Below, piece by piece: positions 1-64,000 of a DNA stretch of 64,000 bases. The notes beneath the pieces are model-generated. The model searched no databases, had not been told where the DNA came from, and saw only the letters and a list, made by a program, of their open reading frames with translations. The position numbers and the translations under genes were made by a program. Positions within the stretch are counted from its first letter, which is position 1, and each line of letters starts with the position of its first letter. The stretch comes from Streptacidiphilus sp. P02-A3a (GTDB lineage: Bacteria > Actinomycetota > Actinomycetes > Streptomycetales > Streptomycetaceae): assembly GCF_014084105.1 (NCBI RefSeq), contig NZ_CP048289.1, positions 2,737,922 through 2,801,921 on the forward strand. The letters are read 5' to 3'.

Positions 1-159
1 CACCAGCCAGGCCAGGACGGCCAGCACCCAGCGAGCCGGTGTCGCCCACGGGGTGGGCAGTTGCAGAACCCTCACGCTCAGACCATCGCCGTAGCCCGTG
101 GGATCCGGCTGTGAGACATGTGAGAAGACCTTGAATTTCCCGAGGGAGGCGGGGGCCAA
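1..159 (-). CDS. N-terminal fragment of an unknown, probably membrane, protein
   Basis: An open minus-strand frame runs off the left edge. Its last residues inside the window form a hydrophobic stretch (VLAVLAWLV after PTPWATPARW) that looks like the start of a membrane helix. A TTG at 159 has a good Shine-Dalgarno (GGAGGA) about four bases upstream, so I chose it. GTG at 75 and ATG at 327 are in the same frame and are alternatives; the translation between 327 and 159 is Cys-rich and does not look coding. Nothing in the visible part identifies a family. Being partial, it could also be a chance frame. Confidence 0.35.
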   Translation of the reverse strand, partial: MAPASLGKFKVFSHVSQPDPTGYGDGLSVRVLQLPTPWATPARWVLAVLAWLV

Positions 160-473
160 GGGGTCCTCCAGCGGGAGCGGCGTCCGGGGACGGCACGTGG
201 GCAGGCACGGCGGTAAGCGAAATGAGCAAGCGAGGCAAGAGGTGCGGGCAAGGCAAGGAAAGCAACCGGCGGCCAGGGGCCGACCCGGGTACGGGCCGCG
301 CTGCGCGCGCCAGCAGATGTTCGCCATGGTGCCCTGTCGTTATCCCACGTCACAAGTGTCCTGGAGAAGAAAAATAGGACCAGTTGGGCGTTCTCGGCCC
401 GAACGGGAAGCGAAAACCCGTCGGAGCCGGGTAAGAACACCCGCCTGGTCCCCCCGGACCACCGCCGTCGGTG
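160..473. other. intergenic region, no convincing gene
   Basis: Frames here have neither a plausible start nor a recognisable product. The plus strand between about 226 and 258 is purine-rich and contains GCAAG four times within 33 bases. The stretch near 360-380 is locally AT-rich and may hold a promoter for the minus-strand gene at the left edge. I see no RNA gene. Confidence 0.4.
446..461 (-). terminator. short hairpin downstream of idi
   Basis: TGGTCC and GGACCA are perfect inverted arms around a four-base spacer, lying just beyond the idi stop. There is no U-tract, as is usual in high-GC actinomycetes. A weak terminator candidate. Confidence 0.35.
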
Positions 474-1046
474 CTACCAGCCGGCGTTCGGGAACAGTTC
501 GCGGACCGTCGGCAGCGCCGCGTCCAGCACCGTGCCGAACCAGACCGAGAACGGCTTGGCCGCCCGCAGTTCCGCCAGTTCCGCCGGGGTCACGAAGCGG
601 GTGTCCGCGACCTCCTCCGGGTTCGGCCGCTGGGTGGCCTCGGCGATCCCGACGAACAGGTGGTTGTACTCCTGTTCGACCAGCCCGGTCGCCTCGTCCG
701 GGTGGTTGTAGGTGACCGTCCCCGCCTGTTGCAGTCGGACCGGGCCCGCGCCCAACTCCTCCGCGGTGCGCCGGGCGGCGGCCACGAACGGCGGCTCGCC
801 GGGATAGGGGTGACCACAGCACGTGTTCGACCAGACGCCGGGGGAGTGGTACTTCCCCAGCGCCCGCCGCTGCAACAGCATCCGTCCTTCGGTGTCGAAC
901 AGGAATACCGAGAAAGCCCGGTGCAGTCGACCAGGACTCCGATGCGCGGACAACTTTTCGGCCGTACCGATGGTGCGGCCCTCGGTGTCGACGAGCTCCA
1001 GCAGGATCTCGGTCGCGCTCAGAGTCGTTGGTTCGCTGGTCGGCAT
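474..1046 (-). CDS. idi: isopentenyl-diphosphate delta-isomerase, type I
   Basis: 190 residues. Interconverts isopentenyl and dimethylallyl diphosphate in the cytoplasm for isoprenoid synthesis. The Nudix-like type I fold is clear: the segment around residues 66-100 reads SPGVWSNTCCGHPYPGE followed by RRTAEELG, matching the cysteine loop and Nudix-like helix of E. coli Idi (catalytic Cys equivalent to C77). EQEYNHLFVG near residue 125 carries the second catalytic acid. The ATG at 1046 is preferred over the longer start at 1097 because it has an AAAGG-type ribosome site just upstream and homologues begin close to this point. It is divergent from the nucleotidyltransferase operon across about 210 bases, so the two may share a control region. 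Confidence 0.93.
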   Translation of the reverse strand: MPTSEPTTLSATEILLELVDTEGRTIGTAEKLSAHRSPGRLHRAFSVFLFDTEGRMLLQRRALGKYHSPGVWSNTCCGHPYPGEPPFVAAARRTAEELGAGPVRLQQAGTVTYNHPDEATGLVEQEYNHLFVGIAEATQRPNPEEVADTRFVTPAELAELRAAKPFSVWFGTVLDAALPTVRELFPNAGW

Positions 1047-1258
1047 GGATGAGGACCTTTCGGCTCGTGACTGCCGGGCTCGCAGCTGTCCGGTCATATC
1101 GATGCCGACAGTCTGCCGTACGTACGCCCTCCGCTTCAGCGAGACGCCCCCAAGAGGGTCCCGCGTCCCGCGTGACCTTCACATTCGCCTACGATCGCGG
1201 GTAGCTTGCACCCTTGCCCGCAGCACTGACGCATGAAGTACAGAGAGTGAGACACCCC

Positions 1259-2014
1259 ATGATCGGCCTCGTTCTGGCCGCCGGCGCCGGACGCCGGCTC
1301 CGCCCGTACACCGACACCCTCCCCAAGGCGCTGGTGCCGGTGGACGGCGACCGGACCATCCTCGACCTGACCCTCGGCAACTTCGCCGAGGTCGGCATCA
1401 AGGAGGTCGCCATCGTGGTCGGATACCGGGCCGAGGCCGTCTACCAGCGCAAGGCCGCGCTGGAGGCGCAGTACGGGCTCACCCTCCGCCTGGTGGACAA
1501 CGACAAGGCCGAGGAGTGGAACAACGCCTACTCCCTGTGGTGCGCCCGGGAGCTGTTCAGCGAGGGCCTGCTGCTCGCCAACGGCGACACCGTGCACCCG
1601 GCCTCGGTGCAGCGCACCATGCTCGACGCCAACGCCAGGCTCACCGCCGAGGGCAGTGCCCCGGGCGTGCTGCTCGCCCTGGACACGGTGAAGCAGCTCG
1701 CCGACGAGGAGATGAAGGTCGTCGTCGACCCCGAGCTCGGCATGCGCCGGATCACCAAGCTGATGGATCCCGCCGAGGCCACCGGCGAGTACATCGGCCT
1801 CACCGTGATCAACCCCTCCGCCGCCGAGGACCTCGCCTCCGCGCTCCAGGCCACCTTCGAGCGCGACCCGCAGCTGTACTACGAGGACGGCTACCAGGAG
1901 ATGGTGAACCGGGGGCAGCGCGTCGACGTGCAGCCCATCGGCGAGGTCTCCTGGGTCGAGATCGACAACCATGACGACCTTGCCAAGGGACGGGAGATCG
2001 CGTGCCAGTACTGA
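1259..2014 (+). CDS. sugar/polyol-phosphate nucleotidyltransferase
   Basis: 251 residues with the NTP_transferase fold. The N-terminus LVLAAGAGRRLRP then PKALVPV (Lys 23) is the nucleotide-binding signature, and LLANGDTVH carries the metal-binding aspartate. Related proteins are often annotated phosphocholine cytidylyltransferase or NTP transferase; they couple a phosphorylated small alcohol or sugar to CTP or another NTP. Start at ATG 1259 follows AGAGAGTGAG; the upstream ATG at 1214 would add residues with no homology. The next gene overlaps its stop by 13 bases, so they are translationally coupled. Given the dehydrogenase and CDP-alcohol transferase that follow, I infer that it makes a CDP-alcohol, perhaps CDP-glycerol of the sn-1 series. 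The substrate is not proven. Confidence 0.85.
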   Translation: MIGLVLAAGAGRRLRPYTDTLPKALVPVDGDRTILDLTLGNFAEVGIKEVAIVVGYRAEAVYQRKAALEAQYGLTLRLVDNDKAEEWNNAYSLWCARELFSEGLLLANGDTVHPASVQRTMLDANARLTAEGSAPGVLLALDTVKQLADEEMKVVVDPELGMRRITKLMDPAEATGEYIGLTVINPSAAEDLASALQATFERDPQLYYEDGYQEMVNRGQRVDVQPIGEVSWVEIDNHDDLAKGREIACQY

Positions 2015-3069
2015 CCCGACTGGTCCCCTCGCCGCTGGTGGTCGACATCCGGGCCGGGGCCCTGAACGACCTCGGGCTGATCCTCGCCGACCAGCGGATC
2101 TCCGCGTCCGGCCGGATCGCCGTCGCCGTCAGCGGCGGCTCCGGGGCCGCGCTGCGCCAGCGGCTGGCCCCGCAGCTCCCCGGCGCCGAGTGGTACTCGG
2201 TCGCGGGCGGCACCCTGGACTCCGCCGTCCTGCTGGCCGAGCAGATGCGCTCGGGCCACTACGACGCGGTGGTCGGCCTCGGCGGCGGAAAGATCATCGA
2301 CGCCGCCAAGTACGCCGCCGCCCGGGTCGGCCTGCCCATGGTCGCGGTCGCCACCAACCTCGCCCACGACGGCCTCTGCTCCCCGGTCTCCACCCTGGAC
2401 AACGACGCCGGCCGCGGCTCCTACGGCGTACCCAGCCCGATCGGCCTGATCGTCGACCTCGACGTGATCCGGCAGGCCCCGCACCGCTTCGTCGCGGCCG
2501 GGATCGGCGACGTCGTCTCCAACATCTCCGCCTGCGCCGACTGGGAGCTCTCCAAGCGGGAGACCGGTGAACAGGTGGACGGTCTGGCCGTCGCCATGGC
2601 CCGCAGCGCCGGAGAACTGCTGCTGCGCCACCCGGGCACGATCGCCGACGACTCGCTGCTGGTCGCCCTCGCCGAGTCGCTGGTGCTCTCCGGGATCGCG
2701 ATGAACATCGCCGGCAGCACCCGGCCCTCCAGCGGCGCCTGCCACGAGATCAACCACGCCATCGACATCCTCTACCCCACCCGCTCGGCCCAGCACGGCG
2801 AGCAGTGCGGCCTCGGCGCGGCCTTCGCCACCTACCTGCGCGGCGACCTCGGCCTCACCGGGCAGATGATCGAGGTACTCCAGCGCCACGGGCTACCGGT
2901 GACGGCGGGCCAGATCGGCTTCAGCGACGAGGAGTTCGTCGCCGCCGTGCACTACGCTCCACAGACCCGCCCAGGACGCTTCACCGTCCTGGAGCACCTC
3001 GACCTCGACACCCCTGCCATCCGGGACGCGTACAACGACTATGTCAAACACGTCAGCTCCTGCTCCTGA
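2002..3069 (+). CDS. sn-glycerol-1-phosphate dehydrogenase-like, iron-containing ADH family
   Basis: 355 residues. LGGGKIIDAAKY (about 93-104) is the NAD(P) diphosphate-binding loop. NLAHDGLCSP (119-128), AGIGDVVSN (166-174), SGACHEINHA (244-253) and AQHGEQCG (263-270) resemble archaeal EgsA and Bacillus AraM more than ordinary glycerol or alcohol dehydrogenases. Likely metal ligands are D170, H248 and H265. Members of that family reduce dihydroxyacetone phosphate to sn-glycerol 1-phosphate; others use different phosphorylated ketones, so the exact substrate is inferred. GTG 2002 follows GGGAG, and the gene overlaps both neighbours. No geranylgeranylglyceryl-phosphate synthase lies nearby, so a full archaeal lipid route is not visible; CDP activation fits the neighbours better. 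Confidence 0.8.
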   Translation: MPVLTRLVPSPLVVDIRAGALNDLGLILADQRISASGRIAVAVSGGSGAALRQRLAPQLPGAEWYSVAGGTLDSAVLLAEQMRSGHYDAVVGLGGGKIIDAAKYAAARVGLPMVAVATNLAHDGLCSPVSTLDNDAGRGSYGVPSPIGLIVDLDVIRQAPHRFVAAGIGDVVSNISACADWELSKRETGEQVDGLAVAMARSAGELLLRHPGTIADDSLLVALAESLVLSGIAMNIAGSTRPSSGACHEINHAIDILYPTRSAQHGEQCGLGAAFATYLRGDLGLTGQMIEVLQRHGLPVTAGQIGFSDEEFVAAVHYAPQTRPGRFTVLEHLDLDTPAIRDAYNDYVKHVSSCS

Positions 3070-3889
3070 ACGATCCGGCCAACCCGAGCGGCCCGGCCGT
3101 TCCGGTGGCGGCAAGCCCACTCTCGCCGAGTTCCGCGCCGTCGCCCACCCCGAGGGCCTGCTCGACCGCCGCTCCGGCGAGCACTGGGCGGGCCGCATCT
3201 ACATGCGCCGGATCTCCTCCCGCATCACCCGGCACCTGATCGACGCCCCGGTCAGCCCCAACCAGCTGACCTGGCTGATGATGTTCACCGGGATCCTCGG
3301 TGGCGCCGCCCTGCTGGTCCCCGGGCTCACCGGGGCGATCCTGGCGGCCCTGCTCATCCAGGCGTACCTGGGCCTGGACTGCGTCGACGGTGAGCTCGCC
3401 CGTTGGCGCAAGCAGACCTCCACCACCGGGGTCTACCTGGACCGGGTCGGCCACTACCTGTCCGAGGCCGCGCTGCTCACCGGCGCCGGGCTGCGCGCCG
3501 CCGACCTGTTCAAGCAGCACGGCGGCCCCGCCTGGATGTGGGCCTTCCTCGGCACCGTGGCCGCGCTCGGCGCGATCCTGATCAAGGCCGAGACCGACCT
3601 GGTCGACGTCGCCCGGATCCGGCGGGGCCTGGCGGCGGTCGAGGACACCGCCTCGGTGCCGCGCGCGGCCGGTGTGGCCAGGGCCCGCAAGCTCGCCGCC
3701 GCGCTCAAGTTCCACCGGCTGATCGGCGGGGTCGAGGCCTCGCTGGTGCTGCTCGCGGCCGGAATCGCCGACAGCGTCCACGGGGACCTGCTGTTCACCA
3801 GGATCGCGGTCGCGGTGCTCGCCGCCATCGCTGTCCTGCAGACCGGGCTGCACCTGCTCAGCATCGTCCTCTCCAGCCGGCTCAGGTGA
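3041..3889 (+). CDS. CDP-alcohol phosphatidyltransferase family membrane protein
   Basis: 282 residues, integral membrane. The family signature D-x2-D-G-x2-A-R-x8-G-x3-D-x3-D sits at residues 113-138: D113, D116, G117, A120, R121, G130 and D134 are present, but the fourth aspartate, usually the catalytic base, is H138 (LDRVGHYL). A soluble Pro/Gly-rich head of about 50 residues precedes hydrophobic segments near 75-110 and several more to the C-terminus. The family moves a phospho-group from a CDP-alcohol to a second alcohol, or attaches the CDP-bound alcohol to an acceptor. ATG 3041 lies inside the preceding gene (29-base overlap). With its two upstream partners it is the likely user of the CDP-alcohol. 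The D-to-H change may be a subfamily trait or may alter chemistry. Confidence 0.85.
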   Translation: MSNTSAPAPERSGQPERPGRSGGGKPTLAEFRAVAHPEGLLDRRSGEHWAGRIYMRRISSRITRHLIDAPVSPNQLTWLMMFTGILGGAALLVPGLTGAILAALLIQAYLGLDCVDGELARWRKQTSTTGVYLDRVGHYLSEAALLTGAGLRAADLFKQHGGPAWMWAFLGTVAALGAILIKAETDLVDVARIRRGLAAVEDTASVPRAAGVARARKLAAALKFHRLIGGVEASLVLLAAGIADSVHGDLLFTRIAVAVLAAIAVLQTGLHLLSIVLSSRLR

Positions 3890-3894
3890 CGGCG

Positions 3895-4779
3895 GTGTCC
3901 GACGAACTCAGGCTCGGCGCGGTCGTGCTCACCATGGGCAACCGCCCGGCGGAGCTCACGGCGCTGCTCGACTCGGTGGCCGCGCAGCACGGACCGGCGA
4001 TCGAGGTGGTCGTGGTCGCCAACGGCGTCGACGTGCCGCCGCTGCCCGAGGGCGTGCGCGGCATCAGGACCGAGCAGAACCTCGGCATCCCCGGCGGGCG
4101 CAACGTCGGCATCGAGGCCTTCGGCGCCGACGGCTCCGAGGTGGACGTGGTGCTCTTCCTCGACGACGACGGCCTGCTGCCGCAGCCCGACGACGCCGAG
4201 AAGCTGCGGGCGGCCTTCGCCGCCGACCCGCGCCTGGGCATCGTCAGCTTCCGCATCGCCGACCCGGACAGCGGAGAGACGCAGCGCCGCCACGTCCCGC
4301 GGCTGCGCGCCGCCGACCCGCTGCGCTCCTCCCGGGTGACCACCTTCCTCGGCGGCGCCAGCGCCGTCCGCAGCGCGGTCTTCGCCCAGGCGGGGCAGCT
4401 CCCGGGGGAGTTCTTCTACGGCCACGAGGAGACCGACCTGGCCTGGCGGGCACTCGACGCCGGGTGGGAGATCGAGTACCGCGCGGACATCCTGCTGCAC
4501 CACCCCAAGACCGCGCCCAGCAGGCACGCGGTCTACAACCGCAACATCGCCCGCAACCGGGTCTGGCTCGCCCGCCGCAACCTGCCCGCGCCACTGGTCC
4601 CGGTGTACCTGGGTACCTGGGTGCTGCTGACCCTGGCCCGGCGGCCCTCCGGCGAGGCGCTGCGGGCCTGGTTCGGCGGCTTCGCCGAGGGGTGGCGCAC
4701 GCCCTGCGGCCCGCGCCGCCCGATGCGCTGGAGCACCGTCTGGCGGATGACCAGGCTGGGCCGCCCACCGGTGATCTGA
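3895..4779 (+). CDS. family 2 glycosyltransferase
   Basis: About 294 residues, GT-A fold. The N-terminus GAVVLTMGNRP, then NLGIPGGRNVGI and LFLDDDG (the DxD-type metal site), are typical of GT2 enzymes; FYGHEETDLAWR is the late acceptor or catalytic-base motif. A C-terminal hydrophobic stretch (PVYLGTWVLLTLA) suggests membrane association. It would transfer a sugar from a nucleotide sugar to a lipid or polymer acceptor on the inner face of the membrane. I use GTG 3895 because AGGTGA ends five bases upstream; GTG 3886, overlapping the previous stop as GTGA, is the alternative. The longer in-frame reading upstream overlaps the CDP-alcohol transferase and is not real. A strong hairpin follows. 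Confidence 0.85.
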   Translation: MSDELRLGAVVLTMGNRPAELTALLDSVAAQHGPAIEVVVVANGVDVPPLPEGVRGIRTEQNLGIPGGRNVGIEAFGADGSEVDVVLFLDDDGLLPQPDDAEKLRAAFAADPRLGIVSFRIADPDSGETQRRHVPRLRAADPLRSSRVTTFLGGASAVRSAVFAQAGQLPGEFFYGHEETDLAWRALDAGWEIEYRADILLHHPKTAPSRHAVYNRNIARNRVWLARRNLPAPLVPVYLGTWVLLTLARRPSGEALRAWFGGFAEGWRTPCGPRRPMRWSTVWRMTRLGRPPVI

Positions 4780-4781
4780 GA

Positions 4782-4807
4782 GCCGACACCCCGGCGCGGG
4801 TGTCGGC
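4782..4807 (+). terminator. hairpin between glycosyltransferase and ABC permease
   Basis: GCCGACACCC (4782-4791) and GGGTGTCGGC (4798-4807) are perfect ten-base arms around the six-base loop CGGCGC. There is no T-run. It could end most transcripts from the four upstream genes or act as a processing/attenuation point before the permease. Confidence 0.6.
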
Positions 4808-4844
4808 ACTGCCGCGGGCGCCGCTCTCATGAGACGGTCGGAGA

Positions 4845-5744
4845 GTGAGCGAGTACAGCGGCAGCGTCGACACCCGCCCGAACCTCAGCGGCGCCGAACT
4901 CGCGGCGGCGCACGGCCTGTCCATCACCGGCAGACGGCCACCGCTGCCCAGCTACACCCGGCAGCTCTGGTCGCGGCGGCACTTCATCATGGCCTTCGCC
5001 ACCGCCAGGCTCACCGCGATGTACACGGCGGCGCGGCTGGGGCAGATCTGGCAGGTGATGACGCCGCTGCTGAACGCCGCCGTCTACTACCTGATCTTCG
5101 GCCTGCTGCTGGGCACCAACCGGGGAATCCCCAACTTCATCGCCTACCTCTGCACCGGCGTCTTCGTCTTCCAGTTCACCCAGTCGGCGGTCCTCGCGGG
5201 CACCCGTTCGATCGCCGACAACCTGGGGCTGATCCGGGCACTGCACTTCCCGCGGGCCTGCCTGCCGATCGCCTTCACGGTGATCCAGCTCCAGCAGCTG
5301 ATCTTCTCCATGGGCGTGCTCGCGGTGATCGTGCTGGCCACCGGGGAACCCGTCAGCTGGCGCTGGCTGCTGATCTTCCCGGTGCTGCTGCTCCAGTCGG
5401 TCTTCAATGCCGGGCTCGCGCTGTTCATGGCCCGGATCGGTGCCAAGACCACCGACATGGCGCAGCTCATGCCGTTCGTGCTGCGCACCTGGATGTACCT
5501 GTCCGGCGTCTTCTGGAGCGTCAGCAGCTTCACCTCGGACGCCCCGGGCTGGGTCTCGGCGGTGCTGAACCTCAACCCGGCGCTGATCTTCAACGACCTG
5601 ATGCGGTACGCGCTGATGATGTCGGTGCCCGCCTCGCTGCTGCCGAGCCACGTCTGGCCGGTGGCGATCGGCTGGTCGGTGCTGGTGGGGCTGGCCGGGT
5701 ACGTGTTCTTCTGGCGGGCCGAGGAGGAGTACGGCCGGGGCTGA
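4845..5744 (+). CDS. ABC-2 type polysaccharide/teichoic-acid export permease
   Basis: 299 residues, TagG/Wzm-like. A cytoplasmic N-terminal half-helix region (about 30-60, including RHFIMAFATARLTAMYTAARLGQIWQ cut as YTAARLGQIWQ) precedes six hydrophobic segments, in the ABC-2 membrane fold. Family members form the channel that flips undecaprenyl-linked wall polymers or O-antigen outward, working with a separate ATPase (TagH/Wzt). No ATPase gene follows: the next gene is convergent and unrelated, so the partner must lie elsewhere. GTG 4845 is the start. The position behind the CDP-alcohol and glycosyltransferase genes suggests it exports their product. Confidence 0.85.
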   Translation: MSEYSGSVDTRPNLSGAELAAAHGLSITGRRPPLPSYTRQLWSRRHFIMAFATARLTAMYTAARLGQIWQVMTPLLNAAVYYLIFGLLLGTNRGIPNFIAYLCTGVFVFQFTQSAVLAGTRSIADNLGLIRALHFPRACLPIAFTVIQLQQLIFSMGVLAVIVLATGEPVSWRWLLIFPVLLLQSVFNAGLALFMARIGAKTTDMAQLMPFVLRTWMYLSGVFWSVSSFTSDAPGWVSAVLNLNPALIFNDLMRYALMMSVPASLLPSHVWPVAIGWSVLVGLAGYVFFWRAEEEYGRG

Positions 5745-5766
5745 GCCGGTCCGCCCGGACCCGGGG

Positions 5767-6810
5767 TCAGCTCTCGCCGGTACCGAAGCGGTGCGCCAGG
5801 TTCGGGTCGTCCAGCCACCAGGGGCGCATGCTCTCCTCCTCCGGCGCGGCCGGGGCGGCGGCCTTCGCCCGGCCCACCTCGGCCGGGGCGGACTGCGCGG
5901 CGACCCGCGCCACCGCCTCCTCGTCGAGGCGGCGGTCCACCTTGGCCGTCTCGATCCGGTCCTCCCGGACCACCCGGATGATCAGGGCGACCAGGAACGG
6001 AACGCCCGCGATGTCACCGAGGCCCCAGAGCACCGCCCCGCCCCAGGACTGGTCGGTGCGCGGGGACATGCCCCAGGGGCGGTGCAGCGAGGCCCAGTAG
6101 TCCGGCACCAGCATGTGTGAGCCGAACACCAGGATGAAGCCGAGGGCCGCGTCGAAGATCACCTCGGCCACCGTGATCACCACCCCGAGCAGCGGGTGGT
6201 AGTGGCGGCCGACCGGGTCGATCTGCAGCCGGGGCCAGAAGTACGCCAGGCCGAACAGCACGAAGGCGACGTGGAAGACGACGTTCCACAGGTCGGTGGT
6301 CAGCGACAGCCGGTACCAGGGGGTGAAGTAGAGCAGCCACGGCGGAACGATCAGCACCACGGTCGACACCAGCGGGAACATGAGCACCTGGGCGGCCCGG
6401 CCGCGCAGCAGCGCCCGTATGCCCTCCCGGAACCGCTCCGGGGCGGCCTCCACCAGCACCGAGATCGGGGCGCCCATCGCCAGCAGCAGCGGGACCACCA
6501 TCAGCAGCACCACCGACTGCACTGCCCGATCGGTGAACAGGTACTTCTCGTAGACGCCCAGGCCGGAGCAGACGGTGAACACCCACAGCGCCATGCCGAG
6601 CAGGAAGGCCGCCGTCCGGCCGAAGGTCCAGGCGACGCCGAAGCGGCGCAGCCGAACCAGGCCGAGCAGGTACCCGGCCGAGCCGAGGATCGCGATCGCC
6701 AGCACCACCGGCTCGGCCTGCCACTCGCTGAAGACCCGCCCGAAGGTCCAGGCCGGGGGGCCCGCGTACACCGTTGCTGCTGTCGCCGCTGCCAGTTGCA
6801 CGCTCACCAC
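5767..6810 (-). CDS. cytochrome c oxidase assembly protein, CtaG (Caa3-type) family
   Basis: 347 residues with about seven membrane helices, beginning after residue 30. Sequence blocks such as WTFGRTAAFLLGMALW, LTTDLWNVVFHVAFVLFGLAYFWP and a GDIAGVPFLVALI helix match the Caa3_CtaG family, which helps deliver copper to the cytochrome c oxidase centre. His residues in the helices (VFHVAF, GRHYHPLLG, GSHML) are the conserved ones. The C-terminal tail of about 70 residues is charged and Ala/Glu-rich and faces the cytoplasm. GTG 6810 is taken as start, with GTG 6807 directly behind. The gene is convergent with the permease, with only a short weak GGTCCG/CGGACC hairpin between them. Confidence 0.87.
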   Translation of the reverse strand: MVSVQLAAATAATVYAGPPAWTFGRVFSEWQAEPVVLAIAILGSAGYLLGLVRLRRFGVAWTFGRTAAFLLGMALWVFTVCSGLGVYEKYLFTDRAVQSVVLLMVVPLLLAMGAPISVLVEAAPERFREGIRALLRGRAAQVLMFPLVSTVVLIVPPWLLYFTPWYRLSLTTDLWNVVFHVAFVLFGLAYFWPRLQIDPVGRHYHPLLGVVITVAEVIFDAALGFILVFGSHMLVPDYWASLHRPWGMSPRTDQSWGGAVLWGLGDIAGVPFLVALIIRVVREDRIETAKVDRRLDEEAVARVAAQSAPAEVGRAKAAAPAAPEEESMRPWWLDDPNLAHRFGTGES

Positions 6811-7002
6811 GCCGTTCTTGTCGAAGCCGAACAGGGTGCCGTGTCCCGGCGCACCCGGGTTCCGATTCTGCCCCCGGTGCTGCCGCGATCTTCAGCCGAC
6901 CCCCCGTAAGGGGTGTGCCGAAGGCTTGGTCCGGCCGCTGTCGGTGGCGGGCGGTAGGTTGGATCCGACCCTCTCGCGTCACCGCACGGAAGAGCGCCCC
7001 TG

Positions 7003-7830
7003 ATGACTGTTCGTGTCGCCACCTGGAACATCAACTCGGTCAACGCCCGGCTGCCCAAGCTGCTGGAGTGGCTGGGAACCGCCTCGCCGGACGTCCTCTG
7101 CCTGCAGGAGCTGAAGTGCGCCACGGACGCCTTCCCGTTCGAGGCGGTCCGCGAACTCGGCTACGAGACCGCGGCGCACGGCACCGGCCGCTGGAACGGT
7201 GTCGCGATCCTCTCCCGGATCGGCCTGGACGAGGTCGTCCGGGGGCTGCCCGACCAGCCCGGCTACCTCGCGGAGGAGGACGGCGCCAACGCCGCCCTGA
7301 TCGCCGCCGAGCCCGAGCAGGAAGCCCGGGCCATCGCCGCGACCTGCGGCCCGGTCCGGCTGTGGTCGGTCTACGTGCCCAACGGGCGCGAGCTGGGCCA
7401 CCCCCACTACGCGTACAAGCTGCGCTGGTTCGAGGCACTGCGTGCCGCCGTGGTCGACGACACGGCGGCGGCCCGCCCCTTCGCCGTCCTCGGTGACTTC
7501 AACGTCGCCCCGACCGACGAGGACGTCTGGGACCCTTCGCTCTTCGTCGACAGCACGCATGTCACCCCCGCCGAACGCGAGGCGTTGGCCTCCCTGCGGG
7601 AGGTCGGCCTGGCCGACGTGTACCCGCGCGCCCTCAAGTACGACCGTCCCTACACCTTCTGGGACTACCGCGCGTTGGCCTTCCCGAAGAACAAGGGCAT
7701 GCGGATCGACCTCGCCTACGGCAACAAGCCCTTTATGGAGGCCGTCTCCGACGCCTATGTGGACCGCGAGGCCCGCAAGGGCAAGGGCACCTCCGACCAT
7801 GCCCCGGTGGTGGTCGACCTGACGGTCTGA
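7003..7830 (+). CDS. xthA: exodeoxyribonuclease III
   Basis: 275 residues, endonuclease/exonuclease/phosphatase fold. ATWNINSVNAR at the N-terminus, LQELK (metal-binding Glu), YVPNG, LGDFNVAPTDEDVWDP and the C-terminal SDHAPV motif are all intact, giving the full catalytic set (Asn, Glu, Tyr, Asp, Asn, Asp, His). It acts in base-excision repair: AP-site cleavage and removal of 3'-blocking groups. ATG 7003 is preceded by GGAAGAG. It stands alone between a convergent-side CtaG gene and the methyltransferase, so is probably transcribed by itself. Confidence 0.92.
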   Translation: MTVRVATWNINSVNARLPKLLEWLGTASPDVLCLQELKCATDAFPFEAVRELGYETAAHGTGRWNGVAILSRIGLDEVVRGLPDQPGYLAEEDGANAALIAAEPEQEARAIAATCGPVRLWSVYVPNGRELGHPHYAYKLRWFEALRAAVVDDTAAARPFAVLGDFNVAPTDEDVWDPSLFVDSTHVTPAEREALASLREVGLADVYPRALKYDRPYTFWDYRALAFPKNKGMRIDLAYGNKPFMEAVSDAYVDREARKGKGTSDHAPVVVDLTV

Positions 7831-7938
7831 GCCCTGCTGTGGCGTTCTGATAACCGGTGGTATGGGATCTGCCGCCGGACTTCTGCTGCTGCCCTATGAT
7901 CATCATGGGGGTTGGCTGAACGTCCGGGGAGGGCCGCA

Positions 7939-8736
7939 GTGACCGATTTCGATACGCCGCAGCCGAACATCGCGCGGGTCTACGACTTTCTTCTCGGGGG
8001 TAAGGACAACTACGCCTCCGACCGGGAGGTCGCGGCCCGGATCGAGCAGGCGCTCCCCGCCGTCCACCTGGGCGTCCGCCAGCAGCGGGCGATGTTGGGC
8101 CGCGTGGTGCGCTACCTCGTGGGCGAGGTCGGGCTGCGGCAGCTGGTCGACATCGGTTCGGGGCTGCCCACGGCGGACAACGTCCACCAGATCGCCCAGC
8201 GGCTGGAGCCCGACACGCAGGTGGTGTACGTCGACAACGACCCGGTGGTGCTGGCCCACGCCCGTGCGCTGCTGGCCGACAGCAAGGAGACGGTCGTCGC
8301 CGCAGGGGACCTGCGGGACCCGGCGGCGATCCTGGCGGACCCCCTGGTGAGCCAGCACATCGACTTCGAGCAGCCGCTGGGGCTGCTGCTCTGCGGCATC
8401 CTCCACTATGTGCTGGACGAGGAGGAGCCGGCGCGGGTCGTCAGGCAGTTGGTCGACGGCCTACCGTCGGGCAGCTATGTGTTCATCCATCACCTGATCA
8501 CTCCCGACGAATCGGCGGACGAGGGTACGGTCGCCGCCGAGGCGGCACTGCGGCAGGGCGTCGGCCGGGGGCAGTTCCGCACCCTGTCGCAGGTCGCGGC
8601 CTTCCTGGACGGGCTGGAACTGGTCGAACCGGGTGTGGTCACGGTCAGCGAGTGGCGTCCGGACGAGGACACCCCCTCGCTGACCGACAACCCCGTACTG
8701 CGGCTGGCGGCGGTCGGCGTGGCGCGCAAGCCCTGA
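7939..8736 (+). CDS. DUF574 SAM-dependent methyltransferase
   Basis: 265 residues. The N-terminal PNIARVYDFLLGGKDNYASDRE is cut here as RVYDFLLGGKDNY and is the hallmark of the actinobacterial DUF574 (Methyltransf_19) family. LVDIGSGLPT is the SAM-binding loop and VVYVDNDPVV the acidic ribose-binding strand. These proteins are numerous in streptomycetes, often next to regulators, and most have no assigned substrate. GTG 7939 follows GGGGAGGG; the TTG 27 bases upstream lacks a site. It is convergent with the ArsR gene, leaving only seven bases between the stops. Confidence 0.9.
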   Translation: MTDFDTPQPNIARVYDFLLGGKDNYASDREVAARIEQALPAVHLGVRQQRAMLGRVVRYLVGEVGLRQLVDIGSGLPTADNVHQIAQRLEPDTQVVYVDNDPVVLAHARALLADSKETVVAAGDLRDPAAILADPLVSQHIDFEQPLGLLLCGILHYVLDEEEPARVVRQLVDGLPSGSYVFIHHLITPDESADEGTVAAEAALRQGVGRGQFRTLSQVAAFLDGLELVEPGVVTVSEWRPDEDTPSLTDNPVLRLAAVGVARKP

Positions 8737-8743
8737 CCAGGGA

Positions 8744-9073
8744 TCAGTCGGGACCCTCGGCCAAGTGCTTGATCGCCTGCAGCCGGGTGTCCCACTGGGC
8801 GGCGAGCTGGGTCATCCAGCGGGCGGTCGCGTCCAGCCGGTCGGGCCGGACGGTGTAGGTGACCTCCCGGCCGCTCCGGGTGGACGTGACCAGGCCGCCC
8901 CGCTCCAGCACCGCGAGATGCTTGACCACCGCCTGACGGCTCACCGGCAGCTCGGCCGAGAGCGTCGTGGCCGTGGCCCCGCCGTGCGCCGCGAGAGCGT
9001 CGAGCACCGCGCGGCGCGTGGGGTCGGCCAGCGCCGCGAGCACGGTGTCGACGGCACCCGGATCGAGTGTCAT
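8744..9073 (-). CDS. ArsR-family transcriptional regulator
   Basis: 109 residues, almost entirely a winged helix: ALADPTRRAVLDALAAHGG, then SAELPVSRQAVVKHLAVLERGGLV (recognition helix) and a wing at TSTRSGREVTYTV. The ELxVCxD-type metal cysteines of ArsR/SmtB sensors are absent, so it is not an arsenic sensor; this subgroup usually pairs with an AHSA1/SRPBCC protein, as here. Its ATG overlaps the SRPBCC stop by four bases, so it is the second gene of a two-gene operon. Repeats of GGTTGCAC upstream of the operon are its probable binding sites. Confidence 0.92.
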   Translation of the reverse strand: MTLDPGAVDTVLAALADPTRRAVLDALAAHGGATATTLSAELPVSRQAVVKHLAVLERGGLVTSTRSGREVTYTVRPDRLDATARWMTQLAAQWDTRLQAIKHLAEGPD

Positions 9074-9645
9074 GCCGCCTGCCGCTCCAGGTGCTCACGC
9101 AGCTCGTTCAGCTTCCCGGCCCAACCCCGGTCGTTCGGCTGACGGTGCCTTTGGACCGCGGGCCGCGCTATGGCAAGCCCCGCGAAGCCGCTCTCCAGGA
9201 CCCGCAGCCTGGTTCCCGTGGCCACCGGGGTCAGCCGCAGCTCCACCAGCGTGGCCCGGTTCGCGACCGGCTCTTCGCCGGGGCGGCCCTGCGACCAGCG
9301 GAAGGACAGCAGGTGGGGCGGCTCCACCTGTTCGATCCGGGCCAGCAGCGCGCCGTGCGCGCCGTGGTCGAAGAGCAGCTTGCCGCCCGGGCGCAGCTCG
9401 ATCTCGGCCGGTTCGCCCGAACCGAACCAGCTGCCGAGGAACGCCGCCTCGGTGAGCACCCGCCACACCCGCTCGGCGGGCGCGTTGATGAGAACCTCAC
9501 GCTCGATGCTGTCCGGGCTCTCCCGGTGGCCGCTGCCGCCCCGCTGGGCACGGTCGCCCTGGCCGTTGTTGTGGTTCTGGCCGTTGTTTTGGTTCTGGTC
9601 ATCGTGGTGGTTCTGGTCATCGTGGTTCACGAACGTACGGTCCAT
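9070..9645 (-). CDS. SRPBCC (AHSA1-like) protein with N-terminal hexapeptide repeats
   Basis: 191 residues. Residues from about 45 on form an SRPBCC fold (IEREVLINAPAERVWRVLTE, WFGSGEPAEIELRPGG, LLARIEQVEPPHLLSFRW), a ligand-binding domain common in proteins paired with ArsR-type regulators. Residues 7-30 are four six-residue units rich in Asn, His, Asp, Gln and Gly (NHDDQ, NHHDDQ, NQNNGQ, NHNNGQ), encoded by an 18-base tandem repeat. Such tails are unusual for the family and could bind metal or be a disordered linker. ATG 9645 has GAGGGG upstream. Its 5' end overlaps the 3' end of the lysoplasmalogenase-like gene by 19 bases. No enzyme activity can be assigned. Confidence 0.85.
   Translation of the reverse strand: MDRTFVNHDDQNHHDDQNQNNGQNHNNGQGDRAQRGGSGHRESPDSIEREVLINAPAERVWRVLTEAAFLGSWFGSGEPAEIELRPGGKLLFDHGAHGALLARIEQVEPPHLLSFRWSQGRPGEEPVANRATLVELRLTPVATGTRLRVLESGFAGLAIARPAVQRHRQPNDRGWAGKLNELREHLERQAA
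9559..9630. repeat. four-copy 18-bp tandem repeat inside the SRPBCC gene
   Basis: Units at 9559-9576, 9577-9594, 9595-9612 and 9613-9630, each starting CTGG. The first two (CTGGCCGTTGTT plus GTGGTT or TTGGTT) and the last two (CTGGTCATCGTGG) form two related pairs. The period keeps the reading frame and encodes six-residue units. Confidence 0.85.
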
Positions 9646-10352
9646 GATGAGCCCCCTCGTGGTGATGTGCTACCCGATGGTTGCACATCGACCAGAGTAT
9701 GTGCAACCCTTTGGTTGCACAAGACGTGCCGGGTCGTACCTGACGCCAGCAGGTACTGCCCGGCCAGATAGGTCGCCATCACCCAGAAGTCCGGTACCGG
9801 CGGCTGCGGCCAGTGGGCCAGGCCGGTCGCGATCAGGCTGTCCGAGAGCAGGAACAGCGCGCCGCCCAGGCCGGTGCGGCGGCTCAGCCCGGCGGAGGTC
9901 ACCGCCGTACCGGCCAACAGCAGGCTGTATCCGGCGAGGGGCAGCCGCAGCGCCGGGGTCAGGTCCGGCCACAGGGAGGAGATCAGGATGATCCAGAGCA
10001 GGCCGTACCCCGTCGCGGTGCGCAGCAGGCGGGCCCGATCGCGCAGGGCTCCGCCGCACACTAAGAGGGAGATGTAGCAGACGTGCGCGACGGCGAAACC
10101 GCCCATGCCGACGAGGAACCAGGCGCCGCCGAAGATGAGCAGCGTGTCCCCGGCGCAGGAGGCGAGCAGCGCGCCCAGGAGCAGCCGCGAGGTCCCGGGC
10201 GGAAGCGCGCGCAGGCCCACCGCCAACGCGAGCAGCGGCATCAGCAGCGGCTTGGCGATGTCCTGCGCGGTCGTCAGGCCGGCCAGGGCGCAGCCGAGGT
10301 ATCCGACCGATACTGCCGCATAGGCGGTGAGCGGCCGGTTCGCCCGGGTCAC
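9627..10352 (-). CDS. lysoplasmalogenase-like (YhhN/TMEM86 family) membrane protein
   Basis: 241 residues with about eight short hydrophobic helices. Blocks such as KPLLMPLLAL near residue 27, LLLGALLASCAGDTLL, FLVGMGGFAVAHVCYI and LLSDSLIA match the YhhN family, whose animal member TMEM86B cleaves the vinyl-ether bond of lysoplasmalogens. The conserved acidic residues (GDTLL, SDSL) and His of AHVCYI are present. GTG 10352 overlaps the previous stop (GTGA), so it is co-translated with the hydroxylase gene; the longer in-frame reading upstream is a shadow. The last 40 residues (after LLASGTTRH) go beyond the usual family end and are encoded by the ArsR operator region, so may be dispensable. 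Confidence 0.8.
   Translation of the reverse strand: MTRANRPLTAYAAVSVGYLGCALAGLTTAQDIAKPLLMPLLALAVGLRALPPGTSRLLLGALLASCAGDTLLIFGGAWFLVGMGGFAVAHVCYISLLVCGGALRDRARLLRTATGYGLLWIILISSLWPDLTPALRLPLAGYSLLLAGTAVTSAGLSRRTGLGGALFLLSDSLIATGLAHWPQPPVPDFWVMATYLAGQYLLASGTTRHVLCNQRVAHTLVDVQPSGSTSPRGGSSWTVRS
9679..9720. promoter_or_regulatory. probable ArsR operator: three GGTTGCAC half-sites
   Basis: GGTTGCACAT (9679-9688) and ATGTGCAACC (9699-9708) form a perfect ten-base inverted repeat with a ten-base spacer; GGTTGCAC recurs directly at 9713-9720. The cluster lies 34-75 bases upstream of the SRPBCC-ArsR start, where a repressor would cover the promoter. It is also inside the coding sequence of the upstream gene. 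Confidence 0.75.
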
Positions 10353-11224
10353 GCGGCGATCCGGACGTCCGCCGTCTCGGCGGCGGGCGTGGCGTCGGGC
10401 CGCCAGCCGGGCCCGCGGAACAGGAAGCCGGCGCGGTCCCGCCAGCTCCGGGCCGAGGCCAGGTCGCGTCCCAGGGAGGCGTACTCGTGGGTGGCCACCC
10501 GCAGCGGGTTGAAGGTGGAGATGTTCTTGGTCAGGCCGTACACCGGCCGCTTGGTCTCGGGAGTGTAGGAGTGGAACAGCCGGTCCCAGACGATGAGGAT
10601 GCCGCCGAAGTTGCGGTCCAGGTAGCCGCCCTGCGAGGCGTGGTGGACCCGGTGGTGGGAGGGGGTGTTGAGGAGGAACTCGAACGGGCGGGGCAGCCGG
10701 TCGATCCGCTCGGTGTGGATCCAGAACTGGTACACCAGGTTCACCGAGGAGCAGAAGGCCACCGCGGCCGGGGAGATCCCCAGGACCACCAGCGGGGCGT
10801 AGAAGAGACCGAAGGTCAGGTCGGTCCAGGGCTGGCGCAGCGCGGTGGACAGGTTGTAGTTCTGGCTGGAGTGGTGCACCACGTGCTGCGCCCAGAGCAG
10901 TCGCACCCGGTGGGTGCTGCGGTGCGACCAGTAGTAGCAGAAGTCCTGACCGAGCAGCATCAGCGGCACGGTGGTCCACCAGTGCACCGGGAGCCGCAGC
11001 GGGGTCGCCGCGTAGAGCAGGTTGTAGATGGCGAAGGCGGGGATCTTCCAGCCCAGGTTGGTGACCAGGCTGCCCAACCCCATGGTGAGGCTGGTCGCGG
11101 TGTCCCGGGCGGCGTAGCCCTGCTCGTCCTCGTCGGGGTGGACCAGGAAGGAGACGATCTCCATGACCGTCAGCAGCACGAACGCGGGTATCGACCAGAG
11201 CACGGCGTTGGGCAGGTTAGGCAT
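10349..11224 (-). CDS. sterol desaturase/fatty acid hydroxylase family membrane protein
   Basis: 291 residues with about four hydrophobic segments and the eight-histidine di-iron signature: HRSTH (about 102-106), HVVHHSSQ (114-121) and HHRVHHA (190-196), with further His in HTERI and HSYTP. This superfamily includes C-4/C-5 sterol oxidases, fatty acid hydroxylases and alkylglycerol monooxygenase, which opens ether lipids. The first gene of a two-gene unit with the lysoplasmalogenase-like protein; in animals both families act on ether lipids, so an ether-lipid or lipid-hydroxylation role is a reasonable inference. Substrate not proven. Confidence 0.85.
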   Translation of the reverse strand: MPNLPNAVLWSIPAFVLLTVMEIVSFLVHPDEDEQGYAARDTATSLTMGLGSLVTNLGWKIPAFAIYNLLYAATPLRLPVHWWTTVPLMLLGQDFCYYWSHRSTHRVRLLWAQHVVHHSSQNYNLSTALRQPWTDLTFGLFYAPLVVLGISPAAVAFCSSVNLVYQFWIHTERIDRLPRPFEFLLNTPSHHRVHHASQGGYLDRNFGGILIVWDRLFHSYTPETKRPVYGLTKNISTFNPLRVATHEYASLGRDLASARSWRDRAGFLFRGPGWRPDATPAAETADVRIAA

Positions 11225-11318
11225 GGCCGGAAGCGTAAGGCCGTGGGATCGGAGCTGGCTAGGGGTTGTTACCGACTGGTATTACCTCGGGTCCTCGACT
11301 CCTGGCGCCTGGTCCGGC

Positions 11319-12602
11319 TCACCAGACCCGGACCCCGGCGCCGCGGGCGAAGGCCGGGCTGGTCGCGCCGGGCGGGGGCGCCGCGAGCGGCACGGCGACT
11401 TCGGTGACCAGCGGGCCGACCTTTGCCGCCAGCGCGTCCAGCGCGGGCAGGTCGAATCCGTAGACCCGGGCCGCGTTGCCGCCGACCATGGCCGCCACCT
11501 CGGACCGGGGGAGCCCCGCGTAGGCGGTGCGCAGCGCCTCGGTGCTGTGCGGCCAGGTGCCCTCGTCGTGCGGGTAGTCGCTGCCCCACATGATCTTGTC
11601 GAGGCCGATCCGGTCGCGCAGCGGCACCTCGTGCGCCCGCATGAAGCTCGCGCCGACGAAGCAGTTGCGCTGCCAGACGGCGCTCGGGCGCTCGCCCATG
11701 GTCTCGGCCAGGCCCGAGCCGAACCGGGACTCGGCGGTGGCCGCCCGGGTGTCCGAACCGACCAGGCGCTGGTGGTAGTAGTCCAGCATGTCGAGCACCC
11801 CCGGGATCCAGCCCGAGCCCTGCTCGGTCAGCACCAGCCGCAGCCCGGGGTGGCGCCGGAACGCCCCGCCGAAGACCAGGTGCCACAGCGCCCGGTGCGA
11901 GAACCAGGTGGTCTCCACCATGAACACCGCCCGCGCCGCCGGTTCGCTGCCCAGCTCCGGGCCGGCCGAGCCGCCGTGGTGGTTCACCGGTACGCCGAGT
12001 TCCGCGCACACCGCCCAGAGCGGGTCGTACACCCGCGAGTGCAGCTCCGGCACCGGCGCGCCGGGCGGGACACCAGGGAGCACCACTCCGCCGGTCAGGC
12101 CCGCCGCGTGGCAGCGCCGGACCTCGGCCACGGCCTCGTCCACGTCACCCAGCAGCAGTTGGAAGGTCCCGGCCCGGCGGCCCGGGGCCTGCGCGCAGAA
12201 GTCGGCCATCCACCGGCTGTGCGCCCGGAGCCCGGCCCAGCGCAGCCGGAACTCCTCGCCGCCGACGGGGTGACCGGCCGTCAGCGAGGCGCTCGGGTAG
12301 AAGGGCGGGACGGTGTTCGGGAACACCACCTCGGCGACGATCCCGTCCGCCTCCAGCTCCGCGAGCCGTCGCGGGGAGTCCCAGTTCCGCTCGGCCTCGG
12401 GGGCCTGCAGGTCGGCATAGGGATTGACATAGGCGGCTGCCCAGGCGTCGAACGCGTCCTGGTGCCGCGCCGCCAGATAGAGGCGGTAGTCCAGCAGGTC
12501 GGCCCCGGCATGGCAGTCGGCGGAGATGACCGTGTAACGCTCGGGCCGCTCCGGCGGTTCGGTTCGCTCCGGCTGTTCGGCGTGTGGAGGTTGCCCGGTC
12601 AC
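11319..12602 (-). CDS. amidohydrolase family protein (copy A)
   Basis: 427 residues, PF04909-type metal-dependent TIM barrel. VISADCHAG (strand 1, with D-C-H where other members have HxH), PVNHHGG (strand 5) and IMWGSDYPHDEGTWPHS (strand 8 catalytic Asp) are visible. Family members hydrolyse C-N or C-C bonds or decarboxylate aromatic acids. GTG 12602 overlaps the stop of copy B as GTGA. It is the last gene of the operon and clearly paralogous to copy B, sharing the same motif order with a shorter body. The substrate is unknown; the neighbours suggest catabolism of a cyclic or keto-acid compound. Confidence 0.85.
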   Translation of the reverse strand: MTGQPPHAEQPERTEPPERPERYTVISADCHAGADLLDYRLYLAARHQDAFDAWAAAYVNPYADLQAPEAERNWDSPRRLAELEADGIVAEVVFPNTVPPFYPSASLTAGHPVGGEEFRLRWAGLRAHSRWMADFCAQAPGRRAGTFQLLLGDVDEAVAEVRRCHAAGLTGGVVLPGVPPGAPVPELHSRVYDPLWAVCAELGVPVNHHGGSAGPELGSEPAARAVFMVETTWFSHRALWHLVFGGAFRRHPGLRLVLTEQGSGWIPGVLDMLDYYHQRLVGSDTRAATAESRFGSGLAETMGERPSAVWQRNCFVGASFMRAHEVPLRDRIGLDKIMWGSDYPHDEGTWPHSTEALRTAYAGLPRSEVAAMVGGNAARVYGFDLPALDALAAKVGPLVTEVAVPLAAPPPGATSPAFARGAGVRVW

Positions 12603-13924
12603 AGCGTGTTCCCTTCTGTCGGTACGGCGGTGCCGACGAAGGGGAAGTCCCGTCCGGTCAGCCAGTGCCGTCCGACCTCCCGGGCCGGGGCCCAGGCGGC
12701 CAGTACCGGCCGCTGGTCCTCCGGCTGGCCCAGCTCGGCGGGGGCCGGCCCGATCCGCTGCGCGATCGGCGCGAGCCTGTCCAGGTCGAAGCCGAAGACC
12801 TCGGCGCAGGAGAGTCCCAGCAGCTGCCGGGTCTCGTCGACCGGGATGTCGTGGAAGGAGGTGCGCATCCACTCGCGGGTGTTCGGCCAGGTCCCCTCCG
12901 GGTGCGGGAAGTCACTGCCCCAGCAGATATTGCCCACCCCTATCTCGTAGCGCTGGGCCAGCTCCCGCCGCTTGGTGTTGGTCGCCGCGATGAAGCAGTT
13001 GCGGTCCACGTACGCGCTGGGAGCCATGGTCAGTTCGGCGAACGGGGACAGCTTCTTGCCGCCGTGCGCGCCCAGGTACAGCCGGTCCATGAACCACAGC
13101 AGATTGGGCAGCCACCAGCAGCCGGACTCGGCCACGCCGAAGCGCAGGTCGGGGAAGCGCTCGAACACCCCGGACCACAGCAGGAACCACAGCGGGCGTG
13201 ACGGCCAGAAGGTCACCTCGGTGACGTAGATGCCCAGGTGGTCGCCGTACTCGTGGCGTGGAGCCGCGCCCGAGTGGGTCAGCACCGGCATCCGCAGCTC
13301 CGCGCACACCGCCCACACCGGGTCGTAGCGGCGGTCGTGGTACGGCGGCCGGTCCACCCACATCGACGGGATCATGACCGCGCCCAGGCCGGACGCGTGC
13401 GCACGCCTGACCTCGGCCACCACGGTCGGCACGTCCCCGGTGACCGGAAGCAGGGCCACCCCGCAGTGCCGCTCCGGGGCGGCGCTGCTCGCGACGAACT
13501 CCGCCAGCCAGCGGTTGTGCGCCCGCGCCCCGGCCATCCCGAGCACCGGATCCTGGTCGCCGCTGAGCCCCAGGCCCACGCCGAAGGGGGCGGCGGTGCC
13601 GCTGTCGACCGCGTCCGCGTCCGGGAACACGACCTCGCCCGCGACGCCGTCACCGTCGAGCTCCTTCTCCCGGCGCGCCGGGTCCCACCCGCCGCGCAGC
13701 CCCTCCTCGTGCTCGGCGAACCACTTCCGGGCGAAGGCCTCGTTGCGGACGCCGAGCCGGGTGGCCTCGGCCCGGCGGTGCTCCGCCTGGGCCAGGAACT
13801 CGTCGAAGGCGCGGTGGTGCGCGGCCTCCAGATAGGGCCGGTACTGCTCGGTCGGCAGTCCGGCGTGGCAGTCGGACGAGATGACCAGGTACGGGTCGTC
13901 CCGGCGCTGGGATCCGGCGCTCAC
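12599..13924 (-). CDS. amidohydrolase family protein (copy B)
   Basis: 441 residues, same PF04909-like barrel as its neighbour: VISSDCHAG at the N-terminus, MPVLTHSGAAP in the middle and NICWGSDFPHPEGTWPNT near the end. An insertion of about 40 residues after position 50 (NEAFARKWFAEHEE region) distinguishes it from copy A. The two copies probably arose by tandem duplication and may work in series or as a heteromer. GTG 13924 overlaps the SDR stop as GTGA. In-frame extension upstream to 14554 lies over the SDR gene and is rejected. Confidence 0.85.
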   Translation of the reverse strand: MSAGSQRRDDPYLVISSDCHAGLPTEQYRPYLEAAHHRAFDEFLAQAEHRRAEATRLGVRNEAFARKWFAEHEEGLRGGWDPARREKELDGDGVAGEVVFPDADAVDSGTAAPFGVGLGLSGDQDPVLGMAGARAHNRWLAEFVASSAAPERHCGVALLPVTGDVPTVVAEVRRAHASGLGAVMIPSMWVDRPPYHDRRYDPVWAVCAELRMPVLTHSGAAPRHEYGDHLGIYVTEVTFWPSRPLWFLLWSGVFERFPDLRFGVAESGCWWLPNLLWFMDRLYLGAHGGKKLSPFAELTMAPSAYVDRNCFIAATNTKRRELAQRYEIGVGNICWGSDFPHPEGTWPNTREWMRTSFHDIPVDETRQLLGLSCAEVFGFDLDRLAPIAQRIGPAPAELGQPEDQRPVLAAWAPAREVGRHWLTGRDFPFVGTAVPTEGNTL

Positions 13925-14814
13925 GTCTCCTCCTCCAGGATGAAGCGTTCCAGGTAGGCGGGGTTGCTGCGGTCCAGCATCGACCGGGCCCTGGCCTGGA
14001 TCTGGCGGTCGCTGTGGTCGCTCGGCGGCAGCATCCAGAAGCGGTCGGCGCGGATCCCGTCCACCACGGCGGCGGCGACCTGCTCGACCGGGGTGAACTC
14101 GATCGGCTGCCCGGCGGCCGCCATCGCCGCCTCCCACTGCGCGAGGCTGCGGTAAGGGGTGCGGCGTGGGCGCTCCTTGGCGAAGCGCTGCGGGCGGTTG
14201 CGGTGCGACTCCCACAGCCCGGTGCGCAGCATGTGCGGCCCCGGGAACAGCACCGACGCGCCGATCGGGGCCCGCTCCGCGCGCAGGTGCGCGTAGAGCG
14301 ACTCGGTCATGGTGACCACGGCGGACTTGGTCACCGCGTACACCGAGGCCGTCGGCAGCGGTGCGATGCCGCCGTCGGAGGAGGAGGTGTTGACCACGTG
14401 GCCCGGGCCGCCCGCCTCCAGCATCCGGGGCAGGAACGCCTGGATCCCGTGGAAGACACCCCACACGTTCACCGCGAAGGCCCACTTCCAGTCGTTGGGT
14501 TCGTGCTCCCACATCCGGCCCTCGGCGCCGGAGCCGACCCCGGCGTTGTTGCACAGCACGTGCACCGCGCCGAAGACGCCGTAGGCGGCGTCGGCCAGCG
14601 CCCGCACGCTGTCGGGCTCGGAGACGTCGGTGACCCGTCCGACGGCCTCCGCCCCGCGCTCGCGCAGACTCGCCACGGCCTTGTCCAGTGCCGGCTCCTC
14701 GACGTCGGCCAGGACCACCCGCAGCCCCTCGGCGGCGAAGCGCTCGGCCATCGCCAGTCCGATGCCGCCGGCCGCCCCGGTGACCACGGCGACCTGCCCG
14801 GGGAGGAGTTCCAT
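13921..14814 (-). CDS. SDR-family NAD(P)-dependent oxidoreductase
   Basis: 297 residues, classical short-chain dehydrogenase. VVTGAAGGIG (9-18) binds the cofactor, and the acidic DVEEP after the second strand favours NAD(H). CNNAGVG, the catalytic Ser of NTSSSDGG, and YAVTK complete the Asn-Ser-Tyr-Lys tetrad. The ATG at 14814 shares bases with the previous stop (TGATG), showing tight coupling to the acetoacetate-decarboxylase-like gene. It would oxidise or reduce a hydroxyl/keto group on the operon's substrate. Confidence 0.9.
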   Translation of the reverse strand: MELLPGQVAVVTGAAGGIGLAMAERFAAEGLRVVLADVEEPALDKAVASLRERGAEAVGRVTDVSEPDSVRALADAAYGVFGAVHVLCNNAGVGSGAEGRMWEHEPNDWKWAFAVNVWGVFHGIQAFLPRMLEAGGPGHVVNTSSSDGGIAPLPTASVYAVTKSAVVTMTESLYAHLRAERAPIGASVLFPGPHMLRTGLWESHRNRPQRFAKERPRRTPYRSLAQWEAAMAAAGQPIEFTPVEQVAAAVVDGIRADRFWMLPPSDHSDRQIQARARSMLDRSNPAYLERFILEEET

Positions 14815-15635
14815 CACGCCTCCCGGTCGGTGGCGGGCGGTTCCGGGGCGTCCAGCAGCTGCTGGGCGTCGTCGTAGCGCTGGTGCAGGTACGGCAGCAG
14901 TGCCTGCGGGCTGACCCGCTCCACCACCCGGCCGCGCTGGTCGGAGGTCTTCTCGCTGATGCTGATCTCCAGCAGCCGACGCACCGGCAGGTCGGCGACC
15001 GGGTCGAAGGGGGACTCGCGCAGCAGCACCTCGCCGTCCACCCGTTCCAGCCGCCGCACCCGCTCCCGCCGTAGGCAGTGCACCAGCACCGGGTCGAGGT
15101 CGAAGCCGGTGCCGTCCACGCCGGGCAGGAACTTGAAGTAGAAGTCCAGCTTCTCCGCCGGGGCGGGCAGCGGCAGTTCGCCGCCGACCCGCCCGCGCAC
15201 CTCCACGAAGCTGACGCCGTGCCGGGTCAGCCGGGCAGCGACCAGGTCGCCGACCGGGTCGGCGGTGCGCTCGACGACCACCTCGCCCAGCTTCTTCGGC
15301 TCGCCGAAGACCTCCCGCCCGCCGATCAGCGCCCGTTCCGTGGTCATCGGCATCACCAGCGGGTACCAGCCGCGGTGCGGCCCGTGCTCGGCGCTGACCG
15401 CGAACGAGCCCGCACCCAGAGGGGTCCCGAACAGGTCGACCTGACTGATGCTCACCCGCACCAGGGCCCGCTCGGCGGGCTTCAGCGGCGGCGGCAGCAC
15501 CTGCGCCACCGCGTCCGGGTCGCTCTCCCAGACCGCGACCACACCGGTGGACCAGATGTCGGGCAGGGAACCGCGGTTGTTCCTCGCCGCCGTGATCTCC
15601 GGCTCCGGGCGCGGGCCGTAACGTACGCGTGCCAT
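14814..15635 (-). CDS. acetoacetate decarboxylase family protein
   Basis: 273 residues. The core RALIGGREVFGEPKKLGEV carries the conserved lysine pair that forms the Schiff base in acetoacetate decarboxylase; HGPHRGWYPLVMPM precedes it. Many actinobacterial members are not true decarboxylases but act as aldolase-, dehydratase- or lactone-type enzymes on larger beta-keto substrates. First gene of a four-gene minus-strand operon (this gene, SDR, two amidohydrolases), all joined by overlapping start and stop codons. Divergent from a TetR gene across a palindromic operator, which is its likely control point. Confidence 0.87.
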   Translation of the reverse strand: MARVRYGPRPEPEITAARNNRGSLPDIWSTGVVAVWESDPDAVAQVLPPPLKPAERALVRVSISQVDLFGTPLGAGSFAVSAEHGPHRGWYPLVMPMTTERALIGGREVFGEPKKLGEVVVERTADPVGDLVAARLTRHGVSFVEVRGRVGGELPLPAPAEKLDFYFKFLPGVDGTGFDLDPVLVHCLRRERVRRLERVDGEVLLRESPFDPVADLPVRRLLEISISEKTSDQRGRVVERVSPQALLPYLHQRYDDAQQLLDAPEPPATDREA

Positions 15636-15665
15636 GGGTGTTCCGCCTTCCTGTCGGCTGGCTCT

Positions 15666-15678
15666 GTAACACTGTTAC
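15666..15678. promoter_or_regulatory. TetR operator in the divergent intergenic region
   Basis: GTAACACTGTTAC is a perfect 13-base palindrome (six-base arms around a central C), 30 bases upstream of the acetoacetate-decarboxylase-like gene and 62 bases before the TetR start. Location and form are typical of a TetR operator controlling both directions. Confidence 0.7.
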
Positions 15679-15740
15679 TCCGCTCGGCGCGAAGGATGAA
15701 GACATATGCGGCAGATCGTTTCGCCCGGGGACGGCCGGGG

Positions 15741-16373
15741 ATGACGGACAACCGGATCAGCCGGGAGCTGGTGGTGTCGACCGCCGCCGAGTTCGTCCGG
15801 CGGCACGGGCCCGGGGCGCTCACCATGCGCGGGCTCGCCGCCGAGTTGGGCACCGCGGTCACCGCGATCTACTGGCACGTGGGCAACCGCGAGGCGCTGC
15901 TGGACGAGGTGGTGGCCCGTACCGTCAGCGAGATGGGCCGGATCGAGGCCCGGGGCGCGACCCCGGCGCTGCGGGCCGAGTCGGTGGCGCTGGAACTGCG
16001 CCGGATGCTGCGGCAGCGCCCGCATCTGATCGCGCTGGTGCACGAACGGGGCCGGACCGAGCTGATGATGCTCCCGGCGCAGCGGGCCCTGGTGCACGAG
16101 GCGCACGCGGCCGGGCTGCGCGGGGCGCGGGCGGCGGAGGCGGTGCGGGCGCTGCAGTTCCTGGTGGTGGGGTTCGTCCTGGTGGAGCGCAACCGTGAAC
16201 GGTCGCCCTCGCAGCACCCCGGCGAGCCGGAGCTGTGGGACGCCGAGGCCTCGGAGCACGACCGGCCGCTGGCCGGTGCGCTGGCCGTACCACCGGACCC
16301 GGACCGGCTGTTCGCCGCCTCGGTGCGGGCGCTGGTCGGCTCGCTGTGGCCCACCCCTCACTCGAACGAGTGA
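15741..16373 (+). CDS. TetR-family transcriptional regulator
   Basis: 210 residues. The DNA-binding domain is residues 1-55: RELVVSTAAEFVRRHG, LTMRGLAAELGTAVTAIYWH (turn and recognition helix) and NREALLDEVV. The ligand-binding C-terminal domain is Ala/Arg/Leu-rich helices with no family label. I take ATG 15741; ATG 15696 is in frame but has GAAGG directly against it. It faces the amidohydrolase operon and very probably represses it in response to a pathway substrate. Confidence 0.88.
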   Translation: MTDNRISRELVVSTAAEFVRRHGPGALTMRGLAAELGTAVTAIYWHVGNREALLDEVVARTVSEMGRIEARGATPALRAESVALELRRMLRQRPHLIALVHERGRTELMMLPAQRALVHEAHAAGLRGARAAEAVRALQFLVVGFVLVERNRERSPSQHPGEPELWDAEASEHDRPLAGALAVPPDPDRLFAASVRALVGSLWPTPHSNE

Positions 16374-16446
16374 ACTAGGCGGCGGTCGCGAAACCAGAAC
16401 GTCTCGGCCGCGTTACGCCGGATGTATTGCCACGCAGGTCGTCCCG

Positions 16447-16469
16447 ATCTACGTTCTACGCACGTAGAT
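16447..16469. promoter_or_regulatory. inverted repeat upstream of the catabolic cluster
   Basis: ATCTACGT (16447-16454) and ACGTAGAT (16462-16469) are perfect eight-base arms around TCTACGC, about 65-90 bases ahead of the carbon-nitrogen hydrolase start. It could be an operator for the four-gene cluster. The cognate regulator is not identified in the window. Confidence 0.55.
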
Positions 16470-16535
16470 ACTTGCTTCTCCGGGGCGCCGTCCGGATCTG
16501 CCGGGCGTGTCCCCGGCCGAGGGTGAGGGTGTGCC

Positions 16536-17423
16536 ATGTCGGAATCCGCAAGCAGCAGCGCCGCGCCGGAGCCCGCCGGACCGTCGCAGATCGTGCGTGC
16601 CGCCCTCGTCCAGACCAGGTGGACCGGCGACACCGAGTCCATGGTGGCGCTGCACGAGCGCTACGCGCGCGAGGCCGCCGCACAGGGGGCCGCGGTCATC
16701 GGCTTCCAGGAGGTCTTCAACGCGCCCTACTTCTGCCAGGTGCAGGACGAGCGGCACTACCAGTGGGCGGAGGCCGTCCCCGACGGCCCGACGGTGACCC
16801 GGATGCGGTCACTGGCACGGGAGTTGGGCATGGTCATGGTGGTGCCGGTGTACGAGGTCGAACAGCCCGGCGTCTACTACAACACCGCCGCCGTGATCGA
16901 CGCCGACGGCAGTTATCTCGGCAAGTACCGGAAGCACCACATCCCGCAGGTCAAGGGGTTCTGGGAGAAGTTCTACTTCAAGCCGGGCAATCTCGGCTGG
17001 CCGGTGTTCGACACCGCCGTCGGCCGGATCGGGGTCTACATCTGCTACGACCGGCACTTCCCCGAGGGCTGGCGGGCGCTCGGTCTCGCCGGGGCGCAGC
17101 TGGTCTACAACCCCTCCGCCACCAGTCGTGGGCTGTCCGGCTACCTGTGGCAGCTGGAGCAGCCCGCCGCGGCCGTCGCCAACGAGTACTTCATCGCCGC
17201 CATCAACCGTGTCGGCACCGAGGAGTACGGCGACAACGACTTCTACGGCAGCAGCTACTTCGTGGACCCGCGCGGCCAGTTCGTCGGGGAGCCGGCCTCC
17301 GACAAGGAGGAGGAGCTGGTCGTCCGCGACCTCGACTTCGGCCTGATCGAGCAGGTCCGCCACCAGTGGGCGTTCTACCGGGACCGGCGTCCGGACGCCT
17401 ACGGGCCGCTCAGCCGTCCCTGA
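16536..17423 (+). CDS. carbon-nitrogen hydrolase (beta-ureidopropionase-like)
   Basis: 295 residues, nitrilase superfamily. The Glu-Lys-Cys triad is clear: GFQEVFNAPYFC (E59), KYRKHHIP (K133) and VYICYDRHFPEGW (C170). FNAPYFC and the KGFWEKFYFKPGN loop match beta-ureidopropionases and N-carbamoyl-amino-acid hydrolases, which release ammonia and CO2 from N-carbamoyl-beta-alanine. ATG 16536 follows GGGTGAGGGTG. Together with the aminotransferase and dihydropyrimidinase next door it suggests reductive uracil/thymine degradation, although another cyclic ureide or amide could be the substrate. Confidence 0.87.
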   Translation: MSESASSSAAPEPAGPSQIVRAALVQTRWTGDTESMVALHERYAREAAAQGAAVIGFQEVFNAPYFCQVQDERHYQWAEAVPDGPTVTRMRSLARELGMVMVVPVYEVEQPGVYYNTAAVIDADGSYLGKYRKHHIPQVKGFWEKFYFKPGNLGWPVFDTAVGRIGVYICYDRHFPEGWRALGLAGAQLVYNPSATSRGLSGYLWQLEQPAAAVANEYFIAAINRVGTEEYGDNDFYGSSYFVDPRGQFVGEPASDKEEELVVRDLDFGLIEQVRHQWAFYRDRRPDAYGPLSRP

Positions 17424-17486
17424 GGCCCGCTCCCGAGGCCCGTCCTCGAAGCCCGCTCCCGAAGCCCGCTCCCGAAGCCCGGAAGA
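17422..17486. repeat. 13-bp tandem repeat between two genes
   Basis: Five tandem units of 13 bases (GAGGCCCGCTCCC, GAGGCCCGTCCTC, GAAGCCCGCTCCC twice, and a partial GAAGCCCGG) fill the gap between the carbon-nitrogen hydrolase stop and the ribosome site of the next gene. It forms no obvious hairpin and looks like slippage-generated spacer DNA. Confidence 0.8.
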
Positions 17487-17499
17487 GGAGACGAGTCGT

Positions 17500-18804
17500 A
17501 TGTCCGAGCTCATCCGTCGCCACCGCGCGGTCACCCCGGCCTGGCTGGCGCTGTACTACGACGAGCCGATCGAGCTGACCCACGGCGAGGGCCGCCACGT
17601 CTGGGACGCCCAGGGGCGGCGCTACCTGGACTTCTTCGGCGGCATCCTGACCACCATGACCGCGCACGCGCTGCCCGAGGTCACCAAGGCCGTCGCCGAA
17701 CAGGCCGGCCGGATCCTGCACACCTCCACCCTCTACCTGTCCACGCCCATGGTCGAACTCGCAGAGCAGATCGCCGAGTTGTCCGGTATCCCGGACGCCA
17801 GGGTGTTCTTCACCACCTCCGGCACCGAGGCCAACGACGCGGCGCTGCTGCTGGCCACCGCCCACCGCGGCTCCAACCAGGTGCTGGCGATGCGCAACAG
17901 CTACCACGGACGGTCGTTCACCACCGTCGGTATCACCGGCAACCGCGCCTGGTCGCCGACCAGCCTCTCGCCGCTGCAGACCCTGTACGTCCACGGCGGG
18001 GTGCGTACCCGGGGCCCGTTCGCGGGGCTGTCCGACGCCGAGTTCATCGCCGCCTGCACCGCCGACCTGGAGGACCTGCTGGGGCAGGTCGGCGGCTCGG
18101 TCGCGGCGCTGATCGCCGAGCCGATCCAGGGCGTCGGCGGGTTCACCTCCGGTCCGGACGGGCTGTTCGCCGCCTTCAAGCGGGTGCTCGACCGGTACGG
18201 CATCCCCTGGATCAGCGACGAGGTGCAGACCGGCTGGGGACGCACCGGGGACCACTTCTGGGGCTGGCAGGCCCATGCCGAGGCCGGGCCGCCCGACCTG
18301 CTCACCTTCGCCAAGGGCATCGGCAACGGCCTGTCCATGGGCGGGGTGGTCGCCCGGGCCGAGATCATGGACAGCCTCGGCGCCAACTCCATCTCCACCT
18401 TCGGCGGCAGTCCGATCACCACGGTCGGCGCCCTGGCCAACCTCCGCTACCTGCTCGACCACGACCTCCAGGGCAACGCCCGCCGCACCGGCGGGCTGCT
18501 GCTGGAACGGCTGCGCGCGGCGGAGCTGCCGATCGTCCGCGAGGTGCGCGGGCGCGGGCTGATGATCGGGGTGGAACTGGTCGACGAGGCGGGTGAACCC
18601 TCCTCCGCTGCCGCCGGGTACACCCTCGAACACGCCCGCGAGCTGGGGCTGCTGATCGGCAAGGGCGGCCCGGCCGGGAACGTGCTGCGGATCGCGCCGC
18701 CGATGACGCTCACCGCCGCCGAGGCGGCCGAGGGCGCCGAACTGCTGATCGAGGCGCTGCGTCGGGCCCAGTCCCAACTCTCCGCCCAGAAGGGGGCATC
18801 GTGA
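17500..18804 (+). CDS. class III aminotransferase (beta-alanine/omega-amino acid type)
   Basis: 434 residues, fold-type I PLP enzyme. TSGTEANDAALLLA (about 106-119) binds the phosphate, WISDEVQTGWGRTG (D240) contacts the pyridine nitrogen and LTFAKGIGNGLSMGG holds the PLP lysine K272. Closest in style to AGXT2-like and beta-alanine:pyruvate aminotransferases. In this cluster it would transaminate beta-alanine or 3-aminoisobutyrate, the products of pyrimidine ring breakdown, to the semialdehyde. ATG 17500 follows GAAGAGGAG; the next gene overlaps its end by four bases. Confidence 0.88.
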   Translation: MSELIRRHRAVTPAWLALYYDEPIELTHGEGRHVWDAQGRRYLDFFGGILTTMTAHALPEVTKAVAEQAGRILHTSTLYLSTPMVELAEQIAELSGIPDARVFFTTSGTEANDAALLLATAHRGSNQVLAMRNSYHGRSFTTVGITGNRAWSPTSLSPLQTLYVHGGVRTRGPFAGLSDAEFIAACTADLEDLLGQVGGSVAALIAEPIQGVGGFTSGPDGLFAAFKRVLDRYGIPWISDEVQTGWGRTGDHFWGWQAHAEAGPPDLLTFAKGIGNGLSMGGVVARAEIMDSLGANSISTFGGSPITTVGALANLRYLLDHDLQGNARRTGGLLLERLRAAELPIVREVRGRGLMIGVELVDEAGEPSSAAAGYTLEHARELGLLIGKGGPAGNVLRIAPPMTLTAAEAAEGAELLIEALRRAQSQLSAQKGAS

Positions 18805-20228
18805 CCGCCGTCCGGTCCCACCAGCGCACCGTCATCCGCAACGGGCTGGTCGTCACCGCCGCCGAAGAGGTGCACGCCGACGTCCTGATCGAGGGCGAGC
18901 GGGTCGCCGCGCTGGCCGCCACCGGCAGCGGGGCCGCGCGGGCCTGGACCGCCGACACCGAGTACGACGCGGCCGGGCACTACGTCATCCCCGGCGGGGT
19001 CGACGCGCACACCCACATGGAGTTGCCGTTCGGCGGCACCGCCGCCTCGGACACCTTCGAGACCGGCACCCGCGCCGCCGCCTGGGGCGGCACCACCACG
19101 ATCGTCGACTTCGCGGTGCAGTCGGTCGGCCGCTCGCTTCGGGACGGCCTGGACCGCTGGCATGCCAAGGCCGAGGGCAACTGCGCCATCGACTACGCCT
19201 TCCACATGATCATGTCGGATGTCACCGAGGACAGCCTCAAGGAGATGGACCTGCTGGTGGAGGAGGGGGTCACCTCCTTCAAGCTGTTCATGGCCTACCC
19301 GGGGGTCTTCTACAGCGACGACGGGCGGATCCTGCGCGCGATGCAGCGCTCCGCGGTCAACGGCGGTCTGATCATGATCCACGCCGAGAACGGCATCGCC
19401 ATCGACGTCCTGGTCCAGCAGGCCCTGGCCGAGGGGCGGACCTCGCCGCGCCACCACGGTGAGGTCCGGCGTGAACTACTGGAGGCCGAGGCCACCCATC
19501 GGGCGATCCAGCTGGCCCGGGTGGCCGGGGCCCCGCTGTACGTGGTCCATGTCTCCGCGGAGCAGGCGGTCGCCGAGATCGCCACCGCCCGCGACCTCGG
19601 CCTGAACGTCTTCGGCGAGACCTGTCCGCAGTACCTATTCCTGTCCACCGACAACCTCGCCGAGGCCGGGGCCGACGGCTTCGAGGGTGCCAAGTACGTG
19701 TGCAGCACCCCGCTGCGACCGCGTGAGCACCAGACCGCGCTCTGGCGCGCGCTGCGTACCAACGACCTGTCGGTGGTCTCCACCGACCACTGCCCCTTCT
19801 GCTTCGCCGGGCAGAAGGAGCTCGGCCGGGGGGACTTCTCGAAGATCCCGAACGGGCTGCCCGGCGTGGAGAACCGGATGGACCTGCTGCACCAGGCGGT
19901 GCTCGACGGGCACATCTCCCGCCGCCGCTGGATCGAACTCGCCTGCGCCACGCCCGCGCGGATGTTCGGCCTCTATCCGCGCAAGGGCACCATCGCCCCG
20001 GGGGCGGACGCGGACATCGTCATCTTCGACCCGCACGAGCGGTACACGATGTCGGCGGCCACCCACCACATGAACGTCGACTACTCGGCCTACGAGGGCC
20101 GACAGGTCACCGGACGGGCCCGGACGGTGCTGTCGCGCGGCAGCGCGGTCATCGAACAGGGCGAGTACCGGGGGCGGCCCGGCCACGGTGCCTACCTGCC
20201 GCGCGGCACCAGCCAGTACCTGATCTGA
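18801..20228 (+). CDS. dihydropyrimidinase / D-hydantoinase-type cyclic amidase
   Basis: 475 residues, cyclic amidohydrolase. GGVDAHTHMELPFGG carries the HxH metal site, SFKLFMAYPG the carbamylated lysine, IHAENG and VVHVSAEQA later metal histidines, and STDHCPFCF the catalytic Asp. This set is standard for dihydropyrimidinases, which open dihydrouracil or hydantoin rings. GTG 18801 overlaps the aminotransferase stop (GTGA). Together with the two genes before it, it forms a near-complete ring-opening, decarbamoylation and transamination route. Only the ring-reducing dehydrogenase is missing from the visible set. Confidence 0.92.
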   Translation: MTAVRSHQRTVIRNGLVVTAAEEVHADVLIEGERVAALAATGSGAARAWTADTEYDAAGHYVIPGGVDAHTHMELPFGGTAASDTFETGTRAAAWGGTTTIVDFAVQSVGRSLRDGLDRWHAKAEGNCAIDYAFHMIMSDVTEDSLKEMDLLVEEGVTSFKLFMAYPGVFYSDDGRILRAMQRSAVNGGLIMIHAENGIAIDVLVQQALAEGRTSPRHHGEVRRELLEAEATHRAIQLARVAGAPLYVVHVSAEQAVAEIATARDLGLNVFGETCPQYLFLSTDNLAEAGADGFEGAKYVCSTPLRPREHQTALWRALRTNDLSVVSTDHCPFCFAGQKELGRGDFSKIPNGLPGVENRMDLLHQAVLDGHISRRRWIELACATPARMFGLYPRKGTIAPGADADIVIFDPHERYTMSAATHHMNVDYSAYEGRQVTGRARTVLSRGSAVIEQGEYRGRPGHGAYLPRGTSQYLI

Positions 20229-20288
20229 CCCGCCGGGGCGGCGGCGTCCGCGCCGCGCCCGCACCGGCACCACGGAAAGGAGCCACTG

Positions 20289-21299
20289 ATGGACTTCGGC
20301 CTCGTCCTGCAGACCGATCCGCCCGCGCGACTGCTCATCGACCGGATGAAGCGGGCCGAGGCGGCCGGATTCAGCCACGGCTGGACCTTCGACTCGGTGG
20401 TGCTCTGGCAGGAGCCCTTCGTCATCCACAGCCGGATCCTGGCCGAGACCGAGCGGCTGAAGGTCGGTCCGATGGTGACCAACCCCTCCACCCGCGCCTG
20501 GGAGGTCACCGCCTCGCTCTTCGCCACCCTCAACGACATGTACGGCAACCGCACGGTCTGCGGCATAGGGCGTGGGGACTCGGCGGTGCGGGTCGCCGGG
20601 CGCAGGCCCGCCACCCTGGCCCGGCTCGGCGAGGCGATGCACGCCGTCAAGGAACTCGCCGAAGGACGCGAGGTGGAGATCGACGGCACCGCCGTGCGGC
20701 TGCCCTGGGTCCGCGACGGCGCGCTCCCGGTGTGGATGGGCGCCTACGGCCCCAAGGCGCTGGAGCTGACCGGGCGCCAGGCCGACGGCTTCATCCTCCA
20801 GTTGGCCGACCCGTTCCTCACCGAGTGGATGGTCAAGGCGGTCCGTTCGGCGGCCGAGTCGGCCGGGCGGGACCCGGACGCGCTGACCATCTGTGTGGCC
20901 GCGCCCGCCTATGTCACCGACGGCAGCCCGGAGCAGCTGGCGCACGCCCGGGACCAGTGCCGCTGGTTCGGCGGCATGGTCGGCAACCACGTCGCCGACC
21001 TGGTCAGCCGCTACGGCGAGCACTCCGGCCTGGTGCCCGACGCGCTCACCGACTACATCAAGGCCCGGGAGGGCTACGACTACAGCCACCACGGACGCGC
21101 CGACAACCCCGACACGGCCTTCGTCCCGGACGAGATCGTGGACCGCTTCTGCCTGGTGGGCCCGCTGTCGGCGCACCGCGAGCGGCTGGAGCGGCTCCGG
21201 GAGCTGGGGGTCGACCAGTTCGCGGTCTATGCCATGCACGACGCCATCGAGGAGGTCATCGACGCCTACGGGAGCGGGATCGTCCCGCTGTTTCACTGA
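20289..21299 (+). CDS. LLM-class F420-dependent oxidoreductase
   Basis: 336 residues, luciferase-like TIM barrel. FGLVLQTDPPA at the start, VVLWQEPFVIHSRILAET, GIGRGDSA and LPVWMGAYGPKALELTG are typical of F420-dependent reductases; it resembles the TIGR03842 subgroup as I recall it. ATG 20289 has a strong site (GGAAAGGAG), and the gene is 60 bases behind the dihydropyrimidinase on the same strand, so probably in the same transcript. Its reaction is not known. It might supply the reductive step on the pyrimidine ring or act on a ring-opening product. Confidence 0.82.
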   Translation: MDFGLVLQTDPPARLLIDRMKRAEAAGFSHGWTFDSVVLWQEPFVIHSRILAETERLKVGPMVTNPSTRAWEVTASLFATLNDMYGNRTVCGIGRGDSAVRVAGRRPATLARLGEAMHAVKELAEGREVEIDGTAVRLPWVRDGALPVWMGAYGPKALELTGRQADGFILQLADPFLTEWMVKAVRSAAESAGRDPDALTICVAAPAYVTDGSPEQLAHARDQCRWFGGMVGNHVADLVSRYGEHSGLVPDALTDYIKAREGYDYSHHGRADNPDTAFVPDEIVDRFCLVGPLSAHRERLERLRELGVDQFAVYAMHDAIEEVIDAYGSGIVPLFH

Positions 21300-21676
21300 G
21301 GGCTCTGCTCGGCGATCCCGTCGACGCGGTCGGGGTAGAAGGCCACGTGTCCGCTGATTTCGGCCACGGCCGGGTAGGGGGTCTCGTACGCCCAGACCGA
21401 GTCCGCCGAGCGCTCGCCCCCGGCGGGGACGCTGTAGTAGCTCGCCTCGCCCTTGTACGGGCAGTAGCTGGTGGTGCTGGTGCGCTCCAGCAGGGAGCGG
21501 TCCACGTCGGTGAGCGGGATGTACTGCACCGCCGGGTAGTTCGCCTCGCGCAGGGTCAGCGCGCGGCGGGTGTCGGCGACCACCCGGCCCGCCACGGTGA
21601 CCACGACGTGGCCCGGGTTGGGCTCGACGGTGATCGGATGGTCGGGGCCGGGGACCAGTACGGGCTTGTCGGTCAT
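21293..21676 (-). CDS. DUF427 domain protein
   Basis: 127 residues. The family motif is visible as REANYPAVQYIPLTDVD (about 43-59) followed by SYCPYKGEASYY (70-81). DUF427 proteins are small beta-rich cytoplasmic proteins without an agreed function. ATG 21676 is the start. The 3' end overlaps the LLM gene by seven bases in convergent orientation. Confidence 0.88.
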   Translation of the reverse strand: MTDKPVLVPGPDHPITVEPNPGHVVVTVAGRVVADTRRALTLREANYPAVQYIPLTDVDRSLLERTSTTSYCPYKGEASYYSVPAGGERSADSVWAYETPYPAVAEISGHVAFYPDRVDGIAEQSPQ

Positions 21677-21730
21677 GGCCGGTGCCTCTTCTCTGTCTCG
21701 GGTCGGGCGCGTTCCGGGGTCGGGCGCGGG

Positions 21731-22165
21731 TCAGCCGGTGCCGCTGATCCGCTCGGGCTCGATCACCAGGATCACCCGGACCTGGTCCCGGCCGCCGTAC
21801 CAGGCGTACGGGCCGCCGGTGTAGCGCTGGGCCAGCTGCTCGATGTGGTCGACCGCGCCCTCGGTGGTGATCTCCAGGACCCGACCCCGGATCTGGAAGT
21901 AGCGGGAGGGGTTCGCCGGGTCGGAGACCGCGAGGGCCACGCGCGGATCCCGGCGCAGGTTCCTGACCTTCAGGTGGGTCTGCACACTGTTGACGAGCAC
22001 CCGCTCACCGTCGGTGTCCACCCAGGTCTGCGTCACCTGCGGCGAGCCGTCGGCCATGGAGGTGGCGACGTAGCAGGTGCTCGCCCCTTTCAGCAGGTCG
22101 AGCAGGTCGTCTGTGAGTGTCACGAGGGGCTCCCGGCCGAGCGAAGGGAAACGATTCTTCTCCAT
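21731..22165 (-). CDS. PPOX-class, probably F420-dependent, oxidoreductase
   Basis: 144 residues, split beta-barrel flavin/F420 fold: CYVATSMADGSPQVTQTWVD (strands 2-3), VLVNSVQTHLKVRNLRRDPRVALAV and YFQIRGRVLEI. Such proteins reduce or oxidise small substrates with F420 or FMN. ATG 22165 follows AGGGG; a longer ATG start at 22195 is possible but has no site. It is divergent from the first P450, with a palindromic AT-rich region between them. Confidence 0.83.
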   Translation of the reverse strand: MEKNRFPSLGREPLVTLTDDLLDLLKGASTCYVATSMADGSPQVTQTWVDTDGERVLVNSVQTHLKVRNLRRDPRVALAVSDPANPSRYFQIRGRVLEITTEGAVDHIEQLAQRYTGGPYAWYGGRDQVRVILVIEPERISGTG

Positions 22166-22232
22166 GATCCCCCTGATGCTCCCGGATGTGCCCACGGAAC
22201 CGCAGGATCATGCTGGCAAAAAATACATGCCA

Positions 22233-22246
22233 ATCATTCTAATGAT
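22233..22246. promoter_or_regulatory. AT-rich palindrome between PPOX and P450 genes
   Basis: ATCATTCTAATGAT: perfect six-base arms around CT, set in the only AT-rich stretch (about 22214-22247) of the divergent gap. Probably a regulator site or part of the promoter. Confidence 0.5.
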
Positions 22247-22350
22247 CGACAGGGCTCAGTAGGGTGTTCGGCGCACCTCGACCCCGCACGTCGCCCAGAA
22301 CGCGCCCAGTACGTCGCCCCCCGCGCAGGCCTCTCAGCAAGGAGCACCCA

Positions 22351-23571
22351 GTGACAACTGCCCAGCAGGCCCCGGACATTCTGTCGGCGGAGTTCGCCGC
22401 GGACCCCTACGCGTCCTACCGGACCATGCGTGAGCAGTTCCCACTGATCTGGCACGAGGGGATGCAGAGCTACGTCATCTCCCGGTACGAGGACGTCGAG
22501 AAGGCGTTCAAGGACCCGGTCTTCACCAGTGACAACTACGACTGGCAGATCGAGCCGGTGCACGGCCGCACCATCCTGCAGATGAGCGGGCGCGAGCACT
22601 CGGTGCGGCGGGCGCTGGTCGCCCCCGCCTTCCGGGGCAAGGAGCTCCAGGAGAAGTTCCTGCCGGTGATCGAGCGCAACGCGGCCGAGCTCATCGACCG
22701 GTTCCGCGACGCCGGGGAGGCGGACCTGGTCAGCCAGTTCGCCACCTGGTTCCCGATCAACGTGATCGTCGACATGCTCGGCCTGCCGCGCGAGGACCAC
22801 GCCCGCTTCCACACCTGGTACACCTCGGTGATCGGCTTCCTGGGCAACCTCAGCCAGGATCCGGAGGTGACCGCCGCCGGGCTGCGGACCAGGCAGGAGC
22901 TGGCCGCCTACATGATTCCGGTCATCCAGGAACGGCGCGCCAACCCCGGTGACGACCTGCTGTCCACCCTGTGCACCGCGGAGATCGACGACACCAGCAT
23001 GAGCGACGAGGACATCAAGTCCTTTGTCAGCCTGCTGCTCGCGGCCGGTGGCGAGACCACGGACAAGGCCATCGCCGGGGTGTTCCGCAACCTGCTCGCC
23101 CATCCGGAGCAGCAGGCCGCCGTGCGCGCGGACCGGGGGCTGATTCCGGCCGCGTTCGCGGAGACGCTGCGGTTCACCCCGCCGGTCCACATGATCATGC
23201 GCCAGCCCTCGGAGGACGTGGTGCTCAGCGGCGGCACGGTGGCCGCGGGCAAGACGGTGACCTGCCTGATCGCGTCGGCCAACCGCGACGGGGAGCGGTA
23301 CGCGGAGCCGGACCGCTTCAACATCTTCCGCGAGGACCTGAATACGGACAACGCCTTCTCCGCCGCCGCCGACCACCTGGCCTTCGCGCTCGGTCGGCAC
23401 TTCTGCGTGGGCGCGCTGCTGGCCAAGTCCGAGATCGAGGTGGGCGTCAACCAGCTGCTGGACGCGCTGCCCGAGCTGGCCCCGGCGGACGGGGTGATCC
23501 CGGACGAGCAGGGCCTGTTCACCCGGGGCCCGGGCTCGCTGCGGGTCCGGTTCACCCCCGGCGCGGCCTGA
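22351..23571 (+). CDS. cytochrome P450 (complete motif set)
   Basis: 406 residues. LLAAGGETTDKA (I-helix oxygen-binding groove, about 230-240), ETLR (271-274, K-helix ExxR) and FALGRHFCVGALLAKSE (heme Cys 352) are all normal, so an active monooxygenase is expected. GTG 22351 follows AAGGAG; the longer ATG at 22264 is rejected because its leader is non-homologous. It is convergent with the conservon P450, 30 bases apart. No ferredoxin is adjacent, so electrons must come from elsewhere. Substrate unknown. Confidence 0.92.
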   Translation: MTTAQQAPDILSAEFAADPYASYRTMREQFPLIWHEGMQSYVISRYEDVEKAFKDPVFTSDNYDWQIEPVHGRTILQMSGREHSVRRALVAPAFRGKELQEKFLPVIERNAAELIDRFRDAGEADLVSQFATWFPINVIVDMLGLPREDHARFHTWYTSVIGFLGNLSQDPEVTAAGLRTRQELAAYMIPVIQERRANPGDDLLSTLCTAEIDDTSMSDEDIKSFVSLLLAAGGETTDKAIAGVFRNLLAHPEQQAAVRADRGLIPAAFAETLRFTPPVHMIMRQPSEDVVLSGGTVAAGKTVTCLIASANRDGERYAEPDRFNIFREDLNTDNAFSAAADHLAFALGRHFCVGALLAKSEIEVGVNQLLDALPELAPADGVIPDEQGLFTRGPGSLRVRFTPGAA

Positions 23572-23601
23572 ACCGCGCCGGGGCCCGGCCCCGTGGACCG
23601 G

Positions 23602-24885
23602 TCAGATCGAGGTGAACTCGACCGGCAGCGCGGCCGGGCCGCGCATCCAGATCGACGGACGCCACTGGATCGCCTCGGCCGGCACCGTCAGCATCACGTC
23701 CGGGAGGCGGTCGAGCAGGACCTCGACCGCCGCCCGGGCGATCACCTCCGCCAGCTCCGGCGCGGGCACCGGGCAGCGGTGCTCGCCGTGGCTGAACGAG
23801 AAGTGCGCCTGGTTGCCCACCGAGCCCGCGCTGAAGTCGGGCTGCACCGCCGGGTCGGTGTTGGCCGCCGCCAGGCCGAGCACCAGGCAGTCGCCCTTGC
23901 GGATCCGCTGCCCGGCGAGCAGGGTGTCCCGGGCGGCCCAGCGGCCGACGAAGTTCTGTGTCGGGGTGTCCAGCCACAGCACCTCGTTCAGCGCCTGGCT
24001 GACGCTGCGGCGCCCACCGGACAGGGTGACCGCGAAGCGGTCGTCGGTGAGCATCAGCCGCAGGGTGTTGCCGATCCAGTTGGAGGTCGGCTGCTGCCCG
24101 GCCGCGATGATCGAGATCATGTCCTGGATGATCTCCTCGTCGGCCAGACCCGCCGGATGCCAGAGCATCCGCGACGGGACGTCGGGGCCGGGCCTGGACC
24201 GGCCGCGCTCCAGCAGCCGGGCCATGGCGTCGTGGATCCGCTGGTACGCGTCCACCGCGCCCGGGCCGTCGTCCAGCGAGGCGGCCATGTCGCGTTCCAG
24301 GTCGAAGATCTGCGACTGGTCCAGTCCGAACAGACCGGCCACCACCCGCAGCGGGACCTGGGCGGCGTAGTCGGCCATCAGCTCGGCCGAGCCCGCTCCG
24401 GCGAAGCCGTCGATCAGCGCGTCGGCGACCCGCTCGCTGTCCGCCCGCAGCTCGAACAGGTCCACCTCGGAGAGCACGTCGGTGATCGCCCCGGCCCGCC
24501 GCTGGTGCTCGGCGCCCTCCTTGAAGAGCACCGAGGGGGTGTAGACGACGTACGGCAGCAGCGGCCAGTCCGCGGGGATCCGGTCCCAGGCGTGCCAGCG
24601 GCGGGAGTCGCGGGCGAACAGCTCCGGGTTGCTGGTCACGTAGTGGACCTCGCGGTAGCCGAGGACCAGCCAGGCCGGGATGTCGCCGTCCAGCAGGATC
24701 GGCGCGACCGGGCCGTGTTCGCGCCGCAGCGTCCGGTACAGGTCGGCCGGGTCGCTCTGGAAGACCGGTGAGTGCATCCGGGCCGCCCCGCCCAGGCCGA
24801 GCGACTCCGGGCCCAGGTGCACCGGGCAGCCGGTCGCGACCGGCGCCGGAGCCGTTTCGGCCGAGGGCTCCTGATGGGTCGTCAC
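23602..24885 (-). CDS. conservon cytochrome P450 lacking ExxR (CYP157-like)
   Basis: 427 residues. The heme loop FSFSHGEHRC (Cys 371) is present. The I-helix reads IIAAGQQPTSNW, and where ExxR should be the K-helix reads NEVLW (E301 to W304), so the Arg is missing. The CYP157 family of streptomycete conservons is known for loss of this motif, and gene position fits: it overlaps the GTPase gene by four bases as the fifth conservon gene. It may fold without the Glu-Arg-Arg triad or have a non-classical role, for example in sensing. ATG 24885 is the start. Confidence 0.9.
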   Translation of the reverse strand: MTTHQEPSAETAPAPVATGCPVHLGPESLGLGGAARMHSPVFQSDPADLYRTLRREHGPVAPILLDGDIPAWLVLGYREVHYVTSNPELFARDSRRWHAWDRIPADWPLLPYVVYTPSVLFKEGAEHQRRAGAITDVLSEVDLFELRADSERVADALIDGFAGAGSAELMADYAAQVPLRVVAGLFGLDQSQIFDLERDMAASLDDGPGAVDAYQRIHDAMARLLERGRSRPGPDVPSRMLWHPAGLADEEIIQDMISIIAAGQQPTSNWIGNTLRLMLTDDRFAVTLSGGRRSVSQALNEVLWLDTPTQNFVGRWAARDTLLAGQRIRKGDCLVLGLAAANTDPAVQPDFSAGSVGNQAHFSFSHGEHRCPVPAPELAEVIARAAVEVLLDRLPDVMLTVPAEAIQWRPSIWMRGPAALPVEFTSI

Positions 24886-25505
24886 GAAGGGGTCTCCTCG
24901 GAGGAAAGGGAGTGCAGGTGGCGGACGAGGGCGATCAGCACGTCCCGGCTCGACTCCCGCTGCCGCGCGTCGCAGTCCAGCAGCGGCACGTCCGGGTTGA
25001 GCGACAGCGCCTCACGGATCTGGTCCAGTGAGTGCTCGGGCGGGTCGAAGTTGTTGCGGGCCACCACGAACGGCAGGCCGTGGTGCTCCAACCGGTCGAT
25101 GGCGTACCAGGAGTCGGCCAGCCGCCGGGTGTCGACCAGGACCACCGCGCCGAGGGTGCCGGAGAACAGCCGGTCCCAGAGGAACCAGAACCGCTCCTGG
25201 CCGGGCGCGCCGAACAGGTAGAGCACCATCTCGTCGTCCAGGCTGATCCGGCCGAAGTCGAAGGCGACGGTGGTGGTGGACTTGGTGCTGACCCCGCTGG
25301 GGTCGTCGATGCCGACGCTCGCCTGGGTCATCACCTCCTCCGTGCTCAGCGGGCGGATCTCGCTGACCGAGCCGACCATGGTGGTCTTGCCGGCGCCGAA
25401 GCCGCCGACGATGACGATCTTGAGCCCGTCGCTGGCGGTGTCGCGCAGCGGCCGCGCGGCCGGGCTCGGCCCGGGCGCTGTCGGGTCAGAGGTTCTGGAG
25501 GCCAA
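24882..25505 (-). CDS. cvnD: conservon GTPase CvnD
   Basis: 207 residues, Ras/MglA-like small GTPase of the ATP/GTP-binding conservon type. Walker A VGGFGAGKTTMVG (about 33-45), switch-1 threonines in STKSTTTVAF and switch-2 FGAPGQERFWFLW are seen; VVARNNFD stands where NKxD normally is. In conservons it forms a membrane-associated complex with the CvnA, B and C proteins, reminiscent of G-protein systems. Coupled to cvnC by a 20-base overlap. Confidence 0.9.
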   Translation of the reverse strand: MASRTSDPTAPGPSPAARPLRDTASDGLKIVIVGGFGAGKTTMVGSVSEIRPLSTEEVMTQASVGIDDPSGVSTKSTTTVAFDFGRISLDDEMVLYLFGAPGQERFWFLWDRLFSGTLGAVVLVDTRRLADSWYAIDRLEHHGLPFVVARNNFDPPEHSLDQIREALSLNPDVPLLDCDARQRESSRDVLIALVRHLHSLSSEETPS

Positions 25506-25845
25506 CGAGCACTCTCTTCAAGGTTTCGGGCGGCGGGAGTTGGCTGCCGCGCCCGGACGACTGCGGATGGCGGGCGGTGATCCGGCCCGAGTCGAGCAGG
25601 TCGCACAGCAGGATCTTCACCACGCCGACCGGCAGGTTCAGCAGCGAGGCCAGCTCCACCACGGCGACCGGACGCGCGCACAGCCCCAGGATCCGGACGT
25701 GCTCGGACTGCATCCCGACGCTGGGTTCGCTCTCCTTGACGATCAGCGTGACCAGGTCGAAGGACTGCTCGTGGGAACGGGTGCGACCCCCGGTGACGGT
25801 GTAGAGCCGGTCCGGGTCGCCGCTGTCGACCGGGCGGCGGATCAT
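25486..25845 (-). CDS. cvnC: conservon DUF742 protein CvnC
   Basis: 119 residues. LYTVTGGRTRS near residue 14 and the winged-helix-like segment RPVAVVELASLLNLPVGVVK then LLCDLLDSGRI are the DUF742 hallmarks. It is the third component of the conservon complex. ATG 25845 overlaps the stop of cvnB (ATGA). Confidence 0.92.
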   Translation of the reverse strand: MIRRPVDSGDPDRLYTVTGGRTRSHEQSFDLVTLIVKESEPSVGMQSEHVRILGLCARPVAVVELASLLNLPVGVVKILLCDLLDSGRITARHPQSSGRGSQLPPPETLKRVLVGLQNL

Positions 25846-26243
25846 GCCAGCGGCCTCGGCTCGGCCCGCAGGTGCTCGCCGATCTGTTCGATCAACTCGT
25901 TCATGTTGTGCCCGACCGCGCCCGCGTCGGCGTCCTCGGCGGCGATCACCGCGAGGTGGGCTCCCACACCGGCCTCGACGATGAACAGGATCCCGCCGTG
26001 GAACTCGGTCATCGACTGCCGGACGCCGCCGGAGCCGTCGCCGAACTCCACCGAGGCGCCGTGGGACAGGCTCTGGATCCCGGAGGCGATGGCCGCGAGC
26101 TGGTCCGCCTGGTCCAGGGTGAGCCCGGGGGACAGGCAGAGCTTGAGCCCGTCCCGGGACAGGACCAGGGCGTGGCGGGCCCCCGGGGTCTTCTCCAGCA
26201 GGTTCTCCAGCAGCCAGTCGAGACTGCGGTCTGTGGTGCTCAT
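25842..26243 (-). CDS. cvnB: conservon roadblock/LC7 protein CvnB
   Basis: 133 residues, roadblock/LC7 fold, as in MglB-type partners of small GTPases: LDWLLENLLEKTPGARHALVLSRDG and GILFIVEAGVGAHLAVIAA are cut here to LLEKTPGARHALVLSRDG and GILFIVEAGVGAHL. It probably regulates nucleotide exchange or hydrolysis on CvnD. ATG 26243 overlaps the cvnA stop by four bases; longer in-frame readings upstream lie over cvnA. Confidence 0.92.
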   Translation of the reverse strand: MSTTDRSLDWLLENLLEKTPGARHALVLSRDGLKLCLSPGLTLDQADQLAAIASGIQSLSHGASVEFGDGSGGVRQSMTEFHGGILFIVEAGVGAHLAVIAAEDADAGAVGHNMNELIEQIGEHLRAEPRPLA

Positions 26244-27847
26244 TGGTCGGTGTCCTGTCCGTTCTGCGCTGACGGGGAGGCTGGAGCTGGGCGGATCGCG
26301 GCCTGGAACGCGCCGAGGCGGGACGCGTCGCCGGGGCGGGACGGAGCCCGCTCCGTGGTCGGCTCGGTCGAGCGGAGGGACGCCGCCAGGGTCTGCCCGC
26401 GCGGACGCTTGGGCAGCAGGCCGCCGCCGGCGGGGGCCGGTGCCGGGGCCGGAGCCGGGGCGGCAGCCGGGGCGGGGTCGGGGGCCGACGCGGTCGGCAG
26501 CGGCGGAGCGGTGGCGGCCGGAAGCGGTGGGGGCGCGGCGGAGGCGGCGGACGGCGCCGTCGTGGCGGGATCCTGGGGGCGGGCGAGCACGTGTTGCGGG
26601 ATGAGCACCACCACGCCGGTGCCGCCGCGGGAGGAGGGGCGGAAGGAGACGGTGAGCCCGTGCTTGCGGGCCAGGCAGCCGACCACCGCGAGCCCCAGCC
26701 TGGTGCCGGACAGGGTGGTCAGGTCCAGCGGCTCGGCGGACACCAGCCGCTCGGCCCGGGCCAGCGTCGCCGCGGCCATCACCAGGCCGCCGTCCTCGAT
26801 GGTGACCACCACGCCGGTCTGCGTCTCCTGGGCGTAGACGTGGACCTCCTCGGTGGGCGGCGAGAAACTGGCAGCGTTGTCCATCAGCTCGGCCAGCAGG
26901 TGCATCACACCCTCGGCCGCGTACCCGGCCACAGCGGCGCCGCTGGAGAAGTGCAGCCGGACCCGCTGGTAGGCGCTGATCCGGCCCATCGCCCCGCGCA
27001 GCACGCTCTCCAGCACGATCGGCTTGGTCCACCGGCGGCCGGAGCGGGCACCGGTCAGCACCGCGATGCTGTCCGCCAGCCGCCCGGCCTGGGCGGTGCC
27101 GTGGTCGAGCTGGAGCAGGTCGCCGAGGACCTCCTCGCTGTGCCGGTTCTCCATCTCGCGCAGGTCGGCGAGCATGCTGGTGGCCAGCGCCTGCACCCGC
27201 CCGGCGGCGTTGGCGCAGGCGGCCATGGAGGAGGCGCGCAGCCGCTCGCTGGCGGCGACCTCGCGCACCAGCGTCTCCAGGATCAGCAGCTGGGTCGGGT
27301 CGAGGTCGTCCGGGGCCTGCGCCAGCGTGGTGTCGGCCGACGCGCCCGCCCGCAGCCGTTTCACCGCCTGCGGGATCACCTGCTCCGCCAGCCGCTCCGT
27401 CCCCGCCGCCGACTGCCCGCTGCTGGACGCGAGTTCCCGCAGCTCCAGCTCCAGCGCCGCGCCCGCGGCGCGTTGCGTCTGCACCTCGCGGCGCAGCGAG
27501 GACTCGGCCAGGGCGGCGGCCCGCCGGACGCTCTCCGCCTCCGCCTGGGCCCGATGGGCGGTGTCCGCCTGCGCGGCCACGGCCTGCGCGGACTCGGCCC
27601 GCAGCGCCTCGGTGCGGCTGCGCAGCAGCCGGGTGGCGCGCGAGCGCGAGCCCAGCAGCGCCGGCAGGCAGGCGAGCAGTACGCCCGCCGCCGCTCCGAA
27701 GCAGGCCATCGGCCACCGGTCGGCCGGGACGGCGTCGGCGGTGGCCCAGACGGACAGGGCGCCGACGGCGGCCAGCGCGGCCAGTGGCAGGAGGAGGGAG
27801 CGCACCCGGTGCGAGCCCGGCACGTGGGCGAGCCTTTGAACAGACAT
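26240..27847 (-). CDS. cvnA: conservon sensor-kinase-like protein CvnA
   Basis: 535 residues. A membrane helix pair near 18-60 (LLLPLAALAAVGALSVWA and ACFGAAAGVLLACLPALL) is followed by an Ala-rich coiled coil (about 70-150), a dimerisation region, and a histidine-kinase-like ATPase domain with an N-box LLAELMDNAASFSPP and a G-box GTRLGLAVVGCLARKHG. No clear phospho-acceptor His is seen, as usual for conservon CvnA. The C-terminal 110 residues are a Pro/Ala-rich disordered tail. ATG 27847 follows GAGGAA and gives the helix at the right distance. First gene of the operon A-B-C-D-P450. Confidence 0.9.
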   Translation of the reverse strand: MSVQRLAHVPGSHRVRSLLLPLAALAAVGALSVWATADAVPADRWPMACFGAAAGVLLACLPALLGSRSRATRLLRSRTEALRAESAQAVAAQADTAHRAQAEAESVRRAAALAESSLRREVQTQRAAGAALELELRELASSSGQSAAGTERLAEQVIPQAVKRLRAGASADTTLAQAPDDLDPTQLLILETLVREVAASERLRASSMAACANAAGRVQALATSMLADLREMENRHSEEVLGDLLQLDHGTAQAGRLADSIAVLTGARSGRRWTKPIVLESVLRGAMGRISAYQRVRLHFSSGAAVAGYAAEGVMHLLAELMDNAASFSPPTEEVHVYAQETQTGVVVTIEDGGLVMAAATLARAERLVSAEPLDLTTLSGTRLGLAVVGCLARKHGLTVSFRPSSRGGTGVVVLIPQHVLARPQDPATTAPSAASAAPPPLPAATAPPLPTASAPDPAPAAAPAPAPAPAPAGGGLLPKRPRGQTLAASLRSTEPTTERAPSRPGDASRLGAFQAAIRPAPASPSAQNGQDTDQ

Positions 27848-28205
27848 CAATCGGTTCCTCGTAGCGCGCGGCCACAGCGGGGCCGACACGCGGATGCCAG
27901 GGGGAGTTGAGCTGACAGCTAGGCCATGAACGAAAGGATCGGATGACCGCGCGACCATACCTTATCTGTTCAAAACACCTGCATCACCAGTCAGTTGACA
28001 CATCCGACCGGCAAGCGCAGGGGTCGGCGGGGCACGATCGGACGCCCTCGAACCGGGGCGTCGCACGTCAGGCCGGTCGGCGGGCCGGGCGCGGGGGCGG
28101 GTGGCGGCGGCCGCGACGGCGGTGATCGGCTCATATTCTGATCCCGGGGACCGGCCACCGACCGGCCGCCGCGTCGGGCCGCCGCATCAGGAAGTGGAGA
28201 CACCG
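27848..28205. other. divergent intergenic region before the conservon
   Basis: No gene is supported. Bases 27955-28010 are AT-richer than the rest and contain TTGACA (27995-28000, plus strand) without a convincing -10 box. It probably holds the promoters for cvnA (minus) and the membrane protein (plus). Confidence 0.45.
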
Positions 28206-29294
28206 TTGAGAATCGTGCTCGGTCTGCTGGGGGCGCTGGTGGTCGCCGGTTCCTTCTCCTCGGTGGTGCGCACCCTGGTGCTGCCCCGGCCGTCCCGCTC
28301 CAGCTTCACCAGCCTGGTCCGGCGGGCGCTGTTCGTGCCGTTCCAGGCGTTCGCGGACCGCTGCGGCAGCGTGGAGCGGAAGGACCGGGTGCTGGCGCCG
28401 GTCGCCCCGCTGTCGATCCTGGTCACCCTGGTCCTCTGGCTGGCGTCGTTCATGGTCGGCTACGCGCTGCTGGAGGGGGCGGTCAGCCACCTCGGGGTGA
28501 AGTCCGCGCTCAGCGAGGCCGGGTCCTCGCTGTTCACCCTCGGCTTCGCCAGCAGCAACCGCAGCGCGCTCACCGCCGTGGACTTCTGCGCCGCGGCCAC
28601 CGGACCGATCGTGATCGCGCTGCAGGTCGGCTACCTGCCCTCGCTCTACGGCGCCTACGCCAAGCGCGAGTCCGAGGTCACCCTGCTCCAGTCGCGGGCG
28701 GGCAGCCCGCCGTGGGGGCCGGAGATCCTGGCCCGCTACGCCCAGGTGGAGCTGACCGACTCGCTGGTGAGCCTGTTCGTCAACTGGGAGCGGTGGAGCG
28801 CCGAGGTGGCCGAGAGCCACACCACCTACCCGGTGCTGATCCAGTTCCGCTCGGCCCGGGCCACCCGGAACTGGCTGGTCGCGCTGATCGCGGTGCTGGA
28901 CGCGGCCGCGCTGCACCTGGCCTTCAACCCCTCGCGGCCGACCACGCAGGTCCGGCTGGCGCTGCGGGCCGGGTTCGTCTGCATGCGCGACCTCGCCGAC
29001 GTGCGCGGCATCCCGTACAACCCGGATCCGCTGCCGGACGACCCGCTGGCGCTGACCTACGAGGAGTTCCTGCTCGGGGTGGCCCGGATGCGCGAGCAGG
29101 GCTTCCCGATGGAGCGCACCCCGGAGCAGGCCTGGCCGCACTTCCGCGGTTGGCGGGTCAACTACGAGACGCTGGCGTACCAGTTGGCCTACGACATCGA
29201 GGCCGTCCCGGCGCCCTGGTCCGGACCGCGGCGTACCGCCGAGGCCGTGGTCACGCCGACCACCCCGCTGGACCGCCGCCCGGTCAGCCGCTGA
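28206..29294 (+). CDS. membrane protein with a channel-like pore segment
   Basis: 362 residues, not firmly recognised. Hydrophobic segments are at about 2-20, 64-88 and 128-150. Between the last two, ALSEAGSSLFTLGFASSN (101-118) resembles a pore helix plus a TxGF-type filter of two-helix ion channels, though without the canonical TVGYG. The C-terminal 210 residues are cytoplasmic, with conserved-looking blocks LVSLFVNWERWSAEVAESH and PHFRGWRVNYETLAYQL. TTG 28206 has GGAAGTGGAG upstream; GTG 28194 is an alternative. A cation channel with a soluble regulatory domain is a guess. Confidence 0.65.
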   Translation: MRIVLGLLGALVVAGSFSSVVRTLVLPRPSRSSFTSLVRRALFVPFQAFADRCGSVERKDRVLAPVAPLSILVTLVLWLASFMVGYALLEGAVSHLGVKSALSEAGSSLFTLGFASSNRSALTAVDFCAAATGPIVIALQVGYLPSLYGAYAKRESEVTLLQSRAGSPPWGPEILARYAQVELTDSLVSLFVNWERWSAEVAESHTTYPVLIQFRSARATRNWLVALIAVLDAAALHLAFNPSRPTTQVRLALRAGFVCMRDLADVRGIPYNPDPLPDDPLALTYEEFLLGVARMREQGFPMERTPEQAWPHFRGWRVNYETLAYQLAYDIEAVPAPWSGPRRTAEAVVTPTTPLDRRPVSR

Positions 29295-29949
29295 ACCCCG
29301 GTGGTCGGGCCGCCGAGGCGTAGGGGGCGAGCAGCAGCCGGATGATCTCGTCCAGGTGCACGAAGGCGTCGGCCAGGGTGTTCCGGCCGGTGACCCAGGC
29401 GACCAGCTCGCTGTGCCAGGCGGAGTCGATCAGCAGCGGCAGCACCGTGCTCGCCGACGGCGGGACCTCCGGCATCACCGCCAGCAGCGAGGCGCGCCCG
29501 GCGCAGGCCATGGCGTCCACGGCCTCGCTGGCGAAGGGGTCGGTGGAGACCGTCACCGAGACCAGCAGGTGCGCCATGTTCGGCTGCCGCTGGAAGGCGC
29601 GCATCCCCCGGTGCACGAAGCGGACGACCCGGTCGGCCGTCCCCCGGTCGACGGCGGTCGGCAGCGGGGCGGACGCCCGCAGCTCGTTCGCCAGATCGGC
29701 CATCAGCTTTCCGCGCCAGTCGGAGACGGCGGACGCCAGCAGATGGTCCTTGGAGGAGAAATAGCGGTAGGTCGTGCCCAGGGCGACCCCCGAGCGCTCG
29801 CTCACCTGCTTCATCTGGACGCGTTCCACCCCGATCTCGGAGACGAGTTCGAGCGCTGCCCTGATCAGGTACTTCCGACGTTCCAACTGGCGGGGAGACA
29901 TTGCCTCGACCGGCCGAGGGGACAGGTCAACCTTGGACACAACGCCCAT
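29284..29949 (-). CDS. KstR-like TetR-family regulator
   Basis: 221 residues. The DNA-binding part RRKYLIRAALELVSEIG and VQMKQVSERSGVALGTTYRY then FSSKDHLLASAV matches KstR-type regulators of steroid and lipid catabolism closely in pattern. The C-terminal domain contains the RGMRAFQRQPNMAHLLVSVT block seen in that subgroup. ATG 29949 is chosen because a perfect palindrome (29970-29984) covers the upstream alternative start at 29982. The gene slightly overlaps the membrane protein in convergent orientation. It may control the thioesterase, enoyl-CoA hydratase and PPOX genes beside it. Confidence 0.85.
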   Translation of the reverse strand: MGVVSKVDLSPRPVEAMSPRQLERRKYLIRAALELVSEIGVERVQMKQVSERSGVALGTTYRYFSSKDHLLASAVSDWRGKLMADLANELRASAPLPTAVDRGTADRVVRFVHRGMRAFQRQPNMAHLLVSVTVSTDPFASEAVDAMACAGRASLLAVMPEVPPSASTVLPLLIDSAWHSELVAWVTGRNTLADAFVHLDEIIRLLLAPYASAARPPGFSG

Positions 29950-29969
29950 GGTACCGGGAACGGTGTTGC

Positions 29970-29984
29970 AGGTGTATGACACCT
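29970..29984. promoter_or_regulatory. palindromic operator upstream of the KstR-like gene
   Basis: AGGTGTATGACACCT: perfect six-base arms around ATG, about 20 bases before the chosen start. Most simply an autoregulatory TetR site. Confidence 0.65.
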
Positions 29985-30068
29985 CATCAGGTCATCTGAC
30001 CGCGAGGTGCGCCCGCGGGGGCGCGGCCGGGCTGCAACGCTGTTCTCGTCGGGCCGCGCCCGGCGCGG

Positions 30069-30995
30069 TCAGTGGCGTCGCTCGCGGACCAGTGCCTCCT
30101 GCACCACCGAGGCGACCAGGCGGCCGTCGCGGGTGTAGAACTCGCCCTGGGCCAGCCCGCGGCCGTCCGAGGCGCTCGGGCTGCGCTGCGCGAACAGCAG
30201 CCACTCGTCCGCCCGGAACGGCCGGTGGAACCACATCGCGTGGTCCAGCGAGGCCAGGCTGATGGTGGTCGGGCCCTTGCGCTCGGCCCGGGGCAGTTGC
30301 AGGTGCATGGCGGCGGTGGAGGCCAGGGTCAGGTCGGACAGGTACGCCAGCGCGCAGACGTGCAGCAGCGGGTCGTCGCCGGGCAGCGGCGAGGCGGACT
30401 TCAGCCAGACGAACTGCTCCTCGACCCCGGCCTGCCGGTCCGGCAGCGTCGCCGAGCCGCGCGGGACCACCCGCATGTCCAGGGTGAGCCGGCCGGTGGT
30501 GGTCCAGTAGTCGCCGGAGCCGTTCCCCGGGTCGCCCCCGTCCGAACCGGCGTCGGCCCAGTCCGCGTAGGGGTCGGGCAGCAGCTCCGGATCGGGCAGC
30601 AGCGGCACCGCGCGCTGCCGCTCCTGGCTCCGCTCCGGGACCTTGAACGAGGCGGAGAGGGTGAACATCGCCTCGCCGCGCTGGATCGCGGTGACCCGGC
30701 GGGTGGCGTACGACCGGCCGTCGCGCAGCCGCTCCACCTCGTACACCAGCGGGCGGCGCGGGTCGCCCGGGCGCATGAAGTAGCCGTGCAGCGAGTGCAC
30801 CAGCCGTTCGGGGGAGACCGTGCGTCCGGCCGCGACCAGGGCCTGCGCCGCCACCTGGCCGCCGAACGCGCGCAGTGGGGCGCCCGCGTGGCACCAGCCC
30901 CGGAACAGGTTCAGGTCGATGTCGTCGAGCCGGAGTAGGTCGACGAAGCCGGAGATGGCCTTGGGCTGATCGGTCACACGGGTCTCGTCCACCAT
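30069..30995 (-). CDS. tesB: acyl-CoA thioesterase II
   Basis: 308 residues, double hotdog. FRGWCHAGAPLRAFGGQVAA cut as APLRAFGGQVAAQAL, LVHSLHGYFMRPGDPRRPLVY and the C-terminal SLDHAMWFHRPF and LAQGEFYTRDGRLVASVVQE blocks are diagnostic of TesB. It hydrolyses medium- and long-chain acyl-CoAs to free acids. A Gly/Asp-rich insertion of about 20 residues (near 150-170) lies in the linker between the two hotdogs. ATG 30995 is the start. Confidence 0.92.
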   Translation of the reverse strand: MVDETRVTDQPKAISGFVDLLRLDDIDLNLFRGWCHAGAPLRAFGGQVAAQALVAAGRTVSPERLVHSLHGYFMRPGDPRRPLVYEVERLRDGRSYATRRVTAIQRGEAMFTLSASFKVPERSQERQRAVPLLPDPELLPDPYADWADAGSDGGDPGNGSGDYWTTTGRLTLDMRVVPRGSATLPDRQAGVEEQFVWLKSASPLPGDDPLLHVCALAYLSDLTLASTAAMHLQLPRAERKGPTTISLASLDHAMWFHRPFRADEWLLFAQRSPSASDGRGLAQGEFYTRDGRLVASVVQEALVRERRH

Positions 30996-31065
30996 CCGGC
31001 CATCGTCCCAGACCGACCGGGGAGGACCGCCGCCACCCGCTGTGAGCTGCGTTACCTTGCGTTTC

Positions 31066-31539
31066 TCAGCGTTCGAACCGGCCGCCCAGCCGGCTGAAGT
31101 CCCAACTGGTGAGCGTGCGCGGGGCGAGCCGCAGCCAGGCGTGCCGCCGGTCGTGGACCATGGCCGGGCCGAAGCCGTACTTGGCGGCGAAGAGCCGCTC
31201 CGGGAGCTCCAGGGCGGGGTTCGGCAGCCCGGTCCTGGGGACCTCGCCGACCCGCTCGACCTCGCCGGTCAGCTCCACCCCGCGCAGCTCGCCGTACTCC
31301 TCGCCGGAGTCGACCACCGCCGCGATCCGCGGGTCCGCCGCCAGTTCGGCCCAGCGGCGGCTGCGGGTGACCGAGTAGAGCCACAGGGCGGCGCCGTCCC
31401 AGGCGAACCAGAGCGGGGTGGCGTGCGGGCGGCCGTCGGCGGAGACGGTGGCGACCCGGCAGGTCCGCTGTCCGGTGAGGAAGGCGTCCCGTTCCTCCGG
31501 AGTCATCATGATCCTTCGGCCGTGGCGCTGCTCGGTCAT
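31066..31539 (-). CDS. PPOX-family (pyridoxamine phosphate oxidase-like) protein
   Basis: 157 residues, split beta-barrel: LTGQRTCRVATVSADGRPHA, PLWFAWDGAALWLYSV and RRWAELAADPRIAAVVDSG. It resembles TIGR03667/3618-type F420- or FMN-dependent proteins of actinomycetes. ATG 31539 follows AGGAAGAGG. Divergent from the enoyl-CoA hydratase across a KstR-like palindrome. Confidence 0.83.
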   Translation of the reverse strand: MTEQRHGRRIMMTPEERDAFLTGQRTCRVATVSADGRPHATPLWFAWDGAALWLYSVTRSRRWAELAADPRIAAVVDSGEEYGELRGVELTGEVERVGEVPRTGLPNPALELPERLFAAKYGFGPAMVHDRRHAWLRLAPRTLTSWDFSRLGGRFER

Positions 31540-31593
31540 GCCGGGCCTCTTCCTGCGGGGCGGGCGGGAGGGGAGGATGGCCCCGGGTAAGAG

Positions 31594-31607
31594 TAGAACG
31601 CGTTCTT
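31594..31607. promoter_or_regulatory. KstR/TetR-like palindromic operator
   Basis: TAGAACGCGTTCTT contains the perfect 12-base palindrome AGAACGCGTTCT (31595-31606). It follows the TNNAAC-NN-GTTNNA form of KstR sites except for the last base. Centred between the divergent PPOX and enoyl-CoA hydratase genes and 1.6 kb from the KstR-like gene. Confidence 0.7.
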
Positions 31608-31608
31608 G

Positions 31609-31650
31609 TTCCGAAAGCCAGAGCCGCCCTGTTCGAAAAGCCAGAGCCGC
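31609..31650 (+). repeat. 19-bp direct repeat, two copies
   Basis: TTCCGAAAGCCAGAGCCGC (31609-31627) and TTCGAAAAGCCAGAGCCGC (31632-31650) differ at two positions and are 23 bases apart, just downstream of the palindrome and upstream of the enoyl-CoA hydratase start. Two bound proteins on roughly the same helix face are possible. Confidence 0.6.
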
Positions 31651-31669
31651 GACCGCCGGGAGGACCGCC

Positions 31670-32482
31670 GTGCGCCAGGATTTCGCCACGCTCCGCTGCG
31701 AGTTGAAGGAGCACGTGGCCTGGGTGGTACTGGACCGCCCCGAGGTCCACAACGCCTTCGACTCCCTGATGATGCGGGAACTCCGGACGCTCTGGCGCGA
31801 GTTGCGCGAGGACGACGAGGTCCGGGCGGTGGTCCTCACCGGCGCGGGCGACCAGGCCTTCTGCACCGGGGTGGACCGGCGCGCCCTGGCCGATCCGGAG
31901 CTGCCGATCGGCACCAGGGGCGGTAGCCCGCTGCACTTCGACGACCCGGGCGACTGGATCAGCCCCAAGACCGCCGGCGACCTGTGGAAGCCGGTGGTCG
32001 CCGCGGTCAACGGGATGGCCTGCGGCGGCGCCTTCTACCTGCTCGGCCAGGTCGAGTTCATCATCGCCGCCGAGCACGCCACCTTCTTCGACCCGCACAC
32101 CAGCTACGGCATGGCCTCGGTCTTCGAATCCATGGCGATGCTCCAGCGGATGCCGCTGGGCGAGGTGATGCGGATGCAGCTCACCGGGGCGTACGAGCGG
32201 CTGTCGGCGCGGCGGGCCTACGAGATCGGCCTGGTGCAGGAGGTCGTCCCGGCCGCCGAGCTGCGGGCCGCGGCCGGACGGGTGGCCGCGGCGATCGCCG
32301 CGCAGCCGGCGCTGGCGGTGCAGGCCACGGTCCGGGCGGTGTGGTACGCCCAGGAACTCGGCTACCGGCAGGCGCTGGACGTGGCGAAGACGCTGGTCCA
32401 GCTCGGCAACGACCCGGCGGAGCTGGCGCGGGGGCAGGCGGCGTTCGCCTCCGGCGCGCGACCGCCGTGGCGCCTGCGGTAG
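31670..32482 (+). CDS. enoyl-CoA hydratase/isomerase family protein
   Basis: 270 residues, crotonase fold. VAWVVLDRPEVHNAFD, VVLTGAGDQAFCTGVD (first oxyanion region) and VAAVNGMACGGAFYLL (second oxyanion) are present; the HTSYGMASVFESMAMLQRMP block replaces the usual glutamate-bearing motif, so the second catalytic acid is not obvious. It would hydrate or isomerise an enoyl-CoA, perhaps a ring-derived one. GTG 31670 follows GGGAGGA. Likely controlled by the palindrome upstream. Confidence 0.86.
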   Translation: MRQDFATLRCELKEHVAWVVLDRPEVHNAFDSLMMRELRTLWRELREDDEVRAVVLTGAGDQAFCTGVDRRALADPELPIGTRGGSPLHFDDPGDWISPKTAGDLWKPVVAAVNGMACGGAFYLLGQVEFIIAAEHATFFDPHTSYGMASVFESMAMLQRMPLGEVMRMQLTGAYERLSARRAYEIGLVQEVVPAAELRAAAGRVAAAIAAQPALAVQATVRAVWYAQELGYRQALDVAKTLVQLGNDPAELARGQAAFASGARPPWRLR

Positions 32483-32521
32483 CCGGTGCGGGCCCCGGGA
32501 GCGACGCGGTACCGTCCTGGC

Positions 32522-33223
32522 ATGCCCCAGCAGCCCGCAGCCGTGCCCGGTGAAGCCGACCCCGACCGCCCCGGTCCGGTCACGGCGGACGACCTCGGCC
32601 TGGCGGTCCGGCTCGCCGTGGCCGCGCTGGTGCGGGCGCCGGTGAGCGCCTGGGCGGCCCGGGCCGGTTCGCTGGAGTGGGACTGCTGGGAGACGGTCGA
32701 GCACCTGAGCGACGACCTCTTCGCCTACGCGGTGCAGCTGGGCCCGGCGCGGCCGCCGATGGACGGCGAGGTGCCCTTCGTCTGGCGCAGCCTGCGCCCC
32801 GGCGGTCCGGCCAACGCCGTGCACGCGGACCGCGCGGCCGGGACCGCCGGGCTGCTCCAGGTGCTGGAGGCCTGCGGCGCGCTGCTGGTCGCCATGGTCC
32901 GGACCACCCCGCCGCAGGTCCGCGCGCACCACGTCTTCGGCGCGGCGGATCCCGAGGGGTTCGCCGCGATGGGGATCGTGGAGACCCTGGTGCACACCCA
33001 TGACCTGGCCCAGGGGCTCGGCCTGGACTGGGATCCGCCCGCCGGGATCTGCGCCCGGGTGCTGCGGCGGCTGTTCCCGGACGTCCCCGGGGACGCCGCC
33101 GCGCCCTGGCCCGCGCTGCTCTGGGCCACCGGGCGGACGGCCCTGCCCGGACACCCGCGCCTGACCGACTGGCGCTGGTACGCCGCGCCCGCCCCGGAGC
33201 GGCCCCGACTGCCCCAGCGCTGA
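32522..33223 (+). CDS. DinB/maleylpyruvate-isomerase-like protein
   Basis: 233 residues. The four-helix DinB-like fold is suggested by WDCWETVEHLSDDLFAYAVQL and VETLVHTHDLAQGLGL, the latter giving the histidines (HTHD) that with the earlier His of VEHL would form the metal triad of mycothiol-dependent enzymes. ATG 32522 lies 39 bases downstream of the enoyl-CoA hydratase stop, so co-transcription is likely. Substrate unknown. Confidence 0.72.
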   Translation: MPQQPAAVPGEADPDRPGPVTADDLGLAVRLAVAALVRAPVSAWAARAGSLEWDCWETVEHLSDDLFAYAVQLGPARPPMDGEVPFVWRSLRPGGPANAVHADRAAGTAGLLQVLEACGALLVAMVRTTPPQVRAHHVFGAADPEGFAAMGIVETLVHTHDLAQGLGLDWDPPAGICARVLRRLFPDVPGDAAAPWPALLWATGRTALPGHPRLTDWRWYAAPAPERPRLPQR

Positions 33224-33245
33224 GCCGCGCCGGGGCCGCGCTGCC

Positions 33246-33719
33246 CTAGCTGGACGGCTGGTCCGGCAGCTCGCGGCTGTCGGCCGGGTCCGGGGCCTGG
33301 GCGAACCGGGTGAGCAGGGCGTGGAGTTGCCGCTGCTGCTCCGGTTCCAGGCAGTCGAGCAGGTCGCTCCCGGCCCGGTCGGCCCCGGCCCTTACCCGGG
33401 CCAGCAGCTCCCGCCCGGCCGGGGTGAGCTCCACCGCGTGCGCCCGCCGGTCGCGCGGATGCGGCATGCGCCGGGCGAGGCCGTGCGCCTCCAGCTCGTC
33501 GACGGTGCGTACCATTGTCGATTTGTCGCTGCCCATCAGGTCGATCAGCCGGCGCTGCGTCACCGGGCCCGCCTGGCCGAGCTGGAGCAGCACCCCGGCC
33601 TGTCGGTTGTCGATGCCGAGCGGCTGGAGCTGCGCGGCGAAGGCCCGGGCGGCGCGGCGGTGGGCGAGCCGCAGCAGCAGGCCGATCGAGCCGGGGGGCG
33701 AAAGCGGATGGGACTCCAT
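33246..33719 (-). CDS. MarR-family transcriptional regulator
   Basis: 157 residues. The winged helix is about 35-105: VTQRRLIDLMGSDKSTMVRTVDELE then the wing RMPHPRDRRAHAVELT. Divergent from a membrane protein and multicopper oxidase pair, with a perfect inverted repeat between them, so it probably represses itself and that pair. Confidence 0.92.
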   Translation of the reverse strand: MESHPLSPPGSIGLLLRLAHRRAARAFAAQLQPLGIDNRQAGVLLQLGQAGPVTQRRLIDLMGSDKSTMVRTVDELEAHGLARRMPHPRDRRAHAVELTPAGRELLARVRAGADRAGSDLLDCLEPEQQRQLHALLTRFAQAPDPADSRELPDQPSS

Positions 33720-33742
33720 GGCGTGTCAGTATAGGCTTCGCC

Positions 33743-33770
33743 TGAGATAGTTTCTTCTGGGACTATCTCA
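33743..33770. promoter_or_regulatory. MarR operator
   Basis: TGAGATAGT (33743-33751) and ACTATCTCA (33762-33770) are perfect nine-base arms with a ten-base spacer (centre spacing fits two turns), 24 bases from the MarR start and 33 from the membrane-protein start. Confidence 0.78.
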
Positions 33771-33802
33771 TTAGGGACAAATTTGCCAGGTGAGGAGCGT
33801 CC

Positions 33803-34258
33803 ATGGACGACCACTACTCCGCGCCGCGCCGCTGGTCGGCGCTGGCGTACCGGCTCTTCGCCACGGCCGCGGCGATGCTGGCCTGCGGGCAGCCGGTGCT
33901 GGCCGGCGGCTTCCTGCAGGGCCACTACTCGATGCTGGCGGCGCACCGGGACGCGGCGATGGTCCTGGCCGGGGCGCTGCTGCTGGCGCTGTCGGCGGCG
34001 GTGCTGAACTGGCGTACCGGCGGCGCCCCGGGGCGGTTGCCGGTGCTCAGCGCGGCGGCCCTGCTGCTCTGCGGCGGGCAGATCGGGCTCGGCTTCGCCC
34101 GGGAGCTGGTCATCCATGTGCCGCTCGGGGTGGCCATCGTGGCGCTGGTGCTGCGGACCGCCCTGCTCGGTTGGCGGCTGCCGCTGCCCCGGCGGACACC
34201 GGTCGCGGACCGGGCGGCATCCGCCGGGGCGGCACGCGCGGCGGAGGTCGACGCGTGA
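33803..34258 (+). CDS. four-helix membrane protein paired with multicopper oxidase
   Basis: 151 residues with four hydrophobic segments (about 15-35, 48-66, 78-98, 103-120) and a short basic tail. His residues in HYSMLAAHRDAAM and VIHVPLGVAIV could bind heme or copper, but the family is not recognised. ATG 33803 follows GAGGAG. The multicopper oxidase start overlaps its stop as GTGA, so the two are made together; a membrane anchor or electron-transfer partner is a reasonable guess. Confidence 0.75.
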   Translation: MDDHYSAPRRWSALAYRLFATAAAMLACGQPVLAGGFLQGHYSMLAAHRDAAMVLAGALLLALSAAVLNWRTGGAPGRLPVLSAAALLLCGGQIGLGFARELVIHVPLGVAIVALVLRTALLGWRLPLPRRTPVADRAASAGAARAAEVDA

Positions 34259-35823
34259 GCGCGGGACTGAGCCGACGGGGCTTCCTCGGGGTGGGCGCGG
34301 CGGCGCTGGCCGGGGTCGGCGGACTGGCCGCCGGTACGCCGTACCTGGGACAGCTGCTGGAACCCGGGCAGCCCGGACTGCTGCTGCCCAGCCGGGCCCC
34401 GCTGCCACGGGCGTTCCGGGCGGAGCTGCCGGTGCCGCCGGTGCTGGCGCCGGTCCGCAGCGACGCGACCACCGACTACTACGAGATCACCCAGCGACCG
34501 GCGCTGCTGCAGATCCTGCCCGGGCTCACCACCGAGGCGTGGACCTACCAGGGCAGTTACCCCGGGCCGACGCTGCGGTCCAGCTCCGGACGCCGGACCG
34601 TGGTCACCCACAGCAACCAGCTGCCGCATCCGACCGTGGTGCACCTGCACGGCGGGCACACCCCGACCGCCAGCGACGGCTACCCGACCGACCTGGTCCA
34701 GCCGGCCGGTGGCGGCACCGGCGGCCCAGCCGGGATGACCGGCATGGCCGGGACGGACACCGGCGACGGGCGGAGCCGGCGGACGTACACCTATCCGCTG
34801 GACCAGCGCGCCACCACCCTCTGGTACCACGACCACCGGATGGGCTTCACCGCGCCCAACGTCTGGCACGGCCTGGCCGGGTTCCACCTGGTCACCGATC
34901 CGGAGGAGGCCGCGCTGCCGCTGCCGCGCGGCGAGCGGGACCTGCCGCTGATGATCAGCGACCGCTCCTTCGCGGCCGACGGCAGCTTCGCCTACCCGGC
35001 GCTGGACGCCGCCCAGCAGACGCCCGGGGTCACCGGCCCCTACCTGAACGGGGTGCTCGGCGACGTGATCCTGGTCAACGGCGCGCCCTGGCCGGTGCTC
35101 CGGGCCGACCGGGCCCGCTACCGGCTACGGGTGCTGAACGGCTCGAACGCCCGCCGCTACACCCTGGCGCTGGACCCGCAGCCGCCGGGCGGCGGCGCGC
35201 TGCTGCAGATCGGCGGCGACGGCGGGCTGCTGGAGCGGCCGCTGGCGCACGACAGCATCGACGTCGCCCCGGCCGAGCGGTTCGACCTGGTCGTCGACTT
35301 CTCCCGCTACCCGCCGGGCAGCCGGGTCCGGCTGGTGAACACGCTCGGCAGCGGCGGCACGGCCCAGGTCATGCGGTTCGACCTGGAGGGCGCGGGCGGG
35401 ACCGACGACGCGCGGGTCCCGGCGGAGCTGTCCGCCGTCGCCGCGCTGGACCCGCGCCGGGCGGCGGCCACCCGCGACTTCGTGTTCCAGAGGTCCGCCG
35501 ACGGTTGGACCATCAACGGCGACGCCTACCGGCCCGGACGCTACCTGGCCCGGCCCCGGCTGGGCAGTACCGAGGTGTGGCGCTTCGTCAGCGACTTCCA
35601 CCACCCGGTGCACCTGCACCTGAACCACTTCCAGGTGGTCAGCCGCAACGGCGGGGCCCCGGGCCGCTACGACGCGGGCTGGAAGGACACGGTGGATCTG
35701 CGCCCGGCCGAGGCGGTCGAGGTCGCGGTGCGGTTCACCGACTACCCGGGGCGCTACCTGCTGCACTGCCACAACCTGGAGCACGAGGACATGGCGATGA
35801 TGGCGGACTTCCGCACCGAGTGA
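34255..35823 (+). CDS. Tat-exported multicopper oxidase
   Basis: 522 residues. The N-terminus SRRGFLGVGAAALAG is a twin-arginine signal. Copper-binding motifs are complete: HLHGGH (T2/T3), WYHDH (T3), HPVHLHLNHF (T1/T2/T3) and HCHNLEHEDMAMM (T3 and T1 with axial Met). The spacing and the three cupredoxin domains fit CotA/bilirubin-oxidase-like enzymes. It oxidises phenols or metal ions outside the membrane using oxygen. GTG 34255 overlaps the previous stop. The long in-frame reading upstream from 33790 is a shadow. Confidence 0.9.
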   Translation: MSAGLSRRGFLGVGAAALAGVGGLAAGTPYLGQLLEPGQPGLLLPSRAPLPRAFRAELPVPPVLAPVRSDATTDYYEITQRPALLQILPGLTTEAWTYQGSYPGPTLRSSSGRRTVVTHSNQLPHPTVVHLHGGHTPTASDGYPTDLVQPAGGGTGGPAGMTGMAGTDTGDGRSRRTYTYPLDQRATTLWYHDHRMGFTAPNVWHGLAGFHLVTDPEEAALPLPRGERDLPLMISDRSFAADGSFAYPALDAAQQTPGVTGPYLNGVLGDVILVNGAPWPVLRADRARYRLRVLNGSNARRYTLALDPQPPGGGALLQIGGDGGLLERPLAHDSIDVAPAERFDLVVDFSRYPPGSRVRLVNTLGSGGTAQVMRFDLEGAGGTDDARVPAELSAVAALDPRRAAATRDFVFQRSADGWTINGDAYRPGRYLARPRLGSTEVWRFVSDFHHPVHLHLNHFQVVSRNGGAPGRYDAGWKDTVDLRPAEAVEVAVRFTDYPGRYLLHCHNLEHEDMAMMADFRTE

Positions 35824-35860
35824 GGGCCGTCGCCGGGGCCCGCCAGCGGGGCCGGTGGTG

Positions 35861-37288
35861 TCAGCCGAGCGATGCCAGTAGCTTCGCCCCGGTCGCGCGG
35901 ACCTCGTCGACCAGCACTGCCAGGTCGGGCTCGGTCACCGCCGGGTTGATCAGGCAGGCCCGGACCGCCTCCCGTCCGGCGAGCACGGTCCCGGTGACGA
36001 AGGTCCGCCCGCGCTCCTGGACGGCCACCGGCAGCGCCTGGTTCACCCGCTCCAGCAGTTCGGCGGCCACCCCGGCCGGGGCGTAGCGGAAGGCGGTGAT
36101 CGAGCTCTCCACCGCCGCCATCAGCTCCAGCTCCGGCTCGGCCACCACCAGCTCGCCCAGCCGCCGGGCCATCGCGGTGCAGTGCGCCACGTCCCGGGCG
36201 ATCCCCTCGCGGCCGGAGGCGGCGATGGTCGCCCACACCTTCAGCGAGCGGAACGGCCGGGTCTGCTCGATGCCGTACTCGGAGAACCAGCCGAGGCCGC
36301 CCGCGTTGTCGTCCCGCAGGTACGACGGCACCAGGCTGAAGGCCGCCCGCAGCTCGGCCGGGTCGCGGACCAGCACGCAGCCGCAGTCCACCGGTACCCC
36401 GAGCCACTTGTGCGGGTCCAGCGCCAGCGAGTCGGCGCGGTCCAGGCCCGCGTAGCGGTGCGCCACCACCGGGTCGAGCACCCCGAAGGCGCCGTACGCG
36501 CCGTCCACGTGCAGCCACAACCGCTCCTCGGCGCAGACGTCGGCGATCGCGTCCAGGTCGTCCACCGCGCCGGTGTTCACCGTTCCGGCCGAGGCCACCA
36601 CCAGGAACGGGACCAGACCGGCCGCGCGGTCGGCCGCGATCCGCTCGCGCAGCGCGACCGGGTCGAGGTGCCCGGCGGCGTCGGTGGCGACCGCCTTCAG
36701 CTGCCGGCTGCCGAGCCCCAGCAGCTCGGCGGCCTTGCGGACACAGGAGTGGGTCTCCGCGCTGACGTAGCCGACCAGCGGCGGCAGCGCGGCCAGGCCC
36801 TGCTCGCGGACGTCCACCCCGAGCCGCCGGGCGGCCCGGTCGCGGGCCGTGCCCAGGGCCACGATCGTGGCCATCGACGCGCCCGAGGTGAGCAGCCCGG
36901 CGCCGGGCGGGTGCGGGAAGCCCGCGAGCTCGGCGATCCAGCGCACCACCGTGCGCTCCAGGTGGACGTCGGCGTGGTCGCCACCGGCCGAGCTCGGGTT
37001 CATCGCGGCGGCGGCCAGCGTCGCCAGCACCCCGGCGGGCGCGGGCGCGGCGTTGACCCAGCCGAAGAAGCGCGGGTGCCCGTTGCCCATCGGGTAGGGC
37101 AGCACCTCGCTGCCGATCTCGGACACCAGCTGCGCCAACCCCCGGCCCTGGCGCGGCAGCGGCAGGCCCAGCAGCCGCTCCCGCGCGGCCGGGTCCATGG
37201 GCTGCCACACCGGCTGCTCGGCCAGCCCGCCGAGGTAGTCCGCCAGCAGGTCGACAGTGGCGTGACCCGCCACCCGGAAGTCGTTCAT
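35861..37288 (-). CDS. PLP-dependent decarboxylase (aromatic-L-amino-acid type)
   Basis: 475 residues, group II decarboxylase. TSGASMATIVALG, AETHSCVRKAAELLG (H180 stacks on PLP), HVDGAYGAFG (D262) and LDPHKWLGVPVDCG (K294 Schiff base) are complete. Closest to aromatic amino acid decarboxylases (tryptophan, tyrosine, DOPA), though glutamate- or valine-type use cannot be excluded. ATG 37288 is the start. Convergent with the multicopper oxidase gene. Confidence 0.88.
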   Translation of the reverse strand: MNDFRVAGHATVDLLADYLGGLAEQPVWQPMDPAARERLLGLPLPRQGRGLAQLVSEIGSEVLPYPMGNGHPRFFGWVNAAPAPAGVLATLAAAAMNPSSAGGDHADVHLERTVVRWIAELAGFPHPPGAGLLTSGASMATIVALGTARDRAARRLGVDVREQGLAALPPLVGYVSAETHSCVRKAAELLGLGSRQLKAVATDAAGHLDPVALRERIAADRAAGLVPFLVVASAGTVNTGAVDDLDAIADVCAEERLWLHVDGAYGAFGVLDPVVAHRYAGLDRADSLALDPHKWLGVPVDCGCVLVRDPAELRAAFSLVPSYLRDDNAGGLGWFSEYGIEQTRPFRSLKVWATIAASGREGIARDVAHCTAMARRLGELVVAEPELELMAAVESSITAFRYAPAGVAAELLERVNQALPVAVQERGRTFVTGTVLAGREAVRACLINPAVTEPDLAVLVDEVRATGAKLLASLG

Positions 37289-37420
37289 ACGCTGATGCTA
37301 CGGGCTGCGGAAACGGCTCCGACCTGCGGAGCCCGTGGGTTCGGGGAAAGCGGTGTTCGAGGTGCCGAACGGGGAAGGGGAAACGAAACTGGGAGCGTTC
37401 GTCCGAGGAGAGGCGGGAAC

Positions 37421-39076
37421 GTGAGCTTTGTCGCCGGGAGGGGTCCGCGGTCAGGGGGCTCCGGCGCGGGTGCGGCCGCCGAGCACGGCGCCGCCGGCAG
37501 CGACACCGGCGGCGCGGACACCGGGCGCTCCGGGGACGCCGGTGAGGGCGGCCGGCTGCGCCGCTGGGGCCGCCGGTCGCGGATGCCGCTGCTCGCCGCC
37601 GCGACCGGGGCGCTGCCGGTGCTGATCTTCCCCACCATCGGCTGGTGGTGGTTCGCCTACGTGTGCCTGGTGCCGCTGATGCTGGTGCTGCGGACCGCGC
37701 CGGACCAGCGCCGGGCGCTGCGGCTCGGCTGGTACGGCGGCATCGGCTTCCTGGTCGGGGTGATGAGCTGGCTCATCCCCAGCCTCAGCGTCGCGATCCT
37801 GCTGCTGGCCGCGCTGCTCGGGCTGTTCTGGGCGCCCTGGGGCTGGCTGGTGTGGCGGCTGCTGCGCGGCCGTCCGGACGCGGTGCGGGCGGTGGCCGCG
37901 ATCGTGCTCGTGCCCTGCGGCTGGATGGTGATCGAGACCGTCCGCTCCTGGCAGTACCTCGGCGGGCCCTGGGGGCTGCTCGGCGCCAGCCAGTACCAGC
38001 AGCACGCCGCGCTGGTGCTGGCCTCCTTCGGCGGGGTGTGGCTGGACAGCCTGCTCATCGTCGCGGTGAACACCGTACTGGTGGTGCTGATCGCCGACTG
38101 GGGGCGCTGCGTGGTCGCCTACGGGGCGCTGGCCGCGATCGTCGCCGGGGTGCTCGGGGTGCTGGCCTGGGCCCCGCAGCCGCGGCTGACCGGGGCCAGT
38201 ACCACCATCGGCGTGGTGCAGCCGGGCGGCAGCGCCAACGACGCGGAGCGCACCGCCCACGGCGAGGCGCTGACCCGCACCCTCGTCGGCGACCACCCGG
38301 ACCTGGTGGTCTGGGGCGAGAGCAGCCTGACCGACGACCTGACCACCGACCCGCGGCTGACCGCGCGGCTGACCGCGCTGTCCCGGCAGGTCGGGGCGGA
38401 CCTGCTGGTCAACGTGGACGCGGTGCAGGGCGACAGCGGCGGCATCTACAAGACCTCGGTGCTGGTCGGCCCGCAGGGGCTGACCGGGCAGCGCTACGAC
38501 AAGATCCGGCTGGTGCCGTTCGGCGAGTACATCCCGCTGCGCCCGGCGCTGGGCTGGATCTCGCACCTCTCCAAGGCCGCCGCCGTCGACCGCCGCCGGG
38601 GCACCCGGAACGTGGTGATGACGGTGCCCGAGCCGGGCGGCGGCACGCTCCGGATCGGCCCGCTGATCTGCTTCGAGTCGGCCTTCCCGGACATGAGCCG
38701 GGTGCTGGCGGGCCGCGGCGCGCAGCTGATCGTGATCCAGTCCTCCACCGCGACCTTCCAGGACACCGCCGCCCCGCAGCAGCACGCCTCGCTGGCGGCG
38801 CTGCGCGCGGCGGAGACCGGGCGGCCGGTGGTGCAGGCCACGCTGACCGGCGTCAGCGTCGCCTACGACGCCTTCGGCCGGATGGTCGGCCGACCGCTGA
38901 CCACCGCCGACCGGGGGACGGCGGTCTACCGGATGCCGCTGGCCACCGGCAACACCCTCTACGACGACTGGGGCAACTGGGTGCCCACCGCGTGCTGCCT
39001 GCTGGTACTGGTGAGCGCGGCCGGGTGGGGGGCCACGGTGTGGGCCAATCGGCGCAAGGCCTCCAGTCGGGCGTAA
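37421..39076 (+). CDS. lnt: apolipoprotein N-acyltransferase
   Basis: 551 residues. A disordered Gly-rich head (1-45) precedes about six membrane helices (60-260), then a nitrilase domain with the triad Glu in VVWGESSLTDD, Lys in YDKIRLVPFGEY and Cys in LICFESAFP, and a last helix near the end. It adds the third acyl chain to lipoproteins at the outer face of the membrane. GTG 37421 follows GAGGAGAGGCGGG. The longer in-frame reading upstream lies over the decarboxylase gene. Confidence 0.9.
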   Translation: MSFVAGRGPRSGGSGAGAAAEHGAAGSDTGGADTGRSGDAGEGGRLRRWGRRSRMPLLAAATGALPVLIFPTIGWWWFAYVCLVPLMLVLRTAPDQRRALRLGWYGGIGFLVGVMSWLIPSLSVAILLLAALLGLFWAPWGWLVWRLLRGRPDAVRAVAAIVLVPCGWMVIETVRSWQYLGGPWGLLGASQYQQHAALVLASFGGVWLDSLLIVAVNTVLVVLIADWGRCVVAYGALAAIVAGVLGVLAWAPQPRLTGASTTIGVVQPGGSANDAERTAHGEALTRTLVGDHPDLVVWGESSLTDDLTTDPRLTARLTALSRQVGADLLVNVDAVQGDSGGIYKTSVLVGPQGLTGQRYDKIRLVPFGEYIPLRPALGWISHLSKAAAVDRRRGTRNVVMTVPEPGGGTLRIGPLICFESAFPDMSRVLAGRGAQLIVIQSSTATFQDTAAPQQHASLAALRAAETGRPVVQATLTGVSVAYDAFGRMVGRPLTTADRGTAVYRMPLATGNTLYDDWGNWVPTACCLLVLVSAAGWGATVWANRRKASSRA

Positions 39077-39100
39077 TCCTGCCCGATTTCGGGCAGGATT
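39075..39100 (+). terminator. terminator after lnt
   Basis: AATCCTGCCCGA (39075-39086) and TCGGGCAGGATT (39089-39100) are perfect 12-base arms around TT, starting inside the lnt stop codon and followed by ATT. Likely a Rho-independent-like terminator. Confidence 0.8.
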
Positions 39101-39139
39101 ATTGGATTCGTATGACGAGCATGCGTAAGGTCTCACCTC

Positions 39140-39460
39140 GTGTCCACACCCTCCGTGTCCAGTGCGCCCCCGGCCCGCCCGGGCGCGCCGCGCCCCGCAC
39201 CCGCACACGAGGACCTGCTGGAGCACCTTGCGCGGACCACCTCCCTCGGTCCCAGTGAGGCTGCCCGGGTCGTCGCCGACGTGCTCGCGTACTTCTCCGA
39301 GAGCGTCGAGGAGTACGTGCGGCGCCGCCATGGCGAGTTGCAGGCCAGAGGGTTGACCAACGAACGGATTTTCGAACGGATCGCGCTGGAACTGCCCCAG
39401 CGGCGGGTCCGCCCGGCCGAGCTCTCGGCCCGGCAGCTGCGCCGCATCGTCTACGGCTAG
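39140..39460 (+). CDS. small conserved actinobacterial protein
   Basis: 106 residues; no domain recognised. The body is helical and charged (HEDLLEHLARTTSLGPSEAA, then VLAYFSESVEEYVRRRH, then LTNERIFERIALELPQRRV) after a Pro/Ala-rich head. It is likely a small soluble regulatory or DNA-associated protein. GTG 39140 follows TAAGG. It lies between the lnt terminator and glmS, 90 bases before the latter. Confidence 0.7.
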   Translation: MSTPSVSSAPPARPGAPRPAPAHEDLLEHLARTTSLGPSEAARVVADVLAYFSESVEEYVRRRHGELQARGLTNERIFERIALELPQRRVRPAELSARQLRRIVYG

Positions 39461-39550
39461 GCCGTCCGGAGCCGGGCCCCGCGCCGCGCCCGCGCCGACC
39501 GCTGTTCCGCGCACCACCGAGACCACCGCCTGAGCAAAGGAGCATCGCCC

Positions 39551-41419
39551 ATGTGTGGCATCGTCGCCTATGTAGGGTCCAGGGACGCAGCGCCCATCCT
39601 GCTGGAGGGGCTGGCCCGGCTTGAGTACCGCGGCTACGACTCCGCCGGGATCGCCGTGGCCGCCAAGAGCCAGGGCGGGAGCCAGAGCGGCGGCCAGGGG
39701 GCGGGGGCCCAGACGGCGCTGAAGGTCCGCAAGAGCAAGGGCCGGGTCGCCGAGCTCGCCGCGCTGGTCCCGGCCCGCTTCTCCGGGAAGACCGGCATCG
39801 GCCACACCCGCTGGGCGACCCACGGCGTCCCCAGCGACGTCAACTCGCACCCGCACCTGGACCAGACCGGGCGGATCGCGGTGGTCCACAACGGCATCAT
39901 CGAGAACGCCGACGAGCTGCGCGCCAAGCTCCAGGCCGACGGCGTGGTCTTCACCTCGGAGACCGACACCGAGGTACTGGGCCACCTGATCGCCAGCCTG
40001 GCCGCCGAGGGCGTGGAGCTGGAGGACGCGGTCCGGGCCGCGCTCAAGCGGATCGTCGGCACCTACGGCATCGCGGTGCTGGACGCCCAGCAGCCCGACC
40101 GGATCGTGGTCGCCCGCAACGGCAGCCCGATCGTGCTCGGCATCGGCGAGAAGGAGATGTTCGCCGCCTCCGACGTCGCCGCCCTGGTCCGCTACACCCG
40201 CCAGGTCGTGCACCTGGACGACGGAGAGCTGGCCACGGTGCGCGCCGACGGCTTCAGCACCTTCACCCAGGACGCCCGGATCACCGCCAAGCAGCCGCTG
40301 ACCGTGGACTGGGAGGAGGCGACCTACGACACCGCCGGGCACGCGCACTTCCTGGTCAAGGAGATCCACGAGCAGCCCGCCTCGGTCGAGCGCACCCTCA
40401 GCGGCCGGATCGACGAGCGCTTCTCCACCGCGCACCTGGGCGGTCTGAACATGGACGCCCGCGAGGCACGGGCCTTCCGCCGGGTGAAGATCCTCGGCTG
40501 CGGCTCGGCCTACTACTCCGGCGAGCTCGGCGCGCAGCTGATCGAGGAGCTGGCCCGGATCCCCGCCCACGCCGAGCCCGCCTCGGAGTTCCGCTACCGC
40601 AACCCGGTGATCGAGGCGGACACCCTGTACATCGCGGTCAGCCAGTCCGGCGAGACCTACGACACCCTGGCCGCGGTGCAGGAGATCAAGCGCAAGGGCG
40701 GCCGGGTGCTCGGCGTCGTCAACACCGTGGGCAGCGCCATCGCCCGTGAGTGCGACGGCGGCATGTACCTGCACGCGGGGCCGGAGATCTCGGTGGCCTC
40801 CACCAAGGCGTTCACCTCCACCGCCGTCGCCTTCGCGCTGATCGCGCTGCACCTGGGCCGGGTGCACGACCTGTCACCGGCCGACGGCGCCCGGATCTGC
40901 GCCGGGCTGAAGGCGCTGCCGGACCAGATCCGGGAGATCCTGGACCAGGAGAAGACGATCGCCGACCTGGCCGCGAAGTACGCGGACCACGCCGGGATGA
41001 TGTTCATCGGCCGGGTGCGCGGCTATCCGGTGGCGCGCGAGGGCGCGCAGAAGCTCAAGGAGGTCTCGTACGTCCACGCGGAGGCCTATCCGGCGAGTGA
41101 GCTCAAGCACGGGCCGCTGGCGCTGATCGGCCCCGAGCTGCCGACCGTGGCGATCGTCCCGGACGACGAGCTGCGGGACAAGAACCTCACCGCCCTCGGC
41201 GAGATCCGCGCCCGCAGCGGCCCGGTGCTGATGGTCGGCCACACCGCGCCCGACCCGAAGCTGGCCGAGGACGCGATCCTGGTGCCGAAGAACGAGATCG
41301 AGCTGGACCCGATCCTGCTCGGCATCCCGCTACAGCTGTTCGCCTACTACGCGGCGGTGGCGCTGGAGCGGGACGTCGACAAGCCGCGCAACCTGGCGAA
41401 GAGCGTCACCGTCGAGTAG
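39551..41419 (+). CDS. glmS: glutamine-fructose-6-phosphate aminotransferase
   Basis: 622 residues. The N-terminal glutaminase starts MCGIVAYVG with catalytic Cys2; GIGHTRWATHG and HNGIIENADELR follow. A 15-residue Gly/Ser/Gln insertion (about 40-55) sits on a surface loop. Two SIS domains follow (SQSGETYDTLAAVQEIK and VSYVHAEAYPASELKHGP), with the catalytic Lys near the C-terminus (PRNLAKSVTVE). It makes glucosamine-6-phosphate for peptidoglycan. ATG 39551 follows AAAGGAG. No glmS ribozyme or dre-like element was seen in front of it. Confidence 0.93.
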   Translation: MCGIVAYVGSRDAAPILLEGLARLEYRGYDSAGIAVAAKSQGGSQSGGQGAGAQTALKVRKSKGRVAELAALVPARFSGKTGIGHTRWATHGVPSDVNSHPHLDQTGRIAVVHNGIIENADELRAKLQADGVVFTSETDTEVLGHLIASLAAEGVELEDAVRAALKRIVGTYGIAVLDAQQPDRIVVARNGSPIVLGIGEKEMFAASDVAALVRYTRQVVHLDDGELATVRADGFSTFTQDARITAKQPLTVDWEEATYDTAGHAHFLVKEIHEQPASVERTLSGRIDERFSTAHLGGLNMDAREARAFRRVKILGCGSAYYSGELGAQLIEELARIPAHAEPASEFRYRNPVIEADTLYIAVSQSGETYDTLAAVQEIKRKGGRVLGVVNTVGSAIARECDGGMYLHAGPEISVASTKAFTSTAVAFALIALHLGRVHDLSPADGARICAGLKALPDQIREILDQEKTIADLAAKYADHAGMMFIGRVRGYPVAREGAQKLKEVSYVHAEAYPASELKHGPLALIGPELPTVAIVPDDELRDKNLTALGEIRARSGPVLMVGHTAPDPKLAEDAILVPKNEIELDPILLGIPLQLFAYYAAVALERDVDKPRNLAKSVTVE

Positions 41420-41438
41420 CCGGTCGAACGCACAGCCG

Positions 41439-41473
41439 AAGGCGTGGGGCCCGCCGGGCGGGCCCCACGCCTT
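41439..41473. terminator. bidirectional terminator between glmS and GNAT gene
   Basis: AAGGCGTGGGGCCCGCC (41439-41455) and GGCGGGCCCCACGCCTT (41457-41473) are perfect 17-base arms around one base, between convergent genes. It works in both directions by symmetry. Confidence 0.88.
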
Positions 41474-41479
41474 TCGCGG

Positions 41480-42844
41480 TCAGTGCCTGCTGGCGGCGGG
41501 CTCCGGCGCCAGGTGCGCGGTGACCACCAGCGTGCCGTTCTCCACCTGGTAGTCCAGCGGCACGCCCAGTCGGCGCAGGGCGGCCACCATCCCGGTGTTG
41601 GAGGCGGTGGTGACCGCGTACACCTCGGTGATCCCGGCCTCCCCGGCCAGCGCGGCCAGCCTGCGGACCAGCTCCGCGCCCAGGCCCCGGCGCTGCCAGT
41701 GGTCCTCGACCAGCACCGCGATCTCGGCGCTCCCGTCGTCCCACATCAGGTGGGCCAGCGCGACGAGTTCGCCGTCGGGGCCCTCCACGGTCAGGGTCTG
41801 GCCGTAGCGGGGCTCCAGCAGGTGGCCGAGGTAGCGGTCGGCGTCACCGACCGGGCCGTGGTAGCGCAGCCGCAGGGTCCGGGTGCTGCACCGCTCGTGC
41901 AGCGCCAGCGCCGCCCGCTTGTCGGACGGGTCGGCCCGGCGGACCGTCAGTTCGTTCCCGGCCGCCAGCGTCAGCAGGTCCCGGGTGTCCGGGACCCGCG
42001 GGCCGAGCTGGGCGTCCAGTTCGATCAGCGCCCGGGCCCGGGCGAACTCGGTCGGGGTGAACGGGGGTTCGTCGCGGCTGACCAGCAGGGTGCCGCCGGA
42101 GGGGTCGCGCAGCCGCATGGCGCTGCCGTCCAGGGCGTCCTCGGCGATCTCGCCGGGCAGCGACCTGATCGTGCAGCGGCCGAACAACTGCCGCAGTGCC
42201 AGCGGCAGTTCGGCGGCGTCCAGGGCGGTGCGGGTGGCCAGGTTGAGGATCCTGGTGGGCACGTCCACCAGGTCGTGGGCGTCGGCGCGCTCCAGCCACA
42301 CCTCGGTACCCCCGGCCGCGACCACGGCCCGGCTGATCTCCTGCGCGGGGGTGCCGACCCGGGCCTGGACCACGAACTCGTCCACGGTCACCTCGGCCAG
42401 CGGATGCGCCTGCATCGAGACGATGTTGACCGGTATGTCGGCCAGCCCCCGGCACAGCGCGGCCAGGCTGCCCGGCGCGTCCGGGACGGTGGCCCGGATC
42501 CGCCAGAGCGCCTGCTCCTGCGGCGGCAGCGCGGACAGCGGCTCGGTGGCGGCGGCGGACAGGATGTCGCCGGGGGCGGGCCCGGGTGGGGCGTGCGGGT
42601 GGCGGTGCGTCCACCAGCCGTGCCAGGCCGCGGTGGCGAGCAGGGCCAGCGCCGAGACGATCAGGAGTTCCGGACCGTCGTGGCCGTGCACCACCACGTT
42701 GCCGATCAGGTCGGCCAGCGCGGCGGCGACGAAGACCGCCGAGAGCTCGACGGTGTCGCGGCGCCAGTGCCGTCTGCGGGCCTCGGCCGCCCGGGCGGCG
42801 GACCGGGCGGTGGCGGGGGAGGTCGGGTCAGTCATGTGGTCCAT
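41480..42844 (-). CDS. membrane-anchored ACT-GNAT acetyltransferase
   Basis: About 454 residues. Two hydrophobic helices (35-53 and 60-77) are followed by an ACT-like domain (115-165: IRATVPDAPGSLAALCRGLA, then VNIVSMQAH), a second less clear beta/alpha region, and a C-terminal GNAT domain (about 310-435) with LTVRRADPSDKRAAL and motif A VEDHWQRRGLGAELVRRLA. The ACT domain implies allosteric control by an amino acid or related ligand; the acetyl acceptor is unknown. Start is uncertain (ATG 42844 or 42835); neither has a strong site. Confidence 0.83.
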   Translation of the reverse strand: MDHMTDPTSPATARSAARAAEARRRHWRRDTVELSAVFVAAALADLIGNVVVHGHDGPELLIVSALALLATAAWHGWWTHRHPHAPPGPAPGDILSAAATEPLSALPPQEQALWRIRATVPDAPGSLAALCRGLADIPVNIVSMQAHPLAEVTVDEFVVQARVGTPAQEISRAVVAAGGTEVWLERADAHDLVDVPTRILNLATRTALDAAELPLALRQLFGRCTIRSLPGEIAEDALDGSAMRLRDPSGGTLLVSRDEPPFTPTEFARARALIELDAQLGPRVPDTRDLLTLAAGNELTVRRADPSDKRAALALHERCSTRTLRLRYHGPVGDADRYLGHLLEPRYGQTLTVEGPDGELVALAHLMWDDGSAEIAVLVEDHWQRRGLGAELVRRLAALAGEAGITEVYAVTTASNTGMVAALRRLGVPLDYQVENGTLVVTAHLAPEPAASRH

Positions 42845-42942
42845 GGTCCGAATACTGCCGAAGCGTTGTTTCGCGACCACGAACGGATCATGACCAGGAC
42901 GTAAAGACTGCTTAATAGTAATTTGTCCGATTCCGTTTTCGA

Positions 42943-42970
42943 ATCCTGGGTATGCGAATGATTCCAGGAT
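42943..42970 (-). terminator. hairpin downstream of the SGNH hydrolase gene
   Basis: ATCCTGG (42943-42949) and CCAGGAT (42964-42970) flank a 14-base loop in an AT-richer gap. Could end the SGNH transcript or be a regulatory site for the GNAT gene. Confidence 0.35.
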
Positions 42971-43003
42971 ACGAGCCCGGTGGAGAACCCCGCTGACCAG
43001 GGG

Positions 43004-43801
43004 TCAGGCCGGGAAACGGTCCAGCGCCGGACGTTTGGCGGGGCGTCCGTCGCCGGAGGAGCGGCCGGTGAGCCGCCGCAGCACCCACGGCCAGACGTGG
43101 ATCCGCAGCCAGCGCAGGTCGGCCCGCAGCCGGACCGCGCGGCTGACGCCCGGGGCGGGCGGCAGCGGCTCGCGCCAGTCGAAGGCGGCCGGAAGACCGA
43201 GCGCCTGGAGCACCGCCTCGGCGACCCGGCGGTGGCCCTCGGCGGAGAAGTGCAACCGGTCCTCGGCCCACATCCGCGGATCGTCGAAAGCCGGGACGTG
43301 GAACAGGTCGACCACGGTGACGTTGTCACGCTCACCGAGTTCGCCGACGAACCGCCGCAGCCGCAGGATCTGCGGCATGATCCGGGCGCTGCCGCGCATC
43401 CGCCGGCTCGGGTCGACGCTGGAGAACAGCACCAGTCGGCGCGCCCGCGCGCCGAGGCGTTCGGCGAGCGCGCCCAGGGTCCGCTCGACGTGGGCGAGGT
43501 CGCAGCCGGGGCGCATCACGTCGTTGAGCCCCCCGGCCAGGGTGACCAGCTCGCCGTCCAGGGCGACCGCGGCGTCGCCCTGCTCGTCGGCGATCTGGCC
43601 GATCAGCTTGCCGCGCACGGCCAGGTTCGCGTACCGGAACTCGGACCCGGCCCCCGCGTCCGCCAGTTCGGCGGCCAGCCGCTCGGCGACGCGGTCGGCC
43701 CAGCCCCGGTAGTGGCCGTCGGGGAGGAGCTGGTCGCACATGCCCTCGGTGAAGGAGTCGCCGATCGCGACCATGCTGCGGAAGAGGGGGGTCTCGTTCA
43801 T
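43004..43801 (-). CDS. SGNH/GDSL hydrolase
   Basis: 265 residues. SMVAIGDSFTEGM (Ser block I), LAVRGKLIGQ (Gly block II), LAGGLNDV (Asn block III) and DRLHFSAEGH (Asp/His block V) form the complete SGNH set. Esterase or lipase acting on small esters or lipids; no signal peptide, so cytoplasmic. ATG 43801 lies ten bases downstream of the MarR stop, with the same orientation. Confidence 0.9.
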   Translation of the reverse strand: MNETPLFRSMVAIGDSFTEGMCDQLLPDGHYRGWADRVAERLAAELADAGAGSEFRYANLAVRGKLIGQIADEQGDAAVALDGELVTLAGGLNDVMRPGCDLAHVERTLGALAERLGARARRLVLFSSVDPSRRMRGSARIMPQILRLRRFVGELGERDNVTVVDLFHVPAFDDPRMWAEDRLHFSAEGHRRVAEAVLQALGLPAAFDWREPLPPAPGVSRAVRLRADLRWLRIHVWPWVLRRLTGRSSGDGRPAKRPALDRFPA

Positions 43802-43811
43802 GGTGCGACGA

Positions 43812-44288
43812 TCATAGGACCCCGTGCTCCGGCCGCTCCGGGCTGGTCAGGTACAGCGACTCGGGCGCCGCGTGCTCGACCAGCCGCCGCAGCAGCGCGT
43901 GCAGGCCGTGCTGCTCCTCGGTGGTGAGCACCGCGAGCATCTCCTCCTGCACCTCGTCCACCCGCCGCTGGGCGACGTGGGCCAGGTCGCGCCCGGCGTC
44001 GGTGGCCCGCAGCTCCAGCACCCGCCGGTTCGCCGGATGCGGCTCCCGCTCGATCAGGCCGCGGCCGACCAGGCTGGTCACCGCCGCGCCCATGGACTGC
44101 GCGGTGAGCCCGGAGCGGCGGGCGATCTCCGCGCTGGAGATCCCGGGGGTCAGCGAGACCTGCACCAGGGAGCGCAGCTGGGCCAGGTTCAGGTCGAGCG
44201 GGCGCAGCGCCTTCTCCAGCCGCTGCGCGGTGGCCTGCCCGAACTGCCAGGCCAGGTAGCCGGTGCGGGTGGACGGGTCGTTGATCAC
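43812..44288 (-). CDS. MarR-family transcriptional regulator
   Basis: 158 residues. Winged helix at about 45-105 with SSAEIARRSGLTAQSMGAAV as turn-recognition helix and wing EREPHPANRRVLEL. Followed on the same strand by the SGNH gene after ten bases. Faces the YhgE-like gene across a large imperfect inverted repeat, its likely operator. Confidence 0.9.
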   Translation of the reverse strand: MINDPSTRTGYLAWQFGQATAQRLEKALRPLDLNLAQLRSLVQVSLTPGISSAEIARRSGLTAQSMGAAVTSLVGRGLIEREPHPANRRVLELRATDAGRDLAHVAQRRVDEVQEEMLAVLTTEEQHGLHALLRRLVEHAAPESLYLTSPERPEHGVL

Positions 44289-44314
44289 CTGCGGAACCCC
44301 CTTCCGGGGAATGT

Positions 44315-44354
44315 AAGGCGCCTGATAATGTGGTGCTATCTTATCAGGTACCTT
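44315..44354. promoter_or_regulatory. MarR operator
   Basis: AAGGCGCCTGATAA (44315-44328) and TTATCAGGTACCTT (44341-44354) pair at 12 of 14 positions around a 12-base spacer, in an AT-rich promoter region between the divergent MarR and membrane-protein genes. Confidence 0.75.
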
Positions 44355-44372
44355 ATATTAAGGAGGGCTGCT

Positions 44373-45452
44373 GTGTCCTCGCTGTCACCCGCGCCGTCGG
44401 ACCTCGAACCCTCGGCGGACCGGCCCGCGCATCCGCACGCGCACCGGGCGCACACCGTGGACGCCGCCCCACCGGGCCCGGGCGCCACCGGACTGAAGGG
44501 GATACTGCTGCCGGTACTGATCGTGCTGGCCATCGGCACCGTCTTCGTCAGCGTCTACCTCGCCGCCTTCCACGCGCCGCGGCCGCACCGGCTGCCGGTC
44601 GCCGTCGTCGGCTCGGCGCAGACCGCCGACCGGGTGGGCGCGGCACTGGCGTCGGCCCAGCCCGGCGGCTTCGAGGTCCGCGACTACCCCGATCCGGCGG
44701 CGGCCCGGGCGGCGGTCGAGCACCGGACGGTGTACGCCGCGTACCTGCCCCCGGGCACCGTCGGCGGCAGCGCCGAACTGCTCTACGGCGGCGCCAACGG
44801 CACCGGCGTCACCGCGACCGTGACCGGCGCCTTCGGCGGGGTGGCCAAGGCGGGCGGGGCGACCCTGGACGCCCGGGACGTGGTGCCCGGATCCACCGGG
44901 GACACCCGGGGGCTCTCGGTGTTCTACGCGGCCTTCGGCGTGGTGCTGGCCGGATTCATGTTCGGCTCGACCACCTACCAGTTGGCGCCCCGGCTGGAGT
45001 ACCGCTGGCGGATGCTCAGCCTGCTGGTCTTCGGCGCACTCGGCGGGGTGATGGTGGCGCTGGTGGCCGGTCAGGCCTTCCACGCGCTGCCCGGGCCGTT
45101 CCTCGGCACGGCCGGGGTGGTCGCGCTGATGGCGACCGCCTCCGGCGGGGCGACCATGGCGCTGGCCCGGCTGCTCGGCGCGGCCGGGGTGAGCGTCAGC
45201 TCGGTACTGCTGCTGATCCTCGGCAACGCCAGCAGCGGCGGGATCCTCCCGGCCGCGTACCTGCCGGGGTGGCTGCACCCGCTGCACGCGGTGCTGCCGG
45301 TCGGCGTCGGGGTGCGGGCGATCCAGGGGCTGGCGTACTTCCGGCAGGACGGGCTGGTGAGCGGGATCGCGGTGCTGGTGGCCTGGATCGCGATCTGCGC
45401 GGCGGCGCTCTACCTGCGGGACGTCCGCCCCGCCCGGACCGGCCGGGCCTGA
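44373..45452 (+). CDS. YhgE/ABC-2-like membrane protein
   Basis: 359 residues. A His-rich N-terminal tail (HPHAHRAH) precedes a first helix (near 48-68), an extracytoplasmic domain of about 120 residues, and five further helices in the second half (YAAFGVVLAGFMFGSTT onward, GGILPAAYLPGWLHPLHAVLP near the end). This is the arrangement of YhgE/Pip-like and ABC-2 membrane proteins, which export or resist small molecules. GTG 44373 has a near-perfect site (AAGGAGG). Probably repressed by the divergent MarR protein, thus a candidate efflux or stress protein. Confidence 0.82.
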   Translation: MSSLSPAPSDLEPSADRPAHPHAHRAHTVDAAPPGPGATGLKGILLPVLIVLAIGTVFVSVYLAAFHAPRPHRLPVAVVGSAQTADRVGAALASAQPGGFEVRDYPDPAAARAAVEHRTVYAAYLPPGTVGGSAELLYGGANGTGVTATVTGAFGGVAKAGGATLDARDVVPGSTGDTRGLSVFYAAFGVVLAGFMFGSTTYQLAPRLEYRWRMLSLLVFGALGGVMVALVAGQAFHALPGPFLGTAGVVALMATASGGATMALARLLGAAGVSVSSVLLLILGNASSGGILPAAYLPGWLHPLHAVLPVGVGVRAIQGLAYFRQDGLVSGIAVLVAWIAICAAALYLRDVRPARTGRA

Positions 45453-45489
45453 GCCCGGCCCGCACCACCGGGTCCGATCGGCCCGCGGG

Positions 45490-47148
45490 TCAGCCGGACG
45501 CGGTGGTGGCGTCCTTGCAGTCGCTGCCGCGCGGCAGGCTGTAGCGGGCGCCGATCCGGTAGGTGCCCGGGGCGCTCACCGTGAGCCGGGTCCAGTCGCC
45601 GTCCGGGGCCAGGCAGCCGTGCGAGCCCGCGGGCAGGTCCAGCCAGGGCGACCAGGCGATGCGGACCAGCGAGGTCCCCGCCGCCGGTATCCGGACCGTC
45701 AGCTGCGCCTCCCCGGCTTGCAGCACGGTGGCCGGGGCGGACACCATCGGCTGCGCGTCGGCCACCCGGAACACCTGCCAGTGCGCGTCGCTCCACACCG
45801 GCCGCAGCCACGACTGGCCGCTGATCACCAGCTGCGCCTCGGTCAGCGAGCCCTCGTCGTAGGAGACGTCCCGGGGGAGCACCACGTAGCCCACCGCCCA
45901 GTTCCGCAACCAGGCGTAGTAGGCCCCGGCGGTCAGCGTGGCGCCGTAGAACAGCGGATTGCGGGAGACGTCGAGCTGCCGGTTCCAGCCCCTGGCCAGC
46001 TCCACGTAGGGGGTCAGCGTGGCGGCCTCGACGTGCGAGGCGGCGCCCACCACCTCGACCCGGGCGCGCCCGGCCCCGAGCCGACCCAGCTCGGCCACCA
46101 GCGGCTGCGCGTACTGGGTCCACCCGGCCGCCGGGACGGTCACCTGGAGGTCCGTCAGCGGTTCGACGCACTGCCAGCCCAGGGCGACCGCGAAGGCCAG
46201 CCACAGCGCGGTGGCCCGGCGACCCCGGTTGGCCATCGCCGCGGCCAGCAGCACCATGGCCGCGAACAGCAGCGCCAGCCGCTCCACGTTGCTGCCGATC
46301 GGCGACGGGATCACCAGCGTCAGCAGGCTGCCCAGCAGGTACACCCAGGCACCGAGCCGGACCGCGCGCCAGCTCCGCGGCGAGAGCAGGGCCAGCGGCA
46401 GGGTCACCGCGACCACCAGCGCCGCCTGGGCCAGCGGGAACGGCTGGACACCGTAGAAGGGGAACAGCAGCGTGGTCGCGCCGACCACCAGCGGCGGTCC
46501 GACGGTCAGTGCCAGCGCCGCCAGCCGCCGCCCGTACAGGAACAGCCCGGGGACGACGACCAGCAGGAAGAGCCCGTCCACCGGACTGGCGGCGGTGGCG
46601 ATCACGCCGAGCACCCCGGCCGCCAGCGCCCGGGCCTGCGGGGTGCCCCGGGTCTCGTGGACCACCAGCAGCGCCGCCACCGCGAAGCACAGGCCGAGCC
46701 CGAAGGTGGTCCGCCCGGAGAAGGTGTTGCAGGACAGTGCGAGCGCGCCGCAGAGCGCGGGCACCATCGGCCGCCGGATCCCGCTGCGGATCACCAGCCG
46801 GGCGAGCAGCCCGGCGCAGAGCGTCCCGGCGATCACGGCCGTGGCCCGCACCCCGAACAGCGCCATCAGGTACGGCGCCAGCACGCTGTAGGAGACCGGG
46901 TGCATGCCGCCGTACCAGGCGAGGTCGTACGCGGAGCCGGGGTGCGCCGAGGCGAACTGGGCCCAGGCGTACTGGGCGGCCATGTCGCCGCTGTCGGTGG
47001 CCAGGAACAGTGCCCAGAACAGTTGCAGCAGGCCCGCCAGCGCGGTGGCCGCGTACACCGGGCGCAGCCGCGTCCGGCGGGTGCCGACCGGGCGGACGAC
47101 ATCGCTGAGCACGGGTATGGGGGTGGGTCGGAGCGAGGTCAGGGCCAT
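45490..47148 (-). CDS. large multi-spanning membrane protein
   Basis: About 552 residues with ten or more hydrophobic helices in the first 340 and a periplasmic C-terminal region of about 200 residues, including GGMHPVSYSVLAP near residue 80 and a beta-rich end (VRIPAAGTSLVRIAWSPW, GTYRIGARYSLPRGSDC). It looks like a GT-C-type glycosyltransferase fold, with a possible DxD-like acidic site early (TDSGDMAAQY), but no clear signature. ATG 47148 follows GGTGGAACC; ATG 47181 is possible. No adjacent gene suggests the substrate. Confidence 0.7.
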   Translation of the reverse strand: MALTSLRPTPIPVLSDVVRPVGTRRTRLRPVYAATALAGLLQLFWALFLATDSGDMAAQYAWAQFASAHPGSAYDLAWYGGMHPVSYSVLAPYLMALFGVRATAVIAGTLCAGLLARLVIRSGIRRPMVPALCGALALSCNTFSGRTTFGLGLCFAVAALLVVHETRGTPQARALAAGVLGVIATAASPVDGLFLLVVVPGLFLYGRRLAALALTVGPPLVVGATTLLFPFYGVQPFPLAQAALVVAVTLPLALLSPRSWRAVRLGAWVYLLGSLLTLVIPSPIGSNVERLALLFAAMVLLAAAMANRGRRATALWLAFAVALGWQCVEPLTDLQVTVPAAGWTQYAQPLVAELGRLGAGRARVEVVGAASHVEAATLTPYVELARGWNRQLDVSRNPLFYGATLTAGAYYAWLRNWAVGYVVLPRDVSYDEGSLTEAQLVISGQSWLRPVWSDAHWQVFRVADAQPMVSAPATVLQAGEAQLTVRIPAAGTSLVRIAWSPWLDLPAGSHGCLAPDGDWTRLTVSAPGTYRIGARYSLPRGSDCKDATTASG

Positions 47149-47601
47149 CGGTTCCACCGCCCTCGGAGCCGGAACTGGCATACCTCCCAGGACACGCACA
47201 GTCCCTTTCGTTGCTCCTGCTGCCCCCGCGCGCGGCACCGGGACAGGTTGGTCGGCGGCCGACCGCGCCCAGCTGTGGCTGGTCGTGGCTCCGCCTCGGT
47301 CTTGCCGGGACCGCGACCGCTACAGGGTCCCGGCCGACACCTAACACTGAGGTAACGCCGACCTGGATCAGGCCGGCCGGTCGGTCATCGCGGGTCCCCG
47401 GAGTCGGTGTCGGTACAGGCAGCACGTTACCGTCCTCGCCCGATCGCCGACGCAGGAGGGGATCGAACTCTTTGTCGATTAAGAGTTAATTAAAAATGCA
47501 GGTGTCCGGGGTGGCGCCGAGGCGGCGGAATCCCCATGTCCGACGGGTCGTCAGGGGTTTTCGCGGGGGTCGCCCGAATCGCCTCGCGACCGTACGGGCG
47601 G
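47149..47601. other. intergenic region with an AT-rich patch
   Basis: No gene is supported. An AT-rich stretch at 47466-47499 contains AACTCTT and AAGAGTT as seven-base arms with an eight-base spacer, and may be the promoter or operator for the minus-strand membrane-protein gene. Confidence 0.45.
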
Positions 47602-47631
47602 CTGACCCGGGACATGTCCATGCCGTATTCT
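47602..47631 (+). promoter_or_regulatory. probable promoter of a leaderless gene
   Basis: CTGACC (47602-47607), an 18-base spacer and TATTCT (47626-47631) place a start site within a few bases of the ATG at 47642. No ribosome site is visible, so the mRNA is likely leaderless. Confidence 0.5.
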
Positions 47632-47641
47632 GTGCACTGAT

Positions 47642-48139
47642 ATGACGGATAATCCCGCTCCATCCTTATGGTCCGGCCTGCACCGCTACCGGTTCCGCAG
47701 CGCCTGGGAGCTGTCGGCGCCGCGCGAGCGCGTCTACCGGGTGCTGGCCGACCCGCGCAGCTATCCGGTGTGGTGGCCCGAGATCCGCGAGGTGCGTCAA
47801 CTCGACGACCGCAGCGGGGTGATGAGATTCCGCTCGGTACTGCCGTATGAGCTGGCCGTGGTCGCGGCGGAGGCCCGGCAGGACCCGCTGCACGGGGTGC
47901 TCGAAGCCTGGCTCGACGGTGATCTGGAGGGCGTCACCCGCTGGACGGTCACCGCCCGGAGCCCCGGCCTGACCGTCGCCGTCTTCGACGAGGACGTGAT
48001 CGTCCGCAAGCCGCTGATGCGGCTGCTGGCCCTTCCGGCGCGTCCGCTGTTCCGCGCCAACCACGCGCTGATGATGCGCAGCGGGCGGGTGGGGCTCGCC
48101 CACTACCTGAGCACCCACGGCATTGGTCTTGACCAATGA
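47642..48139 (+). CDS. SRPBCC-family (polyketide cyclase-like) protein
   Basis: 165 residues. WELSAPRERVYRVLADPRSYP and the later VTRWTVTARSPGLTVAVFDEDV and ALMMRSGRVGLAHYL blocks are typical of SRPBCC proteins that bind hydrophobic ligands. No catalytic residues can be named. Start ATG 47642 has no ribosome site and sits just after a promoter. Its last codons and stop lie within an 18-base palindrome (48121-48138). Confidence 0.83.
   Translation: MTDNPAPSLWSGLHRYRFRSAWELSAPRERVYRVLADPRSYPVWWPEIREVRQLDDRSGVMRFRSVLPYELAVVAAEARQDPLHGVLEAWLDGDLEGVTRWTVTARSPGLTVAVFDEDVIVRKPLMRLLALPARPLFRANHALMMRSGRVGLAHYLSTHGIGLDQ
48121..48138. promoter_or_regulatory. dre-like palindrome (DasR-type operator)
   Basis: CATTGGTCTTGACCAATG is a perfect 18-base palindrome apart from its TT centre. 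Against the DasR consensus ASTGGTCTAGACCAST it matches 13 of 16 positions. It lies about 95 bases upstream of the DasR-like GntR gene and overlaps the end of the SRPBCC gene. Confidence 0.65.
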
Positions 48140-48232
48140 ACGGGGTACCCCTATGGTCGCCTTTAGTGCAGGGTCCTTTAAGAAATAAGGGCGCATAAAT
48201 ACTGCACCCGAGGTTCACAGGCGGAGGACAGG

Positions 48233-49039
48233 GTGGGGAGCACAAAGGTCGCGAACGGCACGGCAGTCGAGACGACCCCGGAGCCCAAGTACTGGCAGCT
48301 GCGCACCGTCCTGGTGCGCGCGCTGGACGCGGAGTTCCACGCGGGTGAGGTGCTTCCGAACGAGCGGGACCTCTCCGCCCGCTTCGGTGTCGCCCGGGCC
48401 ACCCTGCGGCAGGCGCTCGACCAGCTGGAGCTCGAAGGACGGCTGGTCCGCCGTCGGGGCATCGGCACCCTGGTCGCCGCCCCGCGCATGGGCGTGCCCA
48501 TGGCCGAGGCCACCGGCAACCACTTCGGTGCCGGACGGGACAGCTGGCGGATCATCGACGCCGACTACGCGCCCGCGCCCGCCGCGGTCGCCACCGCGCT
48601 CGGCGTCCCCGCCGGCACCTGTGTGCACCTGGTCCGCCGACTGCGGATGATGCGCGGTCAGGCCATCGGCGCCGAGACCCTGTACGTGCCGGACGCCGTC
48701 GTGCCGCACGTGCCCGGCGCCTTCATCAAGCACAGCCTGGCCGAGTCCAGCCGGGCGCGTTCGGTGCTGCGGCAGCTCCAGCGGCTCGAACTGGACGGTG
48801 AGTCCCGCGCGGTGGAGCTCGGCGTGGCCGAGGACGAGGCCGCCCGCCTGCTGGAGCGCCCCCCGGGCATCCCGGTGCTGGTGGTCACCGCCAGCTACCG
48901 CGCCCAGGGCCGGGTCGCCGCCATCGGCGTCTCCACCTACCGGGCGGACACCTGCCGGCTGACCTTCGGCGAGTCCGGCATGGTCGACGTCACCCCGGTG
49001 GCCACCCCCGCGCCGGCCGAGGTCCGCGCCGCTTCCTGA
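48233..49039 (+). CDS. DasR-like GntR/HutC-family regulator
   Basis: 268 residues. N-terminal GntR winged helix (PKYWQLRTVLVRALD, LPNERDLSARFGVARATLRQ and QLELEGRLVRRRGIGTLVA), then a UTRA effector domain (LRMMRGQAIGAETLYVP and the C-terminal AIGVSTYRADTCRL). Overall organisation resembles DasR, which senses glucosamine-6-phosphate and controls chitin/aminosugar genes. GTG 48233 follows GGAGGACAGG. The dre-like site upstream and the chitinase 3 kb away support an aminosugar link. It overlaps the ROK gene tail-to-tail by 103 bases. Confidence 0.88.
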   Translation: MGSTKVANGTAVETTPEPKYWQLRTVLVRALDAEFHAGEVLPNERDLSARFGVARATLRQALDQLELEGRLVRRRGIGTLVAAPRMGVPMAEATGNHFGAGRDSWRIIDADYAPAPAAVATALGVPAGTCVHLVRRLRMMRGQAIGAETLYVPDAVVPHVPGAFIKHSLAESSRARSVLRQLQRLELDGESRAVELGVAEDEAARLLERPPGIPVLVVTASYRAQGRVAAIGVSTYRADTCRLTFGESGMVDVTPVATPAPAEVRAAS

Positions 49040-50226
49040 TCCACCGAGAAGAGCTGCTCCTCCGCGTATTCGAGGGCCAGTCGCAGGGCGCCGGTGGCGA
49101 TCACGTCGTCACCGAGCGCCGACAGCCGTACCTCCGGCGGGCGCAGGCAGAACCGGACCAGCTGCGCCCGCAGCGGCTCCAGCATCCCGTCGAGCCCGGC
49201 CGCCCAGCCGCCGACCACGACGATCTGCGGGTCGATCGCGAGCACCAGCGCCGCCACGTCCCGGACCAGTCGGGTCAGGAAGCGGTCGCGGACGTCGAGG
49301 GCCACCTGGTCGCCCTCCTCCGCCAGTCGCAGCACCCGGGCCACCGCCGCCTCGTCCAGCGGGTCGATCGGCTTGCTCGGGGCGGACAGCAGTTGCGCCG
49401 GGTTGGACTCCCGGCCGAGCAGGTGCAGGGAACCGATCTCCCCGGCCGCGCCGCCGAAGCCCCGGTGCAGCCGCCCGTTGATCAGCGATCCGGCGCCCGG
49501 GCTGAGCCCGGCCAGGACGAACACGACGTCGCCCATGCCGACCGCCGCGCCCTTCCAGTGCTCGCCGATCGCGGCCAGGTTGGCGTCGTTCTCCACCAGC
49601 ACCGGACATCGGAACGAGCGGCGCAGCCGCGCGCCCAGCTCAAGTCCGGTCCAGCCGGGCAGTGCCGTGCCCAGCCGCACCACGCCCTCCGCGTCGACCA
49701 CGCCGGGGGTCCCCACGCCCACCGCCCACAGGGTGTCCCGGGAGACGCCGGAGCGGCGCAGCAGCTCGGCCACGGTCGCCCGGACCAGGGCCAGCCGCTC
49801 GGTGGCGCCGGTGGCCTCGTCGATGGCGCGGGTGTACGAGCCGAGGATCCGGCCGGTGAGGTCGGACAGCGCGGCGCGCGCGCCGTGGGTGCCGATCTCG
49901 ATCCCGAGCAGGTGCCCGGCCTCCGCCCGGAACCGGAAGTGCCGTGCCGGGCGCCCGCGTTGGCGGGTGCTGTCACCGCGCAGCGGGTCGGTCTCCGGCA
50001 GTACCTCGACCACCAGGCCGGACTCCATCAGGCCCTCGATCACGCCCTCGACGGTGGGGCGCGACAGGCCGGTGTCGCCGACCAGTTGGGTGAGCGTCAG
50101 CGCGTCGCCGCCGCGCAGGGCGTGGAGGGTCACCGCGGAGTTGATCCGCCGCAGCAGTGAGGAGTCCCCACCGGTGAGCTGTGCCAACTCTCCCGCCTTC
50201 CCTTTCGCCGGTCCTCGGGTGTCCAC
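48937..50226 (-). CDS. ROK-family transcriptional regulator without the zinc motif
   Basis: 429 residues. N-terminal winged helix (LTLTQLVGDTGLSRPTVEGV) and a ROK sugar-kinase fold (LGIEIGTHGARAALSDLTGR, VGTPGVVDAEG, VLVENDANLAAIGEHW). The zinc-binding CxCGxxGCxE block usual after the GEIG motif is absent: GFGGAAGEIGSLHLLG is followed by no cysteines. So it is a divergent sugar-responsive repressor. GTG 50226 is used; TTG 50187 after GGGAAGG is a good alternative. The C-terminus overlaps the GntR gene. It may regulate the chitinase. Confidence 0.85.
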   Translation of the reverse strand: MDTRGPAKGKAGELAQLTGGDSSLLRRINSAVTLHALRGGDALTLTQLVGDTGLSRPTVEGVIEGLMESGLVVEVLPETDPLRGDSTRQRGRPARHFRFRAEAGHLLGIEIGTHGARAALSDLTGRILGSYTRAIDEATGATERLALVRATVAELLRRSGVSRDTLWAVGVGTPGVVDAEGVVRLGTALPGWTGLELGARLRRSFRCPVLVENDANLAAIGEHWKGAAVGMGDVVFVLAGLSPGAGSLINGRLHRGFGGAAGEIGSLHLLGRESNPAQLLSAPSKPIDPLDEAAVARVLRLAEEGDQVALDVRDRFLTRLVRDVAALVLAIDPQIVVVGGWAAGLDGMLEPLRAQLVRFCLRPPEVRLSALGDDVIATGALRLALEYAEEQLFSVDQEAARTSAGAGVATGVTSTMPDSPKVSRQVSAR

Positions 50227-50426
50227 GGCTGTCGATCGGGCCCCCGGCCACGCTACCGGGAGGTATGCGGATCGTATCGGGGCGCGGTCCGGCGCCGCGA
50301 GTGTTCGCGCAGCTCAACCTGCGCTTCGGTATCAAACGGCAACACTGTGCGAGCGGACCCCTGGTTCGCGGGGCGGCCACGAGCCGTCCATGAGCCGGTC
50401 ACGGCCCGGCCACCGGCGGCGCCGGG

Positions 50427-51650
50427 TCACCACAGGGCGTACTGGCCGCCGGGGCCCTCCTCCTGGTGGGTGAGCACCGAGGCCGGGCGGCGGGTCCAGG
50501 GCGGCGGCGGCAGCACCCCGGCGGCGGCCAGCCGGTCCGCGCCGATCCAGGGGCCGCGCTCCGGCCGCAGCAGCTCCCGCTGCCGCGGGACCAGGTCGGC
50601 GAGCAGCGCCAGCACGCTCACCAGCTCGACCAGGTCGGCGGTGGTCTGCTGGGGCCAGGCGGACAGGCCCAGGGCCTCCAGGCTGCCGGTCCTGGCGCCC
50701 GGCTCCGGGCCGCGCCGGGCGAACCACTCGGCCAGGACCGGCAGCCCGCCCGCCTGGAACTCCCAGGCCGAGCGCGGCACCGGCGCCACCCGGCCCGCGC
50801 CGAGCAGCAGCGACTCGGTGTCCGGGTCGTGGCCGATGGCGTCCGGCAGGCCGCTGACCCGCTCGCGGACGAAGGGCCGCCGCCCGCCGGGCAGCCGCGG
50901 CCGGTCGCTGCCGCAGCGCAGGCCGAAGGTGTGCAGCCAGAGCACCCGGCGGCCGAGGGCGACCCCCTCCGCCCAGACCTCGGCCGAGCCGGTGAGCGGC
51001 ACCGGGACCGCCTCGCCGGTGCGCGCGGCGCCGGGACCGGTGCTGGCGGCGACCCAGGCCAGCAGGTCGTCCGGGGTGACCGGGACGCCCAGCAGTTCGC
51101 CCAGCCGCCCGGTCAGCCCGGGCGCGAGGTTGGGCTCCCGGCCGCCGGGGCGCCGGTAGAGCGGGTGGATCCGGCCGAGGCCCTTGGCCCGGTGGCCGTC
51201 CGGCAGTTCGGCGGAGAAGGCCACGGCCGGTCCCGGCGCCCGCGGCTGCACGCAGGCGAACAGCTGCCGCTCGTCGGCGACCCGCCACAGCTCGGGCCGG
51301 GCGGCGTCCAGTACCCGCTGGTCCGGCAGCAGCCAGAGCCGGTCGAAGGCGCCGTGCCGGATCCGGACCGGCGGCGGGCAGGGGCCCGGGTCGTCGGCGA
51401 GCCGGGCGGTGCGGGCCGACTGGCCCGGCAGCTGCGCGGCGGCGCGGTCCACGCCGCGCGCCCGGCTGGGGCCGAAGAGGTCCGCGCGGGCCGCGGCGGG
51501 GGCGTCGGCGAGGCGCTGCCAGCGGGCCGCGAGCACTTCGGGATGAGCGGAGCGCACCCACCCCCGGCCCAGCCGCAGCCCGGGGACGGACCACGGCATC
51601 AGGTCGCTGAGCAGCGGCGGGTCGACCACCTGGCACCTCCCGCCGCTCAT
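50427..51650 (-). CDS. Type ISP restriction-modification C-terminal-like protein
   Basis: 407 residues. PVRIRHGAFDRLWLLPDQRV then RPELWRVADERQLF recall the C-terminal target-recognition domain of Type ISP enzymes. The protein has no helicase, nuclease or methyltransferase motif, and none is encoded next to it, so it is a stand-alone version; its function is unknown (DNA recognition, or a relic). ATG 51650 is chosen; the upstream GTG reading at 51719 covers the chitinase promoter. Divergent from the chitinase. Confidence 0.68.
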   Translation of the reverse strand: MSGGRCQVVDPPLLSDLMPWSVPGLRLGRGWVRSAHPEVLAARWQRLADAPAAARADLFGPSRARGVDRAAAQLPGQSARTARLADDPGPCPPPVRIRHGAFDRLWLLPDQRVLDAARPELWRVADERQLFACVQPRAPGPAVAFSAELPDGHRAKGLGRIHPLYRRPGGREPNLAPGLTGRLGELLGVPVTPDDLLAWVAASTGPGAARTGEAVPVPLTGSAEVWAEGVALGRRVLWLHTFGLRCGSDRPRLPGGRRPFVRERVSGLPDAIGHDPDTESLLLGAGRVAPVPRSAWEFQAGGLPVLAEWFARRGPEPGARTGSLEALGLSAWPQQTTADLVELVSVLALLADLVPRQRELLRPERGPWIGADRLAAAGVLPPPPWTRRPASVLTHQEEGPGGQYALW

Positions 51651-51701
51651 GGTACCGAGCGGGGCCCGGGCAAGGGGGTCGCTCGGTTCCGTCCGACTCC
51701 C

Positions 51702-51730
51702 TTGACAGCGTCCCGGCAACGCGGAACGAT
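51702..51730 (+). promoter_or_regulatory. chitinase promoter
   Basis: A perfect -35 TTGACA (51702-51707), a 17-base spacer and -10 AACGAT (51725-51730). The start site would be near 51737, just before the operator. Confidence 0.65.
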
Positions 51731-51742
51731 CCTCGCCAACGC

Positions 51743-51761
51743 GTTAGGAAACCTTCCTAAC
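51743..51761. promoter_or_regulatory. operator at the chitinase transcription start
   Basis: GTTAGGAAACCTTCCTAAC: perfect eight-base arms around ACC, directly downstream of the predicted start site. Its form resembles the sites of ROK-type regulators in front of streptomycete chitinase and chitosanase genes, as I remember them. Confidence 0.7.
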
Positions 51762-51790
51762 TTGAGCAGCAACGGAACTGAGAGGTCATC

Positions 51791-52750
51791 ATGGCCAGGA
51801 CCCCCCACGCCTCAGCCCGCCGCACCACCACCCTGCTGGCGACCGCGTTCGCCACCGCCGCCGTCCCCGCCCTGGTGCTCGCCGCCGGGGTCTCCCAGGC
51901 CCAGGCCGCCGCCAGCGCCTTCCCCAGCCAGTACTCGGCGCCGTACCTGCAGATAGCCAGTGGCGACACCGGCGACCTGTCGGCCGACCTGAAGGCCAGC
52001 GGCGACAAGTACTACACGCTGGCGTTCCTCATCCCGAAGTCCGGCTGTACCCCGATGTGGGAGGACGGCAACGACTCGCTGGGCGCGTTTACCTCGCAGG
52101 TCAACTCGTTCAAGTCGGCCGGTGGCAACGTCATCATCTCCTTCGGCGGCGAGTCCGGCGGCGAGATAGCGCAGACCTGCACCTCGGTCAGCAGCCTGAC
52201 CGCCGCCTACGAGAACGTGGTCAACACCTACGGCGTCACCCGGCTGGACTTCGACATCGAGGGCAGCTACCTCGACAACACCGCCGCCAACTCCCGCCGC
52301 GACCAGGCACTGGCGGCGCTGCAGAAGGCCGACCCGGCGGTCCAGATCGACTACACCCTCCCGGTCGACCCCACCGGCCTGGAGTCCGACGCCACCGCGC
52401 TGCTCAAGGACGCCAAGAGCAAGGGCGTCAACGTCAACCTGGTCAACATCATGACCATGGACTTCGGCGACGGCCAGAACCCGCTCAAGGACGCCGAGTC
52501 CGGCGCCACCGCCACCGAGAAGCAGCTGGCGAGCATCTTCGGCGGCAGCTCCGCGCAGAACTGGGCCCGGCTGGGGCTGACCCCGATCGCCGGGGAGAAC
52601 GACGACGACGAGGACTTCACCCAGTCCGACGCCAGCACCCTGGAGTCCTTCGCCAAGAGCAACGGCGTCCAGGAGCTGTCCTTCTGGGAGGTCGACGGCT
52701 ACGACAAGGGCGACGGCTACGCCTACTCGAAGATCTTCACCAAGATCTGA
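51791..52750 (+). CDS. secreted GH18 chitinase
   Basis: 319 residues. An N-terminal Sec-type signal (about 1-40, ending QAQAAA) and a single catalytic domain: [10 protein letters not shown] (strand 3) and [13 protein letters not shown] (strand 4, DxxDxDxE with the catalytic Glu), ending at [13 protein letters not shown]. No carbohydrate-binding module, so a small chitinase of the streptomycete type. ATG 51791 follows GAGAGG. The promoter and operator suggest strong induction when a repressor is released. The 3' end overlaps bioD by 28 bases in convergent orientation. Confidence 0.92.
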
Positions 52751-53463
52751 CCCAGCGCCGACCGGGCCGTCGACAGGAACGCGGCCCGGTCCGCCTCGGG
52801 GCTCCCGCCGCCGGGCGCGGCACCCGCCGGGATCGCGCCCAGCAGCGGGGCGCCGGCGACCAGCGGCAGGTCGGCCAGGTTGCAGCGGGCGGCCAGGCCG
52901 GGCGCCTGCGGCCAGGATCCGATCACCAGCCCCAGCAGCCGCACCCCCCGGGCGCGCAGCGCCTCGGCGCTGAGGGCGGTGCTGTTGAGCGTGCCCAGAC
53001 CGGCCTCGGTGACCAGCAGCGCCGCCGCCTCCTGGTCGAACTCCCGCAGCGCGGCCGGTACGTCGGCGAGCGTGCCGCCGTCCGCGTCGAACCGGACCAG
53101 CAGTCCGCCGGCGCCCTCGACCAGCACCAGGTCGTGGGTCCGCGCCAGCTCGGCCGCCGCCGCGGCGGCCTGCCCGGGGGTCACCGGCGGCAGCCCGCTG
53201 CGGGCGGCGGCGGTGGCCGGGGCCAGCGGCTCGGGGTAGCGGGCCAGTTCGACGAAGGTCGGCTCGTCCCCGGCCAGCCGCCGGACCTCCTCGGCGTCGC
53301 CCGGCTCGTCCGCGGTGACGCCGGTCTGCGCCGGCTTGACCACCGCCACCCTCAGTCCCTCGGCCAGCGCCAGCGCGGTCACCGCGGCGGTCACCACGGT
53401 CTTGCCGATCTCGGTTCCGGTGCCGGTGACCAGCAGGATCCGGCCGGTGGGGGGCGTGCTCAC
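52723..53463 (-). CDS. bioD: dethiobiotin synthetase
   Basis: 246 residues. [13 protein letters not shown] is the P-loop, AVVKPAQTG holds the carbamate-site Lys, and [11 protein letters not shown] and [13 protein letters not shown] complete the family pattern. It forms dethiobiotin from diaminopelargonate, CO2 and ATP. GTG 53463 is preferred since GAGGA lies nine bases upstream; ATG 53472 has the site directly against it. Last gene of bioB-bioA-bioD, 83 bases after bioA. Confidence 0.93.
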
Positions 53464-53546
53464 GGTGTTCATCCTCGCTGTGCGGTGTGGTACTTGAAAC
53501 TGTTCCGGAGTCAGCGGACCGGCGCGCGGTCAGCCCTGGCGGACGG

Positions 53547-54860
53547 TCAGCTCTGCGCCGCGGCGGCGACCACCCCGGCGCAGAGCGCCGCCAGGTCCGC
53601 CTCGCCGGTGACGTACGGCGGCATGGTGTAGATCAGGTCGCGGAACGGCCGCAGCCACACCCCGGCCCGCGCGGCGGCGGCGGTCGCCGCGGCGACGTCC
53701 ACCTCGTGGTCCAGCTGGACCACCCCGATCGCGCCCAGCACCCGGACCTCGCGGACACCGGGCAGCCCGGCCGCCGGGGCCAGGCCCGCGCGCAGCCCGG
53801 ACTCGATCCGGCGGACCGCGCCGCGCCAGTCCTGTCCGAGCAGCAGCCCGATCGAGGCGTTGGCGACCGCGCAGGCCAGCGGGTTGCCCATGAACGTCGG
53901 CCCGTGGGCCAGCACCGGGACCGCGCCCCGGCTGATCCCCCGGGCCACCTCGGCCGTGCACAGCGCCGCCGCCAGCGTCAGATAGCCGCCGGTCAGCGCC
54001 TTGCCGACGCACATCACGTCCGGCGAGACCCCGGCGTGCCCGGCCGCGAACAGCTCGCCGGTGCGGCCGAAGCCGGTGGCGATCTCGTCGAAGACCAGCA
54101 GCACCCCGTGCGTGTCGCACAGCTCGCGCAGCACCCGCAGCAGCGCGGGGGAGTGGAAGCGCATCCCGCCCGCGCCCTGCACCACCGGCTCCACGACCAC
54201 CGCCGCGGTCTCGGCGGCGTGGCGGCCGATCAGCCCGTCCAGGTGCGCCACGTACGCCGGGTCCAGCGGGGTGTCGAAGCCGTCCGTCGGCGCGTCCGCG
54301 AACAGCTGGACGGGCAGCACGCCCGACCACAGCTGGTGCATCCCGCCCTCGGGGTCGCACACCGACATCGGGTGGAACGTGTCCCCGTGGTAGCCGCCGC
54401 GCCAGGTCAGCAGCCGCCGCTTCTCCGGGCGGCCCAGCGAACGCCAGTACTGCAGGCACATCTTGGCCGCGACCTCGACCGACACCGAGCCGGAGTCGGC
54501 CAGGAAGACGTGCTCCAGCGGCTCCGGGGTGAGCTCCACCAGCCGGGCCGCCAGCCGGACGGCGGGCTCGTGGGTCAGCCCGCCGAACATCACGTGGCTC
54601 ATCCGCCCCAGCTGGTCGCGCACCGCCTCGTCCAGCACCGGGTGCCGGTAGCCGTGGATCGCGGACCACCAGGAGGACATGCCGTCGATCAGCTCGGACC
54701 GCCCCTGCACCGGCCGGGCCAGCCGCAGCCGGACGCCCTCGGCCGACTCCACCGGGAGCGGCGCGAGCGCGGCCGGCATCGCGCCGTACGGGTGCCACAC
54801 GTGCGCCCGGTCCAGCTCCAGCAGCCGGTCCGGGGTGAGCGTGTCCGGGACCACGCTCAC
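53547..54860 (-). CDS. bioA: adenosylmethionine-8-amino-7-oxononanoate aminotransferase
   Basis: 437 residues. HVWHPYGAM at the N-terminus, [14 protein letters not shown] (substrate loop), [26 protein letters not shown] and [11 protein letters not shown] (PLP Lys) are typical of BioA. It uses SAM as amino donor. GTG 54860 overlaps the bioB stop (GTGA); GTG 54854 is an alternative. Confidence 0.95.
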
Positions 54861-55918
54861 GCGTTCGGCGGCAGGTCGGTGCCCGCGCCCCGGCGGCGCA
54901 CGGTGACCGCGGCCTCGCGCTCGGCGGGCAGCGTCGCCTCGTCCGCGCCCTCCACGGTGAAGCCCGCGTCGGCGATCATGTCCAGGTCGGCCTGCCCGGC
55001 CTGGCCCTCGCTGGTCAGGTAGTCGCCCAGGAAGATCGAGTTGACCAGGTGCAGCGCCAGCGGCTGGAGCGTGCGCAGATGCACCTCGCGCCCCCCGGCC
55101 AGCCGCACCTCCACGTCCGGGCAGACGAAGCGGACCATGGCCAGGATCCGCAGGCAGCGCTGCGGGGTCAGGTTCCACTCCTTCGCCAGCGGCGTCCCCT
55201 CGAACGGGATCAGGAAGTTGACCGGCACCGAGTCCGGGTTCAGCTCCCGCAGCGCGAACACCACGTCCACCAGGTCGGCGTCGCTCTCGCCCATCCCGGC
55301 GATCAGCCCGGAGCAGGCCGAGAGCCCGGCCGCCTGCGCCTGCTTGACGGTGCCCACCCGGTCCTCGAAGTCATGGGTGGAGCAGATGTCGCCGTAGGTG
55401 GCCTCGGAGGTGTTCAGGTTGTGGTTGTAGGCGTGCACCCCGGCCTCGCGCAGCCGCGCGGCCTGGCCGTCGGACAGCAGCCCCAGGCAGGCGCAGACCT
55501 CCACGTCCTCGCTCTCGGCCCGGATCGCGTCCACCGTCTCGGCGACCCGCTCCACGTCCCGGTCGGTCGGGCCGCGCCCGCTCGCCACCAGGCACACCCG
55601 CTTCGCGCCACCGGCCACCCCGGCCTTCGCGGCGGCGGCGGCCTCGTCCGGCTTCAGCCAGGTGTACTTGAGGATCTCCGCCTTCGAGCCGAGGCGCTGC
55701 GAGCAGTACGAGCAGTCCTCCGGGCAGAGCCCGCTCTTCAGGTTCACCAGGTAGTTGAGCTTCACCCGGCGGCCGAACCACTGGCGGCGCACCCGCCCGG
55801 CGGCGGCGACGACGTCCAGCACCTCGTCGTCGGTGGTCGCCAGGACGGCCAGGGCCTCCTCCCGGGTCGGGAGTTCGCGGCGCAGGCCCTTGGCGGTGAG
55901 GGAATCGAGCAGGTCCAT
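54857..55918 (-). CDS. bioB: biotin synthase
   Basis: 353 residues. Radical-SAM cluster [10 protein letters not shown] (near 67-76), [16 protein letters not shown] and LIAGMGES are in place, with conserved residues for the second, sacrificial FeS cluster. ATG 55918 is chosen because AGGA is eight bases upstream and homologues begin MDLL; ATG 55927 is in frame. First gene of the bioB-A-D operon. No BioQ- or BirA-type palindrome was evident upstream. Confidence 0.95.
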
Positions 55919-56087
55919 GCCGTGCATCCTGCCGTCCGGCGGCGACCCGACGCCAGTGCCGAACCTGCCAGAAGATCACCCGCTGGCTTGGCCGGGATGT
56001 GAAAGAAGTCCCCAAACGACCCTCCACCCGGGAAACGGTCAGGTACCCCCTGCCGAACGCACAAGATCGGCCCCTAGAATCAGGGGA

Positions 56088-56879
56088 ATGAACACCAGGG
56101 GGGAGCATCGCGCCGAACCGGGAGTCCGCAGCCGCAAGCCCCGGACCGCCGTCCTGCTCCTGGCGCTCGCCGTCGCGGCCACCGGCGCGACCTGGGGCGA
56201 GGTGCACTACGCCCGCGACGGGCAGGTCAACCGGGGTGGCGGCGGCAGCGGCGCGGTCTCGCAGGACACCGTACGGGTGAGCAACGACGGCAGCGGCGGC
56301 ACGGTCGCCGACGTCGCCGCGCTGCGGCTGAACGACGTGATGCCGACCACCGTCACCGAGCCGCCGACACCGACCAGTACCGACTCCTACACCGCCACCC
56401 GCTATGGCGGCAGCAGCAGCGCCGACTGCGACGAGGCGTTCACCGTCACCGCCCCCGTCGCCGCGACCACGGCCTGCGGCGGCTACCTGACCGCCGACTA
56501 CGTCGAGCAGGACCACAGCGTCTACACCTGCGTCACGGTCTTCCTCTACGCCACCCCGGCGGCGGCGGAGCAGGCGGCGAAGGCGCTCAGCGCGCCCGCC
56601 GCCGCCGGCGCGGTGACCTTCCAGCAGCCCGCGTCCGGGCTGCCGGACGCCAGCGCGCCGCCGTCGCCGACCACCTCCGTCGGGGCCACCGGCGGCGGGG
56701 CGCAGAACGCGGTCACCGCCGAGGCGACCGAGGACGCCCAGCCGCGGATCGAGGCGGTCGGCAGCGCGGTGGACGTGGTCCAGTCGGCCGCCGCCGACGG
56801 CGAGCCGATGCCCGACCAACTGGCCACCCCCACCTGGTTCCTGGCCTACACCGTGGGCGCCAGGCTGGCCTGGCAGTGA
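56088..56879 (+). CDS. secreted or membrane-anchored protein of unknown function
   Basis: 263 residues. An N-terminal basic stretch then a hydrophobic segment (about 18-35: TAVLLLALAVAATGATW) looks like an uncleaved anchor. The remainder is extracytoplasmic, Ala/Thr/Ser-rich, with two cysteines in DCDEAF and TACGG, and two more at YTCVTVF; possibly a disulfide-bonded domain. No family recognised. ATG 56088 follows AGGGGA, and TAGAAT (56075-56080) suggests a -10 box very close to the start. Confidence 0.75.
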   Translation: MNTRGEHRAEPGVRSRKPRTAVLLLALAVAATGATWGEVHYARDGQVNRGGGGSGAVSQDTVRVSNDGSGGTVADVAALRLNDVMPTTVTEPPTPTSTDSYTATRYGGSSSADCDEAFTVTAPVAATTACGGYLTADYVEQDHSVYTCVTVFLYATPAAAEQAAKALSAPAAAGAVTFQQPASGLPDASAPPSPTTSVGATGGGAQNAVTAEATEDAQPRIEAVGSAVDVVQSAAADGEPMPDQLATPTWFLAYTVGARLAWQ

Positions 56880-56935
56880 GCCGGTCCGGCAGCCGGCCCG
56901 GCGGGGGCGGCCGGACCAGCGGCTAGGATCGGCCC

Positions 56936-57121
56936 GTGGAGCCCGACACCTACCGCGAGACCGCCGTGCCGCCGCTGCCGGGTTCCGCCCCGGCCGACGG
57001 CCCGTTCGCCGACTGCGTCCTGTGCGCCGAACCGACCGAGCACCCGGCAGCCGCCCCCGGCGCGCCGCTCTGCCCGCGCTGCGCGTGGCAGCAGGCGCAG
57101 CGCGGGGCGTGCTCCGGATGA
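56936..57121 (+). CDS. zinc-ribbon-like small protein coupled to bioF
   Basis: 61 residues. CVLC (about 27-30) and CPRC (46-49) form a possible four-cysteine zinc site, with a late extra Cys (GACSG). The rest is Pro/Ala-rich. GTG 56936 is the start; bioF overlaps its stop as ATGA, so both are co-translated. It is too short to assign a role but conserved spacing of the CxxC pairs would make it a real gene. Confidence 0.6.
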   Translation: MEPDTYRETAVPPLPGSAPADGPFADCVLCAEPTEHPAAAPGAPLCPRCAWQQAQRGACSG

Positions 57122-58332
57122 GCACCGTGGCCGGAACCGCCCCGGTGACCCCGTCCACCCCGGTGACCCCGGTGACCTCGTCCGCCCCGGTGACCGATCC
57201 GTTCGACTGGCTGGAGCAGGCCGCCGCCGACCGCCGCCGGGCGGGCCTGGTCCGCACCCTGCGGCACCGGGCCCCGGACCAGGACCTGCTGGACCTCGCC
57301 GGCAACGACTACCTCGGGCTGGTCCGCCACCCGAGGGTGACCCGCGCCGCCGCCGACGCCGCGCTGCGCTGGGGCGGCGGCTCCACCGGCTCCCGACTGG
57401 TCACCGGCAGCACCGAGCTGCACGCCGAACTCGAAGCCGAACTCGCCGACTTCTGCGGCGCCGAGGCGGCGCTGGTCTTCTCCAGCGGCTACACCGCCAA
57501 CCTGGCCGCGCTGACCGCGCTCACCGACGCGGACACGCTGATCGTCTCCGACGCGCTCAACCACGCCTCGCTGATCGACGGCTGTCGGCTGTCCCGGGCC
57601 CGGGTGGTCCGCGCCCGGCACCGCGACCCGGAGTCGGTCCGGGCGGCGCTCGCCGCCCGGACCGAGCGCCGGGCGCTGGTCGTCAGCGACTCGGTGTTCT
57701 CGGTGGACGGCGACGCCGCCCCGCTCGCCGAACTCGCCGCCGCCTGCCGCGAGTACGGCGCGGCACTGCTCACCGACGACGCGCACGGACTGGGCGTGCT
57801 CGGCCCCGGCGGCACGGGCGCGCTGGCCGCCGCCGGGCTCGCCGGGCGCCCCGACGTGCTGGCCACGGTCACCCTGTCCAAGTCGCTTGGCTCCCAGGGC
57901 GGCGCGGTGGTCGGCCCGCGCCGGGTGATCGAGCACCTGGTGCAGGCCGCGCGCACCTTCATCTTCGACACCGGGCTGGCCCCGGCGTCGGTCGGGGCCG
58001 CGCTCGGCGCGCTGCGGCTGCTGCGCGCCGAGCCGCAGCGCGCCGAGCGGGCCGGGCGGGTCGCCCGGACGCTGTCGGCCCGGCTGGCCGCCGCCGGGCT
58101 GCCGGTGAGCAGCCCGCAGGCCGCCGTGGTCTCGGTCCGGGTGGACGCCCCCGAGGACGCCCTGGCCTGGGCCGCCGCCTGCCGGGACAAGGGCCTGGCG
58201 GTCGGCTGCTTCCGGCCGCCGTCGGTACCGGACCGCTGGTCCCGGCTGCGGCTGACCGCCCGGGCGGACCTGACCGAGGAGCAGATCGACTTCGCGGTCG
58301 AGGTGATCACCCGGACCGCCCCCGGCCGCTGA
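57118..58332 (+). CDS. bioF: 8-amino-7-oxononanoate synthase
   Basis: 404 residues. LDLAGNDYLGLVRHP, GSTGSRLVTGSTELHAELE (cut: GSRLVTGSTELH), DDAHGLGVLG and TLSKSLGSQGG (K255 binds PLP) are the BioF signature. It condenses pimeloyl thioester with alanine. A Thr/Pro/Ser/Val repeat (VTPSTPVTPVTSSAPVT, about 10-26) extends the N-terminus. ATG 57118 overlaps the small upstream gene. The other bio genes are on the opposite strand, so the pathway is split over two operons. Confidence 0.94.
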   Translation: MSTVAGTAPVTPSTPVTPVTSSAPVTDPFDWLEQAAADRRRAGLVRTLRHRAPDQDLLDLAGNDYLGLVRHPRVTRAAADAALRWGGGSTGSRLVTGSTELHAELEAELADFCGAEAALVFSSGYTANLAALTALTDADTLIVSDALNHASLIDGCRLSRARVVRARHRDPESVRAALAARTERRALVVSDSVFSVDGDAAPLAELAAACREYGAALLTDDAHGLGVLGPGGTGALAAAGLAGRPDVLATVTLSKSLGSQGGAVVGPRRVIEHLVQAARTFIFDTGLAPASVGAALGALRLLRAEPQRAERAGRVARTLSARLAAAGLPVSSPQAAVVSVRVDAPEDALAWAAACRDKGLAVGCFRPPSVPDRWSRLRLTARADLTEEQIDFAVEVITRTAPGR

Positions 58333-58399
58333 CGTCCGACCGCCGGGACGGCTGGTCGCTGGGTCGACACCGGGTGTGGCCGGGGAGTTTGATGAGCCC

Positions 58400-59401
58400 A
58401 TGAACAAAACCATCCGCTGGGGCATCCTGGCCACCGGGAACATCGCCGAGCAGTTCACCCGCGACCTCCTGCTGCTGCCCGATGCCGAGGTGGTCGCCGT
58501 CGGCTCCCGCAGCGAGGAGTCCGCCCGGGCCTTCGCCGACCGGTTCGGCATCCCCCGCGCCCACGGCAGTTGGGCCGCGCTGGCTGCGGACGAGCAGGTG
58601 GACATCGTCTACGTGGCCACCCCGCACCACGCCCACTACCAGGCCGCCCGGCTCTGCCTGGAGGCCGGGCGGGCGGTCCTGTGCGAGAAGCCGTTCACGC
58701 TGAACGCCGCCGAGTCCCGCGAGCTCACCGCGCTGGCGTCGAAGCACGGACGCTTCCTGATGGAGGCCATGTGGATGCGCTGCAACCCGGCCGTGCTCCG
58801 GGCGGCGGAGCTGATCGCGGACGGCGCGATCGGCACCGTCGGGCTGCTGCAAGCGGACTTCGGCCTCGCCGGGCCGTTCGACCCGACCCACCGGCTGCGG
58901 AACCCCGAGCTCGGCGGCGGGGCGCTGCTGGACCTCGGCGTCTACCCGGTGGCGCTGGCGCACCTGCTGCTCGGGGTGCCGGACAGCGTCCAGGCCTGGG
59001 CCAGCCTCACCCCGGAGGGGGTGGACGCCGCCACCGCGCTGCTGCTCGGCTACGACTCGGGCGCGGTCGCCACCCTCAGCTGCGGCATCGTCGCCGGGAC
59101 GCCGGTGCGGGCCGCCGTCTCCGGGACCGAGGGCCGGATCGAGCTGCCCGCGCCCTTCTTCCGCCCGGGCGAGCTGCTGCTCTACCGGGGCGAGGACGAG
59201 CGGCAGCCCGAGGTGATCCCGGCGCCGTACACCGGGCTCGGCTACGCGCACGAGGCCGAGGAGGCCATGCGCTGCCTGCGCGAGGGCCGGTTGGAGAGCC
59301 CGCTGGTGCCCTGGAGCAGCACCCTGGAGGTGATGGACATCCTGGACGCCGTCCGGGCGCAGACCGGGGTCCGCTACCCGGGCGAGCGCCAGGACGGCTG
59401 A
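58400..59401 (+). CDS. Gfo/Idh/MocA-family oxidoreductase
   Basis: 333 residues. Rossmann start WGILATGNIAEQF, VYVATPHHAHY and the catalytic CEKPFTLN motif; the C-terminal domain includes GGGALLDLGVYPV. NAD(P)-dependent oxidation of a sugar or cyclitol, as in dimeric dihydrodiol dehydrogenases. ATG 58400 follows GATGAG. It stands between bioF and a convergent NlpC/P60 gene with no functional clue. Confidence 0.88.
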   Translation: MNKTIRWGILATGNIAEQFTRDLLLLPDAEVVAVGSRSEESARAFADRFGIPRAHGSWAALAADEQVDIVYVATPHHAHYQAARLCLEAGRAVLCEKPFTLNAAESRELTALASKHGRFLMEAMWMRCNPAVLRAAELIADGAIGTVGLLQADFGLAGPFDPTHRLRNPELGGGALLDLGVYPVALAHLLLGVPDSVQAWASLTPEGVDAATALLLGYDSGAVATLSCGIVAGTPVRAAVSGTEGRIELPAPFFRPGELLLYRGEDERQPEVIPAPYTGLGYAHEAEEAMRCLREGRLESPLVPWSSTLEVMDILDAVRAQTGVRYPGERQDG

Positions 59402-59416
59402 CCCGGGCGCGCCGGG

Positions 59417-60016
59417 CTAGCGGATCCGGCCGAACCAGACCTCGTCGGTCCAGATCCGCTCCCGCCGCACCCGGGCGCCCGGGTGCGGCGAGTGCCAGAT
59501 CTCGTTCTGCCCGGCGTAGATCCCCACGTGGTAGACGTAGCCGCCGGCGGTGTGGAAGAAGACCAGGTCGCCCGGGACCAGCTGGCCGCGGGAGATGTGC
59601 TCCACGCTGTCGTACTGGGCCTGGGCGGTCCGCGGCAGCTGCCGACCCGCGTGCCGGAACGAGTAGTACGTCAGCCCGGAGCAGTCGAAGGCGTCCGGAC
59701 CGGCCGCGCCCCAGAGGTACGGGTCGCCGTGCTTGGACTCGGCGATGGTCAGCGCCCGGTCCTCGATGGTGGCGGCGCTCGCCGGGGCGGCCGTCAGCAG
59801 GGTGCTCCCGGCCAGCGCGGCGACGGTGAGCACGGCGGTGGCGGCGGATCGCCAGCGGCCGCTGCGACGGGGCGGCTCACCGCCCTGTCTATGGCTCTGG
59901 ACCCGGGCTTCCTGGTGCTGCGGTTGTCGGCCCCGGCCGACCGGCCGGGGCGCGGCCGAGGCGTCGGCCCGGGGGTGGGACTGGGTCGGGGCAGATGTGT
60001 GCGCGGACGCGGTCAT
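59417..60016 (-). CDS. secreted NlpC/P60 peptidoglycan hydrolase
   Basis: 199 residues. A long basic, His/Gln-rich N-terminal region precedes a signal helix (near 60-80, TAVLTVAALAGSTLLTAAPASA). The NlpC/P60 domain has the catalytic Cys in AFDCSGLTYYS, the His in YHVGIYAG, and the third polar residue in IWHSPHPG. It cuts gamma-D-Glu/diaminoacid links of the wall peptide. ATG 60016 follows GGAAGGA. Upstream is a long leader with a c-di-AMP riboswitch, the usual control for such hydrolases in streptomycetes. Confidence 0.9.
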   Translation of the reverse strand: MTASAHTSAPTQSHPRADASAAPRPVGRGRQPQHQEARVQSHRQGGEPPRRSGRWRSAATAVLTVAALAGSTLLTAAPASAATIEDRALTIAESKHGDPYLWGAAGPDAFDCSGLTYYSFRHAGRQLPRTAQAQYDSVEHISRGQLVPGDLVFFHTAGGYVYHVGIYAGQNEIWHSPHPGARVRRERIWTDEVWFGRIR

Positions 60017-60032
60017 GCGGGTCCTTCCGGAA

Positions 60033-60195
60033 CCGCCTGCGGAAGTTCTCCCTGTCGGGTTTGGGCTCCGAAAGCTGCCCTGCCACGGCTGTGGCTTCAC
60101 CCCAAGATGCGCTCTGGCGGAACGCACCGGCCTGCCTGGGTCTCCCGCTCCCGTCTGTCAGGTGTATGCGCACCCGGCGCCCGACCGGTGACGGG
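60033..60195 (-). ncRNA. c-di-AMP (ydaO/yuaA-type) riboswitch
   Basis: Read on the minus strand the leader contains, in order, GGAGCGGGAGACCC (60138-60151), GGGGTGAAGCC (60093-60103), CAGCTTTCGGAGCCC (60063-60077) and AACCCGACAGG (60051-60061), the conserved blocks of the actinobacterial c-di-AMP riboswitch. It lies 17 bases upstream of the NlpC/P60 start, so c-di-AMP probably turns the wall hydrolase gene off. Limits are approximate. Confidence 0.83.
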
Positions 60196-60240
60196 ATTCG
60201 GCGTCCGGTCGGACCGCCCCGCCACGGCGGCGAGGACTTT

Positions 60241-60793
60241 CTCTGCTCGGGCGACAGTATTGGCACGTTTCTGGGTGCTCTTCATGCCGGGACGCGATTC
60301 TGTGATTCTTGTCACTTTAGGGTTTCCGGCCTAATGGAAGGCATTTCCCGCACCGTCGGGCTGCTCGCTCCGAGTGAATTTTCGAGAACCCTGAATAGAA
60401 TCTCTGGGGATTTGGGAATATGCGCTGACCTGCGAATATGCTGGGTAATTGACGGCCGGAGGCATGATTTTCCAGGATCGAATATCGCCCGTTCGAGTGA
60501 TCTTTTGGATTGGCTCACCCGAACCGTGTTGATTCCTGCCACCCGACTGGGCGAAGCGGGTGGGAAAGCGCCGAAACGTCACTCCGGTGTCGCCGGTCCA
60601 CCGCCCCGCGGCGCCTCCGAAGGGCGCTCCGACCACCGCCGCGCCCGCCGTCCGACCCCGCGACGGCTCCCGCCCGGCTCACCGATCCCGCCACTCGTGC
60701 CCGCCGCCGCCGCGTCCGCCGCCGGGCGGGCCCCGGTCGGGCCGCCGTATCGTGGTGGGGACAGGACCTGTCCAGCAGTGTTCGGAGGCCGCG
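60241..60793. other. AT-rich gene-less gap before gltD
   Basis: Bases about 60255-60545 are markedly poorer in GC than anything else in the window. Frames of 76-101 codons exist on the minus strand and an open plus frame runs through, but none has a good start, codon bias or family resemblance. The remainder up to 60793 is normal GC-rich spacer containing the gltD ribosome site. It may be the promoter/enhancer of the riboswitch gene or foreign DNA. Confidence 0.55.
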
Positions 60794-62287
60794 ATGGCCG
60801 ATCCCTGGGGCTTCCTGCGAACCCCCGCCCAGAGCTGGCCGCTGCGCCCGGTCCCGGAGCGGGTCCGGGACTGGCGGGACGTGCACCGGCCGCACGCGCT
60901 GCTGCCGATCGTCAGCGCGCAGGCCGGGCGCTGCATGGACTGCGGCATCCCCTTCTGCCACCAGGCCTGCCCCCTGGGCAACCTGATCCCGGAGTGGAAC
61001 CGGCTGGTCGAGGAGGAGGACTGGGCGGCGGCCAGCGAGCGGCTGCACGCCACCAACAACTTCCCCGAGTTCACCGGCCTGACCTGTCCCGCGCCCTGCG
61101 AGAGCGGCTGCGTGCTGGCGATCGACGCGGAGCCGGTGACCATCAAGAACGTGGAAGCGGCCATCGCCGAGTACGCCTGGAACGAGGGCTGGGTGCGCCC
61201 GCTGCCGCCGGAGCGGCAGTCGGACCGGACGGTCGCGGTGATCGGCTCCGGACCGGCCGGGCTGGCCTGCGCGCAGCAGCTCACCCGGGCCGGGCACACC
61301 GTCGCGGTGTACGAGCGCGACGACCGCCTCGGCGGGCTGCTCAGGTACGGCATCCCGTCGTTCAAGCTGGAGAAGCACCAGGTGGACCGCCGGATCGAGC
61401 AGATGCGGGCGGAGGGGACGGTCTTCCGTCCGGGCGTCGCGGTCGGCTCCGACGTCGACGCCGCCGAGCTGCGGGCCCGCCACGACGCGGTGGTGGTCGC
61501 CGTCGGCGCCACCGTCCCGCGCGAACTGCCGGTGCCCGGGCGCGAGTTGTCCGGCATCGAGCAGGCGATGGAGTTCCTGCCGCTGGCCAACCGGGTGCAG
61601 CAGGGCGACCTGCCCCGCTCACCGCTGAGCGCCGAGGGACGCCGGGTGGTGATCGTCGGCGGCGGCGACACCGGCGCCGACTGCCTGGGCACGGTGCTGC
61701 GGCAGGGCGCGGCCTCGGTCCGGCAGCTCGACATCAGGCCGCAGCCGGGAGCGGACCGCCCGCCGGAGGACCCCTGGCCCACCTACCCGCTGGTCTACCG
61801 GGTCACCCCGGCCCACGAGGAGGCCCGGACCCTGGCGCACCCGGCCGGTGAGTCCGACCACGACGCCCGGACCTTCGCCGCCGCCACCGTCGAGTTCACC
61901 GGCGACCGGGAGGGCCGGGTCCGGGCGCTGCGGGTGGCCGACGCGGCGCCCGACAGCCGCCTCCCGGTGCCCGGCAGCGAGCGGCTGATCCCGACCGACC
62001 TGGTCCTGCTCGCCCTCGGCTTCTCCGGCCCGGAGCGGCACGCCGGGCTGATGTCCCAGCTCGGCCTGGGCCTGACCGGTGGCGGCGCCTTCGCCCGCGA
62101 CCAGGACTTCGCGGCCGGGATGCCGGGGGTCTTCGTCGCCGGTGACGCCGGCCGCGGCCAGTCGATCATCGTCTGGGCCATCGCCGAGGGCCGGGCCGTC
62201 GCCGCCGCGGTCGACCGCTACCTCACCGGTGCCAGCAACCTCCCCGCCCCGGTCCACCCCGCGGACCGGAACCTGTCCGCCCGCTGA
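60794..62287 (+). CDS. gltD: glutamate synthase small subunit-type oxidoreductase
   Basis: 497 residues. N-terminal FeS region with CMDCGIPFCHQACPLGN and LTCPAPCESGC; FAD-binding VIGSGPAGLACAQQL; NADPH-binding VIVGGGDTGADCLG; C-terminal VFVAGDAGRGQSIIVWAIAEG. Normal length and motifs for GltD. It passes electrons from NADPH to GltB; without gltB beside it, it may serve another partner. ATG 60794 follows CGGAGG. The in-frame ATG at 60560 is rejected for lack of homology. Confidence 0.88.
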   Translation: MADPWGFLRTPAQSWPLRPVPERVRDWRDVHRPHALLPIVSAQAGRCMDCGIPFCHQACPLGNLIPEWNRLVEEEDWAAASERLHATNNFPEFTGLTCPAPCESGCVLAIDAEPVTIKNVEAAIAEYAWNEGWVRPLPPERQSDRTVAVIGSGPAGLACAQQLTRAGHTVAVYERDDRLGGLLRYGIPSFKLEKHQVDRRIEQMRAEGTVFRPGVAVGSDVDAAELRARHDAVVVAVGATVPRELPVPGRELSGIEQAMEFLPLANRVQQGDLPRSPLSAEGRRVVIVGGGDTGADCLGTVLRQGAASVRQLDIRPQPGADRPPEDPWPTYPLVYRVTPAHEEARTLAHPAGESDHDARTFAAATVEFTGDREGRVRALRVADAAPDSRLPVPGSERLIPTDLVLLALGFSGPERHAGLMSQLGLGLTGGGAFARDQDFAAGMPGVFVAGDAGRGQSIIVWAIAEGRAVAAAVDRYLTGASNLPAPVHPADRNLSAR

Positions 62288-62307
62288 CGAGGACGCCGCG
62301 AACGCGG

Positions 62308-62340
62308 AGCGGGCCCGACCGCCGGGCGGCCGGGCCCGCT
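62308..62340. terminator. bidirectional terminator after gltD
   Basis: AGCGGGCCCG (62308-62317) and CGGGCCCGCT (62331-62340) are perfect arms; inside the loop CCGCC and GGCGG extend the stem after one mismatch. Lies between convergent genes. Confidence 0.8.
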
Positions 62341-62351
62341 CACGGACGGGC

Positions 62352-63338
62352 TCAGTGCTGGTAGACGGTGATCGTCCGGCTGGTGGTCGGGCCGTCGAGG
62401 GCGTACTGGGCGGCGCTGAAGAAGGCGTACAGCGGGGTGGTGCCGCTGGCGAACGGGGCCTGGTACGGGCCCGACACCAGCCGCAGCCGGTAGCTGACGA
62501 CGGCGTCCTTCGCCAGGCCGTTCCCGAGCACCGGCAGCTGACCGCCCTTCAGGGCGACCCAGTGCCCGCCTTCGAGCAGGTCCACGGTGACCCTGCCCGG
62601 GCCGTACTGGTCGCCGTCCTGGACCAGACCGGAGGTGCTCACCTCGCCGCCGACCGGGCCGGGGACGGCCGCGCCGGTGCGGTTGGCGACGGTCAGGGTC
62701 TCCAGCGCGTCCCGGCCGGGGGCGACACTGCCGCCGCCGGTCAGCGTCTCGACCACACGGCCACCGGTCCTGGCGGCGCCGACCTTGAGGTCCACCGTGC
62801 TGAACGGCGCGCTGTCGTCGGGGGCGGCGGAGTTGCTGACATTGACCAGGACGGCGTTGTCACTGGCCTTCCAGGCCTTGGTGGCGCCGACGGTGACCTT
62901 CCAGGTGTAGCTGGCGTGCGCCGGGAGGACGAAGTCCGCGCTGCCCCAGAGCTTGCTTGCCTTCGGGTGGATCTGACCGATCAGCCCGGGCTCCTCGGCG
63001 ATCGTCCCGAACCCGGTGGCCGGGGCGTGCACCGGGACCACCGACAGCGACAGGTCGGCGGAGGCCAGGGCGAAGACGCCCTGCGGGGTGGCGCTGAAGG
63101 TGCCCAGGAACGGGGCGGACTTCCCGGTCGTGTTGGTGGCGGTGACCGTGAAGGACTCGGTCCGGCCGCCCGGCAGCAGCGGGCCCCTGGCGCTGACCGC
63201 GCCGTAGCTCACGGTGACCGCGGGCTTCGCCGGGGCCGGGGCGGCCGCGTTCGCGACCGCCGGGAGCAGCGCGGTGGCGGTGCCGGCGGCCAGGGCGACG
63301 GTGGCGGTGGTGGCGACCAGGCGGGCGCGGACGGACAT
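62352..63338 (-). CDS. secreted protein of unknown function
   Basis: 328 residues. A Sec signal (about 1-32, ending VANAAAPAPA) is followed by beta-rich, Thr/Val/Gly-rich sequence with repeated patterns of Ig-like domains (ESFTVTATNTTGKSAPFLG near 63, LETLTVANRTGAAVPGPVGG near 220). No catalytic motif or anchor. Likely a wall or extracellular structural/adhesive protein. ATG 63338 follows GGGAG; in-frame extension upstream to 63722 is rejected. Confidence 0.78.
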   Translation of the reverse strand: MSVRARLVATTATVALAAGTATALLPAVANAAAPAPAKPAVTVSYGAVSARGPLLPGGRTESFTVTATNTTGKSAPFLGTFSATPQGVFALASADLSLSVVPVHAPATGFGTIAEEPGLIGQIHPKASKLWGSADFVLPAHASYTWKVTVGATKAWKASDNAVLVNVSNSAAPDDSAPFSTVDLKVGAARTGGRVVETLTGGGSVAPGRDALETLTVANRTGAAVPGPVGGEVSTSGLVQDGDQYGPGRVTVDLLEGGHWVALKGGQLPVLGNGLAKDAVVSYRLRLVSGPYQAPFASGTTPLYAFFSAAQYALDGPTTSRTITVYQH

Positions 63339-63491
63339 GGTGTCTCCCGTTGAGTGGTGGGGAGGTCTCCCCGGAGTGCCGGCGGCGGGCCGCTGCCCGC
63401 CTGACATGAGTAGCCTCCCAGTCCAAGATCCGTGCCGTGTCCGGCAATTGTCACGGCCGCGAAACAGCGCCGGGCGACGTAGGGTCGGGGC

Positions 63492-63989
63492 ATGAGCGTG
63501 GAGCGGGTTGGGCGGCGGGCGGCGCGGGTGCTGGTGCTGGATCCGGACGGGGCGGTGTTCCTGCAACTGCACGACGACGCTGAGGTCGGGCTGCACTGGG
63601 TGCTGCCCGGCGGCGGCCTGGAGCAGGGGGAGGACGAACTGGCCGGTGCGGTCCGGGAGGTGGTGGAGGAGACCGGCTGGACCGACGTCCGGACCGGACC
63701 CGCGCTGTGGGTGTGGGAGCACGACTACACCCGGAAGGGGGTGCCCACCCGGCAGCGGGAGGTGATCTTCCTGGGGGAGGGACCGCGCCGGGACCCGGTG
63801 GGGGACCTGGCCGCCTCGTTCACCGAGGACGGGATCATGACCTGCCGCTGGTGGACACCCGAGGAGCTGGCCGGGTGCCAGGAGGTGCTGTGGCCGCCGC
63901 GGCTGGTCGAGCTGCTGGCGGAGCTGCGCCGCAGCGGGCCGCCGGAGCAGCCGGTCGATCTCGGGTACGTCCCCAACGACCCCCGCTGA
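63492..63989 (+). CDS. Nudix hydrolase
   Basis: 165 residues. The Nudix box is complete: GGGLEQGEDELAGAVREV then VEETGW (about 41-63). Substrate unknown; such proteins hydrolyse nucleoside diphosphates linked to another group. ATG 63492 lies 153 bases from the divergent secreted-protein gene. The gene ends 11 bases before the window edge. Confidence 0.92.
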   Translation: MSVERVGRRAARVLVLDPDGAVFLQLHDDAEVGLHWVLPGGGLEQGEDELAGAVREVVEETGWTDVRTGPALWVWEHDYTRKGVPTRQREVIFLGEGPRRDPVGDLAASFTEDGIMTCRWWTPEELAGCQEVLWPPRLVELLAELRRSGPPEQPVDLGYVPNDPR

Positions 63990-64000
63990 GCGGCCCGCGC

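What the first reader, a model, noticed from the sequence alone, without database searches (positions are those of the whole stretch)
1259..5744. Possible sn-glycerol-1-phosphate activation and export pathway
Four overlapping genes encode a nucleotidyltransferase, a dehydrogenase whose motifs look like archaeal/AraM sn-glycerol-1-phosphate dehydrogenase, a CDP-alcohol phosphatidyltransferase and a GT2 enzyme, followed by a polysaccharide-type ABC permease. In order they could make glycerol-1-phosphate, turn it into a CDP-alcohol, attach it to a lipid and export a glycosylated product. Known wall teichoic acids use the opposite (sn-3) enantiomer, so a bacterial polymer or lipid built on the sn-1 form would be new. 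The substrate identity is inference from motif similarity.
Basis: partly seen in the sequence, partly recalled or inferred. Interest (0 to 1): 0.78.

Follow-up and report, generated by a model that had tools for sequence, protein, structure and literature searches.

The report
Actinobacterial glycerol-1-phosphate wall-polymer operon
This is a conserved actinobacterial gene set that most likely makes the 'archaeal-handed' form of glycerol phosphate, activates it with CTP and feeds it into a cell-envelope glycopolymer; it may be the missing source of activated glycerol for teichoic acids in Streptomyces and its relatives, but the chemistry has not been tested.

Summary
In detail: five genes at 1259-5744 encode a nucleotidyltransferase, a G1PDH-family dehydrogenase, a CDP-alcohol phosphotransferase (CDP-AP), a GT2 and an ABC-2 permease. 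Profile, PDB and fold comparisons rank G1PDH above characterised glycerol dehydrogenases. The CDP-AP is in 148 of 150 genomes of the host's family; the nucleotidyltransferase adjoins the dehydrogenase in 77 of 80 named loci. The likely ABC ATPase lies elsewhere in this genome, beside hpnC/D/E; in most family relatives examined it is in the operon.

New evidence points to teichoic acids. TagF-type polymerases occur in 28 of 31 family genomes, but no TagD-type CDP-glycerol synthetase passes its cut-off in any of the 31. A TagF gene adjoins the set in 5 of 5 loci from two family genera, and adjoins the nucleotidyltransferase-dehydrogenase pair in one distant lineage. The ether-lipid enzyme PcrB was found in 0 of 61.

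A second surprise: the CDP-AP lacks the fourth signature aspartate, the likely catalytic base: His or Ala in 101 of 101 sequences of its type, Asp in 102 of 102 others examined.

The new element would be CDP activation of sn-G1P. Chirality and substrates are untested.

The parts
1259..2014 (+). nucleotidyltransferase (COG1213-like label recalled), predicted CTP:sn-glycerol-1-phosphate cytidylyltransferase, 251 aa
   Evidence: PF00483/PF12804; closest solved relative LicC, CTP:phosphocholine cytidylyltransferase 1jyk, E 3.8e-13; adjacent to G1PDH on one strand in 77 of 80 named loci, all 77 with both motifs tested
2002..3069 (+). sn-glycerol-1-phosphate dehydrogenase family protein (EgsA/AraM-like), 355 aa
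   Evidence: PF13685; NF002022 233 bits, cut-off 413; PDB 4rgq E 1.5e-42; AlphaFold pLDDT 93.2, top nine Foldseek hits are M. jannaschii G1PDH chains; one match in the genome
3041..3889 (+). class I CDP-alcohol phosphotransferase, 282 aa, fourth signature Asp replaced by His (residue 138)
   Evidence: PF01066; nearest solved structure AF2299 by sequence and fold; D4 = His
3886..4779 (+). GT2 glycosyltransferase, 297 aa
   Evidence: PF00535 47 bits (scanned from 3892)
4845..5744 (+). ABC-2 type permease, 299 aa; likely ATPase partner encoded elsewhere (G000:C1:3162356-3163102)
   Evidence: PF01061; best NCBIfam is the galactan export permease, 55 bits, cut-off 380; ATPase next to it in relatives
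474..1097 (-). isopentenyl-diphosphate isomerase (idi): conserved neighbour, not claimed as part of the pathway
   Evidence: NF002995 201 bits, above cut-off 127; idi within the fetched stretch in many family loci

Best explanation
The set supplies and uses CDP-activated sn-glycerol-1-phosphate for a teichoic-acid-type envelope glycopolymer. Step 1: the dehydrogenase reduces DHAP to sn-G1P. Step 2: the nucleotidyltransferase makes CDP-(sn-1)-glycerol. Step 3: CDP-AP moves phosphoglycerol onto a membrane acceptor, perhaps a polyprenyl-phosphate-linked unit, as a primer or linkage step. Step 4: GT2 adds a sugar. Step 5: the permease with a separately encoded ATPase exports the product. TagF/TarF-type polymerases encoded elsewhere in the genome can draw on the same CDP-glycerol; this would replace the TagD/G3P route. 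Shown by sequence: families, order, conservation, TagD absence at cut-off, TagF linkage in some relatives. Inferred: every reaction, the chirality, the acceptor, the permease-ATPase pairing and the polymer.
For: G1PDH ranking by profile, sequence and fold. NTP closest to LicC, a CTP:phosphocholine enzyme, and next to G1PDH in 77 of 80 named loci. CDP-AP closest by sequence and fold to AF2299, whose donor is CDP-glycerol (PMC4634129 passages). In Micromonosporaceae the trio NTP-G1PDH-CDP-AP is kept with a different type of CDP-AP. Permease and ATPase follow in 8 of 8 family relatives first examined and both occur in the stretch held for 13 of 31 named loci with this CDP-AP. TagF-type PF04464 in 28 of 31 family genomes, four matches in the host; TagD model TIGR01518 over cut-off in 0 of 31, no match in the host. 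A TagF gene is divergent from and next to the DUF5941 gene that starts the set in 5 of 5 loci fetched from genera g200 and g202, and beside NTP-G1PDH in distant G121; in G204 a TagF gene adjoins a DUF5941-CDP-AP and an ABC transporter. Phylum sample: PF04464 in 12 of 14 genomes with close G1PDH vs 11 of 282 others; outside the host's family 3 of 5 vs 11 of 282, Fisher p 9e-4. An LCP-type family (one member scanned) lies near the set in 16 of 88 loci.
Against: The dehydrogenase misses the curated G1PDH cut-off, and B. subtilis AraM is only 20th among fold matches, amid glycerol dehydrogenases. A cytidylyltransferase called COG1213 in print, CpgD, activates phosphoglycerate and gave no product with glycerol-1-phosphate (PMC12275187 passages), so the NTP substrate cannot be read from homology. 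Some Streptomyces make ribitol-phosphate wall polymers, with TarIJ near TagF in S. griseus (PMC13274773 passages), so TagF need not imply CDP-glycerol; TarI-type enzymes were not searched for in the host. In the host, the TagF genes are far from the set. None of the 80 named loci showed a TagF match at E 1e-15. Of the five g200/g202 loci, two were fetched because one search placed TagF near the set. The associations share ancestry, and the two PF04464 matches in G108 are weak. CDP-AP without D4 may be inactive: D to N at D4 nearly abolished a homologue's activity (PMC4634129).
Confidence: 0.5

Rival explanations
1. A soluble or lipid small molecule, not a polymer: the trio makes a glycerophospho compound such as a diglycerol-phosphate-like osmolyte or a glycerophospholipid head group.
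For: CDP-AP relatives AF2299 and DIPP synthase do not process lipids (PMC4634129 passages); in Micromonosporaceae loci no match to the set's GT2 or ABC genes follows the trio.
Against: GT2 and an ABC-2 exporter in the host's family; TagF adjacency; an LCP-type family nearby in some lineages.
Confidence: 0.2
2. A hopanoid- or isoprenoid-linked glycophospholipid: the product is attached to a hopanoid or other isoprenoid made by the neighbouring genes.
For: In the host's family the set usually lies between idi and hpnC/D/E; in S. coelicolor, sco6750 (IPP isomerase) is listed as a sigma-E target and the hopanoid cluster responds to ppGpp (PMC6767563 and PMC2374992 passages).
Against: No hpnC/D/E match at E 1e-12 in the 80 named loci from other families; in the host the two blocks are 0.4 Mb apart.
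Confidence: 0.12
3. Archaeal-type ether lipid: G1P is prenylated as in the AraM-PcrB pathway of Bacillus.
For: G1PDH family membership; idi next door.
Against: PcrB/GGGPS (PF01884) was found in 0 of 61 family genomes including the host, while the control search rings in 7 of 14 genomes (5 over cut-off), among them B. subtilis and four archaea.
Confidence: 0.03
4. The dehydrogenase and nucleotidyltransferase act on a different small phospho-polyol or acid, and G1P is not involved.
For: Below the NF002022 cut-off; CpgD precedent.
Against: Consistent ranking with G1PDH by three methods, including in distant members.
Confidence: 0.15

Closest known systems
Archaeal EgsA / Bacillus AraM sn-glycerol-1-phosphate dehydrogenase
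   Same: family, length, motifs, predicted fold; actinobacterial members, one from Streptomyces, were already placed in a G1PDH tree in print (PMC5059525 passages)
   Different: below the curated cut-off; no PcrB/GGGPS in 61 family genomes searched; partnered with a predicted cytidylyltransferase
Class I CDP-alcohol phosphotransferase AF2299 (4o6m, 4q7c)
   Same: nearest solved structure by sequence and fold (TM 0.57); AF2299 accommodates CDP-glycerol
   Different: AF2299 has Asp at D4 (alignment) and a fused cytidylyltransferase-like domain; here D4 = His and the enzymes are separate
Wall teichoic acid pathway TagD-TagB-TagF-TagGH
   Same: logic: activated glycerol phosphate, priming, polymerisation, ABC export (pathway recalled)
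   Different: TagD absent at cut-off; a G1PDH-NTP pair in its place, predicted opposite enantiomer; a CDP-AP where TagB would act
Lipoteichoic acid
   Same: predicted sn-glycerol-1-phosphate stereochemistry (PMC7086022 abstract)
   Different: known LTA is made by LtaS from phosphatidylglycerol (donor recalled); clear LtaS orthologues were reported lacking in actinobacteria (PMC3196553 passages)
Streptomyces araM/tagGH/crtB synteny block (PMC13118837)
   Same: apparently the same gene block, named by family only (passage)
   Different: the passage seen proposes no G1P pathway and does not mention the missing aspartate

Membership tests
sn-glycerol-1-phosphate dehydrogenase (EgsA/AraM) | best profile and structural match is G1PDH rather than glycerol dehydrogenase | tested here: met
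   NF002022 233 bits vs 83 bits; 4rgq vs 1kq3; fold; 3ce9, deposited as glycerol dehydrogenase, is close behind in both
sn-glycerol-1-phosphate dehydrogenase (EgsA/AraM) | curated NF002022 cut-off of 413 bits | tested here: not met
   233 bits; four relatives scanned 246-261 bits
sn-glycerol-1-phosphate dehydrogenase (EgsA/AraM) | metal-ligand Asp and two His (positions recalled) conserved | tested here: met
   the GDxxSN and HG motifs and the other His align with M. jannaschii G1PDH and hold in the 8 sequences of A1 (window plus 7), with Glu for the Asp in one
sn-glycerol-1-phosphate dehydrogenase (EgsA/AraM) | DHAP to sn-G1P activity | not testable with these tools
   needs enzymology
Class I CDP-alcohol phosphotransferase | D1xxD2G1xxAR...G2xxxD3xxxD4 signature, all eight residues | tested here: not met
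   seven of eight; D4 is His138 in the window, His or Ala in 101 of 101 segments of its type
Class I CDP-alcohol phosphotransferase | membrane fold of the family | tested here: met
   AlphaFold pLDDT 85; best Foldseek hits AF2299, E 1.5e-6, TM 0.57, rmsd 5.4
CTP:phospho-alcohol cytidylyltransferase (LicC-like) | closest solved relative uses CTP and a phospho-alcohol | tested here: met
   LicC best, 3.8e-13; nucleotide and substrate not assayed
Wall teichoic acid pathway (TagD/TagF type) | TagF-type polymerase in the genome | tested here: met
   four PF04464 matches in the host
Wall teichoic acid pathway (TagD/TagF type) | TagD/TarD glycerol-3-phosphate cytidylyltransferase | tested here: not met
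   TIGR01518 no match in the host, 0 of 31 over cut-off, 13 of 31 with weaker matches
AraM-PcrB ether lipid pathway | PcrB/GGGPS prenyltransferase | tested here: not met
   found in 0 of 61 family genomes

The most novel reading that the evidence does not exclude
Actinobacteria run an enantiomeric teichoic-acid route: CDP-sn-1-glycerol made by G1PDH and an LicC-like cytidylyltransferase replaces TagD's CDP-sn-3-glycerol, and a CDP-AP that has lost the catalytic aspartate primes the lipid carrier by using an already anionic acceptor, such as polyprenyl phosphate, for which no general base is needed.
Probability: 0.3. Interest if true: 0.87.

Novelty: new variant of a known kind. Interest (0 to 1): 0.66.

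Why it matters
How actinobacteria make glycerol-phosphate teichoic acids was reported open: clear LtaS orthologues are lacking, yet Streptomyces hygroscopicus carries a polyglycerolphosphate lipoteichoic acid very close to its wall teichoic acid (PMC3196553, passages). A CDP-G1P route would supply the activated glycerol, predict sn-1 stereochemistry, and widen the known use of sn-G1P in bacteria beyond the Bacillales ether lipid, to which one paper took the AraM-dependent pathway to be restricted (PMC8262930, passages). The aspartate-free CDP-AP clade gives a natural test of catalysis without the canonical base. All of it is testable in laboratory Streptomyces.

Tried and rejected
Ether lipid route: rejected, PcrB found in 0 of 61. 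Exporter incomplete, hence defunct: not favoured; an ATPase orthologue (73% identity to that of a relative) lies elsewhere in the genome with a second permease copy that is 75% identical to the window's. Alignment error behind the missing D4: rejected; the seven other signature residues align, and the five DUF5941-type CDP-APs first read and the host's four other CDP-AP proteins keep Asp. Ala variants as decay: unlikely; in the 12 operon loci with Ala where the upstream gene was read (L037-L044, L202, L205, L240, L241) an Asp-bearing DUF5941-CDP-AP is next door, while His operons occur with and without it; no such protein was found in the host. This hints at a division of labour but is only a correlation. 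Two lone Ala paralogues (L208, L213) showed neither G1PDH nor the partner in 17 kb. The nucleotidyltransferase beside one host TagF gene is GalU-like. VIA-align was not available.

Limits of counts: the D4 counts cover segments that matched a regular expression needing D1, D2, G1, R and G2, Ala or Ser before the R, and Asp, Asn or Glu at D3, with enough flanking residues; other variants would be missed. The type label rests on a DCxDGE motif. A tree of 125 of 199 segments places the type as one branch (support 96/99, with long-branch warnings); it held 20 of the 38 Ala rows then known, without the outlying ones. A quick tree of all 101 rows of the type gives His as the root state and four changes to Ala. 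Genus and family names of G-handle genomes are withheld; that f1 is Streptomycetaceae is my inference from gene order shared with a named Streptomyces.


Full report
What is there. The window (9.33-Mb chromosome, C1:2737922-2801921) carries at 1259-5744 five co-directional genes: NTP transferase, Fe-ADH_2, CDP-alcohol phosphotransferase (CDP-AP), GT2 and ABC-2 permease, with overlaps of 13, 29 and 4 bp among the first four. A divergent idi gene precedes them and a convergent CtaG-type gene follows.

The dehydrogenase. The best NCBIfam model is NAD(P)-dependent glycerol-1-phosphate dehydrogenase, 233 bits, against 83 for glycerol dehydrogenase and 18 for AroB; the curated cut-off of 413 is not reached. 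Against PDB sequences, M. jannaschii G1PDH scores E 1.5e-42; 3ce9, deposited as glycerol dehydrogenase, 1.1e-40; B. subtilis AraM 9h4x 1.1e-21; T. maritima glycerol dehydrogenase 1.5e-19. An AlphaFold model (pLDDT 93.2) matches nine G1PDH chains first, TM 0.81-0.83; 3ce9 follows with TM 0.87-0.88; AraM is at rank 20, amid glycerol dehydrogenases. One match was found in the genome and one or more in 14 of 14 genomes of the genus.

The nucleotidyltransferase. The closest solved relative is LicC, a CTP:phosphocholine cytidylyltransferase. Its substrate cannot be read from homology: CpgD, described as COG1213, uses phosphoglycerate and gave no product with glycerol-1-phosphate (PMC12275187, passages).

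The CDP-AP. The closest solved relative by sequence and by fold is AF2299 (TM 0.57, rmsd 5.4), whose donor pocket was shown to hold the glycerol of CDP-glycerol (PMC4634129, passages). The same passages give an eight-residue signature, call the fourth Asp the likely catalytic base, and report that D to N there nearly abolished activity. Here it is His138. Over all loci held, 203 distinct segments matched the search expression: 101 of the window's type (His 61, Ala 40, Asp 0) and 102 of other types (Asp 102); the figures were 99 and 100. The type forms one branch, with His at its root and four changes to Ala, among them a named Streptomyces and Nonomuraea. In 12 of 12 operon loci with Ala whose upstream gene was read, an Asp-bearing DUF5941-CDP-AP lies next door; none was found in the host, so its His enzyme has no such partner. 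Either His serves as base, or the acceptor needs none, as an anionic phosphate would not (inference).

Export. In eight of eight family relatives first examined the order is DUF5941-CDP-AP, NTP, G1PDH, CDP-AP, GT2, permease, ATPase, hpnC, hpnD, hpnE, the same as annotated in S. fungicidicus and consistent with the synteny reported for Streptomyces (PMC13118837, passage). In the host the block has split: the ATPase orthologue and a second permease copy lie beside hpnC/D/E 0.4 Mb away. In the same genus L217 keeps the ATPase; L215, L216 and L218 show none in the 17 kb read. CDP-AP is in 148 of 150 family genomes.

Link to teichoic acids. PF04464 polymerases are in 28 of 31 family genomes, four matches in the host; one host copy is closest to TarF, 209 bits, cut-off 550. 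The TagD model passes its cut-off in 0 of 31 and has no match in the host; weaker matches occur in 13 of 31; control genomes ring in 12 of 14, 2 over cut-off. The two genomes of those 31 without the CDP-AP (G321, G324) also lack PF04464; G318 lacks only PF04464 (Fisher p 0.0065; in g200 the genes adjoin, so one deletion could explain G324). In five of five loci fetched from genera g200 and g202 a TagF gene is divergent from and next to the DUF5941 gene that starts the set; two of the five were fetched because one search placed TagF nearby. In distant G121 a TagF gene is divergent from NTP-G1PDH. In G204, whose trio lies elsewhere, a TagF gene adjoins a DUF5941-CDP-AP and an ABC transporter. 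Phylum-wide, PF04464 at E 1e-20 is in 12 of 14 genomes with a close G1PDH (at least 49% identity) against 11 of 282 others; outside the host's family 3 of 5 against 11 of 282. Shared ancestry inflates these values, and one of the three (G108) has only weak matches. Against: none of the 80 named loci showed a TagF match at E 1e-15, and S. griseus and S. antibioticus carry ribitol-phosphate polymers, with a TarIJ gene near TagF in S. griseus (PMC13274773, passages), so TagF may use CDP-ribitol. The S. griseus polymer also shows a terminal glycerol-phosphate (same passages), which would still need an activated-glycerol source (inference).

Literature. Wall teichoic acid of B. subtilis is sn-3 and its lipoteichoic acid sn-1 (PMC7086022, abstract). 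TagF-like capsule polymerases can incorporate both enantiomers from racemic CDP-glycerol, and free sn-G1P was assumed absent from A. pleuropneumoniae (PMC8262930, passages). G1PDH homologues in Actinobacteria were already noted (PMC5059525, passages). In searches of an open-licence library, no listed title, abstract start or passage that I saw proposes a CDP-sn-1-glycerol route in actinobacteria; subscription papers were not searched.

Verdict. Families and linkage are shown; reactions, chirality, acceptor and polymer are inferred.

Noticed in passing
window 60019-60180 (-): c-di-AMP (ydaO/yuaA) riboswitch, 38.2 bits at a gathering score of 38, overlapping the start of an ORF at 59417-60127 that looks like an NlpC/P60 protein (recalled from its translation; not scanned); ordinary for actinobacteria (recalled).
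   Followed up: partly
L072:6306-7199 and window 4845-5744: The host holds two permease copies, 75% identical, but one close ATPase orthologue; the operon has split within the genus.
   Followed up: partly
L225-L228: In four family genomes a weak TagD-like match (65-67 bits, below cut-off) lies within about 1.5 kb of another CDP-AP that keeps D4 = Asp: possibly a separate CDP-alcohol pathway.
   Followed up: no
L047:12373-14223 and L048:15125-16990: S-layer-homology-domain proteins near the set in two distant actinobacteria; such domains bind secondary wall polymers (recalled).
   Followed up: no
L208 and L213: Lone paralogues of the aspartate-free CDP-AP (Ala type) without G1PDH in the 17 kb read.
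   Followed up: no
window 11319-12872 (-) and 12599-14554 (-): Two adjacent ORFs with similar translations (shared SxDCHAG motif), apparently tandem hydrolase paralogues; not scanned.
   Followed up: no
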